DNA of 64,000 nt from Eutypella sp. D-1 (Eukaryota > Ascomycota > Sordariomycetes > Xylariales > Diatrypaceae). The notes beneath the pieces were generated by a model, which did not search any database, was not told where the DNA came from, and saw only the letters and a list, made by a program, of their open reading frames with translations. The DNA is taken from the NCBI GenBank assembly GCA_023313575.1, contig JAJTTP010000010.1, positions 124,001-188,000 on the forward strand, written 5' to 3'. The translations under genes and the position numbers were made by a program. This document shows positions 1 to 64,000 of this stretch, piece after piece; within the stretch, counting starts at the first letter, position 1; the number at the start of each line of letters is the position of its first letter.

Positions 1-2756
1 CTGCCTTCATAGTACGCATGTGGAAACATCACGCATATCACATTGACTTGACTCGAAGCTAGTTCCTCCCATCCGACAGTCGTGATCAAGCGGACAACTA
101 TTACTGGGCCCACTCACCCTATGTCCCTCTTCACTTCACGCACATATCGCGGCGTTCGGAGCATTTTTACGTTCGGCTGTACCAACGACCCCTGTAATTT
201 CAGAACCCTGTGCGCGCATATTCCTGCTGGCTTCGATCGTTCCTCCAATGCTACTGGTCCACCAACTTTCCTATGTCAGCGAATAAGATACGATGACGAT
301 AACGAAGCTGATGGGTCCGACGCATACTTGAAGTTCATATCACACGCTCCTCTGTCGGTCTTTCGAATTCTTGAATCTACCATGCTTAAACTTTCAAGCT
401 TGCGCTCATCAGCATATGCGCACCTACAGTATGCCCCAAATTAACAACACGTCACGGGCTCACTTATACATGGACATGGCTTGCACCTGCCTTCCTTGGC
501 AGGTATCATGAGCTACGAAGATAAGTTCATCCACGTCGAGCATGTGCTATGAAGTTACTTCAATGCTTTTCTTTTCTTTCTTTTCTATAATGCTTTATGC
601 GCAATGAATGGATTCCTGGGTCTGGTTTGGAACACTGTTTAGAGCTGGGATTGATACCAATTGATATCTGCTTATATCCTTTTGTAGAAGACGGTGTTAA
701 ATGGGGGGATAAGGGCAATGTTACGGGTGCCAACGCTTGACTAGGGATCCTATCTCTGGGTCAGAGTGGTAGCCCGACACAACTAAAGAGCCTGGCTAAT
801 GTAGTATGTTTAGTTATGAGACTACACTTTACCTCAAGATGTTTGAACTCTTTGTGAAGCGTGGTTTTGTGTTTTTGATCATGGATGACCCCATCGTGCC
901 AACCTTGCTTGCTTGCCTGCCTCTTGAACCTTGAGTTTATTGAATTACCCTGCTGACAGATCACAAAGTGTTACGTGGCATACTTTCGGATTAAGCTTTC
1001 AAGCGTCACCGACTTGAGGCTATCGCCACCCCATAGCCATGATGTCACGGCGTCTTAATGCCGCACGCCTAGTCGTTTACGAGAACATCGAGTCTCATCA
1101 GCATCAACGCCTGCTTATTGGCAGTGCACTGGCCATCCATTACTATTCAAGAGGTATTACTTACCTCTTGGGCATATCATCACGGTATCGTTGACCTTGC
1201 CCAGCTTCTCAAAGGTCGTATCGCTCGGTTTCCATCAACTTCGACCCCCTTCGCAGGCAATATCACTTGAAGTACCAGACGGGAGAAGCTTTATTACTGC
1301 AGGGTACTGTCGAGAGGATTTCGTATCGTAGCGCTCCCCGCTATGCGCTATCTCACCTTTTTTCACCTCATCAATTCCTTGACTATGTCATGCCGCTTGT
1401 TCCCTGTCTTACTGGAGGAGCCAGCGTTGGCCACGCGTCCGCACCCCGTCATGTCAACGCTATAATGCGCATGTCGTACAGGTTAGGCGGGCGGACATAG
1501 TCCTCGAAGGACGTTTATCCGTGCCGCCGGGCTCTTCCTACTCGCCAGGTGCCGGTACCCTCGACCTATCTGCACAGTTATAAGGGCTTGAGGCGGCGGA
1601 GGAGAGCCTCACAGGCCCCCGCAGCCGATGCTACAGGAGATCATTACGCTCGCCCGCACGAGTCTCGTGTGTACAAGGAATGTCACGGTGTCCTGCATAC
1701 TGCAATCCCGGTCCTTGCTGAGAACCTCAACCCTTACCTGAGCCTCAACGACGGCTTATTATAATTGCACAGGCCATCCATCACTAACCTTCCAACTTTA
1801 TGCCGCCCCTGCCCCCTTCCTCTCAACTCCAACTCCCTCATCCTTGGTCTCGCCCCATCCCCAACTGCGCAATAACATTTCTGGCTTCATATGTCACTCC
1901 TGCCAAAGGATTTGCTTGATGTACAGCGCAACGGAACTCAAATGCCATTATACGTATCACCAAATGACTATGACCGCTGGCACAAGCCTGAACCCCTGGA
2001 CCCTTGAAGCAAAGCCAATACGGGAAGCCCCTCCCCCCTCTCCCCCATCTTCACAAACTTCCTAGGGGAATATTAAATGGGGACGCGTGCCAGTCTGTGC
2101 AGGGGTGGGAGGGTCGGGAGGTCTCTCGTTACGACCGCATACCTGGAGGAAATGATGAGCCAGCCGTTCAATGGCCAGCGAGATACAAGATGGCACCGGG
2201 TGGACACGGGGACAGATACTGGAACTGCGTGGCCTCGAAAGGGAGGAGGATAGGGGTACCGATTCAGGTCAGAGCAGACCTTATGGCCTTCTGCTTTGAA
2301 GATGGCTTGTTGGGATCCTCGACCTCGCTCGATCATCATGATTCCCCCAATGGATCTGCTGACTGCCTGCTGGCCAACTCTAACCTCCTAACTTACAGCC
2401 TACATGATGAATACGCACGCACCTTGCAAAGTTTTCTTGTCCATAGTTTAACCTTCAGGTACCGAAGTCAGGTATAGGTACATCAGGACTGCAGTACATG
2501 AGGAGGGAAGCGTAGTCGTGGACACAAGAAATAGAGGTACTCGAGGCATACGAGAAAACCTGCATTTCTCGTGTGGAGGACATTTCTCATGCGCAGGACT
2601 TGCGGGGGGTAAGGGAAGGGGGAGGGTTTGGGGAAAAGGTTGGGTTTTGCTGTAGAAATGTAGGAGGTCAGCGGTCAATGCTTGCCTGTCAGTCAAATTG
2701 AATAGATTTTCTCGTCTTTCTGCTCGACTACTTAAAGCTCTCGGTGTCCGTGGATT
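1..2756. other. Gene-poor left flank
   Basis: No convincing gene is seen. Open frames are short, lack splice-linked continuations and resemble nothing I recognise. One short frame at 1891-2007 is listed separately. The downstream edge merges into the promoter of the LRR-like gene. Confidence 0.5.
1891..2007 (+). other. Short open frame, 38 aa, possible gene fragment
   Basis: An ATG-initiated frame of 38 codons has protein-like composition, rich in Asp, Pro and aromatic residues near its end (for example YVSPNDYDRWHKPEPLDP). An in-frame stop lies just upstream, and no flanking splice sites clearly extend it. It could be a small gene, a leftover exon or chance. I do not recognise a family. Confidence 0.15.
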
Positions 2757-3006
2757 CTGTCCCATTTTCCTTCCCCTCTTTCCTTCACCTTTTTCTTCAT
2801 ATCATTCATTTATCTTCCCCTTTTCTTTCACAGAATCTCTTCGATTGCTATCTACACTATAGCAGTACTAGCACAACACCCCCCAAAGCAACATCGCCTA
2901 CGTCCCTTGGCTAGTTGTTGGCTTCTTACAGTCTAGGACTGCATACAGTAGTGAGGTTCTGATCTCTCATCTACTATCCACCTCCAAGCTTCTATTTACC
3001 ATAAGT
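2757..3006 (+). promoter_or_regulatory. CT-rich promoter/leader of the LRR-like gene
   Basis: A long pyrimidine-rich stretch (about 2765-2835) is followed by short CA-rich leader sequence and then the ATG at 3007. This is the usual look of a fungal core promoter and 5' leader. No clear TATA box is seen. Confidence 0.45.
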
Positions 3007-4749
3007 ATGGATTATCCGTTTGGTTTTGGTGGCAACACGGCCATGGACATCGCCATGCTACCGGCCGTACCAGAGCCGGTGCAGCTGGAAGCCCCGCTGC
3101 CGCCGTTCCTGATCTTCCCGTTTGACACAATGGACGACAAAATGTTCCAGATCTTAGATCTCACAGGCGACGATATGTCGTGGGCTCCTCCACCCGCACT
3201 ACCTTCGTCGGCGGTACTTCCCTCGCCGGCGGCACCTTTCGACAGCCTGATGGCGCTGTGTAACACTGGCATGATTAAGTACATCCGCGAGGTGAAAGAT
3301 AATTCCGAGAAGCGCTACAATGCCACAGAAGTTCGCACATGTCCTGTCATTATCAGCGCTCATGTTCGTAGTCTCGGCATTGCCTTTGATGCCTGTCGAA
3401 TCGGGGGTCTACCCCCAGACGTGGTCAGCAATCACATCAAACGCGGCATGTCCACCATAGCCACTCTACCGCGCCTGAAAAGTCTCCAAGCGCACGGGTG
3501 TGAATACAACGAAGAGCTCCTTGGAGCCCTGATACACTCGAAGGCGAGAGATATTAGGCTCCGCGGCGCCCTTAGCGACGGTGATGTCGCGGTTTACGGC
3601 ACTAGACACAGGATCGCGGATCTCAAGCTGCTCAACATCGTGATTACTGGGGACTCAGCCCGGAATCCTGGGAGTCAAGCGATGCTCGGATATCCAAATG
3701 TGTTTGACGGCAGCAACGGGTACGGGCAGTTCTTCTCGCCGCCATCAGCACCGCAGCAAATACCCTTCTTATCCGAGCTTCTTTCGGCGTGCAGCAACAC
3801 ACTCGAGACTCTGACACTCGACATGCAGGCGTTGCCGACCGGCAGGCGCAGCACGTTTCAAGCTCAGTTCCCACAGCTGCAGAGACTCCTCATCAAAGGA
3901 CCGGATATTCTCAACTATGAGGCTCTGGGGAGCCTCTTGGCACCTAGCCTGAGGAAGCTGCAAATCGGAATCGACGATATGGTTGCGTTGCACTGCCTGA
4001 AAAACCGCGCAATGGCCATGGCGAACCTACAGATGCTCGTCACGACTGGGGTCTCAATCGGCGGGGCACACGCGCTCGACAATGTCCTCCTCCATGCCCC
4101 TGCGCTGAACAGCTTTGCGAGCCTCGGTCCCAACAGCGACGGATTCAACCAGCGCGTCATCCAGTGCCTGACGCAGCGCCTGAGCCTGGGAGAGGGCAGA
4201 CATCCTATCCTAAATCTCTCTCTCAGTTGGGATCACCATGGTATCCCGCGAAAAAGCCTGGTGATGCTCGGCAAGGTGCCTCATGTCCAGGTCCTCCACC
4301 TCAAGGCGCCCGGGCTGGACTGGCAACACAGCTGGTCGGTCAATCACAAGCTCATGAGGAAATTCCTCGAGCCGATGCGCGGCTCCCTCTGCCGACTGAT
4401 GTTCTCATGTGACACCTACAACTCGATGCCGAGGCGGTTATCCCGGTGCATGCTACACCCGCAATGCTACCGCCAGCCCGGTCCCGTATGGTACCTCGAC
4501 GGCGATCAAGGCACCGCCAACGTGGCTATCGAGAGCAGGAAGTGGCACAAGCATTGCCAGCGTATGTACAAGGAGGCCCGCGAATACTTCGAGTCCTTTC
4601 CCGCGCTAGAGTTGCTGCATATCGGCCAGTGCGTATTCGATCGCATCAAAATTGGAGACGACGAATCGTCGCTCGAACTCGTTGGCGACACCCTCCATGA
4701 AGGGGGTTTCTACGATGACCTGAGAAAGGACTTCAAAATCGACGTATGA
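3007..4749 (+). CDS. LRR-like hypothetical protein, 580 aa
   Basis: An intronless 580-codon frame. The N-terminal 80 or so residues are acidic and Pro/Ala-rich. The rest has irregular leucine-rich segments about 25-30 residues apart, such as LPRLKSLQAHGCEYN, LKLLNIVITGD, LETLTLDMQALP, LRKLQIGIDDM, and near the C-terminus LELLHIGQCVFD. This resembles the repeat part of fungal F-box/LRR-type proteins, but no F-box is apparent at the N-terminus and there is no signal peptide or membrane segment. The start is the first ATG after a CT-rich leader. The role is unknown; substrate recognition in a ubiquitin ligase is only a family-based guess. It is followed by a 22-bp tandem duplication in the presumed 3' UTR. 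Confidence 0.7.
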   Translation: MDYPFGFGGNTAMDIAMLPAVPEPVQLEAPLPPFLIFPFDTMDDKMFQILDLTGDDMSWAPPPALPSSAVLPSPAAPFDSLMALCNTGMIKYIREVKDNSEKRYNATEVRTCPVIISAHVRSLGIAFDACRIGGLPPDVVSNHIKRGMSTIATLPRLKSLQAHGCEYNEELLGALIHSKARDIRLRGALSDGDVAVYGTRHRIADLKLLNIVITGDSARNPGSQAMLGYPNVFDGSNGYGQFFSPPSAPQQIPFLSELLSACSNTLETLTLDMQALPTGRRSTFQAQFPQLQRLLIKGPDILNYEALGSLLAPSLRKLQIGIDDMVALHCLKNRAMAMANLQMLVTTGVSIGGAHALDNVLLHAPALNSFASLGPNSDGFNQRVIQCLTQRLSLGEGRHPILNLSLSWDHHGIPRKSLVMLGKVPHVQVLHLKAPGLDWQHSWSVNHKLMRKFLEPMRGSLCRLMFSCDTYNSMPRRLSRCMLHPQCYRQPGPVWYLDGDQGTANVAIESRKWHKHCQRMYKEAREYFESFPALELLHIGQCVFDRIKIGDDESSLELVGDTLHEGGFYDDLRKDFKIDV

Positions 4750-4922
4750 GTGGCCAGGATGGGCGGAGGAACACCAATGGGTGGGTTTGAAAGTGTAAGG
4801 GGGGAGGATGGATTCCGCGGCGGGGTGCAGGGTATTTTCTAGGAGGGATAATGGGACTTGGGGTATTACGTCTTTTCTTCATTAGTCTGATGTTGGGTGT
4901 TTTCCGAAACCAAGATTGTACG

Positions 4923-4966
4923 TTATATGGTAAACACCAAGCGATTATATGGTAAACACCAAGCGG
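4923..4966. repeat. 22-bp tandem duplication
   Basis: Two adjacent copies of a 22-bp unit beginning TTATATGGTAAACACC, at 4923-4944 and 4945-4966, differ only in the last base. It lies about 175 bp after the stop of the LRR-like gene, so probably in its 3' UTR or terminator region. Confidence 0.9.
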
Positions 4967-6455
4967 AAAAAAACTTTACGTATAATTATTACCGTCCATC
5001 GCTACCCCTCGGTGGTATTGGCTGTGGTGTGGTCTATTGAGAGTTTGTATCGTTGAAGTTCATCGCCCCATTCCTTTGTGAGTATTATCGTAAAATTCAT
5101 TTAGTGTTAAATGTTGAAGAGGACTGAAAACTTACGATGTTGCGGTCCTCAGTTCTTCGTTCAGATCCTTCTGCTGTGAATAGGGGCAGAGATAGGGGTA
5201 GGCGGCTGGTGACCCACATGTAACCTACAGCCCGCCCTGGTCTAAAATAAGGGTTGCTGATTTCTAATCAAGTGGAGACCCAGTTCTTCGCCTGGTAAGA
5301 GCCTGCGTAGATGCACGATACCCACAGTATATGTCTTGTACTTTCTTCTGAACCAACCTTGACTTCTATGTGATAGGCATGAACCTGCGGCTAACATCTT
5401 TCGTCAACGTTCGCGAGGATTCCAACATCAGCCTGTCCAGCGACGGGTAGATGGAACTGTAGGTGGGCTTTTTTGACAAGGAGTTTCTCAGTCGTTAGCT
5501 CCGTTGGACCACGAAATGCAGCCTCTGAACGATACTGGTGGCTGTTTCACAGAACGTCTACATTTACAATTAGCTGTGTTTATCTCTTCTTCTTCGAGTG
5601 GGTAATGGGCGGAGAACCTTGCGAGCCTTGGCATAACAATCCTGATCCTTATGTGTCGTTGTAAGGTGGGTGGCGAGGCGTTATAGATACCATCTCTATA
5701 ACATGAGATTAAGAGGTGGGAGAAAGAAGTTGAATGCTTTCGCAACGCGAGGAACATAATTAATTACGTTAGCCAAATCGCTGCTAGTGTGAGGTCGTAG
5801 TTGCCACCTCTTTCAACTAGGCTAGGTACCTAGGAACCGGAAGCCAGCTATTCACCATCACTGCGTGACGGCGAGTCTAGAGGCTGCTTACTTAAGTACC
5901 TACTTACCTAGGTAGTTCGCACATAGTTTATGGGGGCATATGTGAGAATCTGTTATCGCGTTCCCAGTGCTATACCCCGGCAGAATGGCTGCGGCAAAAG
6001 CATGGTCAAAGGCGCGGCGATCACGAGAGGAAGACACGAGTGACGAGTTACTGGCGAGGAAAAAAAAGAACCACGACGTAGACCAGAGAACCGTCCTCTG
6101 ATATTTCAACCCGAATGGGCTGCTATGCGAGTATAGAGAGCCTACTTGGCAACGATTATGACCAAGCCTGAATGAAACCGCCTATGTGACTCCCCCCGTA
6201 TGAATGACGATGTAAAGTCAAACGCATCCACGATCATCATAAGTTTCGTTTCCCCCACCACCGCCACCACCACCACTAACCGTGCCAGAGCATAGATGTT
6301 CGGTTCGGTTCGGTTGGTCGGCCGTTGGCCCGCAGAGGTGGATGCTCAGGATCAGAAGGTACATTTCAAGTGGTATACTACTCTTCAATCGCATTCCAGA
6401 TCCTCCCGGTCATGGCTTTGGCTGCTCTAAGAAAGAGCGAGAGCTCTTATCGCGT
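4967..6455. other. Intergenic spacer with gene relic
   Basis: No intact gene. It holds a CREG-like coding relic (5376-5450) and a TACCTAGGTA palindrome at 5905-5914. A CCACC/CACCG-rich short repeat lies near 6255-6280, downstream of the S30 stop. Confidence 0.5.
5376..5450 (+). pseudogene. Relic of a CREG-like gene
   Basis: The 25-codon frame reads GMNLRLTSFVNVREDSNISL followed by SSDG and a stop. It matches the internal segment ILAINIATSFINVREGSNISL of the intact CREG-like protein encoded at 8123-8980, including a shared 18-nt DNA run ending at the serine codon TCC. Flanking sequence does not extend the similarity on either side. This is a fragment of a diverged paralogue or of a partial local duplication about 3 kb from the intact gene, on the same strand. 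Confidence 0.75.
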
Positions 6456-7175
6456 TTAAGAGCCAGGGTTGGGGTTCATCTATTGCCAACGTGTAAGTTA
6501 CTCGATATTACCCGTAGTATCATCATCGTATTATCTAATGGACACGCATGGGAAACGGTGGGCGTTACTGACCTTTCTCTTGCCACCGGTCAGAGTGACG
6601 TTTACGAATCGGCGGGTGTATGTGAGCCTCTTCTTCGCACGGCCCTTGGGGGTCTTGGGCTTCTCTTGCTTCTCGACCTGTAGTGCGATGTGTCAGCGCC
6701 CGAGTCATCTCTTCCTCGAAATCGAAATCGGTGTATATCAATCGGATATGCCCATGTCATGGTAGAGGTGGAGACATCGAAGTTATAAAAGTCGGAGGTA
6801 GAAGGCAAAAGTAGAAGACAGAGGTGTCGGATGGTGGTTGGCGATAATCGCCCTTCGATCGCCCTTTGTAGACAAGTCTTCCTTCCATCAAATCGAAAAC
6901 ACCCTCGTCCATTAAAATTTTCGAATATTGCGCAGTCGGTATCATTGCATCGAGGTCGATAGAGGTGCATCGGGTAGAAATCGTAGAGAAATAAATGCGG
7001 GTTAACGAACCTTAGGCGTCTGAGACTTGACCTTTCCTATAATCACAAATTCGTCAGCGATAATCCATGCATCATCACCACCATCGTCACCACCATCTAT
7101 CGCCATCATCAATCAATTATCCATCAATCAAAAGAACATACCGGCACGAGCCAAACTTCCGTGAACCTTTCCCAT
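6456..7175 (-). CDS. RPS30: 40S ribosomal protein S30 (eS30), 62 aa
   Basis: A component of the small ribosomal subunit. Four exons assemble without frame conflict: 7175-7142, 7036-7011, 6677-6573 and 6479-6456. The product starts [20 protein letters not shown], continues with the very basic core containing [17 protein letters not shown], and ends MNPNPGS, which is the eS30 signature along its whole length. There is no ubiquitin-like fusion, as is usual in fungi. Donors are GTATGT, GTTCGT and GTCAGT; acceptors are TAG, CAG and TAG. The first two coding exons are only 34 and 26 nt, and introns make up about three quarters of the locus, as is common for fungal ribosomal protein genes. Confidence 0.95.
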
Positions 7176-8122
7176 CTTGACTGATTGCTGTTACGAAGCT
7201 TTTTTTCCTGTTCGCTAGGTTGATTATAGGAGTCGGGTTGTTGTAAGGGCGCTGAAGGGAGGGTCTGATGGAAATCTTTTGACTTTCACTTTGCGCTTTG
7301 CTTGGGTGGGATTGGATTGGAGTGGGTAAGAGTCAGAGTGCAGAGCGATTGGGGGGGACCGACACTAAGAGAGAAAAAAAACCCTAGTCACGTGTGTTTG
7401 TGTGGCTGCGCAAAAATCAGTTAGTCCGGATGTTGAAAAATGTTAGTGCATCTAGGCAGCTTCGCTCCGGGTAATTATCGGTTTGGGCTTTCCGGTTTTT
7501 CCGTGCCCCATTTTAATTTTTCGGAGCGGGGGATGTATTCGCGCGATTATCTGATGATCTGATAACAAACGACCCCCTCCTGATCCCCGAGCTAGCAGAA
7601 TCATGCATTACAGGGCTTAAGTCCATATTGTTCAACCTTTCTATGGTTTCGAGCATATTTTGCTGAATAAATGCCTGTTGAATACATATCATCTGTTCTC
7701 AATAGTCTTCTAACCGCTAAATCACATGAAGGTGCCCCATGCACCCCAGAATGCCCAGGATTGACTAAGCTTGATGGGGACCAACGCGGATCGCCTGAGC
7801 TTGACCGCGTGGTAAGGCTTGAACATCAGTCGTCTTGGCTTTCCCATCTGCGTCTCATCCTATTCTTACCGATGCCCGTGGTCGGAGGTTCTTATTAAAA
7901 ACCAGCTGATCCCCCTGTAACAACATATTTACCAGCTTCCCCTCCCATGTTCTCTGCAGACGGTTCGCTGTAAGCAAGGAAAATACATCCAGAATTCTAG
8001 CCCCTCCCATATATCCCATCCCTGCTGCAGATCAGAGACTACTCAACTCCTCCCGCTTCTGCTTTGTTTGGAACGCGTCGTTTGTCTTGTCCTTTCCCTT
8101 CTAGGGGTTAAACGTCCGCAAT
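7176..8122. promoter_or_regulatory. Divergent spacer between S30 and the CREG-like gene
   Basis: A 947-bp spacer between two outward-facing genes. Sequence next to S30 is T-rich, with GGATTGG/GAGTGGG-type purine runs and an A-tract near 7373-7381. Sequence next to the CREG-like gene is CT-rich (about 8040-8105). No single factor site can be assigned. Confidence 0.4.
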
Positions 8123-8980
8123 ATGAAACTCACACATAACCTCTCGTTTCTCGCGCTCGCCGCCGGCCTCGGCCTAGCCGAACAGGAGCCCTCGACGGAA
8201 CCGGAGCACGTGTTCAGCAACCCGCCCGTCGCCGACTCGAGGCATCGGATCCCCACTGCCTACGAGTCCGCCGTGCTCGGCCGCCGCATCCTGGCTCTAA
8301 CGCCGCTGGCGACGCTCTCTACCGTGTTCCCCGCCGCCTCGGACGGCCACTTCGCCGGCGCGGAGCACCGCCCGGGTGGCCTGGGCGGCGTGCCCGTCGG
8401 CCTCATGGACTACGTCGCTGACTGTGAAGACGAGGGCAACCCCACCATCCTGGCCATCAACATCGCAACGTCCTTCATCAATGTCCGCGAGGGCTCCAAC
8501 ATCAGCCTGTCCCAGAACTGGACCCCGCGGTACCCGCCCGAGAAGCGCATCAAATCCTCCTCGCCGGGCTTCCTCGACTGGCTTCTGGGCACCGACCAGG
8601 ACGACGACGAGGGCGATGAGGATCCCGTCCCTTACTCCGCCGCGAACCTGCCCCGCTTTTCCCTGCTCGGCTACCTCGAGAAGATCGACGCCGACGAGTC
8701 CGCCGCGGCGGGCCTGGCCGACTGCTTCGTCAATAAGCACCCCGACGCCAAGTACTGGCTGCCGGGTAACCCGATCCACGAGTCCGAGTGGGTCAGGCTC
8801 GTGGTGACCCAGGTCTACTGGATCGGCGGCTTTGGCGACCGCGCCTACATCGGCTGGATCGACGCCGCCGACTGGCGGAACGTCACCCGCGAGGAGTGGG
8901 AGGCCGTTGAGCTGCCCGGGGAGAAGAAGGGCTGGAAGGAGTGGAGCGTCCCCTCCTACTCGGACGTCTCAGACCTGTGA
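8123..8980 (+). CDS. Secreted CREG-like (FMN-binding split-barrel fold) protein, 285 aa
   Basis: Single exon. A signal peptide covers about residues 1-19 (positive N-terminus, then LSFLALAAGLGLA). The motif AYESAVLGRRILALTPLATLSTVFP (about residues 46-70) and the segment ILAINIATSFINVREGSNIS match fungal proteins related to CREG (cellular repressor of E1A-stimulated genes) and the pyridoxamine 5'-phosphate oxidase-like split barrel. Members of this group are usually secreted or vacuolar glycoproteins that often lack oxidase activity. N-glycosylation sequons are visible (NIS, NWT, NVT). A short acidic loop (DQDDDEGDED) interrupts the barrel. GC-rich coding sequence contrasts with its AT-rich flanks. 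A relic of a second copy lies upstream at 5376-5450. Confidence 0.8.
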   Translation: MKLTHNLSFLALAAGLGLAEQEPSTEPEHVFSNPPVADSRHRIPTAYESAVLGRRILALTPLATLSTVFPAASDGHFAGAEHRPGGLGGVPVGLMDYVADCEDEGNPTILAINIATSFINVREGSNISLSQNWTPRYPPEKRIKSSSPGFLDWLLGTDQDDDEGDEDPVPYSAANLPRFSLLGYLEKIDADESAAAGLADCFVNKHPDAKYWLPGNPIHESEWVRLVVTQVYWIGGFGDRAYIGWIDAADWRNVTREEWEAVELPGEKKGWKEWSVPSYSDVSDL

Positions 8981-9804
8981 TGGATTGGAGAATGAAACTT
9001 GATGTTTCAGTGAGGGAATAAGGAACAGCGCAGCGCATGTCTCCTGATACGAAGGGGTGACGGCAGAATGTAATGAATTGAAATGAACCACGAGCATGGC
9101 GGCTGTTTTTTTCGATTCAATTAGTTTCTATTTACTGCCTAGCTTCAACCTCATATAATGTCAATCTACTCTCGCGTATATATGCTAACCCAAGGGTTCC
9201 ATCATAATCAAACAGCATCAGCTTTACAACAGCCCCACTAGTAAGCATCAAGTACGGTTGCTCCCCAGACGAAAATACAAAGCAGACAGTGTATAAACTT
9301 CCAGCACGACTTAATTAGACACCTGTACTGTGCATTTTGACGGTCTCTGGGTCCAGTACGCAATGAAGATGCTTCGTGTATACGAGTTACCGTCATGTTA
9401 CATGCAGTATTGGAAGCTTAGCTCCATTAGCTCTCGGGGTCTCTTCTCCCGGGGCGCAGACATCTTGACAAGAGCCATGAAATTACATTGCGGTTGACCA
9501 CCGCAGTAGTCGAGGCAAACAAAGCATATCTACTGGATTGGCAAGACACTTGCAAATCCGTTTATCCAGGTACTGGGCTGTCTATATGTCGCTGTCGTTT
9601 TCTCAGTGACGTCATCCCTTCCATAACTACTGGGAGAAGCACAGATAACGGACAGCTGCCTTTAGTGAATAAACAGGTGAATAGGCAGCTACGTAATAGG
9701 AATAACCGTAGTCACATTCTGCGTCAATATCGGTCAACATCTTTAACCGGACCTACCATCTGACTCCAGACTCTAAAATTTGAAATTAGAAAGCTGGGGT
9801 TTAA
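8981..9804. other. Intergenic spacer
   Basis: AT-rich, holding only short frames without homology. I see no gene, RNA or repeat here before the tRNA gene begins. Confidence 0.5.
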
Positions 9805-9938
9805 CGCCATGTAGAGAAATGGGTAAGTCCTCATCAGACCAGATCTCTTTGTATAAGGGCTTCGTAACTAATAATCAACAACAGTAACTCGTTGACCTCC
9901 TAAGTCAAAGATTGCGGGTTCGAGTCCCGCCATGGTGG
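9805..9938 (+). tRNA. tRNA-Arg(CCU), interrupted in the D-loop
   Basis: Joining 9805-9822 to 9885-9938 gives a complete 72-nt cloverleaf. The acceptor stem CGCCATG/CATGGTG has 7 pairs (one G-U). The D-stem GAG/CTC carries A14, G18G19 and A21. The anticodon arm is TTGAC-CTCCTAA-GTCAA with anticodon CCT at 9899-9901 and T33. The variable loop is 5 nt. The T-arm is GCGGG-TTCGAGT-CCCGC and the discriminator is G. The A-box region (9812-9822) and B box (9917-9927, a perfect GGTTCGANTCC) are intact, and a T5 run follows at 9946. No intron is present at the usual position after nucleotide 37. The interruption lies between G19 and U20. It may be a functional gene with an unusual intron or a pseudogene broken by an insertion. 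Confidence 0.8.
9823..9884 (+). other. Intron-like 62-nt insert in the tRNA D-loop
   Basis: The insert begins GTAAGT, contains CTAAT (fits the fungal branch consensus CTRAY) about 15 nt before its end, and ends ACAG. Length and signals match a Pezizomycotina spliceosomal intron. GTAA occurs at both junctions (9823-9826 and 9884-9887), so a short target duplication is also possible. No terminal inverted repeats are seen. Confidence 0.65.
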
Positions 9939-9945
9939 GTATTTC

Positions 9946-9950
9946 TTTTT
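9946..9950 (+). terminator. Pol III-type T-run terminator
   Basis: Five consecutive T residues begin 8 nt after the discriminator base of the tRNA, and a longer T7 run follows at 9965-9971. This is the standard RNA polymerase III stop signal. Confidence 0.7.
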
Positions 9951-10551
9951 GCTTTTCCTTTTTCTTTTTTTCCTCTTCCTGACTCCGTGTAAGGTTCGGG
10001 ATCATTCGCATAATACGTCTTACTTCATTTATTAATTTATAGCCCACCTTAACTCACGAAGTACTTAATGTTATAAGGCCCTGCAGTATAAATCTCGAGC
10101 AATTGTGCCTATGCCTAATTAGAGTATCATGAAGTCATGTTATGGATCGTTCATTGATACACTTATTGGAGTGTTTGCTTGTTGACGTTCTTATGCAATA
10201 TTGCAGGTTCTTGGACAAGTCATATCGCCATCTCTTCTGACCCCTGCATTTTCGCCTGCTCTTCTTGTCGCAACCAATATGTGGACCCTAAAATAGGCAC
10301 CCATAAAAGGACCACTCGGGGCTAGGTTGGGTAGATTCATGTATGGCATACGGATTCGTACCGCGCGATTCTACCAACAACCACACCGACATTTCATGCT
10401 GCCCGGAAAGTCCCCGATTTTTCCCTATAAATACAAGCGATGTTTTTGCTTAGTAGCCTGTCTCAACTTCTGGAAAATTGCGTATACAAAGAAAATCACA
10501 TATCCATCTAAGCACACACACCAATATTTTCAGAGCGCCTCGATAACAAGT
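9951..10551. other. Intergenic spacer, promoter of the next gene
   Basis: T-rich at first, then ordinary AT-rich sequence. A CCCTATAAATAC element near 10422 lies about 130 bp upstream of the ATG at 10552 and could serve as a TATA box. Confidence 0.4.
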
Positions 10552-11655
10552 ATGGAACCAAAGCAACTAGGCGGACCAGCCCCGCCTTCCGAGCCCCCCA
10601 TCATAGAATTCATTATAAGAACATACGATCAATTGAGCAGGCGTCAAATTCTCGTCGACGGCGATGCCCGGTACTACGGTAGAATGTCCGTCGACGGCGA
10701 TGCCCAGCGCAGCGCTAGTATCGAACTCAGGGCTCTCGACATCCACAGCGGCAAGAGAGACAACGGTGACCAATTCCTCGAACTCATGTCAGAAACCGAC
10801 ATGCAAGAAGCGATGTCCAAGAACGCAGCCGATAAGGAGGCGGCCGAACTAGAGCTGATTGTCGATGACGAGGTATTCTCTACGAGTAGGCATGTGGGCA
10901 GTGCTTTAGAGGGATTGTTAATCCACTCAGAGGAAAATGACTCATTAATTCAAATTTTCAAGTGGGATGAAATTCCTGCGTGAGTCCCTCTATAATACTA
11001 ATCATCACTTCTTATCTCAAACCTATAGTTTCTTGCCGAGCAAACCGTACCACCCGCAATGCAAGGCCAGCTACTAACTGTGAAGCAGTACCGAAATCAG
11101 AAATGAGTTCATTATGGCACACCTCACTGGTCAAATGCAATGGAATACTAATTGCATTCTACATCGCAAGAATATGACATTTCCTCATGTCACTTGCATT
11201 TTACAGAGTGGTTGGTTAGACTCTGTAGCACAGGAAATTGGACTAGCCAACGACGATGGTGCTCTAGGCCAGGGGAAAGTATCTACTGGCGAAGTCTTGG
11301 ATATCCTATATTTCACTAAACTGATCCTCGAAAAACATAAAACTGAGAAAATAATTCCAGTATGTCTTGATTGACTCTATCCCCCCCCCACGATGACCCG
11401 CGAACCCAAGCGACATCAGCGCCATTACTGATCCGAATTTAGATTACTATTCTCTCTTTATTTGGGACACATTACCGCATTGTGCAAGGCTTCGTCGATA
11501 CACATCCCACCAGTGGTCAATTCTACGTGGATATAGCAAGAACGGACGATATTCCACTAGGTGATAATGAAGGAAATGTGCAGAAGGATAGTTGGATGCC
11601 CTTAATTCGCTGGGCAACGGGACAGCCCATTGAAACACAGAAAAGACGGGAATGA
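10552..11655 (+). CDS. Unrecognised multi-exon protein, about 303-309 aa
   Basis: The exons join in frame as 10552-10979, 11089-11359 and 11443-11655. A tiny 18-nt exon at 11029-11046 can be included or skipped without changing the frame. Donors are GTGAGT and GTATGT; CTAAC precedes the 11088 acceptor. The predicted protein starts MEPKQLGGPAPPSEPP, has an acidic helical middle (SETDMQEAMSKNAADKEAAE) and ends GQPIETQKRRE. The last part (SLFGTHYRIVQGFVDTHPTS) looks like a folded beta-rich segment. I recognise no family, signal peptide or membrane segment. Codon use is AT-richer than in conserved neighbours, which suits a lineage-restricted gene. Confidence 0.55.
10653..10705. repeat. Direct repeat inside the coding exon
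   Basis: The 17-mer CGTCGACGGCGATGCCC occurs at 10653-10669 and 10689-10705, giving a repeated VDGDA in the protein. Spacing is 36 bp, a multiple of three, consistent with an in-frame internal duplication. Confidence 0.9.
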
Positions 11656-12597
11656 TACCTATGACCTCCTTTGCCCCGGCATTTCCTTTTTTAGTTCATG
11701 TCTTGACCTTTCTTTGTTAAATGGGCAATTGGCTCCGTCAAACAACATCACTCATTATATTCCTGAATTTATCAGTTATGGTTCCTCAGTATACTCATTC
11801 AAGCTTTACAAAATCATTTGGATATTCTCAGGTCCCTACGAGTCTGCTTCGTTTTGTCGCACGAAATGCCACATCATTGATGACGTGGGCTTGTACTAGT
11901 CATTGTAAGCCAATGAAGGCTTGTAGGACCATACGTATTACTGCGGATTGGCGTAAAGGAGAGAGGGTCACCTCTTAGAGGTTGACGGATTCACTTATAT
12001 AACAGGGCTATTTAAAGACGCTTAACTAACGACTTAGGTGTATCGATATAATTGGTTCTTTGATAGGCTAATGAGTAACGTAGCCAACTGTTATAAGCCA
12101 CTCTTTCTAGCCACCTACATAACCCATACCTACTAACACATAATATTCGTTGCGTTTCTCGGGCACCATTTAATTCTTGCTACATAGCAATGCCGTTTGA
12201 GTTGCCCAGACTCCGGTATATCAGTATCCCTTAGCAACGCAGTCAGCTTTGATGATGCCCCTTTTAGGATATCAAATCGCTACCATCTTGGATAGTATTT
12301 CTTTTAACTAGCCAGCGATAAATCCAAATCATTATCCCTTCCATATCGTCTATTATATGAAATCCAGACCAGTGGTCACGGCTTCGTTACACCAACCGAA
12401 TCAAGATTCAACACTACAGTACTCGCCATACCGCTCCTATGTAACAATAAAGGTTTTCGAAGGCGGAGAATTCGAGAATATATACGAAGAGAACCTGGTT
12501 AGTTCAGCGTTACCTGTGAGATACACATGATTCAGAAGTAGAGTGCTATCATTCAGCCTTATGCAGTTAAGCAACAACCCCTTTCAGATTACCTAAG
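11656..12597. other. Intergenic spacer, AT-rich
   Basis: No supported gene. Short frames on both strands show no homology or splice structure. Composition is AT-richer than either neighbour. Confidence 0.5.
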
Positions 12598-13368
12598 CTA
12601 TTCTGTGATAATCTGCGTCTCTAACCGACTGTTTACACAGTTTAAGAACTCTTGAAACTGTCGCTCGTCGCGAATCCTCTTCCTACGAGACCTGAGGTCT
12701 CGGAGAGTGTACTGCATGGATCGGTGGTCCTGGTGTCCTGCCTGTTTACTGGTTACCCCGCCGTTGTATAGGCGGTCGATTAAGACGCACTCATCGAGGG
12801 CTTCGCGAGCTACGAGCTGGAGGGCGTCGACAACTTGGTCTGGCCCAAACTCACGAGCGATACGAGCCGTCATGCCCGGGATAATAGGGCACTCGTCGCG
12901 GCGCATCCACAGGGCCCGGGCGAGCTCAGCACGAACGGCGTCCCAGCCGTCATAATCTGCCGCGGGGTCAACATGTAATGTGAGAGGGTCTTCATCCCGC
13001 CACTCTGGATCCGACCTGAACAGCCCGCGCCGGATCAGTCCCACGAATACCTCCTCAAGGAATCCCGTTGGTAACACGACCTCGTGAGCCGCCGCGATCG
13101 CGGCGATGGCCTCGAATATACCTTCCTGTAGTTGCCCCCACTTACCATAACGTTTGTCTAACTGACAGGATATACAAAGATCCACCTGCTCCAGCGCCCG
13201 CGCTGGCTTGTGGGGAGTGAATAGTTCCCTGACGTTAGTGACAATACCCGCTTCGTCCTGCCGAAAGTCGCGGACGAGCGTAGGCATCGGATCGTCCACT
13301 ATGGAACGACCGCAACTCGCACAATTAGCTGCGATTTTGCGCGGTGTTTCGTTCATTTTTGATTTCAT
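12598..13368 (-). CDS. Unrecognised CxxC-containing protein, 256 aa
   Basis: Single exon. Near the N-terminus are two Cys pairs, CASC (about residues 17-20) and CISC (about 66-69), spaced like a split zinc ribbon. Next is an Ala/Glu-rich helical region containing IFEAIAAIAAAHEVVLPTGF and a Trp-rich stretch with DYDGWDAVRAELARALWM. The C-terminus is strongly basic (LRDLRSRRKRIRDER). The coding region is GC-rich and sits alone between AT-rich spacers. Start could be at the first ATG or four codons later (MNETPRK). Nucleic-acid binding is a guess from the Cys pairs and basic tail only. No family is recognised. Confidence 0.6.
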   Translation of the reverse strand: MKSKMNETPRKIAANCASCGRSIVDDPMPTLVRDFRQDEAGIVTNVRELFTPHKPARALEQVDLCISCQLDKRYGKWGQLQEGIFEAIAAIAAAHEVVLPTGFLEEVFVGLIRRGLFRSDPEWRDEDPLTLHVDPAADYDGWDAVRAELARALWMRRDECPIIPGMTARIAREFGPDQVVDALQLVAREALDECVLIDRLYNGGVTSKQAGHQDHRSMQYTLRDLRSRRKRIRDERQFQEFLNCVNSRLETQIITE

Positions 13369-15386
13369 TGAGCACTACGTTGTCATACCCATGGTGGGGG
13401 TTTCACTCCTAGCTATATTATGGTCTTATACAACTCATGGTGGTGAAACGCTACAGTCAGTGGGCATGAACTAACCGAGACAACGGCTTTGTGCGAATAT
13501 CTCGAGTGTTTGTTCCTGATCATGTCGCTAGAAGGCCTTTTGAATGGGTCTTTGGGTTTATGAACTTACTAGCGTCTATGATATTGTCGCGTTTCCTTGT
13601 CCTGCTGGATTGTCTTTTTGGGTATACTCGCACGTGATTAATTCCGGACAGACGACGGTCCGATACCTTTGCCATCACGATGAAGGAATTAGTCGTCCAT
13701 ATAAAGAGACTGTTTAGTGATGAAAGTACGATAGTCTATTTTTGGCCAATCGGCTGAATTTTCGGGGCCCGGATGCTTGCATTCGCTGACAACTACCTTT
13801 CAGGGAGATCTTGCATGGCTCCTGCATAACATCAGATCTTGGCGCTCAAAACACTGCGATATATATCGCTAGAGAATATGGGAGCATTGACGTGATGGAC
13901 TTATAATATTCCTATACATTGAACCGCCCGCTGGGAACAATTTTCCACCCCCCTTCGACTTTAGCCTGCTATTTTACAATATGTAGGCATATGAACGGTA
14001 ATTCCGATCGAAAAGTCTAAGAAACTGTTAGGCCGAATCATTGTCGCGTTACACTCGCACAACGTCTCAAACACTGGTTTCTTCTGAGGGGCAAGAGGGG
14101 GTAAACAAGACAGTGAGAAAATAAAAAGAGGTTAATATACCAGTTGATCTGTCAAATAGTACAGATACAGTAAACATGCCTATGCCTGTTTGTGGCTGTC
14201 TGTCTCGCTGGACTCTTGCGTCTTTATACGACATTTTTATGCCCTTGGCCTACGCGTGTGGCAATGGGCATAAACCCCTGCATGGAAGATGAGACGGAGC
14301 TACTGCGAAGGTCCTCGGGCAATTCAAGTGCGCCATCGACATGATTGGCCGTCATCGATATTCCGTGTGGCGCTCAGGTTGATGACCGGACGTCAAAAGA
14401 AGCGTGTGCGGCTCGACCCCTTGATCATTCTCATCAGTTAGGGGCGCGCCACTTCAACCAATCATAATCCATGCATCGTCGGATCCAGGATTGCACCCTA
14501 ACATCAATGGATCCCTGCTGCAGCGATGGCTAGTCGGGGTTGAACTCCCGCCCGTCTGGTCTACCCTACCGAAAAGCCCCGACCCCTTCTGCCCCTTTCC
14601 CTGCCGCCGCCGAAGAAGTGGATACGGCCTGACGCCCCTTAGACAAGCGTACGCCACGAAGCTGCAAAACTTCTAGAGCCTACGGGTGCACACACTTCTC
14701 CTGTCTCTCCTCTCCGGGGAGATTGAAGTTGCCTCTCGGTACAGCTGTGGAGCAGACCGAACAAAGAAGAAAAAGCAATCGAGCGACAGAGCGACAAAGG
14801 CTCGGCGCCTCGGGCGCCCCCCCTCCTTAACTCTTCCACTTCATATTTTTGAAACATGAAACAACCAACTTTTTTCTCTCATCCCTGCCGCTGACAAACT
14901 GTTGTATATTTTTTCCTGTTCAATTAATTTCCACCGACTTTGACATTGGCTGTTGGCAGAAAAGCAAAAGCCCGTGAACAATGATCATATCATGTGAATG
15001 AAAAGGAGGCGTAGGCCCCCCTCTTGGGCTCATGCTGCTGTATTTGTTCATGTCGTCAACTATTCCTTCTTTTTATCGAAACAAGTGCATTCATTCCTTG
15101 AACCAGCCAGATTGACTCTGCAGCGCGAGTCTTTTTTTCTCTTTGGAACCTTTCGTCCATATCCGATCTTTCTCTTCGGTCTTCTTGCCACTCATTTTTC
15201 TTTTCTCTCATTACTTGCTTCAATCGAGTAGCCAAGCGCTATTCTCCCTGTGCGAAAGATATTTGGACACCGCCACTAGCAGTCCAACAAGTGCACCACT
15301 CGATTCATCACCCGTAGCAAAGCCATTCGTTCCTTTCAACACCAATACATCTATCATCCTGTGCTAAGCCTGTCTATCCCATCACG
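13369..15386. other. Two-kilobase intergenic region
   Basis: No supported gene. The right third (about 15050-15380) is pyrimidine-rich, with TTTTCTTTTCTCTC-type runs, and is the probable promoter and leader of the GH12-like gene. Open frames at 14454-14857 lack coding character. Confidence 0.5.
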
Positions 15387-16648
15387 ATGCAACACGCCCT
15401 TACACTCCTACTCTTGGCAGCGGGCCCTCTGGCCGCGCACACGCTGCCCAGACGGGGCTCCACGAAGTGTGAGGAGCGGGATCTGGTCACTGTGACCAAG
15501 ACGGTGGTCCTGGACCCCACCACGGTACTAGTAGCGCCAACTGAGGCGCCCGTAGAGAGCCAGGTGACCACTGACAAACTATACCCGGCAACGACGCTGC
15601 CGACCACGCTCATCGTATCTAGCGTTGAGGCACCGTCCAGCAAGGCTACCGAGAAGGCGCACCAGCCCGAGACCACAAAGGAGCCGCCTGCCCCTGCCCC
15701 CACGTCAACCGAGGAGCCGAAGACTACGACCAAGTCCGATGTAAAGTCGGACCCGAAACCGTCGGCGACCTCCGGTGACCGTGAAGGCGGTCGTGATGCG
15801 CCGAACGCGCCGAACGAGCCGCTCGCGGACGCGACCGAGGTCGCGGACAGCCCGGCGCCAACGGAGATGTGCGGTAACCATGACCGCAAGATCATGCCGG
15901 GCAAGCCGTGGACGGTGAGCAACGCCATGTACAACGCCGGCAGCATGGACGGCCAGCAGTGCACCAACTATGAGACGCTGCTGGAGACCGCCGACGGCGT
16001 CCAGCACGTCAAGTACAAGAGCGTCACGGACATCCGGCGCGTCGACGACACCGAGGATGTCTGCAAGGGCTACTCCAACGTCGGTATCGGCACGAACCTC
16101 CGGAAGAGATTCAGCGATATCAGCTCTATCCCCGCGTACTTCCAGTGGGACCGCGATAATGCTTCCGGCTTCAAGGGTATGAGACTCCCCGCTCTGCTTA
16201 ACCCCTGCGTCTACCATGACATGTTTACTAATGACTCTTGGCTCACATAGGCGCAAACGTCTTCGACTTTATCACGGCCCCGACGTCGGGTGACTCCGAG
16301 TCCACGGCCAGTGCGGAGTTCATGCTGTGGCTCCAGATCTGGGGCGGCCAGGTGCCGATCGGATACTCGCGGGGCCCCGTGTCCAAGTTCGACCTGTACG
16401 GAACCACGTTCAGCCTGTACGAGGGCAAGAACCCGTCGAGCGGCGTGACGGTGCGCAGCGCGCTCCCGGACGAGAACTTCTCCTTCGGCGGCGTCTTCTC
16501 GGGCGATATCAAGGACTGGCTTAACGAGATGGCCTCCAAGGGCTACATCCGCGACAGCGACTTCGTCAACGTCGGAAACGCGGGCACTGAGGTGTTCTAC
16601 GGCAACTCCGAGATGGAAGCCGTGATCTCGCTCGAGATCAAGGTATAG
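15387..16648 (+). CDS. Secreted GH12-type endoglucanase-like protein, 395 aa
   Basis: Two exons, 15387-16176 and 16251-16648, split by a 74-nt intron (GTATGA...ATAG). A signal peptide covers about residues 1-17, followed by about 120 residues rich in Thr, Pro, Ser, Lys and Glu, then the catalytic domain from about residue 160. The core follows the GH12 pattern: IPAYFQWDRDNASGFKGANVFDFITAP, then AEFMLWLQ with the nucleophile-position Glu286, then GTEVFYG with the acid/base-position Glu377. GH12 enzymes cleave beta-1,4-glucan or xyloglucan; the retained glutamates suggest activity. The domain ends the protein, and no cellulose-binding module is visible. The long N-terminal linker is unusual for the family. 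Convergent with the transporter gene downstream. Confidence 0.8.
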
Positions 16649-17850
16649 GCAGATGACTGGGGCTCGCGGCGACACCCGCGCGGCGTTTTGAGGCAAGGTG
16701 GCTCCTTTTCTCCTGGAGTGACATGGTGGTACATGCTCGGCGATTCATGGACTGCCATTTTGAAGTTTCGTTTCTTTAGCACCAGTTTGAATATTGGCAG
16801 CCGTATACGTGGCCTTTTCCATTTCCCCTCTTCCCACGTCTCCGGAGTGGGCAAACGGTGAATATATATATATATCTTCTTTTCTCTTTACATATTGGGT
16901 TTCTCTATACGCCATCGATTCGTCTGTTGATAGACGACGAGATCATAAACATCAGAATTAGAAAGGCAATAGTTGTCATGAGGTGCAGGGTCATCAGGAA
17001 AAACGAGCCCCCTGTATGTAAAAGGCAGCAAGATTAACACACCTTGACCTCTACTCCATCCAGTGACGACCGAATAAGCTTCCCGTGATTGCCTCCTGTT
17101 CTAACCTAGAACACCTGACAATATTGCACGAAGGGGAAGATGACGTGAGGATGAGGCACAGCTGGTTAGCAAATGCAATCATAGCGAAGTTCTGGAACTT
17201 AATCGTGCAATTCGTCAAATTGGCCAGCTTGTTTAACCGCGATTCTAATCTCCGATCGTTTCGCGTGGTGTAATGTTGGATGAAAGATGGCCAGACCTTC
17301 CAAGCAGTTAAGATAAAGACTATACCCCCTGACCAATATTTCCGCCATTAAGACATGGGTCCGCTACAGCACTATTCAGGAATGGCGTTGCATCAAAGCT
17401 TAAGTGGACTACAACCAATACGAAGTACGCCAGGCAGCAAACCTCCAGCGCTGGCTAAGAAAAGGAGTCATTGAACTTCGATAATTGCATATTTGACCCT
17501 TCCAGTTAGCGAGGCGAAAAGGGGTAGCCCTAGCTTTGGCCACTCTTGCGTAGCTGGTTAACTAAGGTAAGTTAATGCGTGGAGATAAGAGGGGACGAAG
17601 CTGCGAAATTCCAAATAAGCAGCCGTTTTTGAGATAATCACATTAAGGGTGAGAAGCTGGGAAGTGAGATTTATTTGGATATTTGATTAAAACATGCTGT
17701 CTTAAACCTTTCAGTTGGATATACTATCTGCTTTCCAATGTCCAAAATGGGCGAGACGAAGATTCCCAAGTATTCGATATACACCCGCCACCGTCATATA
17801 CCACTCATCTAGCATCGTACAACTTATTCTGTACCTCAAGGAGCCCATCA
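16649..17850. other. Spacer between convergent genes
   Basis: A TA dinucleotide run lies at 16862-16875. The frame 17085-17273 reads like a scrap of leucine-rich repeat protein (CSNLEHLTILHEGEDD, then LRSFRVV), too short to call. Otherwise nothing is seen. Confidence 0.4.
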
Positions 17851-19643
17851 TCACCGCGCGGCCGAGGAGGCGGGCGCGAGACGCCAGGCCCTGAGGGGAA
17901 GGCTCTGCAGATGCGTTACCTTGCCGCGGATGTACATGGTGAAGGTAAGGAGGCCGACGAGCACGCAGATGATGTTGACGATGTAGTAGCCGTCGTGGAG
18001 GACCTCGCAGGTGCCGCCGCCGTTTTCGCACTGCTCCCGATCCGCCTGCAGCGCGCATGAGAAGGGCTGTGTCACGAGCGGGCCCCGGAGCGATGCTGCA
18101 TCTGTCTTCTCCGACGGTGGGTGGCACGTCGCTGTCGTGAAAGCGTCAACCAGCTTGAGAACGAAGTACCGCGGGAACGTGCCGCCGAGGTTCGAGACGC
18201 TGCGGATTAAGTCAGTGAGATGTGTTCATTTATTCGAGTTTTGGAAAGTCGACGGAGGTGTACTTACGTTGCCAGTAGTGTCATGTAGGTCCCACCGATC
18301 ACGGGGTCAGCCACTCTCGCATGGAATGCGGAGATGGCAACAAACATGACGGTGTTGGTGAATGTGGAGAACACATGCGAAAAGATGACCGTGAGCATGT
18401 ACCAGGGCTGGACACCGTCGGCAGGGAATGCGCTCACGACCGTCTGGGCGAAAATAGCAGCGACCAGTCGGCCCACAAAGCCCCAGCACCAGAGACGCAT
18501 AGGAGTGTATTTCTGGGACCATTTTCCGGCGTAGTATCCAAGCGAAATCTCGAATGGGAAATCGACGAGGACGGTAAGTGCCATGTTGTCCTTTCCGAAC
18601 CCCTTCTCGAGGAGCTTTAGATTAGTCACCCCATCATTCGCTTGGAAACCGATCTTGGCAATGAGGTGGACGATAATGATCGTCTGGATATTTCGCAGCT
18701 TCAAAACCTCCCACATGATTTTGTAGACGTCCCAGACGCCCTCCTCGTTCTTTGTCTTTTCCTCTCTCTTGAGAAGGGCAAGGCCGATTGTTATTGCGAC
18801 GTATGCCCAGCCCCAGAAAGTGAGATAGCCGCCGAGGCTGATCAGACCCGTATCTAGTTCCTCGGTACGGAACCACTTGTTGGCAAAATCTTTAGAATTG
18901 AAAGCCAGGAAAACGGTATAGGACAAGAATTGACCGGCGGTCAAACCAACAGTCTGCGCGGTGGAGGCGTATGAAACATTCCCAGGTGTCAAAAGCGTCA
19001 AAGCCCAGCCGTCGACAGCGATGTCCTGCGTAGCGCACATGAAGACCAGGAAGAACCACCAGCCCGTAAAACTCCACACGCTAGGTCCGCCAGGTTTCCC
19101 GGTCGTGGCCATGAGATCCTCAACCTTAGAACCTAGATACAGCATGCCAAAACCGGACATCAGCTGAATAGGTAGAATCCAGCTCTTTCTCCTACCTAGT
19201 TTGGGGCTCCATACCGCATCAACTATCGGACTCCAGAACAATTTTAAAGAATACGGATAGGACGCTAAGCTAAAGACACCGATCTCACCAAACGACAGAT
19301 GGTCCTTTAGGAGGAAGGGCACAGAGCCGCTGGCAAGCCCCATGGGAATTCCCTGTAGGAAGTATAGCAGGCATAGTAGGATGAAGTTACGTTGATCTTG
19401 GAGGGGAAGTTCGAAAAAGCCGTGATTGTTCACTGTCGGGGTCTTCGGCACGTGGTCGTCTAATGTAAAGGATTCCCTAGCCATGAGGTTCGCCGTAACC
19501 TGCTCTGACTCCTGTTTCGAGGAGGCTTTCCGCCTCAGTTCGATATTACTCATATCACCGTTTGGAGAACTGTCTAAACCGGTGGTGGAGACTGAAAGAG
19601 CGTCTCGACTCGAGAGTTTGGAGCTTCGAGTTTTGACACCCAT
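17851..19643 (-). CDS. Acetyl-CoA transporter, AT-1/SLC33A1 family, 574 aa
   Basis: Two exons, 19643-18268 and 18199-17851, joined across a GTAAGT...CAG intron. An Arg/Ser-rich cytosolic N-terminus of about 80 residues precedes 11-12 hydrophobic segments. Family signatures are LLYFLQGIPMGLASGSVPF near the first membrane segment, YPYSLKLFWSPIVDAVW, ATQDIAVDGWAL, and TLLATVSNLGGTFPRYFVLK across the splice junction. Relatives carry acetyl-CoA into the ER lumen for protein acetylation. I chose the start at MGVKTRSS; an ATG 96 nt upstream (19739) is also open but adds an unconserved Arg/Ser-rich leader. The promoter faces the Mcm21/CENP-O gene across about 1.06 kb. Confidence 0.9.
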
Positions 19644-20699
19644 TCGTATTTCTTTCAAGATAGTAGTGGAATAGGAGGGACGGTATATTGACCGGTAACG
19701 TTCGCAGGGTGAACGGGATGATCGATCGAGGCGGCGCAACCGAGTCCGAGTATTATACGGACAGTGAACTAGAAAGGGTACGACCTTCTAAGTGTCCGAT
19801 TTGAACGCGCAACGGGTTCGTGAAGCGGGAGCGCTTAGTGTAAGACCTGGGGGGGGGGGTGAGGATTGCGCGAGGGAGAACCCGGTCTAAGCGAATATGA
19901 ATGAGCGTATGAACGAAACAGAGAATGAGATTATAGATGCTGGTTAGGTCTAAGACGTCACAGTCATGTATAAATTTAGGAAGTAGGCGATACAAGGAAA
20001 ACCAACAATTGTAATTGTGGCCTTTCTCTTTATGTCTGTGTGTGGCAAGTGTTTTGCGACAAGGAAGATTCGGGAATCGAAAAGGAACAGCAAGATACCC
20101 TAAGATAATGCAAGATGGGCCGAAGGAGAAGAGAAAGAGAATATAGTGAGGGGATAGCGGGGGTGGGAGCGCGTCAGCCTTTCAGTCCATGATGAAGGAG
20201 AATGAATGAGTGTCGTGGCCTCGGTGGTGATGTAACCTGGCAACTTCAATACGATGTAAGCTGCAAGGTTGAGACTTACATAGGATACCTAGGTAGGTAC
20301 GGTACTTAAGTAGGTACCTAATTTGGGAACTAAAAAGAGCGTGCTGGCCAATTGAAATAACCGCTATCGTTGGAGAGAATGCAAAAAGGGGAAATGATTG
20401 ACTTAATGGGGTTTAAAACACGGGGCCTCTGGGGCCTCTGGAACTGATAAGAAAATAATACTCTCTGATAAGGAATAAGATAATATGTATGGGAGTGTCC
20501 CACTGCCCACTGCCCAATCCCGAGGTCCACAAGTTCTTAAGTTACGAGGTCCCACTTATACGCGCTTAGGTAACACAATGCATCTATCCATTCAAGGCGC
20601 GTCGTTGCCGTTATATCATATCGCATCACGCTTCACATTTCACATATAACAATCAATTAACATCCTAACAGAACACCAACGTTGTTTCAACAACTCACC
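19644..20699. promoter_or_regulatory. Divergent promoter region
   Basis: Lies between the acetyl-CoA transporter and the CENP-O gene. It contains a G10 run near 19850 and a TACCTAGGTA palindrome at 20286-20295 within a run of GGTAC repeats. A TATATCATATC element lies near 20611. No gene is seen. Confidence 0.45.
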
Positions 20700-21685
20700 A
20701 TGGCCAGTTTAGACGAAACAACATTAGAGCTTTCTACGGCAGACAAGCTTGATGACGAGATCACGAAATTGAGGAGCCAAGGTACGCACTTCCGCCCGCC
20801 TCGCCTAAATCCGCCCGGCCACGATCCAAATTAAGAATTTGGCTAACCACAGCCATCTCCCTTCCAAAAGTGGAATCTCTAAAGAGGGATCTCCAGCTCC
20901 ACACCACCACCCTGCTGGCCGCAGAGCCCGTACAGGACCTCCTGCGGCGCGAGGACCCGGAGCTGGCGGCTCGCGCCGAAGAGCAGGAGGCGCATCGCCA
21001 GCAGTGTCTGTACAGGGCCTGCGCAACGGCAACGACGTTCCGGGTGCGCGACCCCGACCCGAACGCCGTTGATGGCGGCGCAGTCTTGGGCGTCCGCGTC
21101 GAGGTCATGTCCAAGGCCCGCTTCATCCGTCCCTACTTCGTCATGCTCAACCGCCCCTACGGGCCCGTTGACCCTCGCGCCCTGCGCGTTCACCGCCACA
21201 CCGTGCCCGCATGCATCCCACTCTCCGGGCTCGCGGCGCGGTATCTACCGGCGCCATCGTCGGTTCGGAAGAGGGCTCACGCTGAAGGCCACGGTGACGA
21301 GGATAGCAGTCGCATGGCATCGACATCGAAGCAAGATCTGTCCCGCTTCGTGCGCGCCTTGAGGAGGGAACTCGTCAGGTACCACAACCGGGTTGCCGTC
21401 ATCGGAGATCTTCGGAAGGCGACTGGTCTCGAGGGGAAGCGCAGAAAGAGCAAGGAGGCCACAGTCGAAGGGGCCCCGACGATCGTCGATATCAGCGCGG
21501 CGGACGCCGAGGCCAAACAGATCAGGGTCGAGTGGAGTGACGGGAAGTCCGGACGCCTCGTTATTAACGACGATGGTGAGATTCTGAAGATGGTCGTGCA
21601 GGGGGCCAACGGGCAGCACCGGGAGACCGTGAGACAGTTTCTGGGCGGCGCCGTTCGCATCGAGGAGATCAGCAAGCATCTCTAA
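20700..21685 (+). CDS. Kinetochore protein Mcm21/CENP-O, 304 aa
   Basis: Exons 20700-20781 and 20853-21685 are joined across a 71-nt intron with CTAAC branch and CAG acceptor. The N-terminal 70 residues form a coiled coil (LDDEITKLRSQ, then VESLKRDLQLHTTTLLAAEPVQDLLRR). Next comes the RWD-type CENP-O domain with GVRVEVMSKARFIRPYFVMLNR, HRHTVPACIPLSGLA and SRFVRALRRELVRYHNR. This protein belongs to the constitutive centromere-associated network (COMA complex in yeast; Mal2 in fission yeast) and acts at the inner kinetochore. The ATG lies in a CCATGG context. Length is usual for fungal members. Confidence 0.85.
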
Positions 21686-23930
21686 CACTCGTCTCAAGTC
21701 ACCATGGGCTAGCATACATCGCCCCTCGCTTACGGATGGATACAGCTCGAGTGAAGAAGCCGTGGCCGACAGACAAACGGTCTTGGCTTAAAATTGATCA
21801 GTAGGCCAGTCGAACATTAGCTACAAACTGATTGGTTCATGAAAACCCTTGTGTAATATGCTCTTATCGGCTCCGCCTCTAATATTCAAGTTACCCAGGC
21901 CTGAGTCGTTGGTGACATGATTTGGGTGGCTGTTCGATCCGATCAAGATGTGATATAAATCGGGAACAGAGCCAGCCCCCCTTTAGATCCAGATCTAATC
22001 AAGACACCATCGTGTTTGCCCGTGGATCAATCAAGAATGACACGAACTGATCAGGCCCTGATCTCTAGCATAAGCGCCCCTCTAGTGCTGAGTTGTACCA
22101 CTTGGCCTTTACAGCTAGCAAATTCAAAAGGTACACAGACTAGATTTCTGGATGCAGCATATGCATTTATCATCATACTAAGCGAGCCGGTAGGCTGAAG
22201 AAGCTCACGTACAATCGGGCCGAGCTCCAGCCCCATTTCCACGACAACAGCTGGAAGAGTATTGTCGGAGTGTCACGATCCCGCCGGCGTCTTGCACCAG
22301 TAACAACACAGAAAAATCGGGAAGACATCGAATACATAAGCAAGCGCAACGAGCAGAGAGACTGTGTGCATATCATGTGATAGCAGGCCAGGGGTGTTAG
22401 TAGTGGTCGTGTCCCTATCTACAGCTCTAGAATAACCTGGAACCCCCATCCCCTTTGTCTTTAATGAGGGTCAGAACACAATAATTCTTCAAGCTCTGCC
22501 TATATCTACTTGTTGGGGAATAATAGTAACAGAGTGAAAGGTGCCCGCGAAGTCGAAGGATGCTCGCCAGAATGTAAGCATAGGGTTCAGATATACTAGA
22601 GTAGATGTGACGCCCTGACCATACCGAATATAGGGGAGAGCGAAGTCCCTTGTATATAGACCTAGCTCTAGATAGCCACCACAATACCCATGAAATTCTC
22701 TTCTATAAGCCCAGCCAGTCGCACCTGCAAAACTCAGATTACCGTTTCAGGTAATCGAGGACATGCCAAGCGGTCGAATAGACGGGAAGACGGGACCTCG
22801 GGAATCTAGTAGTGCAGTATCTTACCTAACTCTGTGGGGCAACATGCATCCTCCTTCTGTCGAACCGTCCGTCGCGCCGTCCATCTCTGGGTACGTGCTG
22901 AAGTACATACTTAAGCAGGCATCTCTTGAGACTTTTCTGCTACTGAAATTGAATATGAACTTCTAGTTACATGTCCTTAGCCTTAGAGATATCGTTTATA
23001 ACTATCAGATAGGCGACTTAGTTGGCACTCGAGGCCAGCCTTATGCTCGCAACTTAGCTTGAGGCATGTGCGGGCTACAATGGTTGAGCGGATACTGCAT
23101 TTATGCATACACTCAAGACACTTCGAGGCTGTTAAAGTTAGTGGAGGTGTGGGACCGCTGTACGTACCTAGTATATCGTTATTAAGTCGTGCATGATGGC
23201 TACTCCACAAGTACATCACATCTACTCTAAGAACGACATGCGGGTACCTGAATAAATTCTTCTACATCATGGGTACCGTCCCCGTAGATATCACTACCTA
23301 TCGACAATGATGCAAATCCGCGATATTGGTGTGTTGCTTTTCTAGATGCCTTCAATTGGCCTGGTATCTGATAGGAGAAGAGACTGAGGAAAGGAGGGTT
23401 ACTACAACGAGCCAGGCCATCCTGTGACACGGAAAGTTTGAACCCCCTATTCCCCACTTAATTACCCCTTGATGTCCTCGGGGACGAAAAGGTTTCAGAT
23501 GGAGAGCACGTGACATAGTCCGCGAGACTGACTCGTACTAAAAAGGGGGCAAAGGAATTGAATTGTTGGCTATGATCAGTCACACTTTATTAAGTTGCGA
23601 AGCGTCTCTATGGCCATTCGAAGACCCTAGTTATGATGCCAAGATCATGGGGGTACACTAACCGTTAGTTATCGTTACAACGCCTACATACAACTGGTTA
23701 AGTATTATTCAAATCTATGTTCAGTATAAATGTAATGTCGCCCCCCCAGTCATTTGGATTCCCCTTCTGTGGACAGGAATGAAACCGCATCTACAAATTG
23801 AGTGGCTGTAGTTAAAAGTTAGCAATTGATACTCCGAACGAAATTAGTACGACGGGTCCAAGAAACAAGCTGGAGATCCGCTCGCCTGGCATACTGCCAC
23901 TTCCTCCTAATGGCATCACTATTCTGGAAG
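21686..23930. other. Long AT-rich intergenic region
   Basis: No supported gene. TGTCACGATCCC (22269) and TGTGACGCCCTG (22608) resemble LTR 5' ends but lack matching ends and target duplications. Probably decayed repeat sequence leading into the gene relics that follow. Confidence 0.4.
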
Positions 23931-24632
23931 TTACACAATGCCTTGAGAATTAATCCAGGTATTCGAACTGAAAGACTCAGCAGTCGATAGACTCTGGTCT
24001 TGCAAAGCAGCTTCTACTAGTCCCTCCATCTCGGCACCGACCGACCAGAAAATGACAACCTCGAGTCCAGCGGCATTCAGTGGCATGGTAAACTGTGCCT
24101 CGGCCCTCTCCATCCCATTAAGCACAGCTGTTGGGTAATGGCTATTAGCATGCAGATTTCCCTTATCCTGCGTATTGTGCGCGTCCTAAAAAGGGCCTGG
24201 AGGCCCATTGACACGCATGAAGCCAGTCCTTTTTAAATAGAAAGGCATGTTGGCCAGGGATCATGTTACGGCGGAGAACCTGTGGAAGTCAGCAGTCGGC
24301 TATGGATGACGACGGAAATGTCCACACATGAACTGGTATCCACATAACAGAGCACGGTCTACGAGAGCCTTGATGATAGGCGTAGAGGTGTCTTTCTCCT
24401 GCATGATTTAGTTGACGAACCTTAACGCATTGAAGGACTCAAGAGGCGTACTTTCAGGTATTAGCGGGGAGGTCACCGTGTTGGTGAGTGCTTCGTTCAT
24501 ACCTACGAGAAGTGTCTCTGCCCCAGACGTCTCGGCAAGTTGATCGGCAGTCAAAGTAGAGTCTGATTTGGCGATTCCTTGGATAACACCAGCTTTGATC
24601 AAGGTCATGAGCGCGGAAGGTGCATGTGCCTA
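23931..24632 (-). pseudogene. O-methyltransferase remnant
   Basis: Reading the minus strand, 24632-24408 encodes SALMTLIKAGVIQGIAKSDS followed by TLTADQLAETSGAE. This is the N-terminal winged-helix dimerisation segment of fungal SAM-dependent O-methyltransferases. Weak similarity to the following family segment (FYLKRTGF...GPF) appears near 24230-24180 in shifted frame. The piece at 24125-23931 encodes LNGMERAEAQFTMPLNAAGLEVVIFW, the usual C-terminal end. The Rossmann fold of about 200 residues is missing: only about 280 bp separate the two ends. Stops and frameshifts interrupt the frame. Internally deleted and certainly inactive as a methyltransferase. Confidence 0.75.
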
Positions 24633-25041
24633 TCAGGTCATGTCATCAGTTAAGACTTTAAGGAACTTAAGACAGAGGCTAGATATGAGCTTACCGATAT
24701 GATCGTCCGCTAGATAGTATCCGTCGGAGCTTCTAGCATTAACGTTGCCTACATGGCAGTCCTGGACATCTCTCTTCGGGTATTTTTTATCCTCACTAAT
24801 GAGAATGTCCTTCACAGTAGCAATGAAGGCCCCTGAGGATTCAGGCAAGTCAACCATCACTTATGTGTTCACTGCGAGTTGTGGCCTCGGAACTTTGCTG
24901 AACTTGGAAGAACAGGCTGGAACATGCTGAAAGGCAAAGCAGGCGATTAGGGTCAGTATTACGCTTAGTTCAAAATGGAAAGCTAGTTCGAAAAAAAAAA
25001 GCAAGTTCGAGTAGTAAAGTCATCTGTATATTATAAGGGAC
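24633..25041. other. Spacer between two gene relics
   Basis: A minus-strand frame (24860-24633) has no recognisable content. An A10 run lies near 24991-25000. No gene is seen. Confidence 0.4.
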
Positions 25042-25565
25042 GTGCTGGGCTCCCACCATTCAGCAGAGCTGCAGCTACTTTCAAGGGCTTTCTCGGCGTG
25101 GAGTGACGCAGTACTTGCACTGTTCCCTATTTTGATCATTCGGCAGCTCCAAATGCCACTGAAAGCCAAGTTAGGAGTTAGTATTCTGAAGGCTCTGGGT
25201 ATTTGGCGAGTCTACTTTGCGAAACCGAGATATATATCTATGACTCGACTCGTCGGATTAACGCTGCCAGTGCCGCCGTAGCCGCAGTTGTCAAAACTGT
25301 AGAACTCCATAACCTAGCGATGCCGGACTTTACGTATGATGCCATCCCGCTTGTCTACTGGGTCCTGGTAGAGAACTGGATCATCATCATCTGCGCGTGT
25401 GTGCCGACCATAAAGCCGCTTCTCATGAAAGGCTGGAGCTTGAGTCGCTTTTTCTCGCGTATCAAGGAGAAGAGTATGAGCTCCTCCTTAAGCTCGACTT
25501 CTCGTCCTCGGCCTCATCAAAGCTCGATTACAGATATTCATCTTGACAGAGTCAACTCGAAGTAG
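25042..25565 (+). pseudogene. Rhodopsin-domain fungal membrane protein, 5'-truncated
   Basis: Two frames together carry the C-terminal half of the seven-helix rhodopsin-domain family common in Pezizomycotina. The first has FSAWSDAVLALFPILIIRQL then QMPLKAKLGVSILKALG (25042-25200). The second has VVKTVELHNLAMPDFTYDAI then PLVYWVLVENWIIIICACVP (from about 25260), followed by a Ser-rich cytosolic tail. About 65 bp of extra sequence between them shifts the frame; no GT-AG pair of suitable length repairs it. The first four or five helices are absent. Genes of this family often sit in secondary-metabolite or surface-sensing loci, as do O-methyltransferases, one of which lies decayed next door. Confidence 0.7.
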
Positions 25566-26215
25566 TTATCTTCGCGTAACTATGAGTCCTTGAACTAGGT
25601 AGCCTTTATCTGGGAAAGGGGCCGTGGTTTCGCAAGCCAAGCCTGGACTCTGGAGTAATGTATGGTAAGTACCTAAAAGGGTAATTCAGTACTTAATGAA
25701 AAGTCACCGGCCCCGCCAGTAGGTGACAGGTGGGGCGTTGATCTTTGTACCTACATGTACATATCTAAATATGTGCAGTAGTGTAGTATGTATCCTGGAT
25801 ACATATCCGCTAAACCCGAAAAGGCCTGATTACGCCGCTTACTCGGCTACTTTTTGAAAGAATGTCGTCACGTTAAGTAGCTCAGCCACGTACCACTGTA
25901 CCAACGTACCACCACCACTACCACCACCACCACCATCTGCCCCCGGGTGGGCACCTTTAACCCTTAACCCGCGCCCTTTCTCCCTATGTTCCTTCATTCA
26001 ACATCTTTCAACATCTTACAACAACCTTCGTACAATCGCTCCCAAACTCAAACCTTATCCATCCAATGAACATTTCACTTCGCCCACTCCTTGAATTCTA
26101 AACCATCTTTCGCAACATCATCACAACCTACCTAAAGTAACTCCCCCCTTTTTTATTTCGTTTTCGCACTGCATACAACTACCCAAAAAGTACTCCGTAC
26201 TGGCTCCTATCCAAT
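25566..26215. promoter_or_regulatory. Promoter region of the membrane-anchored protein gene
   Basis: Contains a CCA microsatellite (about 25910-25935), then CT- and CA-rich leader sequence up to the ATG at 26216. No TATA box is evident. Confidence 0.4.
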
Positions 26216-27406
26216 ATGCAGTTAAAGACCATCGCCGCCGCAGCCGGTCTGACGGCTACAGCGACCACCCATGCTTTTCTACTCCCTCCCGACGTTTCCG
26301 CCGATGATATCGTTACTACTCTCCCCGTACCTGTCGAGGCTGAGGCCAACGTCGGTCTTCCTGATATTGTTAACAAACAGAACCTGAAATTAAATTGTCC
26401 CGGCTGTTCCGTTCGAGTTTTACCCCACTGGGTATCCCATTCCGATGGAGCCAACGTCAAGACCGATATCCCGAGCCACCTGGAGCTGGACTTCAGCATC
26501 GCTACCGAGGAGAATTCCCCTGATCATCTCTTGCTTAATGGGTTTGAACTCTATCCCAAGTCCAACCCCTTCAAAGAGACCCTGACTGCCACTCTCTTGC
26601 CCGAGTTACGCGACTCCAAGATCAAGCGCCCCCATCATATGAAGGGGCCGCGCCCTCATAGCACCCAAACCCTCGGTTTCGGTCTACAAACGGCCGTCGT
26701 GCCTAGCTCCGATGACAAGGATGATCTCGATCTCGTCGTGGTCAACCTTCAAATCATCGAGGTCGGACAAACTTTCATCGATGGGATCCCTAATGTTGAA
26801 GTCAAGCTTCTCAAGACTCGCTCCGGCAAATTGATGATCGCCGATGTTACCGCTACGGAGTCAGAGACCGTCCAGAAAACCCCCACGGATGCACAGAACG
26901 AGTGCACTACTATGGTCTGCAAGTGGGTCGCTATGGCTAAGGAGCGACTTGCCCGACTCCGTGCCGGCAAGCACTGTGGTGGTCGCCGCCCGGTCCACGC
27001 CGGCAAGGAGCAGAAGGATGAGGAAATCGAAGGAGATCACTTCCCCAAGATCCATGGCCATGACGGACCCAAGCACAGCTGGGGACATCTTCTCAAGAAC
27101 ATCGCCACCCACATCCTCCTGCCTGTTGCTATCGGTATCCTGGCCGGTGTCACTGCCAGTATCCTCGGCATGATGGTCGGCACATTCCTCGTCTACCTAT
27201 GGCGCACTTTCGTCCGCCGCCCGTCCCGTGCTCGCCGCCACCATGGCGCGCGTGGCCACGACCACAAGGCTGGCCACAGTGAGGCTGTTGCCGAAGACGA
27301 GAAGACGGGTCTCATGGCTCACGAAGAGGTAGTTGATTGCCCCCCGGCTTATGTCGAGGAAGGTATCGTCGCTACCGATGATAAGAAGGCCGAGGATTCC
27401 GCCTAG
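26216..27406 (+). CDS. Secretory-pathway protein with C-terminal membrane anchor, 396 aa
   Basis: Single exon. A signal peptide covers about residues 1-20. A conserved-looking luminal domain contains LKLNCPGCSV followed by HLELDFSIATEENSPDHLLL and VVPSSDDKDDLDLVVVNLQI. One membrane helix lies at about residues 297-326 (ILLPVAIGILAGVTASILGM onward), then a basic stop-transfer RRPSRARRHHGARGHDHK and an acidic tail. The tail carries PPAY (about residues 375-378), a PY-type motif that WW-domain ubiquitin ligases such as Rsp5 bind. The domain resembles an uncharacterised fungal family, perhaps the one catalogued as DUF7728; that number is from memory and unverified. Likely type I orientation in the endomembrane system; function unknown. 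Confidence 0.75.
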   Translation: MQLKTIAAAAGLTATATTHAFLLPPDVSADDIVTTLPVPVEAEANVGLPDIVNKQNLKLNCPGCSVRVLPHWVSHSDGANVKTDIPSHLELDFSIATEENSPDHLLLNGFELYPKSNPFKETLTATLLPELRDSKIKRPHHMKGPRPHSTQTLGFGLQTAVVPSSDDKDDLDLVVVNLQIIEVGQTFIDGIPNVEVKLLKTRSGKLMIADVTATESETVQKTPTDAQNECTTMVCKWVAMAKERLARLRAGKHCGGRRPVHAGKEQKDEEIEGDHFPKIHGHDGPKHSWGHLLKNIATHILLPVAIGILAGVTASILGMMVGTFLVYLWRTFVRRPSRARRHHGARGHDHKAGHSEAVAEDEKTGLMAHEEVVDCPPAYVEEGIVATDDKKAEDSA

Positions 27407-30025
27407 ATGCACAGATGATGATTGAATTGCGCCGCTGCTAGTTAGTCGATAGTGAGATACGAATGACCCACGTCGGCTTGCAGGAAGCCCCGAGAACAGG
27501 ACGAGAATGTAACATCAAGGAAACCTCCCCGTGCCGAAGATTTGTTGAAGAGACTCGACACCCAAGGCGTTTTGACCCGTTTGGTTCGGCTATATGTGAT
27601 TTGACGGTTTTGGTATTTTTGCATTGTGGAATAGGCGCAATGCGAGGGACGATGGTTTCATGACTAGGAGTACTTTCCTTTCTCGACTCCCCCTAGCCTA
27701 ATACTTTCCTACCCTGTTGTTGGCCTGGTCTGTAGGCATCGTATGCGCGCTCCTTATACTTTGCCCGCCACGGCTAATTTATGTGTACATTCCTCTGGTG
27801 ACCTGTCGTCATTGACGCGTGGGTTCTCGGCTTGTATTGTAATTCTGACTTGAGAGGTAGAATAATCTATGTACGGTTGTTTGTTAGCCTTGCTCGCTTG
27901 CTACTCGTTTAGATCTAACCTGAACCCCATCCTAAAATGCCCCCCTCCCGCCACCCCACAGAACGCGACGGCATCAGAGTGCTAGTCCTAGTTCTGTTCT
28001 GCACCACGCGTAGAGTCTCCGTGCAGGTAATCCAGCAATGTACGACATGTTGAACTCTGGGCGTAGTTAGACATTGATGGGCAGATAAAGTCAATGTAAG
28101 CCTCATGGCATAGGTCAACCTATGGTCTATGTGGTTAGCTTGGAGCATCTTGGGACTGCGGGCTGGAGACGAGGTGATCCAAGCTAATCTCTACGAAGCT
28201 CCTAAGGTGAGCGCTTGAGCGGGGGTCAAAGTTTTCACGAGGGGGCCGCTGGGGGATACCCGAATTCAGGAAAAGGCATAGCAATGACACCATTCAGCCT
28301 TCTCGGATATTGCGCAGTTTCGTTCCGTTGAAGGAGTCGACCGACCCCAGGTGTAGCATTAATAATCCGTACCGTACAATCGGTTTGGTTAACGATGCGA
28401 TGGTCCGTACGTACCCAGCCTCTTGGACATACACGTTAGCATGGGGTGGCTATGGGAGCATTTCCTCATTGGGATTTCTCCCGTTCCGTGCGCATAATGG
28501 AATATGGAGAGGAGCATCCCAGAGGCCTAAAGTTCAGAACGAAAAATGAGCAGCAGGCATACAGAGGGGTCGCCAAAAGGGCATTGGGATGACACATTCC
28601 TATTGAATATCAGGAGCTTGGCTTGGGCTTGACGGGCCGCCGCGGGTCTGTACGTGGAAGAATCCCGTAGGCAAAGTGCATCAGCCATACCACCCAGATT
28701 GGCAGGATTGGTAACACTATAGTAGATGTATTTTATGAAGTGGCCATGACTCGGTTTCTGCCTGGCTGTATCTATCCGTCTTGTTGAGGGTCTTGCAAGC
28801 CTCGCCCACCCTGCTCCCGCTTATTCAACCAGGTAGAAATAGGCCACGGGGCATGTGAGATGATCAAAGGTAGCCATGTGCAGGATTCTCATTGCACCAC
28901 GGGCTGCGTCCACATCGCTTTTAACACACCGGGAGGAGAAGCTCACTCAGCACCCGCGGTTCCGTTAGTATACGCACGGTGCTACCCGATGCAGCACCAG
29001 TCTCGAGTTCCGTTTGCGTAGCACGGGAAGGTCTGCGCCCCAACGGACCAGTATGGAGATTGAGGCTACGTGTTATCTCCTAGAAGCAGTCATCTCGTGA
29101 GTTGACATAAATGCAACAATGATCTGGACATATGTCCGATGGGGCATTCAAGAGACACCTGCACCGCCGAAAGGCATAGTGACTTCCGAGGTAACTAGCC
29201 GGCGACTCTGCCACGCGCCCGATTGCACGCATGGACGTCCTAACCCGGCGGCCTGGGGCAGGGCTTGGGCAGAACGTCGTGTCGTTTGTGAGGATGCTGG
29301 TAGACGCGCCAGGGGGGAGAAGGGGGGTGTTTGCTTCTGCCACGTGCTTCCCCTCACTGCTTCGTCACCTCTCTGGATAATTACACAGACTACCATGTGT
29401 ACCGAATCCGGTTTCCAAAGCATCGACTGATGGAATTGTTTCCATTGATCCCGGCCGCTTCATCCCTAATGGAGACGTGAATATGCGTTTCCCATGCCAA
29501 ACCATCGACTGTGCTATACCATTAGTGTTTGCTTATACCGTAGGTGACACCCTAACTATAACCTTGTACGTGTCCGCTTCAACCTCACTGTCAATATTTG
29601 ACTCGACCCTGCACTGGGTTACTTATTCGAGTTTGATCACAATGTCGGCGTATTGCTCTTGTGGCAGCTGGGCCCCGACCAGGCTCTCGTTTACGTGCAG
29701 GATTATGTGATACAATTCATTTTGATCGACGATTACAATACTACCTAGCATATGTGTTGTTCTAATGTGCTTATGCGTTAGAGATGTACTGATGAGCTTT
29801 CCATAGCGCGATACTAGCGGTGAAATCATCTTATTGAGAAATAATTCCATGATATCATTCCAATTGTTCACTTTGGAGATGGTGGTGTGATCACGTAATA
29901 ATTTCCAAATATTAGATATTCATCAGTCAACACCAGCTAAGAGTTCCTTGGTGCGGGGATTTCAACTGTGTTTATTGCTTTTCAAAAGAATACTCTATTT
30001 GCCATTACCAAAACGTACCGTGAAA
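27407..30025. other. Large gene-free region
   Basis: About 2.6 kb without a supported gene. Frames around 28310-28549 and 29080-29430 overlap on both strands and have no homology or splice signals. Composition is mixed, GC-richer near 28.9-29.4 kb. Probably old, decayed sequence. Confidence 0.45.
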
Positions 30026-32074
30026 TCATGCAATACGTCTTTGCTGTGCTCTATGGATAATCACACTGTCCTGGCTGCGTTGGCCAAGTTCGTCGCTCTG
30101 TTCGTCTAGCCTCCAGTCGTACCCGTTAACTACAACAAGCACCCGTACTGTCACTGTAGTTTCTTCCAATAGATGAACCAGCGCCTTCATAAGCTTCTTT
30201 CGGTGGTTTGTTTTGCCCGATTTACATCGGTCAACACGATCTAGAATGATCCATATCGGCTTTGTGCCATCAAACATGTTCAGGGCTTTGACCGCCAACG
30301 TCTGAAGACAAGCGGCGGGTCTGTCGTTATATTCATGTGCACTGGGAGCCTGTTGTTCAATCTCGACTGCCGCACGGTATTCCTCGAGTCGAGTGAGCAA
30401 CTTGGAGTATTGCGAGTCATTCCGTAGCGCCTGGCGGTTGGACAGCAGCAGCTGATGAATTATCGAAGCGAAAATCCCAGGGAACAGATCCGCTTCTGCT
30501 TGTCGATGTCCCAGGAGGTAAAAGGCGTATGGACGGCTTTGCACAGAGCTTTTTATGCCCTCGATCATGTCCAGAGCGGCATGAGACACCCAACATTCCC
30601 CAGAGGAATACGCTGACACATTATTATAGCCTGCTAGAATTAGCATGCGAGATTTAGGGGAGTGTAGCCACGCTTGAAAATGTCCACCATTCTTCAACGC
30701 ATTTAGCCGATCACCTCGCATAGTCTCTAAACCGGTCCAAAATTGGTCGGAGTACGCATTTATATCGGCCTGGTACTTCCAAAGTAACGCAGATTCTGTT
30801 TCCACCGAATAGCATTTGTTGCCAAGGAGGCTTTGTATCTTGTATAGACGGTCGCTGTTCTGTCCGTCTTGCAGTTCTAATGGCCGTTAGCTGCGAATTG
30901 ACTGCATCGTAGTTTAATTCGAGGTAAACCTTTTATACGAGCCTCAAGACCTAAACGCTTTCATTAACATAAACATTGAAAATATTCATGGCGACGGAAT
31001 ACTCACCTTGAATCTCCTGTCTCTTGGCTATGTCCCATCGTGTCAACACTTGCAACTCCGAGAAGGGAAAGGGGACTGACCAAAAAGCTGTCGTTTGATG
31101 TCATCAACATTCTTATTCAGAAGCTCCTCGCTTAGATATCGAACGTCGGTGATAGCCTTTTGTACCTTGAGTGCACCATCATCCAATGTAGCTGACGATC
31201 CCCAAATCGCTCTAGCCCAGCGTCCTAAGTACTATTAGACATTAACTAAGTTGCGGATGAACTGGAACTCACTGAGGCCTCCCTTGGAGTAGTAGCGAAC
31301 AACTGCAATACAGAACGCCATTAGACTATCATAAGTATCGACAATGGCTGACTGTAATTGCTGATCGAGCTCATGAGCTCCGTTGTGAATATGCCGATAG
31401 AGCTTGAACCCGGCCACTCTGTCCTTGATTTGGGAAAGCGTCTCAGAGATTGAACTTTCTATCCGAGCTCGGTTGCTTGCGATCTAAAACTGTTAGCTCA
31501 GCTTGATTAATTATATACCGTTTTGACACATACCACAAAGAGAAAAGAAAGCGTTCCAATAGCCATACCGCAATATGGCGCACCCAAATGTCTCACTAGT
31601 TCTACCATTGGCTCAAGGTGCTGTAGAATAACGTAGGACGATACCAGGAAGTTCTGGGTTGTTTGAATCACCTGCCCAACGCCATGATTACGGCTAGCTT
31701 CCCATTCGTCTCGAGCATCGATAGCTGCGTCGAAGGAAGCGTTAAATGCTGAAACGCTCTCGATATGTAAGGCACGTTTCTCTTCTTCTGAAAACTGATC
31801 ATGATTGAGAACGAGTCTACGTAATGCCTCCTGGTCTTGGTCTGACTTTTGCAAAATAACCCTGAATTAAGTGTCAGAGATAAACTATACGGGTTATAGA
31901 CGTGCCTTACATATCCCCATCATTGAATCGCCTGTTGCTAATCGACGAGTTACTCTCTGGTGACATGCTGATAAAGAAGTTGATTACACGAAACTGAGAT
32001 TTTGCAAGAGAGTAGGATACGCCAAGAATCTTCCAAAGAGAATGCTTGTCCCCAAACTTCAACTCCAGAGACAT
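30026..32074 (-). CDS. STAND-like P-loop NTPase-related protein, 572 aa
   Basis: Six exons join in one frame: 32074-31911, 31861-31534, 31483-31273, 31224-31081, 31027-31007 (21 nt) and 30876-30026. The N-terminal 290 residues are helical (DQEALRRLVLNHDQFSEEEKRAL; a region around LEPMVELVRHLGAPYCGMAI). The C-terminal part resembles the NTPase of fungal STAND/NLR-related proteins. The P-loop position reads RMLILAGYNNVSAYSSGE (about 366-383), without the GK[S/T] lysine, while the Walker B-like strand PIWIILDRVDRC is clear at about 496-507. Relatives are large, variable proteins linked to self/non-self recognition. Here the degenerate P-loop and lack of repeats after the NTPase suggest a non-hydrolysing or shortened form. 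Divergent from the AAA+ gene. Confidence 0.65.
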
Positions 32075-33166
32075 TGCAGGTAAAGGAGATCTTAGAATAC
32101 AGGGAATGGAGATGAGGGTGTTCAATACTTACACAATGTATGGCCTAATTGTATCGCTCACATCAAAATTTTATGACCAAGTGAAGTGTAATTTCCATTC
32201 ACTGTGTACACCCGATCCTCCAAACCACCCGTACATCTGCACATAACCGGCATTAACCAGTTAAACCTAAGGAATTCCGTATTCAGCGAGAATAAGTTCG
32301 GTGAGCTCCAATTTTCAGCTTAACTATATCTCCAAGACGGGTCACCCATTGTCACAGCATACGTTTATCGCATGTATAAGTATGGGTGGCAAGCTGCGGT
32401 CTTAGCTCCGGCTAGTTGCCGGGCCCATGCTACGTTAGCATTCACCGAACTCGATCAACATCTAGAACAATCTGTAACCAACAAATCAATATACCCAACA
32501 CAGTGATTGGAGCCGCGACTGTGGCGTGTACTCCGACGTACATGTTCGCAATTTACGTTCGAATTCCTGATCATCCAAACTGAAGGTGTACAGAGCCTGA
32601 AAATATGTACAATATCTTCGGCTATCTACATTGAATATTATATTGCATGGTATTCTCATAGGACCAGATGATCTCGAGTGGCTGCTGAGGGGGCCTGTGC
32701 CTCTACTTTCGTTACTATAACGTTTCACAGCATAGCCACTTAGGCGTCGTAAGAAGATTGTCCCGCATAGAATTGTGCCCGCCCCCCCCTATAGATGTCG
32801 TCTCGGGTTCCCTTGACCCTCTCGAGAACCAGATGTTACGTGGGACTGGATGCCTGATCAACTTTCAGGCTAAGTAATCCATCTATGTTAAGTCCATCCA
32901 GTTACTTGATTAGCATATAAAGCTACAGTATCCTATTCGCCTGATTGTTCTATATTCCACTAAGTAATAGCACAACTGGATGTAATCTTCACTGACATCT
33001 ACCTTCGCTCTTCAATCTCATTACTTCCTTGGCCTGATTGACATCTTTGGTATAGCGCTTCTAGTAAGCACATTCGATACCTCCATGGATAATATATGTC
33101 ACTGAATGGAAGTTGCGGAAACGAACGTGGAGAAACCGTGCCCTCAACAGGGGTCTTAACTCGATT
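32075..33166. promoter_or_regulatory. Divergent spacer between STAND-like and AAA+ genes
   Basis: 1.09 kb of AT-rich DNA between two outward-facing genes. A C8 run lies near 32783-32790. No gene or specific site is identified. Confidence 0.4.
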
Positions 33167-36034
33167 ATGGACGCTTCATCAGAAACATCCTTGGTATCGG
33201 TGAGAAGAGTCCAAGTTCTCTATATGTATTTTTTTATATCGCTACCATTTTCTAACCCGGAAATTGTCATGATTGCAGACATTAGAGACAAGGCTCTTAG
33301 CCTTACAGAAGCAGATCTCAGAGATCGACCAGAAATGCAACACTCTCTCGGGTACTGCAGGAAAACAGGTACCAGAGACACAAGGAATGACTGATTGTCA
33401 AGGGAATTTGATGGTTCTGAAACAACCTCCATAATTGATACACCTCAAAGTACTAACAATCTATTCAAGAAGCTCCCGGATGTTTTCAGCGGCCCGGCCA
33501 AGGCAACAGTAGAAAATGTAGGTTATGTTATCTTTCTCGTCCAGAATAATTAGACTTGATATCTAAAAACTTCGTACGACAGGAAGAGCCTAGCCCATAC
33601 TCTCGAGTCAAGATCATCAAAACATTTCAAGATCCTGCGACTGGTGAAAGAATTGAGCGCCAAGACGATACCCACAAAGCGAAGCTAGGCAAAAGCGATA
33701 ATCTCGCCTTTGTATTGAGAAAAACTGTACGCAACAAGTTTATGGATGAAGCGAATAATTCAGAGATCGACATACAGAATCTGGACCTGTGGCAACTTCT
33801 GAAAGATCACCTTGGAGACTACCCGTTTCACTTATTTCGATCGTCGCCGGTCACCCTCTATTCTCCGTATGAGGCGATAGTCTATTCATGGGATATGCTA
33901 AAACGCGCTGCAGCCGAAGAAGGAAAGAATGAAAAAGACAAATTAGCCCGTGAAGACTTGAAGGCCCTTTTGGATATACTGTCAGGCGGGTCATCAGGCG
34001 ACGCTAAGTTAGACAAGTATTTCAGGACCAGGGACATCTATCTGTGCGACAAGACGATCCAGTTCGACGATATCTGGACCATATTTCCTCCTGGAACTTT
34101 GGTATATGGAAGGCCGTTCCAAAACGAACATCAGGTGTTCATCGTTATGTACAACAATGGGTGCTGGCCACAGAGTAGCAACCGTCATCATCGATCTTTG
34201 ACTTGGTATCTCAACTGTTGGACATATGACTGGACAGGCTCAATGTTCCAGAGAACCGGGTTTACGATTCCGTTCGAGCACTTCGAGGGACAAAGACCTA
34301 TAACAGCGCTGCCTTACTATCCATTCGAACTACACAGCCATTGTGACTCAATACGATCTTCACTTGTCGAGCGGGGCAAAACGTTTCGACAACTCTGCAC
34401 TGCCAGACAAGGATCACGCCTGTTTGAATATGAAGGGGAATCAATCTTCGACAAAAAGGGGTTTTCTGGACTGGTACAAGGCGATGAGGGGGTCAAAACC
34501 GTCACTTCTTATGTATATGCTAATGCCTTCCAGGACGAGGGTGACACTCGGGCAATGCACTCAATCTTGGGTATTAATCCGGAAAGACGTCCCCACCTAA
34601 TGCAACCGCCCGAGGAACCTGGTGTTTTTAGGTCATCATACGTGAGTCATCTGGCGTCTCACATAGGACCCACTGTCAACCAAGTATATATTAATGTACT
34701 ATAGGTAAAGAGTAGGGTCATGGTTGACTACACGTCTTACTTCCGATATGGCTCTCCCAGCGCCCGCAATGGAATATTATATCCAAGTAGTATTAGAACA
34801 GATTGCCTCTGTTTCGATTGTGAAAAAAACGAAGGACTGCTTGCCAAGTACAGGACCCGATTCGATAAAGACGAGATGCAGCAGAATTGGAAGGATGAAC
34901 AGTACTTACTATGTCCTCCTCGTGTTCTCGGCTACGTTCTCAAAGAGAAGCAATGGGCACAGTTGCAAGTAACCTTTGTACAGGAAATCCCACCAAGCGA
35001 TCCGGACAACGCATGGCATACTAGATTACAGCTTGCCGATCCTAAAACCAAGGATCTACTTTTTGACCTTGTACAAAGTCACAGATCAACAACGGAACGA
35101 AACACTGATCGAAAAGAAGCCGCCCTCGAAGTGGATGATATTGTGCCCGGGAAAGGGAAGGGACTTGTTATCTTGCTCTATGGTATTGCTTCATTCCGTT
35201 GCTCTTTCATTATTGGGCACAGTTTATGTGCTAACCAGAGTGTATAGGACCACCGGGGGTAGGAAAAACATCAACTGCAGAAACTATTGCCGTTGCTACA
35301 GGCAAACCTCTACTTTCCATTGGAGTTTCCGACGTTGGCACAAGGGCTCGACATGTAGAATCCAATCTTTCGAAGATATTTGCTCTTGCCACTTCTTGGC
35401 AGGCAATCCTACTTCTGTATGTCGTAGTTTATTCTAAAATATCGGATTAGACATTAACAACATCTTAGTGATGAAGCAGACGTTTTTCTTGAGAGTCGTG
35501 GACGCGGCATGGCTGCGACAACAGATAGAAACGCACTCGTTTCAGGTAAGAGAAACCGACCAAAGTTAACTTAGATGCATGCTCATTCATTGTACAGTAT
35601 TCCTTCGAGTCCTTGAGTACTATCAAGGAATCATGTTCCTAACAACAAACCAAATCGCTCAGTTCGACGTTGCCATACCATCTCGAATACACATTTCCGT
35701 CCGGTACGAGAGCCTGAAGCCAGCACAGATGGAGCAGATTTTCAAAGGCTTTCTTCAGCCACTAGAGGAGAAGAGATTAGTCGATAACTATGCCGATATC
35801 CTGGAGTGGCTCAAGGAAGATGTATACATCATCGGGTTCGATGGGCGACAGATTCGGAATATTATTACCACAGCCCTGGGATTGGCTCGCGCGGAGGCAA
35901 AGCATGGAAGGGGCAAAGGAAACCTCACCAAGCAGCACCTGAGAGCTGTCGTCAACAATACACGCTCATTCAAATCAGATTTCACCGTACAGTACGATCG
36001 GTACATTAACGCACAGGAGAAGTTGATCCAATGA
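33167..36034 (+). CDS. AAA+ ATPase with long N-terminal domain, 796 aa
   Basis: Eight exons join in frame: 33167-33199, 33279-33368, 33470-33517, 33583-34641, 34705-35182, 35248-35416, 35469-35545 and 35598-36034. Donors include GTGAGA, GTGAGT, GTATGT and GTAAGA; a TACTAAC branch precedes exon 3. The small second exon encodes a coiled coil (LETRLLALQKQISEIDQKC). Next is a domain of about 350 residues typical of fungal AAA+ proteins annotated DUF7025. The ATPase core shows Walker A GPPGVGKT (570-577), Walker B ILLLDEAD (623-630), sensor TTN (667-669) and an arginine in IPSRI. All catalytic positions look intact. Substrate is unknown; the family is diverse and often lineage-specific. Divergent from the STAND-like gene. 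Confidence 0.8.
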
Positions 36035-36793
36035 GCCCGGGCGGGGAGGGGGCCACTTGAATACGTCTAACTCCGTACTTGTTACTTATGACACCTATAA
36101 CTATGTACCTAGGTAGCAATGAAACTTTATTGTGTGAAGTGCCATTAGGTGCCTAAGGGAAGGACCGTGTTTACGATTCAGCCCCTATAGTGGATTTAGT
36201 GGAAAAGGGGGCGGGGCATTGAATAAGGCGGGGCAGATATCCTACTCAGCTCTAACAATCGATAATTATGCCTACGACCCGACTACTCTAAACGTTATTG
36301 GCTCTTCAACTTTTATGAGATGATTTCTAGGAGATTGGAATGGTCGCTACTACCTTTATTTAGATTTCCTGAAAATATAAGAACAGAATACATGAAAACT
36401 CATAAGACGGCATGTAAACTATGATATAGCGATGTTAATCCTGGACAATCCCACGACTCTGGTACAGTATGTTTTGCAAAGCTGTCTCAGAGTAAGGTGA
36501 GTATTAGGCCTCTGGCATTGAACACATTCTCGTAGGGACTGGGATTTAGATACCTAAGTACCTAGGTATCATTCTCCTCAGTACATATCGCGTAAAAGGC
36601 TGTCTCCATTCTTCGCCTACATTGGTGCCCAGGAGCCTACATACTACCCCTCATAGTGTCAGGTGGACTACTATCCAGAAAGGCGATACAATTGCAGCTG
36701 ATATTTACCAGTATTTACATAATTCTCCAAGTTTTAATCATATGAGCGCTCTTACACCACCCGACCCCGCCCGTTCTCTTCCCCCCTCCCCCT
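36035..36793. other. Spacer between convergent genes
   Basis: Two exact TACCTAGGTA palindromes lie here, at 36106-36115 and 36559-36568. No gene is seen. Confidence 0.5.
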
Positions 36794-39700
36794 TCAGCAG
36801 CAAGTCCAAAGCCTCTCTGGATTTCGCGGGACCTTCCATTTCTCTTTACCGGGGTTTTTGATCCTGGGATTATCCAGGATCCCCATAGCTTTGACATTGT
36901 AGCCCTCGATCCACCAGTCGTGCTCCGTCCTCCAGGCGTTAGGCGCAAACCAGCGGCTCACGCCATCCGGCATGTGCAGCGTGCCGAAGGCATTCTCCCG
37001 GTTCCCATACGCGACGACCCGCAGCTCGTGCTCGGTCCCTGGCCTCAATGTGTCCAGCTCGATTACATACGGCTGGACGGCAATCACACCGACGCGGACG
37101 CCATCCAGGAAAACGGCGAGAACAGGCGCTACGAAGTGCGGGACGTGTACAATTGTCCTTTCACTAGACGAGGACTTGAAGCGGCATATGTAAGTCACAT
37201 TTCCAGCGTAGAAAGGGAGGCCTTGGATTGCCCAGTTTCCGAAGTCGATACGGGACAGGTCAAGCGACCGAATCGTGCATCTTCGCCCGCGCACCTGAAC
37301 GCTAAAGTCTCCCAGCAAGTACATTCGCTCAAGGTTGGTGAGGAGACCGAACGGTACCAATGTCTCCAAAATGTGTGCCCCCGGCGTGATCCCGTGCGGC
37401 ATGTCAAACAGAGAAATATCTTCGTCGACCCAATGACCGCGTCGTTCCGTCGAGATGGGACTGCCATCTAACGTGATTCCGGAACCTTTTTGATGCTCTA
37501 AGGCGAGCTGTGATGAAGATATTGTCGTCTCACAATGTATCTCGTACCTTAGCTTGATCGTTGTCTTTGGAACCCGCGAACTAGCTGGGATAGTCCAGGG
37601 TTGGCGGTAGGCTTCGCCTTTGAGCGGTAGCGATAAGCGCTCTCTGACTATGTTGTCGATGCGGTAAATTTCCGTTGCATCTTCCCATGTCTGACCGCCG
37701 TCTAGACTAAACGAGGCATAATCAAGGAGAAGAACATTGGGCTCCGATAGCTCGATACCGCGGAGCTCGACAAGGCTCGTTGTCGTCCAATCGTCTCTAT
37801 AAATCGATTGCTTATTAGTAGGCGTCGGACGAACGAGTGCTTCATCGTTCGATCGCGGCTTCAATGAAAGGAGTAGACTGCCGCAAGCCTCAAAATGCCA
37901 GTTGAGCCAGGTCCACCCGGTAAGGCATGTTGACTCGACATCCCATTTGCCGCCTGTCATGGTATCTAAGACAACTGTGTTCCAGAGACCCCGAATACCG
38001 ACTTCTGTTGGAAAGTAGCGCTTTCGGTGGGTGTTGCAGATAAACAAAAACATCTCGCCATTATCATCACGTAGCTGGTATAGCATTGTCTGTGCGGCAC
38101 TTCCATCATCTTTAAGGAGAACTTTAACGTCTCTATACGGTTCCAGTGAGGATAGAAGGTGATGCTCGGTCCAAGGAACATAGGAGAATGCTGAGAAAAC
38201 TGAGTCGATGTTGAGCGATTTCGTGCCATCAAGTAGTGATGGCTGAACACCGGCGACCAAGACTTGGCCGCCTGCCTCAGCAAAGCGCTCGAGCCTCTCA
38301 AGTGTGGACGATCGAATCGTTTTAAGATTAGGGACTATAATTGCTCCGTACCGGCATTTTCCGACGGGGAATGGCGACTGCGGCTGAATCGACTCCAACG
38401 GCGTCTGTAAAGGAAGGAGGCTCTCAGAGATGAAGTCAAAATCGACCGTACCGAACGACAGCCAGTTTGTCAATGACTCAAATGCCTGCTCGCGGAATCT
38501 TGTCTCGGAGGCATTCAGATCTATGGGCCCGTAACAGAGCCAGAAGCTCTCGATAGGGTGGATAACTGCAACCCGGGTTCTGGGAATTCCCCGGGTCATA
38601 GCTACGTTCACCCGGGCGAAATGGTCTTCTATACACTTGTACTCCTTGTACCAAGGGCTCTGATAGCCGATGCATGCTGGGTAATCTCGTTTTGATTCTC
38701 CCGCCATGCTTACCTGCATCAACGCATTAGATTCAACAAGTATACGATAGATAAGCCGACCGGTTGATGCTTTATACTTACCCAGGCCAGATGGTGAACT
38801 CTGAGCGTGATACCCAAGGCTGCCTGCCAGTCCCCGGCCCCTTTATGCCCCGCAAACGTAAATGTCCAACCAGTGACACCGTATAGCTCACACATGACGC
38901 CCTGAGCGCCGTTCTGCCGCGCCACGCTTGTGGCTTGCTTAACTGTGTTGTACTCCAGTTGATCACAAAGCATGTCAACGCCTGGCATGTCAAGGTTTCG
39001 GTAACATCTCATGGCCTCGCCAAGCGCTTGGGTCTGTGACAGAAGCGTGGGCTCCTTCATCATATGACCTATCAATGCTATGTTCTTCCCCCTACACCAT
39101 TGAGCGACAGTATCCATGAACGCTGACACGAACCGCTCACAGACGTGATCATGGAAGTGATAGCGGGTCTGGAGACAAGGTGCTTCATTCGGTACATCTG
39201 ATGGTGGGATATCCCAGAATATACTCGGTAGCTCATCTAGGATATCATATCCGTACTGCTCGCGGAAGGTCTCTGGAAGATCCTTTGACCATGGTATCAG
39301 CAGGTCAGAAGAGTCGGTACTCTTCCGCAGTTGCGACTTGTGCGCAAACTGCGGCTCATCCGTAAAAATTGACGGGACGGTCTTGCCAAAGTCGGTCGCG
39401 AGATGTTGATAGTACCGCTCGTGAGTTAGCTTGATGAACTTTTGAGTCGCTCTGACGTTCAGAGTATCCACATAAGTCTGGCTATTGAACCACTCCGACG
39501 GGGGGTTAGGCTCGACATAGGCAAACCAAGTATCTGGGTGGTTCTCTTCATCATCTGCAAGTCGCTTGGCGGAACTGATTCCCGCTTCATTGAACTGTAT
39601 GCGATAGCGCGCGACCAAATGCCCCAGCTCGCTTCGACTTGCTTTGCCGTTTGCTCCTTGAACAGGTCTACCATGGTCAGATATCAGTCTAAGTTAAAGG

Positions 39701-40160
39701 GAAAAAGCCGAAAAGCGGCAATGAGACCTTGGATAACTAACTTTAGTAACACAAAGGATCCATAGGGTCTTTTAGTCAATAGCAAATGAAGTGCCTTATA
39801 ATCGGCTTCGTCAGCCACGACTAAACCCCCTGCCACGCCGCTCGGCCACCGGTCTTCATCGTATAGACATGCCAGGAGTCCTCTGTCTCGAGCAACATCC
39901 ACGCAGGCTTTGACGAGGGACAGGAACTCCTTGCCCATATACGGTGTGTCGAGGCCAGTGCGGCTGTGTATGTGGAAACCCCCCATCCCCATCTGCTGAA
40001 AGCTTTCAATCTGGCGCATGAGCTGATCATGCCTGAGCTTCGCATTCCAAGACCAGAATGGCGCTCCGCGATACTCTGAGGGAGGATGGGAGAAGATGTA
40101 ATCCTGCCATTGCGCCCTACACCGGGGGTATGTCAATGGGTTCATATTGCTGTCGGTCAT
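36794..40160 (-). CDS. Alpha-L-rhamnosidase-like (GH106-like) glycoside hydrolase, 1081 aa
   Basis: Three exons, 40160-39742, 39688-38782 and 38713-36794, with donors GTTAGT and GTAAGT. The N-terminal barrel carries YRGAPFWSWNAKLRHDQLMR, MGMGGFHIHSRTGLDTPYMG and ACLYDEDRWPSG. A later motif LAWVSMAGESKRDYPACIGY spans the second splice junction, supporting the model. The C-terminal third is beta-rich with a carbohydrate-binding-like jelly roll ending near ENAFGTLHMPDGVSRWF. The pattern fits proteins related to GH106 alpha-L-rhamnosidases; substrate and catalysis are inferred, not shown. No signal peptide is seen from the MTDSNMNPLTYPRC start, so it is probably intracellular and acts on imported oligosaccharides. 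An in-frame upstream start (40280) is less likely. It shares a promoter region with a sugar transporter. Confidence 0.7.
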
Positions 40161-40672
40161 TGTCCAGGTCGTTTGAGCTTTGCTCGAAAGGCCTAAATGG
40201 TCTGGGGGATGCCGTATGAATTTGATATTTCCGATCTGACATGTAATCCCATCGAGCTTGGAAGGATAAATAATGACCACCTTATGCTCGCCATTACTTG
40301 ACCCGAGTCCGCTGCCATCGGCTCTAGGCCCTGGTCTATGACATGGAATATCTAGTCCCAGGGAGGTTACCCCTCAATGATTACAGAAGTCCACACGAAT
40401 CCGGGGGGATTTCCAGACCCACCAAGTTGGAGACCCCAGGTTGGAACTGTCCGGGGAAACAGGGAAACGTGCAGCATCAGCAAAACCAATATTCCGGGGT
40501 GTGTGGGGTAATGGGGTAAAGGGCCAGGGGCCTGGTCATCTTGTTATGATGCTTTTTTGGAGTTGGGCCTGGGTTTAAAAGAAGGAATCTGGACTCTTCG
40601 GTGGTCAGGACTTATCTCGTCACTCAGTTATGCATTTATCTTACTGAGAGAGACAGGTGAGAGACTGCGACG
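40161..40672. promoter_or_regulatory. Bidirectional promoter with CreA-type motifs
   Basis: 512 bp between the hydrolase and sugar transporter starts. Four matches to the carbon-repressor consensus SYGGRG lie within 110 bp: CCGGGG at 40401, 40451 and 40494, and GTGGGG at 40503. A TTTAAAAG element at about 40574 is placed to be the transporter TATA box. Clustering suggests glucose repression of both genes; this is inferred from known CreA biology in Aspergillus and relatives. Confidence 0.5.
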
Positions 40673-42385
40673 ATGTTCAAACCTAACACGACTGCGCTCT
40701 GCTCAGTCGGAATTGCTCTGGGAGGGTATGCACTAATCATATTGCCCCCGAGTGCCACTGTGTTCCTAACAACCTCACCAGTCTCGTCTACGGTGTCGAC
40801 ACGGGTATAGTCGCGACCACCATCGCCCATGACTCGTTCAAGCTGTACATGTTCGGAAGCCTCAAGGGGAATACCTCCCTAACAGGTGCAATTGTCTCAT
40901 GCTATTATGCCGGTACTTGCGTCGGTAGTTTCTCTACCGGTGCTCTCATGGACAGGTTTGGACGGAAATGGCTCCTCTTCGTCTCGACCCTGTTCACTAT
41001 CGTCGGATCTGCCATCCAGTGTGGTGCCGTCAATATTGGGATGATGATCGGGGGCCGTAGCGTTGCTGGCGCGGCTGCTGGCGCGCTGCTCACTGTCGTC
41101 CCGCCTTACATCGCCGAGCTCTCGCCCCCAGACAACCGTGCGCGGCTGGTTTCTATGAAAGGCCTGCAGACTGCTATCGGTTATCTCATTGCTAACTGGA
41201 TAGGCTATGCCGGATCTTATGCTGTCGGCGATGCGCAGTGGCGAATTCCACTTGCAATGCAAATCCCACCTGCTGCTCTGCTTCTTGTTCTTACCGCTTT
41301 CCTCCCGGACTCCCCTCGATGGCGTAAGTTCACAGGATCGTTCCGCAATCTACTCCCCATGCAATTAGTCACTAATGAAACCGCTTTACTGTCAGTCGTA
41401 TCTAAGGAGCGCCACGAAGATGCATACAAAGTTCTCTCCAACTTGCACGCGGAGCGAGGTGAGGAATTCATCCAAAGAGAGCTGCTCGAGATCCAGGAAC
41501 AGCTGGCACTTGAACAGGCTCGCCGCAGTAGCTCCAGCTGGGCCGAATTATTCACCCTGCGGTACGCGAGGCGCGTCCTTCTCGCATGCTTTATAATGAA
41601 CATGACCAAGCTCTCCGGGAGCGGCATCGTCCAGAACTACCAGTCCCTTTTCTATGCCGGCCTTGGCTTCAAGGGGAAAACGATACTGTTAATCAGCGGT
41701 TTCTATGGAATAATGGGAGTCATTGGACAGCTGATCAATATCGCGTGGGTGTCCGATAAGTGGCCGCGACGACGGACTGTCAGTAAGTACCCCCCCCTTC
41801 CCGATCCCAGCGCTTTATAAGCCCGCGTATGATACTAGAAACTTACTTACCGCCTTGTCCGATGTAGTTGTCGGCTCCGTCGTATTATCACTATTCCTGA
41901 CCTTACTGATGCTCATGTCCAAGTATTTCGGTGACGGGAGCAACCTCGCGGGGGCGGCCGCGGGGGTGGCCTTCGTCTTTCTGTTCTCCGGCTTCTACGC
42001 TGTCTTCTTTAACAGCACTGTCTGGGTTCTAGTGTCCGAGATCTTCCCGCAGCATCTTCGCGGGAACGGGAATTCCCTGGCCGTATTCTCTATGTCCGTG
42101 ACCAACATCTGGTTCTCACAGGTCACGCCGTTGGCAATGGACGCGATCTCCTGGCGATTCTATCTCGTGATAATTGGTATGAACCTCGCCGCCGCCGTCA
42201 TCTACTGGATGTGGCTGCCCGAGACTAACCAGCTCTCGCTTGAGGAGATCGCTGGTGCGTTTGGAGATGATGTCGCGAAGGGCAAGCTAGATGGACTGCA
42301 CATGGAAGCTGCTGATGATAATAAGCCGGCTGGGGCTATCGAGATTGAACAATCCAATCAGCAGATCTCTCGAAAGAAAGATTAG
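40673..42385 (+). CDS. MFS sugar transporter, 499 aa
   Basis: Four exons: 40673-40725, 40782-41323, 41396-41782 and 41868-42385. The 72-nt intron at 41324-41395 is open in frame; removing it restores PDSPRWLVSKERHEDAYKVL, the conserved loop after helix 6. Other sugar-porter signatures are VYGVDTGIVATT in helix 1, DRFGRKWLLF between helices 2 and 3, GRSVAGAAAGALLTVVPPYIAEL in helix 4, and WVLVSEIFPQHLRGNGNSLA near helix 10. About 12 membrane helices are predicted, ending with a short charged cytosolic tail. It belongs to the fungal proton-coupled sugar importers of the plasma membrane. The divergent neighbour is a rhamnosidase-like hydrolase, so the sugar may be rhamnose or a rhamnoside. Confidence 0.9.
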
Positions 42386-42784
42386 GTTTGATTAGGGCAA
42401 TACTTCGCTCTAACCATATCAAAGGTCATGCGACTAGGGTCAACTCATAGGTACCGTTCATCAAGTCTTCGTCGTGAGTGACGCGGTTGCCGCTAGGCGG
42501 CTATTATACTGTTAATCTTCAAGTTTGTAACGGCCGGGTCCCGTAACCTTGTCCTATTGAGTGTAGGGTTGATGGATGGTTACGTTTAGTACGTATCCCA
42601 CTTTTCTAAACGTAACTAGACTTCACCCCTTTATATATATACACACACATCAGGGGGTATATACACAAAAGCTTCGGGGAGTAACGAATCGCATCGGCAA
42701 CTGTATCATCCATGCTCCAGTCAGTTACCTTGTACATCGTCTTTGTCTTCGACATTGTGGTTATTCTCGGACCTGATGACACAA
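42386..42784. other. Short spacer between convergent genes
   Basis: Holds a TA/CA microsatellite near 42632-42650 just beyond the RNase H-domain gene stop. Nothing else is seen. Confidence 0.45.
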
Positions 42785-43624
42785 TCATTGCTGAACCACG
42801 CCGCCATCAATCGTAGCTAGCGCCAAGCTTCTCGCCAGGCCTTGTTGACGGGTAGGGTTTGCTGTCTGTATTTGAGCCTTCTTTCTTGGCGGCAACGACT
42901 CAGTCGCTGGCGCGACATCGTCTCTCATCTCATCGAAGGCCTCTTCTGCCTTCCTCTTCTTCCTCAACTCCATCAACACGGTGAAGTGGACAGACGGCAA
43001 GATCGGCCCGAGGTTTATAGGAACCCGGACAGTGGTGCATTGTCTTTCATCATGCTGAATGTTGAAACTAGGCTCGATGCGGACTTCGGACGCGAGTCCG
43101 GCGAGCATATCAGCCCGCTCATTGCCATCGACACCGACGTGACCCTTCACCCAGTGCAGCTCCAGCTTCATGTTTATTTTGGCGGCCCGGCAAAGGGAGA
43201 TGGCTAGTTGTCGCATGCTTCTATTGGGGATACTAGGGAACTTCTTCTTGTTGTTTCTTTTCTTCCTTTTCGGGAGCGACGGGGGGGACATGCAATTTTT
43301 GAGCCAGTGTGTGGGGGCGTCACAGTCGACAAAGACATATACAACTGGCTCTTGATCATGGTGTCGTCGAAACTCCGTTAGCTCCTTGGCCGCTAGCTCA
43401 ACTGCCTGTGCAGTCGCTAGAAACTCAGCCTCAGTCGATGTGGAGATGTCTGTCGCTGTGAAGGCCACATCGATCCACTCAGCATTGGCAGGGCGTTTAT
43501 ATGAGATCCCTGTACCAATAAAAGGGCCTTTGTTTTCACGAGACCCATCGGGGAAGAAGTAAACCTCGTCATCGGTCTTGAAGGATGCGTCTGCAAAAAA
43601 TACGAAGCGTGGAGCTCCGTTCAT
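42785..43624 (-). CDS. RNase H-domain protein, 279 aa
   Basis: Single exon. The RNase H fold covers about residues 5-180 with all four acidic positions of the retroelement-type enzyme: Asp12 (FFADAS), Glu67 (STEAEF), Asp100 (VYVFVDCD) and Asp172 (HWVKGHVGVDGNERAD). A Lys/Arg/Asn-rich insert (KRKKRNNKKK) sits in the middle, and the last 80 residues are charged with possible nuclear-localisation clusters (RKKRKAEE, PPRKKAQ). The HWVKGH-x-G-x-x-GNERAD motif is the form found in non-LTR reverse transcriptases and their free-standing derivatives, so this may be a domesticated retroelement domain. No reverse transcriptase lies nearby; a solo LTR sits 78 bp upstream of the start. Confidence 0.8.
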   Translation of the reverse strand: MNGAPRFVFFADASFKTDDEVYFFPDGSRENKGPFIGTGISYKRPANAEWIDVAFTATDISTSTEAEFLATAQAVELAAKELTEFRRHHDQEPVVYVFVDCDAPTHWLKNCMSPPSLPKRKKRNNKKKFPSIPNRSMRQLAISLCRAAKINMKLELHWVKGHVGVDGNERADMLAGLASEVRIEPSFNIQHDERQCTTVRVPINLGPILPSVHFTVLMELRKKRKAEEAFDEMRDDVAPATESLPPRKKAQIQTANPTRQQGLARSLALATIDGGVVQQ

Positions 43625-43701
43625 CTTTTTAGTCGAGGTGACATGTTTTGCAAAGTTTATCGCATTCTTTTCCCCTTTCCTAATTGCCTTCGGAAGGATG
43701 C

Positions 43702-43942
43702 TGTAACGAAGCCGTCACCACTGGTCTTGATTTTAGATAACAAAGGGCGTAGAAGGGTAAATACTTAGATTGATCGCTGGCTAGCTAAAAGAGAGACTAT
43801 CTAGATGGGAGTGATCCCATACCCTTTATATAGAAAAGAGGCATCACCAAAAAGGGTGTTGCCAAGACCTATCTTGGCAACACTATCTTCACGTGACCGT
43901 TATCAGAGGGGAGACTACCCATGGAATGGGTGGTTTGTAACA
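43702..43942 (+). mobile_element. Solo LTR, 241 bp
   Basis: Begins TGTAACG and ends GTAACA, with the TG...CA termini of LTR retrotransposons, and is flanked by a perfect 5-bp target duplication GATGC (43697-43701 and 43943-43947). A CTTTATATAG element near 43826 is a likely internal TATA box, pointing to transcription on the plus strand. No internal retroelement genes are present, so it arose by LTR-LTR recombination. The pre-insertion target GGAAG-GATGC-CTTCC is palindromic. Confidence 0.8.
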
Positions 43943-46150
43943 GATGCCTTCCATGATCTCTGCGTTGGTCTGGTGGCGCAGAAAGGCTCGGCCAGCCAGG
44001 GTTGGACAGGTCAAGAAATCAAAATACGAGAGGCATAAATAGATGATGCCTGCATAATGAAATAAGATCTCCGTTAGTTTATATATTTAATGAGAGTTGT
44101 GGATTGATTTCTGACATACGGGAGCCGATGAGAATGGCAATGGAAACTGTGAAGGGCCAGATGGGGGGGTTATCAAAGATGTAGAAACATCACGACTTGT
44201 CGAATTGTTCGCAGTAATCAACCTGGTCACTGGGAAAACGTTCAGTTTATTTTTGCTGTTTTCTTTTCGGGAAAAGAAGAAGAGAAATGATGGAAAAGAA
44301 GCGAGGCCCAAACAATAATAGATTAGTTCCCTAGGTAGGTACGGAGCAGTCAGGCAGCTTAAAGTTGCATAGCTTAGGTCCTGATAAGAGGGGTTATGGC
44401 CATGTAAGAAGAGGCAGGTACCTCACAAGAGAAGGACCAAGTAGAATCTAGTGGGCGCAATGTAGACCGGTAAGAACTCTCAGCACAAATTCAGCAGCTA
44501 TTGAAAAGGTAGATGAGATGGTAAAACGCAGTGATGGAGGAAGTGTCTATATTTTGATGCTGTTGACTGTTAACGCGTCCAGCTTCCCGCGTTCTGTCTG
44601 AACCGAGGATAATGGAGGGTTGCTACCTGCAGTGATAGAATAACAATTCTTTTCCGATTTATCGATTTTTGGCTGCTACAGAAGCGGGAATTAATACTTG
44701 TGTGGTAGTCTTTGAATAATCATATTTATTCCTGTCATCGGTAGCAGGACATAATGGAATAATCAACAAGACCTTTCATCCTACTTTACCAAATGCATTA
44801 CAATACTTGGTAGTTAAAAAGGACAGTCCTAAACCTGTATATATCTTCGAGGTTTGTAAACTAAGAAGATTACTAGAAACACGAAATTGACAATCCTTTG
44901 GATTTGTATCTATGGATAGAACCATTATGAGTGCTTACTTAGCAGGTTGATACCCCATGGTAACACCAGCCTACCTCCATTTGGAATTAATTTGCTTTGC
45001 CAATGGTAAATGTGTTGTTGAGTCGTATATGGATGCAGCCGTACTCTGGCGTTGATAGGGCGGTTGATGACTGCGCGAAGCTCAGTAAAATTTAGAAATA
45101 AAGGTCAAAGTGAGTTCAAAAAAGAAAGAAAAAAAACCGAAGAGACAGAGGGCAGTTATAAATGTACAGAAGATAAGTAAAGACCGGTAATTTATTTGTT
45201 CAATTGTTTTCACGAAGAGAAAAAGAATAAAGAAAGTGTGTATGCAGTGGTGGTCGAACGTGGAGGCTTCAGGAAAAAAATCGAGTCCAACCTCGCCCTA
45301 CTATGGTGAGTGTTACACTCAATTGAGTATCCCAATTGAGTGTTGCACTTCGGTAACAACTGCTACCTACTAATGCTTCACCCACCAAGCTTCAGGGTCC
45401 TGAGTCGGACTCGTTGGAAAATTTCGCTGCAATTATGAATTAAGTAGTCTAATGCGTTGCTGCCTACCTTTCGCAGTTACCCCGGGTAAACCTGGGAGCA
45501 AACAAGCTTGACCCCCAACCCCCCCTTCATCTGCCCCTCCATAGCTACCTACCTAAGTATCTAGGTAAGTACGAAGCTCATTTCTACAGTAAGTATATCT
45601 GTAATAGTGCAGTTTATTCCAATTGGATTCCCTTCTTCCATTAGGTACCTCTACTATATATATGTGATAACTATGGTGTTTATGTCCCGAGATCAACGTT
45701 GACCATGACTGTAACGCCGGGTAGTGAAACTCCATAAACCGAATTTCCCATTGTGCCTTGCCTCTATAGAGTAGTATATGTTACCTATATACATAGTTAC
45801 AAGCCACTCTGCCTTGTCTCTACCTTTCCCTTTTTTCTTCCTAAGTTCCAATCCTAATTGTCTGCTACACAAGTCTCGGTAAATAGTTGGGGAGTTAAGC
45901 GAGTTCAGTTATACCGTAAACTGTGACCTTGGTGTTCCACAAATCGAGTCTCAAACAACTCGTGGTTACGTATACTTGGCTCACCGGATTCAACTCTTTG
46001 TTTGTGAGTATATGATAGTCCCAGTATATAGGAGAGACGTGCTCGTGACAGGACATAGGTAGATATTAACGCTTGATGTGACTGTTATATCAATCCTACG
46101 TGTCTTCCTTCGCCTATAAATACTCTATGCACTATCAGGAAAGCTTCGCA
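43943..46150. other. Gene-free region
   Basis: About 2.2 kb of AT-rich DNA with A-runs near 45118-45135 and a hairpin at 45310-45348. A CCTAGGTAGGTAC element is at about 44330. No supported gene. Confidence 0.5.
45310..45348. repeat. Inverted repeat (hairpin)
   Basis: Arms GTGTTACACTCAATTG (45310-45325) and CAATTGAGTGTTGCAC (45333-45348) are inverted copies matching at 14 of 16 positions, separated by 7 nt. Could be a terminator, a factor site or part of a small decayed transposon. Confidence 0.75.
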
Positions 46151-46614
46151 ATGGACTTAACCAGCCCCAACTCTCTTAAGTCTACATCACCAGGACGTAG
46201 CAAGCATACCAGGTATACCAGATTTATTTATATTCTACCACTGCCATTTGATCCTAGCGAAGTAGCTTACGGCAGGCCATATACCAAGAAGAGAACCCGA
46301 AAATCTGCCCCTGAAAAATGTAGACTACCTTCCGCGGGAGTTCCTAAGCAACTAACCTACACAGCAGAGCCATCATGACGAAAGAGGCTGCCAAAAACGC
46401 CATGAAGATCTTCTCTGGCGGCAAGAGGGACCCAAATGAGCCAAAAAGGAAGTCGAAGACGGACCAAAAGGACCTCCGCATGGTCCGCATGAAGTCGGAG
46501 CCCCAGTACAACAAGTACCAGAACAAGACAGCAACAGCAAGCAACCCTCTTGCGAGGGTCATGGGCGAAGGCTACCCCGTGGCGATAGTCAAAAAAAAGG
46601 AATCCAAACAGTAG
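46151..46614 (+). CDS. Small basic protein, structure uncertain
   Basis: Two frames meet here. The first (from ATG 46151) has KKRTRKSAPEK near its end and stops at 46378. The second (46375-46614, 79 aa) starts MTKEAAKNAMKIFSGGKRDP and is Lys-rich to the end. A 50-nt intron at 46320-46369, with a CTAAC branch, would fuse them into one basic protein of about 137 residues; the acceptor (GCAGAG) is not ideal. Without it the 79-aa frame stands alone. No family is recognised. Composition suggests RNA or ribosome association, but this is only an impression. It lies 170 bp from a solo LTR. Confidence 0.35.
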
Positions 46615-46783
46615 ACTAGAACAGGCAGTCTAGGAAACTCTAGTATCGATAGTCTCGGGTGAACAAGGGTTGATGGACTTGGCAGTTCGAGATGGTTTAA
46701 GGGGCTGAGCTGCACTTCGCGAGTGTTACTTGACCTCTTCAAACTAGAGTTTGATTGCTTGGCACATATACCTCTTTAGTATA

Positions 46784-46968
46784 TGTCACGTTCAACCGAG
46801 CCCATTCTGGGCGACCTGTGGGAGCCCTCTGGGAGAGGGAGAATAGAAGAATAACTACCCTACTAGATGGCTGGGAGCCCTATTTATAGGGCCCGGTGGA
46901 GCGCCCAGTGGTGCGCCACAGGGCCAAGCCCCAAAGGGGGGTCCCCGGTCCTTTTCCTAACCGTGACA
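46784..46968 (-). mobile_element. Solo LTR, 185 bp
   Basis: Termini are TGTCACG and CGTGACA (perfect 7-bp inverted ends, TG...CA), flanked by a perfect 5-bp target duplication GTATA (46779-46783 and 46969-46973). On the minus strand a CCCTATAAATAGGG element serves as a likely TATA box, giving the orientation. It is short for an LTR, so a small non-autonomous (TRIM-like) element is possible. It differs in sequence from the other solo LTR at 43.7 kb. Confidence 0.85.
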
Positions 46969-47217
46969 GTATAGTATTGCAACGTGGCTTTTTATTCCGA
47001 TGCATTGATATGATTCTTCGTATGTGAATGGTATGTTGAGGTGATTACGATTATGTCACCGGTAATAGACCGAGTTAAGTACATGCCATGAATGCCGAAA
47101 GTTGACATTAAATGCTATACGGGGTGAGGTGAAAGGCATGGGGAAATAACCCCAACCCATCATGGAGACAATCCCTCAAAGCTCACGCGTATCTCAGTAG
47201 CAGAATACCAACTGGCT

Positions 47218-49998
47218 CTACACGATCTCCCATCGGGCAAGCCGACCTACAGCTTCACCTGCGTTCCTGACGACGCAGAGCCTGGCGTCGGCCTGACTAC
47301 CCCGATGCCGCAGCTCCTCGGCAGCCACGCGGGCAGCTAGTGCGCCAACAGCGGTGCCGCGCCCATCGCGAAGGCTAAAGGTGCCTGCGGTGACGAAGCC
47401 AATGAGATCCTTCGCGTCGGGGCAGACCGGGTGTTGGCTGCCATCGGTAGGTTCCAGGTCCCCCGAGACCAACTCACGAGCTAGTATGAGCTTACGCGCC
47501 TCGAGGTCTGTCGCTCCCCGATTACGGTTGCGGTTGCGCTGGTGAGATGTTTTCGTTGTGCTCGGTTTCTGGGCTAGCCACTGCGCACGCAGGCCGCGTG
47601 GGAGCTTGCTCTTGTTTACATCGCCATTTTTGGCGCCTACTGCTCCGTGCGGAGAGGGGCCTGTCGCGGTGGCCCCAGCTTGCGTCGCAGCAGCGGTGGT
47701 GGCGGTAACCGTTCCATTATTGTCACAGGAAGGAAGCTTGTATATTCTGGCGCACGTTGTTGGTGTCCCGCGGCCGAGTAGTCTGATGTGGACCGTGACT
47801 AGAGATGTGAGAGGTGGCGGTTCGGATTTGGGACTGAGGTGGGCGTTAAACGCGGATTTTGGGAGGTACGCTAGACTTTCGAGGGGATTTTGAGATGTGG
47901 CTCTTGGTTTTCTCTTCTTGCTCGCCTGGGGACCAGGATCTGCTGCCGCTCCATCCACGTCCATAGCATCGTTATCCACTTGCTTTTCTTGGGTCTCCTC
48001 CACATGGTTGAGTCCGAGGAGTAGCTCCCAGTCGCAATCCCAACCAACGCCGACTTCCCCTTTCCGTCCGGCGCCTAAGTCGAGAGTTTCATAGTTGGTT
48101 CTCTTACCTTTCGGCCTGCGCTCCCATTTCTTCTGCCGAGCCTGTCGCTGGCCCAATTCCCACGCGTTGCCGGCATCAGTACCAGGAAAATCGCCTGGGA
48201 ACCACGGGAGTCCGCGTTCGAACGCAAGCTGTCGTATCTCGTCCACGCCACCGAAGCGAGGGTTTCCACCGCTGGACAGGGGGTAATGCATCAGGCTGTA
48301 CCAAACTGGCAGTACGCACTTCCACGGGAGCATCAGCGTCCAGGTGCCTGGAGCTTGAGAGTTCGTTGGATGGCGCGAGGCAAGCAGTAGAAGAGGGATG
48401 GGCGGGTCAGCTAACGTAGGCTCAAGTCGGGCGCCTGGCACACCCTTGCCTTTCCGGCGGTTCAGCGATTTTTGCGACGGCAGACGAGAACCCTTGAATC
48501 TTGTGTCTCGGTCGAAGAGGTTGAAAGGGGTTGTGGGTAGATTCTGGTGGAAATCCCCAAGAATATTCACGTCGGCCTTCGTGGGCGAGACTTTCTGTGG
48601 TGGATAGTTGAGACGTGGGTCCATTATCGAAAAACCTAGGAGAGTTCCAGGCGGAAGAGACGCGGCATCCCTGCATCCTGTGAGTTGGGAAAATTTGGAA
48701 GCATGTGGGTCCTCTGGATGCGATTTCGTGATGTATGGTTTTAAGATCCCCAATAGAGACTCTGTTGAGTCTGGGCCAGTGATCTCGATACTGCCGATCT
48801 CATGTCTCAAATCCTCGATGTACGCCCTAGGTGTCTGCTTCTTGACGAGTCGGGCCAGTTCATCGAATAGCTCTAGGAAAGCAGAGGGGTGAATGCGGAT
48901 GAAGAGTTGTCTGAAAGTCTTGGAAGATTCAGATCCGTCTATGTTGACTTCCGGGTTCCAGATTATAGTTGCGGGCCCGATGATTTGAGTAGCGCGCTGT
49001 TTCCTCCGACTGAGGGTACAGGTCCAATGCACGGCACCGTGTCTCCAACGACTTGCTTTCTCGTTCCACAAATTTTCCTGTGTTAAACCTAACGCCTTTA
49101 GCACATTCCGCACACTATTGAAGGGTCCAGAAAGCCCGAGAGTGCTCATGTAGCTCATATCCCAGGCTATGGCACCTTTCTCCCACTGCATCCGATGTGT
49201 AGGTCGGTAGCACTTTGCCGTGGGTGTCAAGGGAGTTGCAAACCTCCATAAAGGTTCCTTCGGGTCCGTCATCCTTGCGCGCTTGGTATGCCAAAGGTGA
49301 GTGGGCAGCCACGTTTTTTCGAGCTGGCGTTTTCTGAACTTGGTGGCATTCACCGGGGGCTCGTTCAATGCATTCCTACGAATCTTTGGTCTGGCTGCCC
49401 TCACAGAGATGGTGTCTTTATCAACACCCGCCTTTTCCAGTTTGCGAAGCTTCTTGTTCTTGACCAGGAGACCTAACCTTTTTGCCGTCTCCGCTCGCAA
49501 GCGGCTTCTGGTGGAACTTGATTTCCTAGTCCTGGAATTGACGATTGGAGTCTTGTCCTGAACCATTTCACGCTGGGCTCTCTTCTGCAGCCGCTTGGGA
49601 ACTCTCTTGTAGTTGTGGGCTGCGGCTCTTCGTCTTAGAGTGATGGGCACGCGCTGGAAGGCCCTAGTGGAGTTGGAAACCCTAGTCCGTCGCATACTCT
49701 CATCTAGGGCTTTTAACTCAAAGCCGCGGGCATTGAGGAATGACTGCACGTTAAGCTCGCCATCCTTGAGAGCGGCATCGGACTCCTGCACAGCAATGCT
49801 CCTGATCTCCCGGACCTTCAGCTGATTGGCAGCACGGTTTTCAGTGGGTGTCGCCTTGCCCGTCTTGGGTGCAGAGGCGCCAGCAGAGCCAGCATTATTA
49901 GTCCTAGGCCTTTTGCTAGACGCCGTAGGGAGAGCCTCTTCGGAAGGTCGCTTCTTGTTTGAAGGGCGAGAGGAGAGGTTCTTTGCAGGGGGCGGCAT
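47218..49998 (-). CDS. POP1: RNase P/MRP subunit POP1, 926 aa
   Basis: Single long exon. After a Lys/Ser-rich N-terminus, the POP1 domain carries ALKDGELNVQSFLNARGFEL, MRRTRVSNSTRAFQRVPITL, then RRRAAAHNYKRVPKRLQKRA and KKLRKLEKAG. The central POPLD-type domain includes PLSSGGNPRFGGVDEIRQLA followed by FERGLPWFPGDFPGTDAG. The C-terminal part ends with GFVTAGTFSLRDGRGTAVGA. POP1 is the largest protein of nuclear RNase P (tRNA 5' maturation) and RNase MRP (rRNA processing), binding their catalytic RNAs. A low-complexity Thr/Ala/Gly linker lies before the C-terminal domain. Length is within the fungal range. Confidence 0.92.
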   Translation of the reverse strand: MPPPAKNLSSRPSNKKRPSEEALPTASSKRPRTNNAGSAGASAPKTGKATPTENRAANQLKVREIRSIAVQESDAALKDGELNVQSFLNARGFELKALDESMRRTRVSNSTRAFQRVPITLRRRAAAHNYKRVPKRLQKRAQREMVQDKTPIVNSRTRKSSSTRSRLRAETAKRLGLLVKNKKLRKLEKAGVDKDTISVRAARPKIRRNALNEPPVNATKFRKRQLEKTWLPTHLWHTKRARMTDPKEPLWRFATPLTPTAKCYRPTHRMQWEKGAIAWDMSYMSTLGLSGPFNSVRNVLKALGLTQENLWNEKASRWRHGAVHWTCTLSRRKQRATQIIGPATIIWNPEVNIDGSESSKTFRQLFIRIHPSAFLELFDELARLVKKQTPRAYIEDLRHEIGSIEITGPDSTESLLGILKPYITKSHPEDPHASKFSQLTGCRDAASLPPGTLLGFSIMDPRLNYPPQKVSPTKADVNILGDFHQNLPTTPFNLFDRDTRFKGSRLPSQKSLNRRKGKGVPGARLEPTLADPPIPLLLLASRHPTNSQAPGTWTLMLPWKCVLPVWYSLMHYPLSSGGNPRFGGVDEIRQLAFERGLPWFPGDFPGTDAGNAWELGQRQARQKKWERRPKGKRTNYETLDLGAGRKGEVGVGWDCDWELLLGLNHVEETQEKQVDNDAMDVDGAAADPGPQASKKRKPRATSQNPLESLAYLPKSAFNAHLSPKSEPPPLTSLVTVHIRLLGRGTPTTCARIYKLPSCDNNGTVTATTAAATQAGATATGPSPHGAVGAKNGDVNKSKLPRGLRAQWLAQKPSTTKTSHQRNRNRNRGATDLEARKLILARELVSGDLEPTDGSQHPVCPDAKDLIGFVTAGTFSLRDGRGTAVGALAARVAAEELRHRGSQADARLCVVRNAGEAVGRLARWEIV

Positions 49999-52452
49999 GA
50001 TTGGGCACGTGATGTAGAAAAGAGGAAATTGAGGTAAATGAAGGTCTGTGTACTCCGTACTGCACGCGTTGTCGTGTGATTATCAAGTGTCATATGGCCT
50101 AGTGCCAAGGCAAAGGCAAAGGAAAAGGGTTCTGTTCCAATCATTCGATGTTAGCCATGTGATTATCCTTTCTCATGGATTATAAGGATTGGGTCTTTAC
50201 GTGTTGATTGTCATATCTGAGTCAACACGGTGGTTGTCGAATATATCTAAGTCTTACCAGATTAGAATGGATGTAACTTTTGGAAACCTTGAATAGAACC
50301 TGGAAGCTTTAGAATTATGAAGGTATAAGGTACGATATTACTTAGATATGTAGCTATGGAGAATATTGCTATTATCGGGTTTCATCTACGCATAGATTGT
50401 TGATTATCTTCTTAGTATTTATGACTGCGATGACTAGGATGAATTAGGATTAGCGTTTTCCCTATGTAGCTATGGCTTACTTACTTAAGTATACTTAGTA
50501 ATGCATAATGCCTAAAAAGGCCTGTAAGGATGACGTTGCTGTTAATCACAGGCTTTTTGACGGGCCCTTTTTGACTAGGACTTCCAGCCTTCAGGGATTT
50601 CACCCTTTTTGACTTGGGTCTCTGGCTCTTTCCTGCCAACCTTCCAGCGAGCCAGTCAGCCCAGCCAGCCAGCACCTGCGTCTGCCTCGCCCCGACCTAA
50701 ACTTCTATGGGCCAGATTAGCTGGGCTGGGTCAGGTGCCTGGGGCTTGCTGGGGCTGTTGTCAAGGCGGAGGCGGGCTGGGCGGGCAAGCGAGCAAAGCG
50801 CATTGATTGATGGGACAAGTCACTTCGCATTTTGAGTGGTCGCATTTGATTTACATCCATTTCCGTGTACCCCTGCCTATCATTTTACTACTTGACCCTT
50901 AACCAACCTTAGAACTTATTACATCTACGAAGTAACTACCTAGCAGCCTACCTACCTAGGTACATGTAGGTAATATGCGTCTTGCCCTCTTCCTCTTTAC
51001 ATGGAATTAAAACAACAAACCTTTAATTATTCTCCTCTAACCTTGTCCTTACTGTCTTATTCGGTTCTATATCGTTCGTTTCGCAGCCAATTCGATTTGT
51101 TTTTTTGGAGCTTTTTTTTCTCTCTTCTTCTTCTTCTCACGGTCTCCTACCTAGCCTAGCCTAGCCTAAGTAGATTGGCAAGATTGATTATTCGGTTGAT
51201 TCGCTTTTCGGAAGGAAAAAAAGTCGCCGACCTTCTCGACCCATCTTCGACTCTTCTCGCTTGTCCCCCCCCCCCCCCTCCTCCTCTCTTCTCCCCCTTA
51301 TTGCCACCACTTAACTTATCACTTACCCTTATCGTCGACTATGATTTAATCAACTAGCCAACCAGCCAGTCAGCCAGTCAGCCAGTCAGCAAGACAATAC
51401 CACCATACCACCACCCCCTACCATGGACCCAAGGTAGCATTCTAGAAGAAATAGCGTTCATCCCCGGTCTTACTCGGCGCCGTATGCGGCTGCCTCTAAT
51501 ATACCGTCTACCTTGGTATTAATCCGGAATCCCAGTATTTCTGCTACTACTAGTATTTTAGTATGGCGTCCTTAAGTATGTAATCCCGAACTTACTCAAC
51601 CTCTCATCCAAGGATGTACTGCCTACATGCCACATACCAAACATGCCAGACATTCCAAACATGCAACGAAACATGTAGGAAGGGAGATGAGACCCGGTCG
51701 TGGGGAGCAACGACAACAGGAATAGATCCATCGATGGGACTTCTTCCCCTTCTTCCCTGCCCAGCCAGCCAGACTGCCTGCTCCTTGTCTTGTCTTCCAC
51801 CTCCCCCCCCCCTTCCTCCACCCCTGGCTCTTTACCTCGTTTGTCTTTCCGGGCTTGCGGGCCTTGTCTTCCCCTCCCTCCCTTACAGAAATTCATCATC
51901 CCGGTTGGTTACCGGATTACCCAACAAACCCAGCTATCCTGACTCGCATTCCTACCGTCTATAGCCTATCTAAACCCGTCCCGTACCCAACCCGTTTGCG
52001 TTTAGCGGTTTACTGCTAAAATGCTTACTATTATACGCCGTCGTAACACTGGTCGTAACATCGCACATTAACCACATTAACGTGGCATATGCAATATGCA
52101 TGACATAAGATGAGACCTCTCTCTCTCTGGGGATTTGTAAGGATTCAAAGAATCCTAATATCCTAATCCCAATACCTCGATAGGACGCGAGGTAGATCTA
52201 GCCTTTTTGTCGTATCGTCGTATTGTCTACCTGTATCCCAGGTTGTTATCAATTTGTCTTGTCTTATATTCTTATTGTAACTACATATTGTTTAATGCCC
52301 ACCACCCCCCTCTCCCTTTTTCTTACGTCGTCATAATTTCCCTCCACACCTCGTCGTTTTTTCTCTTGACTGTTATGTATACATTATTCCCCTTATCGCC
52401 AGTGACTCGATATGCTCTATGTATAGAACTGTGTCCAAACATATAAGCTAAC
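49999..52452. promoter_or_regulatory. Long spacer between POP1 and the NT-C2 gene
   Basis: 2.45 kb without a supported gene. TACCTAGGTA is at 50953-50962. TC/TTC-rich leader-like tracts lie at 51100-51140, a long C-run near 51267-51282 and CTCTCT repeats at about 52120. Two AGCC/CAGCCAGT-rich patches are at 50640-50690 and 51357-51392. This looks like a long, low-complexity fungal promoter and 5' UTR. Confidence 0.45.
51357..51392. repeat. Short tandem repeat, 8-bp unit CAGCCAGT
   Basis: About four copies of an 8-bp CAGCCAGT-type unit in a row. A diverged patch of the same composition is at about 50640-50690. Confidence 0.8.
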
Positions 52453-54156
52453 ATGCGGGCCCTACCAATAGTTAACAAGGCGAGAAAGGTTCGTACCTCG
52501 ACCTACACACCAATGTTGACCAACAACATGTCGCGAATTCAAAAGGAACTAACATCTTCTTCATAGCCGAAATTCGACCTTCACCTAACTATTTACGACC
52601 TGAATAATGTACCGCTGGTTTCGGGTTCTTCCTATATAAAATGGTACCTTCCACACTCTATCCACGCCGAGCATCGCGGCCGGACTCCGAAGTGCGCCAT
52701 GAACAGATCGAATCACCGAGTCACCTACAATTATTCCAAGATCGTACCCATCCGAATTTCCATCGATCGCAACAACAATTTAACAGAATGCCCCATTGAG
52801 TTTGAGGTTCTCCAGGAACTGCCTACCGCGCCTGGCGCAAAGGATGAAAGGATATCCCTAGGCGTTGTGCGCCTGAACCTCAGCGAATATGTCGAAGAGA
52901 GCGAAAATTTCCCGCGGCGGACGGCGAGCGCCACGCGAACTGGCGCTAATTCAGACAAAGATAATGCGCGCGATAAGTTGGGCCAGAGCCTTTCACACCG
53001 GCGCCTGAGTAGTAAATCAAGCGTTGGCGCAGGAGGAGCCGTCAGCCCGACAAGTACGAATCAAGCAGCGCAACTGCCACAGCATCCAGAAGAAAGCGAT
53101 GTAGTCGACGAGGAGGCAGAGGAGGGTATTGTGCGACGGTATCTGATGCAGGACAGCAAAATCAACAGCACGCTGAAAATCGGGATTCTCATGGTGCAGG
53201 TGGACGGGGAGCGGAACTATGTGGCGCCTCCCCTGAAAACCGCGCCCATGTTCGCCGGTATCACGGGCATCATGGTAGGCGACCAACCGCCGTCAGAGCC
53301 TATAGACGAGACGGGCCGCGGGGCCCCGCGGACCCCTGGCGCCCTGACGACCAGTCTTAGCAAGTCCCGTGACGTTTCTGAAGTCCAGGACATGTATCGC
53401 CGCGCCTTGGCAGCCAGCTGGTCTTGTCAGCCCGGCGAGTTGCCGGCGGACGAGTGCATAGAGGACATATTCTCAGGAGGCGATGGATGGCGGAATCTAC
53501 ATGACGGGCGGTCTTCAACAAGCAGCCGCCCTGGTAGAGGCGGGATACCGTCCCACCTCGAGGGGGGCGCCGACGATGAAAGCATAAACAGTACCGGCAA
53601 CAGCAATGGCGACAGCGGCAATGCGAGTCCTGCCGATGACATCGCGAAAGGTGGTACACTGAAGCCCATTGATGTCCCGCGCATCAGGCACTCGCGCCGC
53701 CAGAGCGCCGGCAGTAACAAAAGCGACCGTAGCACCAGGAGCGGACTGACCGTTCTGGGCGAAGCCCGCGAGCGTGAAGCGCGGAGCCGCGGGGCGCCCC
53801 CTTCGCCCCCGTACACCTACTCCCAGCAGCAGCTGACCTACAACACGGCGTCACACCAGTACAACAACAATCTACCGATTCGGGTCAACAGTGGCAGTCG
53901 TCCGCCACCCTCGCGGGAGAGAGAATATGGGATCCACGACTCCTCTACATTCCACAGTGGGCTGGGAGCCGGCAGCGGTGGGAGGGGCCTGCGCCACCGC
54001 GGAAGCCTCGCGACTCTCGGAAGCAGCGGTAGTCGAAGTAGCAGCGACCGTGGGCGCAGCGCCTTTCGAGGCTTCCGGCCCCCCAAGGAGGTCGACGAGC
54101 ATGAGATCCGCGAGGACCTCGTAGCGTGGAAACTGCCGGGGGCCGCGGTATCGTGA
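52453..54156 (+). CDS. NT-C2 domain protein (EEIG1/EHBP1 type), 541 aa
   Basis: Exons 52453-52488 and 52567-54156 are joined across a 78-nt intron. The N-terminal 180 residues form the NT-type C2 domain of the EEIG1/FAM102 and EHBP1 families: KPKFDLHLTIYDLNNVPLVS near residue 12, the EHRGRTPKC turn, NYSKIVPIRISIDRNNNLTE, ISLGVVRLNLSEYVE and RRYLMQDSKINSTLKIGI. This domain is expected to bind membranes or proteins in trafficking. A region around QDMYRRALAASWSCQPGELP is also conserved-looking; the remaining C-terminal 250 residues are Ser/Gly/Arg-rich and disordered. The first exon encodes just 12 residues. Confidence 0.85.
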
Positions 54157-55372
54157 GGTACCTAAGCTGAGTTGAGCTGAGTCGAGAGGGGGGACTTGCT
54201 TGAGATACATATTGGGGAGCTGGTTTGTCCTGGGCGTACGGAATTTTTCTTGACTGGTGTTTTGGGGGGCAGGCAACATAGAAAGAGAGACAAGGCACCC
54301 ATTGCCCGGAGCAGCACAACTTATACTAACTTCATTTATCTTGCTTTGCGAGGCGCATGGTATTTTATTGGGTTTTTGGGAGTTGCGGGCTTTGTGGCCA
54401 CCGACCGGCCCTGCTTTTTCTTCTTCTTTTATCATTTTCATCAATTTTTATAGTAGACAGGAGAAATGGAGGAGCCGTTCACCCCGGCATGCGCTAGACC
54501 TCGTGAAATCGCAATCATCAGCTTTGTGCTCTTTGCATGCTTAAATTTATTCTTCCTCCCCTCCTTTCTCAGCCTCCCTGAAATAATAACTATACGTTTT
54601 TGTACTCCGACTCAGTGCATTTACACCTAAAGGCCATACTTATGCCATGCTTATGCTACCTAGGTATTTAGATATGCATATCAGCGCTCGAAGAAGTGTT
54701 GAGCGACGGCCGCGGAAGGGTAAAAGATGGGTGCCGGGGTTTAGCGTCACGATGAAAGGGAAAGGGGAAGCACGACTGCATTTTTAAAAACGTTATCTTC
54801 TCTTTTCTACTTTCTTGGTCTTCATTAAGCCGTAGAACTACTTCCCTAGGGGACTGTTCCATAGGCTCATCCATACTCATACCCCCCCGCCCTCGCATGG
54901 CTTTCATCGTGCTTCACTCTAAAAACGAACCCCGTGCGAGTAGGCACGGTGAGCTATCTATCCCCCCACCATTTTCCCTGTCCTCGCTTCGCCCGTCTAG
55001 TCGATGCAGCTCTATAATCCATGTAGACCCCCTTTTCCATATTTCTTTTCCGTTTCGTCCGCGCATCGTGGCACGTAACACAACTCCTTTGTCCGTAGCC
55101 CTTTCCCCGGTATTTCAATACGTTTAACTTCACTTGACTCTGAAATTATCGAAACGATCGGCTGTATGTCGTATATCGTTGGGTAGTAAGGCCTAGTCTT
55201 CTGGCGCGAGGAGAGAAGATCCGAGCTAGATATTTCGCCGAAGTGGGGCCAGTGGCTTGATGATTTAGTCCGGAAAAGAGGAGGCGAGACAGATACGCTG
55301 AGAGAATCGCCGGGGAGGTGAATCGTCGTCGGAATCGCCTAGTCCCGTGCCGGTGCCCCAGTCTGGACCTCC
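54157..55372. other. Spacer between convergent genes
   Basis: GAGCTGAGTTGAGCTGAG-like short repeats directly follow the NT-C2 stop, and a TACCTAGGTA palindrome is at 54657-54666. No gene is seen. Confidence 0.5.
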
Positions 55373-57243
55373 CTAAGGCGCCTTGAGGATACCCCTGACG
55401 CCGCCTTGGGCGCCGACCTCCCTCGTCGTGAGGGTGACTGCCAGGTCGCCGGCAATGTTGATCGTGACCTCGACTTTACCGCCCTTCTTCACACCCTTGA
55501 TCGCCGCCTCGGCCAGAGTGTTGCCCATCTTCCACACCTTCTCTCGCAGCTCTTCGGGCTCCTCGTCCGACTCGTCGAAGTCCGAATCGTCGTCATCATC
55601 TTCGTCGGCCCCTTCTTTGTCCCCGTTCTCCTTCGGCTTCGGTTCCGGCTTCGTGACCTTGATGTGGGTGTTTCCCTCAGCGACCCGCACGAGCACATCG
55701 CCACCGTCTTTGGGAGCGGCGACATGAACAGTCCGCCGTGCCGGGACGCCAGTCTCGGGGGCAATGATAGGGGTGAACACCTCGTCGCCATCGTCAGATA
55801 ACGTCACAACACCGATAGCGTTGGTGATGTGCTTGACGGTGCTGACACCGGGGTGCGTTGACTGCTCGATATCGTCGGCCTCGTATTCCTGGATCAGCGA
55901 TGCCTGCAGAGCAGCACCACGGGCCTGTAGCTCCGAGGGGTTGATGGCGGTAGGAGTCGTAGTGGGTGCCAAAATTGCGGTTGACTCGGGGAAGATCACG
56001 CGGAAGTTGTTAGCAATCCTTGGGGTGTGGGAGGTTCCACCAGAGAGTATAACCTCATCAATGTCGAGCACGTCCAGGCCAGCCTTCTTGATAACACCCT
56101 CAACTAACCGGTTGAAGCCCTCGAAGACCTTCCGTGCGATTGTCTCGTACCGCAGCCTGTTTATCGTAGCCTGGTAGTCGATGCCATCGGCCAAACTCTC
56201 AACGCTAAAGCTAGCGTTGTTACCCAGACTGAGAGCCTTCTTGGTAGCCTCGGACTCGGCCTTGAGCTTGGCGAGGCTCCTCTCGTTTTCCCGGGGATCG
56301 ACATTAGGGTTCTTCTTCATGAATTCCTTGGCAAAGTGGTCCATGAGGATCTTATCCAGGTGAACACCATGGAATTCGTAGTCGTGAGCCGTAGCTAATA
56401 TAGTGTAAAGTCCACCTCTCGAAGCAATAACGGCGACGTCGGATCTAGTGCCGCCAAGTTCCGCGACAACGATCATCTTATCCTTAACCTCCTGGCCGGG
56501 TCTCGCATCATAAGCGAGAACCGAGGCAACGGGCTCGTTGACGAGCTGGAGAACCTCGAGCTCTGCGTCGTTGGCGGCCTTAATGAGCGCATCCCGCTGC
56601 TTCTCGGAGAAATTCGTGGGGACGGTCAGGACAGCGGAGGTAACCTTCTTGCCGAGGTAATCGGAGGCAGATTGTATCAGGCGGCGCAGATATCGGCTAG
56701 AGATTTCGGAGACAGAGACTGTAGAGGGGGGCTCTTCGCCCGCCTTATCCTGGATGGTGAAAGAGACAGAGCCGCCTGCATCTTGGGGGTGGGCAGCAGC
56801 ATGGCAGTGGGTAGGATCGATAGACTTGAACCTAGAGTGAAACGTTAGCAAAGAAGGAACAGTAAACCAAAACCAAAACCAAAGGCAGAACAAGTAGAAG
56901 ACATACTCTTGACCAAGGAAATCCTTGAAAGCAGTGACAGTGTTCTTCGCGTTGCGTACTAGGAAGGCCTTGGCTTGGTTTCCTGTGTACTCTTCGCCGT
57001 CGACGTATGACAGGCACGTGGGAATTTGACGATCTGATAGATGAAGCAAGTACAACAAGGTCAGTCGACACAGTTAGGGAAAATAGATCGCTGGGTATGC
57101 AGATAAAGCTCACCTCCATCTTCGTTAGCTATTACGACGGCGCTGTCGTCGACGGTGACGGCGATGGAGCTGTATGAGTTGCCAAAGGCGATGCCGATGA
57201 CAGTGCGCTCGTCCGGCGCCACAACAACCTTTTCTGCCGTCAT
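55373..57243 (-). CDS. SSZ1: Ribosome-associated Hsp70 Ssz1, 571 aa
   Basis: Three exons: 57243-57114, 57033-56907 and 56831-55373. The N-terminal ATPase-like domain has VIGIAFGNSYSSIAV, then LTVPTNFSEKQRDALIKAAN and IVVAELGGTRSDVAVIASRG, and ILSGGTSHTPRI; the weakly conserved phosphate-binding loops and short C-terminus are typical of Ssz1 and not of canonical Hsp70. The tail (FTPIIAPETGVPARRTVHVA, GDLAVTLTTREVGAQGG) is the truncated substrate-binding region. Ssz1 pairs with zuotin in the ribosome-associated complex that assists folding of nascent chains. A Glu/Asp-rich loop (EDDDDDSDFDESDEEPEEL) inserted in the C-terminal domain makes it a little longer than the yeast protein. Divergent from RRP40. 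Confidence 0.9.
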
Positions 57244-57792
57244 AGGGACCTGGTTTCTTTGAATTTTTGTTTATAATTGGGGATTCGGAAAGAGTACGAA
57301 AGGTAGGTAGTGATATACAGTGAAAATGGGTAAGTTGGTGGGGTGGGTGTACGGAAAACAGAATGGGCAAAATGGAAAAAATTACGACTGAGGCCCAAAG
57401 TCCCTCCCAAAAATTCAAAAAATTAGTTCATCGATAAGTGAAAAAAATACAATGGGGACCCAACTTCCCCCCCTGCCCCCCGGCTTCCCAAAATGAGTCC
57501 AGTTAAGGGACTGTGGAATCAATCGGAATGCAGGGCTGACCAGCTAATTTTAGCGCCACAAATGCCCCTCCATCTCACCAGCCACGATGCTTATCTAGAT
57601 ACTTATTCACATCAATTCAGCCACAATCAATCTAATAACGTAAGGACTAAGAAAATTACATTGGATTCAACATCCCTGTCACAAGCTTCAATCCGAGCTC
57701 AAGGTTCCTTTCCATACAAAAGAGCGCCCCACTACACACACCTACCTGCATGCAATTACATCTCCCCCCATCACACAACACCCACAACCAGA
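57244..57792. promoter_or_regulatory. Divergent promoter of SSZ1 and RRP40
   Basis: 549 bp between two outward-facing housekeeping genes for protein folding and RNA decay. Contains A-rich tracts near 57418-57450 and CA-rich leader sequence before RRP40. No specific site is assigned. Confidence 0.45.
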
Positions 57793-58681
57793 ATGGCAAC
57801 AGCCACACAAAGACCACTCGTCCTTCCGGGCGACCAAATCGACCCCTCTCTAATCCCCTCACATCCCAAGAAGGCCCTCAGACTAGGCCCCGGTCTCCGC
57901 CATATCCCGCCAAACGAGCTCGTACCGACCGTCGCCGGCCAGCTGTCCACGGATCCGAGGAAGAACTCCATATGGGTTGAGTATCACGGGGGTCGGGTGA
58001 GTTCTCTTCTGTCTTCTTCTCCTCCACCCCCCACCCCTTCACCTTTACGCTAACCTTCCCTTCTCTGCCTCCCCATTACAGTACATCCCGGCGACGGGGG
58101 ACCTGGTGATAGGCACGATAACCAAGACGTCGGGGGAGTACCTGTACGCGTCGCTGAGCCCGTACGCGGGGAGCGCCGCGCTGCCGCAGCTGGCCTTCGA
58201 GATGGCGAGCAAGAAGACGAAGCCGAACCTGTCCCCGGGCGCGCTGGTGTACGCGCGGGTCGCGCTGGCCGGCCGCCACGTCGAGCCTGAGCTCGAGTGC
58301 GTGTCGCCCGCCACCGGCAAGGCCGACGGTCTGGGGCCCCTCGTCGACGGCATGCTGTTCGACGTGTCGCTCGGCATGGCCCGCCGCCTTCTTATGCGTC
58401 GCTCCGCCGACGAGGGCCGCGTCGTCGTCCTCGATGAGCTCGGCGCCGCCGGCCTTGCCTTCGAGACCGCCGTCGGCCGCAACGGCAAGGTCTGGGTAAA
58501 CAGCAACAGCGACGACAAGGACCGGGGTAAAGGCAAGGGCCCTGGTACCGGTGGTGATGCGAGGACAGCCACCAAGACCATCTTGCTTGTGGGTAGGGCC
58601 CTGAGGGAGACGGACGAACGTAACCTCACGGTGGAGCAGCAGAAGAAGCTTGTCCGTAAGCTGGTCAAGGATATGAGCTAG
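57793..58681 (+). CDS. RRP40: RNA exosome subunit RRP40, 267 aa
   Basis: Exons 57793-57996 and 58082-58681 are joined across an 85-nt intron. The start VLPGDQIDPSLIP is the N-terminal domain; RYIPATGDLVIGTITKTSGE (across the splice) begins the S1 domain, and GALVYARVALAGRHVEPELEC leads into the KH region with FETAVGRNGKVWVNS near the end. RRP40 is one of three cap proteins that guide RNA into the exosome in nucleus and cytoplasm. The insert DDKDRGKGKGPGTGGD in the C-terminal part is low complexity. High GC in exon 2 contrasts with the AT-rich flanks. Confidence 0.92.
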
Positions 58682-60265
58682 GGGTTTTGGAGCCACAATC
58701 ACCCCATAATGAACTATTACACAAGCCATTCCTATTCCCATAGCCGCCGTACCAGAGTGGCCTCGGCAGTACTTGTACACCCCCGAGGTGCCAAACCTTC
58801 ACGGTGATAACGTACCTGGAATCAATCTGGATTGTTACTCGAGAGCCTTGCGGGAACGAGGTATGTATCCCCAGGATGCGGAAGAGACGACCCAGCTATG
58901 ATAAGCTTCACTTTCAACTTACATATCAACATTTTATAGAATCCTCGACCTAGTTAGATAACCAGCCTACAAACTTGACTGGGTGTAAAGTAATGGCCAA
59001 CGTGGAAATTGGTCTTCCCGTCCTCACTTACATAATATCATATTGACTTTAGCTACATTACATCACGGTCCAGGTAGCCAAAGTTTCTGACAGTTCTACA
59101 ACAATCACGTGGGCTAGTAATCATATTAAACGAATGTATGTGGTTTTTTGCATCTAAAAGAGAGTACTGTGTACCTGGCTATAGACAACATCTCAAAATG
59201 AGTGTTCTTCGGGGTGACGTATTATGTCACCATCCGCTGCATAATGCAGTGTTACTTGAGAGCTTATGTCGTCATCCCTATGCCAGATTTGCAAATTTCG
59301 TGGTGCCAAAAAAGTCCTCCCATTCCATTCTCACTCCGTTTTTTATATAAAAGCCAACTCTGTGTAGTGCATCCCTGTAGGGAATAATGGTCTTCAGAGA
59401 CCCATCCTATAGCCAGTTGCCTAGCCGTATCTGCCGCATATAGAAGAGCCAAGGGGCATCTGTTGAAATGCAATAGATATCCTGTGATATCTGTCAACGG
59501 AAGATGCCAGTCGATATGAGATGTCCGCCAAAGTGGGATGTCCGTCGACATGTGTCTCTTGCGATACGGTACGTTCCTCAATTTGAGATAAAACGTCCTG
59601 TGCCTGAAGCTAATGAAGTACCGGGAGCCAACGAGTGCAGATGCAGATGTAGCTGAAACTCAACGAGATAGAGCTATATGTCTGATCCCATATCATCCTC
59701 AGGGATATATAAGTTGGTAGAACCAAAGGATGATAGATAGTGTCGCAGACGTCTTGTCTACAACAAGATGACAGTGCTTTGCGGCTTGAAAGCCTCTCAG
59801 CCCAGGTCCAATTGATGCTATTGTAGGACATGGGGCACATGTCATCCCACTATGAAGTAGATCGGTTGCAACAAAAAGGAAAATAGTAGATTGTTGAAAG
59901 TGCATCGCAGTTGCTGAAAATCAAAGTGAACGTAAATGTACGTCTTGGCGATGAAAGATAGGTGTAATGGGCAATGTCTACACCACTTATTATTGGGATC
60001 TCTTTTGGGATAGGGATGACTCAAAGCCATTAGACCGTGAGGCTCACGCAGTCTCTCTCTTTTCCGGAATATTGATGCCACAATAATGGTGATGCTTTTC
60101 ACCATTCTTTCATCGACCGTTAGGGTTGCTAACTCCATGGAGCAATAAGTTGGTGATATACGCGCATGTGTGAGGTGTCTTTGTGCATCCCTCTTTGATG
60201 TAGGTACCCTTTACCATCTTCCGCAAAGGTGTATTAGCGCCAGGTGCTAACAGGAAGTGATAAAA
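58682..60265. other. Gene-free region downstream of RRP40
   Basis: 1.6 kb without a supported gene. A minus-strand frame at 59842-60138 begins MELATLTVDERMVKSITIIV and has one CxxC, but no family or splice structure follows. Mostly AT-rich. Confidence 0.45.
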
Positions 60266-62965
60266 TCAGGCTTGTTGGATATCGGCATCCTTCTCGGTCA
60301 ACTCGTTGCTGTGAGCTGATGTAATCCCATGATCTTGCACATCCTGCATCTCACCCTCTGCGATCCACTTCAGCACGACGTCTTTCTCTGGCAGGTGTTC
60401 GTCCTCTTGGACTTGTGCCTGGGTGAAGTTGCTACCATCTTCTCCATGGTAAGAGAACTTGTAGGATTCCTTGGGGATTTGACCTTTCACGAGCGATTCC
60501 TGGCGTCGGGTAGGGTCGTCCATACGATCAAGGAGGATATGGCGGCTAGTCATGGCGTATCGCAGCTTTCCACCTGGCTTAACCTCATGCTGTGATACCA
60601 AGTCAGAATTCATGGCCAATGCCAGTCAATGCTAGGTTCATACATACTTCGTAGTACTTGTGAATAGCGGTGCCATGCATCACCACGATGTCACCATGAT
60701 TGAGAGTGAAAGCAAGAGCAGGCTTCTTGTTCCCATTGTCGCTCTTCCTTCCAATCCTGACACCACCGATACTGGACTTCTTCTTGGGTCGAAATCGCAT
60801 CGTCGCTGGAGATCCGAGTGAGAGGGTCGCTACAGTCGGGCTAAGCTCCTTCTCTCCATCATCGTGGTACTAGCAGTTTCTATCAGCACGGTTCTGAGAA
60901 TAACACAAGAGTTTAGGATCCTCAAGTAGAAAAACATACGTTGATTACCGATGTCTCAAAGTATCCCAAGGACAACAACTCGTTGAAGGGTGTGAACTTC
61001 AGTGGCGGCAATTTCCCAGATTTTGGCAGGCCTTCATCATCTGCAGCTGTGCCAAGAGAATCAATTGAAGTCTTCCCAGCCCAGGTCAGTCGGTGCAAAG
61101 CTTTCAGGATAGGATCCGGTGCTTCGTCAAATCCCTTGGTGTTGTTGACCACTACCCCGAATTTGTAGTATGCACCCTGCATCATATAGCGTCAGTCTCT
61201 ACAAGTCGATTCCAGTGATGTGGAAGTGGACATCTACTTACCCAGTTACTCTGGAAGTGGGATGTGACCTGCTCCGATTTCAACCCTACTTCGGTTAGCA
61301 TATGCGATAATCTCATGAACAGAGAGAGCCTACCAGCATGAAGCGCGACATTTCTGCGCAGACCGATGTCTGCCTCCTGGAGCTCCTTGAATAGTTCGTC
61401 TGGTCCCTCAGGCTTGGCACAGATGTCTCTCGTCGCGCGGAAGATAGTCACTGCACCAGCAATCTCACTCTTCTTCTCACTCTGAAGGTAGTAGATCTCA
61501 GCATCGTATCCGCCGATCTTCTTGGTCATCTTGGAGACCAGTTTGGGGTCTAGGTAGCTTTTGTCTTTGAAAGCTGAAGTCTCTTCCTCGATGTCGTGCG
61601 GGCCCATGGCACTGAATGGGATAGTGTGTCTGAATGAGCAATCTTCGGTCTCACACTCCCATCCTTCCCACTTGAGCCTGCGACTGCAGCACCGGCAAAT
61701 GGGGCATACAATACCGTTGCGAGATACCTTACCCGTTCCAAGAGCATTGTCGCCTTCTAGGGAGGGCAGTTCTGGGATAAGTGAACATAAAGGTCTCTCG
61801 GATCGGAACGCAGTTCTCTCCCCAAGGAAGCTGTCAGTGTATTCAAGACTGATTGCACCCTGACTGTTGATATTCTCAAACTTGAAGAAGTCCGGGCACG
61901 TAGACTCCAAACAGGTCCAACCATTCTTGTAGCGCTCCTTGCTTGGCTTGTCGCAGGTGGGACACTTCCTGACCTGGCAGGCATACTCACCTACATTGTG
62001 CTCACCAGTATTTGTTGCATTAACGGGCGTCCACCATGAGGTCGACTCGAGGTTAACCTTCTCCAATCGAACCATCCAGTAAGTCAGCCCCTGACCATTG
62101 GTGTCAACTGTTTTGACAGGCCAAAGGTCAGTGACATGGAAGTGATCTAGCACATTGTAGTAGTGGGGTGGCATGCTTGGCCAGAGCTTATTGCCCATTC
62201 CTGGAGAACTTTCAGTTTACATGTTAACACATTGGAGGAATTTCTGGCTTACCGGCAATTACGACAACGGCTTGTCCTGCCTCTTTGGCTGCGCTCATCC
62301 GCTTAACTCCTGCGGTATCCTTGTCTTGACTCTTGACTCTGACGATCTCGCCGGTACTGTTGTCACGAGAACATCCTCCTCCACTGGGATATGTTAGTGG
62401 GGCAATACTTAACAAGGCTGTGAATAAGGACTTACATGGCCGTGATAACGACCTGGCTAGAGAACAGATCGCCGTCTCCCACTTTGGAGTCAATTAATAA
62501 ACCAACGGCCATCCCGTCTCGAGAATAAGTGCCACCTTGGTGGGACTGGAAGTAGTCCACGGCATTGCACAGTGCAGCACGGTTGTTTGACCAAACCTCT
62601 GGCTTTCCAGATGGGTTTGGCTTGTTGGAATGAAGCAGGGAAATGTCGGACTTAGGCACGGTAGAAGTCTTGGGCTGAAGTTTACCTCTATCGTTTATCG
62701 ACTGTGCCTCCGTCTGAAGCTCTTCACTGGTTGTGCTGGCCTTGAAGGGAGCAAGCAATGACTGGACTCTGGCCCGCGTTCGTGCGGATGGTCCACCCTC
62801 CGACGGGCCAACCTTGGCTTCCGGCAGGATTTGGGCTTCATTGCTAGCTCTCTTGCGCTTGTTGGAGAGCGCCAGGTTATCGCCAGATGCGTCTGATGCC
62901 AAGCATTCCGGATTCTCAGCCACCACTGGCTCTAGCGGGGGTATGGATTGCATGTTGATATCCAT
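60266..62965 (-). CDS. AlkB-like 2-oxoglutarate/Fe(II) dioxygenase with twin C4 modules, 784 aa
   Basis: Seven exons join in frame: 62965-62436, 62383-62253, 62200-61334, 61285-61242, 61176-60940, 60869-60648 and 60589-60266. The dioxygenase core has the iron ligands H605-x-D607 (YHDDGE), a distal His in AIHKYYEH (His673 most likely) and the AlkB-type RxxxxxR at 687-693 (RYAMTSR). The motif LSLGSPATMRFRP is also AlkB-like, close to the ALKBH2/3 group that removes alkyl damage from nucleic acids. At 300-322 and 386-408 lie two cysteine modules with identical spacing C-x2-C-x13-C-x4-C, each ending in GWxC-x4-C. The N-terminal 170 residues are disordered with basic patches. Substrate inferred from family only; DNA or RNA binding by the Cys modules is likely. 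Confidence 0.82.
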
Positions 62966-64000
62966 CTTGGTCTTGGGGATTACTGCAAAGTGTGTCAGAA
63001 CGATGCCTGCTTCAAGTAATAATGAAACTGCTGGGGGTATATGCGGTATTGTAACCTAATAAAGAGAAGAACTTCTCAAACCATTTAAGGAACAATCGTG
63101 ATAGTGATGGGCGGGGTAGGGGATAGTAGGACCTGGTCAATGACAGATTGTGTAATTATGAAGGGTCCAAATAAGAAGAGGCTAAATCGAAAGTGATCAA
63201 CGGAAGTTAGTTATAACGTGGAAATCCGACCACATGAAGAGGGAGTAATTGGAATGGGTAATGATAGGTACTATGAGTTAGTAGAAGTAGTATGAGCGGG
63301 TTGTTGGTAGGTGATATTAGTTAAGTGTGTGGATTAAGGCTGGGAAAGTCGTATATCCTCTTGGATGCAGTAGAAGCCGTGAAAACGTGGCAGGGAAAGA
63401 ACATCAATAGAGGGCAGGTATGGGGTTGGTAACAGGAAGAGAATGACTTAATGATTACAAGAAATGTAACTTGGTCAGGTACGTGGAAGGAATAAATCAA
63501 ACAGAAAGTAACTACATCGACAGAAGGACCACATGTATCGACTCAAGTAGAGGGCAGGCACGCCTGCATGTGCACTTCATACATAAAACAGGAAGGGACA
63601 GGAGAACATAGATTTTCAACGAAGGCATATGAATGCCATATTGAAAACTTTTCATCTGGCACAAACATATGCAAGTTGATAGAAAAGGAATAATGAATAG
63701 ACACAACTGGCTACAGAAAGCCAAAATACCCAAGTTGGCTTAAAATGAAGTGGTATATGTCTCCGTCCACACGTCTTCTGGTTCAGGAATCTGAAGAGGC
63801 ATGAGGGTTAGTTACCTTTGTGATATTTGGCCAGCACCGGCAGGCCTGCGTGATTGTGTCGGCACTGAATCTAAGGTGATAGATCGATAGTAGTCCTGTA
63901 GTGAAGATATGAGTGTGATGATATAACTGAATAAGAGGTCGTCGTTAGTGTTACGACGAAGAGAATATGAAGGTCGTAGAGGATAGAAAGCTGTAGAGTA
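62966..64000. other. Right flank, mostly non-coding
   Basis: AT-rich promoter side of the AlkB-like gene. One possible terminal exon of a minus-strand gene at 63740-63790 is listed separately. No other feature is seen. Confidence 0.45.
63740..63790 (-). other. Possible terminal exon of a gene running off the window
   Basis: On the minus strand a good acceptor (CCTCTTCAG) precedes a 17-codon frame IPEPEDVWTETYTTSF plus stop. The donor that would pair with it (AAAG-GTAACT near 63815) leaves a 26-nt intron, too short, so an upstream exon is not established. It could equally be part of the AlkB-like gene's 5' leader. Confidence 0.2.

Follow-up and report, generated by a model that had tools for sequence, protein, structure and literature searches.

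Can a nuclear tRNA gene whose D-loop is split by a piece of DNA with the anatomy of a pre-mRNA intron still supply a working tRNA, and which splicing machinery would then take the insert out? This question is raised by a tRNA-Arg(CCU) gene in the genome of Eutypella sp. D-1. Introns of tRNAs are removed by the tRNA endonuclease; spliceosomal introns belong to transcripts of RNA polymerase (Pol) II, with U6 and U3 as exceptions, and Pol III transcripts are unusual substrates of the spliceosome. The gene lies in a stretch of 64,000 nucleotides, called the window in the following, which covers positions 124001-188000 of contig C2 in the genome assembly (G000; 48.5 Mb in 72 contigs).

The interrupted tRNA-Arg(CCU) gene in the window

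The initial annotation had placed the gene at 9805-9938 and an insert of 62 nt at 9823-9884, and had claimed that removal of the insert restores a 72-nt cloverleaf with every conserved position intact. The coordinates are right. After deletion of the 62 nt, ARAGORN reads a clean 72-nt tRNA-Arg(cct), and it does so in the joined form only; no tRNA was found by this program at the unspliced locus, either without introns or with introns of up to 250 nt. The Rfam tRNA family (RF00005) matches the gene partially, at 9884-9931, with 26.1 bits against a cut-off of 29, and no Rfam match to the gene was obtained at the Rfam cut-offs.

Exon 1 (9805-9822, + strand) provides the 5' strand of the acceptor stem, T8, the 5' strand of the D-stem and the positions from A14 to G19. 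Exon 2 (9885-9938, + strand) continues with T20, A21, the 3' strand of the D-stem, the anticodon arm, the T arm and the 3' strand of the acceptor stem; the anticodon CCT occupies 9899-9901, A37 is at 9902 and the discriminator base is G9938. In the joined tRNA the acceptor stem is made of CGCCATG and CATGGTG, and the D-stem pairs G10-A11-G12 with C23-T24-C25. The anticodon lies in the loop CTCCTAA, the T arm reads GCGGG-TTCGAGT-CCCGC and the discriminator is a G. The cloverleaf is thus clean, but the claim that every conserved position is intact goes too far: position 11 is an A and the pair 13-22 is an A.A mismatch. Position 11 is C or T in 17 of the 17 other nuclear tRNA rows that were aligned (12 distinct sequences), and the pair A11-U24 of the window copy is atypical for an A box as well as for a D-stem.

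The internal promoter elements are both present, as had been proposed. The segment TAGAGAAATGG at 9812-9822 (+), the Pol III A box by its consensus, stands whole before the insert, albeit with an A at position 11 where a pyrimidine is usual in the alignment with the 17 other tRNA rows. The segment GGTTCGAGTCC at 9917-9927 (+), the B box by its consensus, is unbroken. A TTTTT run at 9946-9950 (+), just 3' of the tRNA, resembles a Pol III terminator. A scan for bacterial-type signals gave no promoter-like site at the window gene and one terminator-like match at the end of the tRNA, where shuffled sequences average 0.5.

The insert itself (9823-9884, + strand) has the anatomy of a spliceosomal intron, and all three signals that the initial annotation had listed are present. 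It begins with the 5' splice site GTAAGT (9823-9828), contains the branch-site motif ACTAAT (9867-9872) with the branch adenosine at 9871, followed by 13 nt, and ends with the 3' splice site CAG (9882-9884). The splice junction is ambiguous by one nucleotide, since G9822 equals G9884. These signals match the fungal intron consensus given in PMC5832005, i.e. a GTRWGT donor and an RCTRAY motif 6-36 nt ahead of YAG. In the same source nearly two thirds of the canonical U3 donors fit GTRWGT, and almost all others miss it once (PMC5832005).

Next we analyzed how often such a combination occurs by chance. Among the 127,876 62-mers on both strands of the window, a single one carries the full set of GTRWGT, RCTRAY and YAG, and this is the insert itself. 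Three of 2,000,000 shuffles of the insert have the set, and six of 2,000,000 pass when the donor list is widened by GTTAGT. One of 127,864 68-mers passes as well; it is the intron of an acetyl-CoA transporter gene, which was placed independently by homologous proteins. A run with slightly different motif sets gave one strict and one loose pass among the 127,876 62-mers, and two strict and five loose passes among the 127,864 68-mers. The signals in the insert are beyond chance. The predicted fold of the insert is unremarkable (z -1.06).

The initial annotation also called 62 nt a typical intron length for this genome. The comparison behind this consists of two mRNA introns placed in the window (n=2 controls): the 68-nt intron of the acetyl-CoA transporter gene, placed by homology, and a 75-nt intron (GTATGT...CTAAC...TAG) in an HSP70-like gene, which was inferred from a break in the reading frame and not from homology. 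In its sequence, with a consensus donor, branch motif and acceptor, the insert in the window resembles the ordinary introns of this genome.

Two protein genes of the window may be noted in passing. The HSP70-like frame at 55373-57058 (- strand) seems open through its 75-nt in-frame intron, which could mislead a simple ORF caller. The best named relatives of the POP1-like protein at 47218-49998 are from Monosporascus sp. (70% and 69%) and Diatrype stigma (65%), both genera of the Xylariales; metagenome proteins reach up to 96%.

A second tRNA-Arg(CCU) gene and the probable mode of excision

The genome was searched for CCU anticodon loops with the pattern TCCTA, a gap of 12-42 and GGTTCRANNCC. 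This search resulted in 31 matches (20 for a control pattern), namely the window gene, 29 loci that were read by ARAGORN with introns allowed, and one match, C72:1417674, that was left unread. Two of the 29 loci were called tRNA-Arg(cct): L061 on contig C7 and L080, to which we return below.

The C7 gene (L061:1402-1553, + strand) would carry two introns of differing kinds. The first is an insert of 68 nt in the D-loop (L061:1419-1486, + strand), which starts with GTTAGT, contains GCTAAC with 16 nt after the branch adenosine, and ends with CAG. The second is an ordinary 12-nt intron at position 37/38 (L061:1506-1517, + strand). When both are removed, a tRNA-Arg(cct) cloverleaf remains, with 72 nt up to the discriminator base; ARAGORN's own reading of the gene contains a wrong intron. 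An alternative joint for the D-loop insert, after AATGGTTA and with GTAACC as the start of the insert, offers a less good donor and a worse fit to the D-loop. In ARAGORN's reading of the spliced forms, both CCU genes have the CCU anticodon, T33, A37 and the TTCGA loop. Position 11 of the C7 copy is a C, the B box fits, and both genes are followed by T runs on their 3' side. Pol III transcription would be expected from the surviving A box and B box and from the T runs.

The two D-loop inserts, judged by eye, are alike in their splice signals only. Each starts with GT and ends with AG at the exact joint, and each has an RCTRAY motif within 6-36 nt of YAG (ACTAAT and 13 nt in the window, GCTAAC and 16 nt in C7). 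The window donor GTAAGT fits GTRWGT; the C7 donor GTTAGT is off at one position. None of 2,000,000 shuffles of the C7 insert has the motif set, the donor list of which had been widened to GTTAGT after the C7 donor was seen. With 62 and 68 nt, the D-loop inserts can be set beside the 68 and 75 nt of the two mRNA introns in the window, and the lengths are not in conflict.

The tRNAs encoded by the two genes have diverged considerably. The spliced window form and the C7 tRNA are identical at 53 of 72 positions and differ at 19. Other pairs with the same anticodon are closer to each other in all cases compared: 60/72 for Cys and 66-70/72 for Met, with Arg(tcg), Thr and Val identical. Despite these differences, each of the 20 standard pairs that the window copy forms is a standard pair in C7 as well; 11 are unchanged, 3 have changed on one side and 6 on both sides. 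The D-stem pair 11-24, which spans the insert, belongs to the last group, being A-U in the window and C-G in C7. The A13.A22 mismatch of the window copy is a C-G pair in C7. That pairs were kept by means of two-sided changes argues for selection on the spliced form and against decay, and we regard the pairing pattern as the trace of this selection.

The GT-AG joints lie one nucleotide apart, between G19 and T20 in the window gene and between G18 and G19 in C7; therefore either intron sliding or two separate gains must be assumed. Sliding has been discussed for the introns of U3 as well (PMC5832005). Together, a diverged second gene with a dissimilar insert, like splice signals at nearly the same position and compensatory pairs strengthen the earlier proposal that a Pol III transcript contains an intron of the Pol II style.

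A different way to explain excision is that the inserts are ectopic tRNA introns, cut out by the tRNA splicing endonuclease or by another nuclease and a ligase, and that their GT-AG features are fortuitous. We consider this very improbable. The bulge-helix-bulge in its known arrangement has a central helix of 4 bp. In both genes this helix would have 0-1 of 4 pairs in an ungapped test, whether the cuts are placed at the joint or shifted by -1 or +1. The window copy has a mirror arrangement with 3 of 4 pairs, which would place the cuts one nucleotide to either side, and the upstream of these cuts would give the same product; the same arrangement reaches only 1-2 of 4 pairs in C7. The window insert sits after G19 and not at 37/38, the site of introns removed by the Sen complex, and bulge-helix-bulge pairing in the known arrangement is absent from both genes. 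The unusual position and the central helix with 0-1 of 4 pairs make excision by the endonuclease less likely, and in addition the splice signals of both inserts would have to be products of chance. On the other side, the C7 gene does contain a normal 37/38 intron, and introns in the D-arm and at other non-canonical sites of tRNAs occur in nucleomorphs and red algae (PMC4090602, PMC3978253). Pairing of the bulge-helix-bulge type is also not strictly required of eukaryotic substrates (PMC4090602).

The initial annotation further pointed to a GTAA repeat at both junctions, which would fit the insertion of a small mobile element with a 4-bp target duplication. The repeat is present (9823-9826 and 9884-9887), but the splice-site reading has no need of it and an insertion of this kind, which we regard as scarcely credible, finds no support. 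A search of the 48.5 Mb at E <= 10, which detects copies as long as they are similar, gave no second copy of the insert, whereas a mobile intron or introner-like element should be present several times. The C7 insert is dissimilar and lacks a perfect repeat of 4 bp. Finally, a product with the length and the D-loop of the C7 tRNA is obtained by excision of 62 nt, and not of the 61 nt that a duplication implies.

The search for an uninterrupted CCU gene

Both convincing CCU genes found in the genome are built with an intron-like insert in the D-loop. The question is then whether these genes are in use. They could be dead, each a tRNA gene broken by an intron-like fragment, while AGG is read by wobble of tRNA-Arg(UCU) or by an intact CCU gene that escaped detection. 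Where the D- or T-arm of a eukaryotic tRNA gene contains an insertion, the gene is mostly one among many synonymous copies and is supposed to be a pseudogene (PMC4090602).

The searches for an intact copy covered part of the genome's tRNA genes. Rfam detected at least 61 tRNA matches, from 63 scored of 1,498 candidates. None of the 50 matches that were read has a CCU anticodon. The other 11 are on contigs C37, C38, C39, C48, C51, C53 and C57, five of which are 15-46 kb long, and are taken to be mitochondrial. More generally, tRNA matches recur between contigs C33, C36-C39, C44, C48, C51, C53 and C57, several of which share tRNA clusters; these contigs are probably unmerged pieces of mitochondrial DNA.

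Pattern searches gave a similar picture. The pattern TCCTAA, a gap of 11-17 and GGTTCGANNCC occurs in the genome at the window locus only. With a gap of 43-73, which allows for long 37/38 introns, there were 24 matches (control 25); all 24 were read and none is CCU. A CCU pattern with a normal D-arm had 106 matches, compared with 177 for its control, and in an unsystematic sample of 53 of these 106 no match had at least 3 D-stem pairs together with at least 4 anticodon-stem pairs. When the genome was searched by BLAST, the joined window tRNA and the C7 gene each retrieved only itself and not the other gene. Since BLAST missed each CCU gene from the other, its silence on further copies says little, and the absence of an intact copy is accordingly less secure. 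These searches could have overlooked a CCU gene whose B box is unusual, as well as one that the assembly lacks.

The one candidate for a CCU gene with a normal D-loop is L080 on contig C45, which ARAGORN labels tRNA-Arg(cct) by means of an intron ahead of position 33. The locus consists of two similar tRNA-like units, read by the program as Arg(cct) (1462-1568) and Gln(ctg) (2009-2117), with oddly placed introns and, in a canonical reading, no clear T33. In our judgement L080 is probably a tRNA-like repeat, because an intron ahead of position 33 has to be assumed for the Arg(cct) reading and because a near twin in the locus is called Gln. Part of the L080 sequence also occurs in the match at C72:1417674. 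Leaving the doubtful L080 aside, these searches, which covered part of the genome's tRNA genes, gave no convincing CCU gene whose D-loop is uninterrupted. The intact gene elsewhere that, according to the initial annotation, would mark the window copy as a pseudogene if no RNA reads crossed its spliced junction did not appear in convincing form at the loci searched, although ARAGORN does call L080 CCU.

A gene for Arg(UCU) is present; its D-loop is normal, and its anticodon loop contains a 34-nt intron. Its product may read AGG by wobble, and cells might therefore live without a CCU tRNA. AGG accounts for 39 of 246 Arg codons in six ORFs of the window, so that a CCU tRNA is to be expected. The existence of the Arg(UCU) gene, the odd A11-U24 pair of the window copy, the partial nature of the CCU search and the CCU call at L080 all leave some room for dead genes. 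Yet both convincing CCU genes carry the insert and none was found without it; all standard pairs are kept in spite of 19 differences in 72 positions, six of them by double changes, which decay would not produce; and full splice signals stand exactly where their use restores the cloverleaf. We thus regard it as unlikely that the genes are dead, although this is the strongest of the alternatives to working genes with an excised intron.

Further tRNAs with an intron in the D-loop were looked for with patterns in which GGTTCRANNCC lies 76-106 nt behind GTAAGT, GTATGT or GTGAGT. The matches numbered 6 (control 8) for the first donor, 15 (control 6) for the second and 7 (control 5) for the third, and a light check by eye, with 80 nt viewed, revealed among them no other tRNA split like the window gene. 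Prokaryote genomes, searched with two patterns, and viral contigs, searched with three, contained no match, as was expected of them.

Some other tRNA-like loci deserve mention. In a repeated tRNA-like element on several contigs (L060, L063, L069, L074, L075 and L083), a GGTTCRAATCC box is preceded by TCCTATGGGAAAA, which in L060 is replaced by TCCTATAGGAAAA; four of these six loci are recognized by ARAGORN, which gives them an odd anticodon of four bases. The element looks like a family of tRNA-derived SINEs or retroposons. On contig C6, ARAGORN reads a tRNA-Thr(agt) with a 71-nt anticodon-loop intron at L091:1437-1579, and two identical tRNA-Thr(agt) genes (C6:942187-942258 and 942844-942915) are separated by about 600 bp and lie on opposite strands.

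A probable spliceosomal intron in a tRNA gene and its possible consequences

Taken together, the region 9805-9938 is probably a working nuclear tRNA-Arg(CCU) gene with a genuine U2-type GT-AG spliceosomal intron in its D-loop. Removal by the spliceosome is what we infer from a reading that makes use of every signal present. In the proposed sequence of events, Pol III would transcribe the window gene from its internal A and B boxes and stop at the T run. U1 would pair with GUAAGU, and the adenosine of ACUAAU would carry out the attack. The spliceosome would then join G19 to U20, by which the D-stem and the D-loop are closed. From the C7 transcript the tRNA endonuclease would, judging by the position, also take out the 12-nt intron at 37/38. 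The product, by its anticodon, should read AGG codons.

There are parallels to this arrangement in other small RNAs. The U6 snRNA gene of S. pombe contains an mRNA-type intron (PMC8917221), and U6 of S. pombe and other fungi resembles the present case in having such an intron in a Pol III RNA. It differs in that U6 is an RNA of the spliceosome itself, whereas the present host is a tRNA, with promoter boxes inside the gene and an intron pathway of its own. According to a 2017 article, no small structured RNAs apart from U3 and U6 were known at that time to be frequently split by introns (PMC5832005). The introns of fungal U3, likewise a small structured RNA, are normal GT-AG introns with clustered positions for which sliding has been discussed (PMC5832005); in contrast to the present genes, U3 is a snoRNA and has no split in a cloverleaf loop.

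Among tRNA introns, the canonical eukaryotic ones, which are located at 37/38 and removed by the Sen complex, are also found in nuclear tRNA genes, and the 12-nt intron of C7 is one of them. The CCU inserts differ from these in their location in the D-loop, in their GT-RCTRAY-AG signals and in the absence of a bulge-helix-bulge in the known arrangement. The ectopic introns of C. merolae and of nucleomorphs share with the CCU inserts a place outside 37/38, including the D arm, and sometimes several occur in one gene. Those of G. theta are 3-24 nt long and those of C. merolae depend on a bulge-helix-bulge, a dependence for which the ungapped test of the known arrangement gave no sign in the CCU genes; in the excerpts of the papers concerned they are not described as spliceosomal.

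None of the literature matches listed, which include few subscription journals, reports a GT-AG intron in the D-loop of a tRNA in its title or the start of its abstract. To our knowledge, no spliceosomal intron in a tRNA was known before. For small RNAs made by Pol III, a spliceosomal intron has its precedent in U6; the tRNA as a host is apparently new.

If the proposed reading is true, it has several consequences. Programs that admit a single intron, placed in the anticodon loop, can overlook or misinterpret genuine tRNA genes of eukaryotes; this is indicated by the fact that ARAGORN missed the window gene and assigned a wrong intron to C7. The spliceosome would be able to act on a tRNA precursor, and a tRNA D-loop completed by the spliceosome would break the division between the two splicing systems. 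In the case of C7, a single short RNA would have to be processed by both systems. We lean, with some reserve, towards the wider view that all nuclear tRNA-Arg(CCU) of this organism depends on the spliceosome, with C7 needing the tRNA endonuclease in addition. The decoding of AGG by its own tRNA would then be tied to the capacity of the cell for pre-mRNA splicing.
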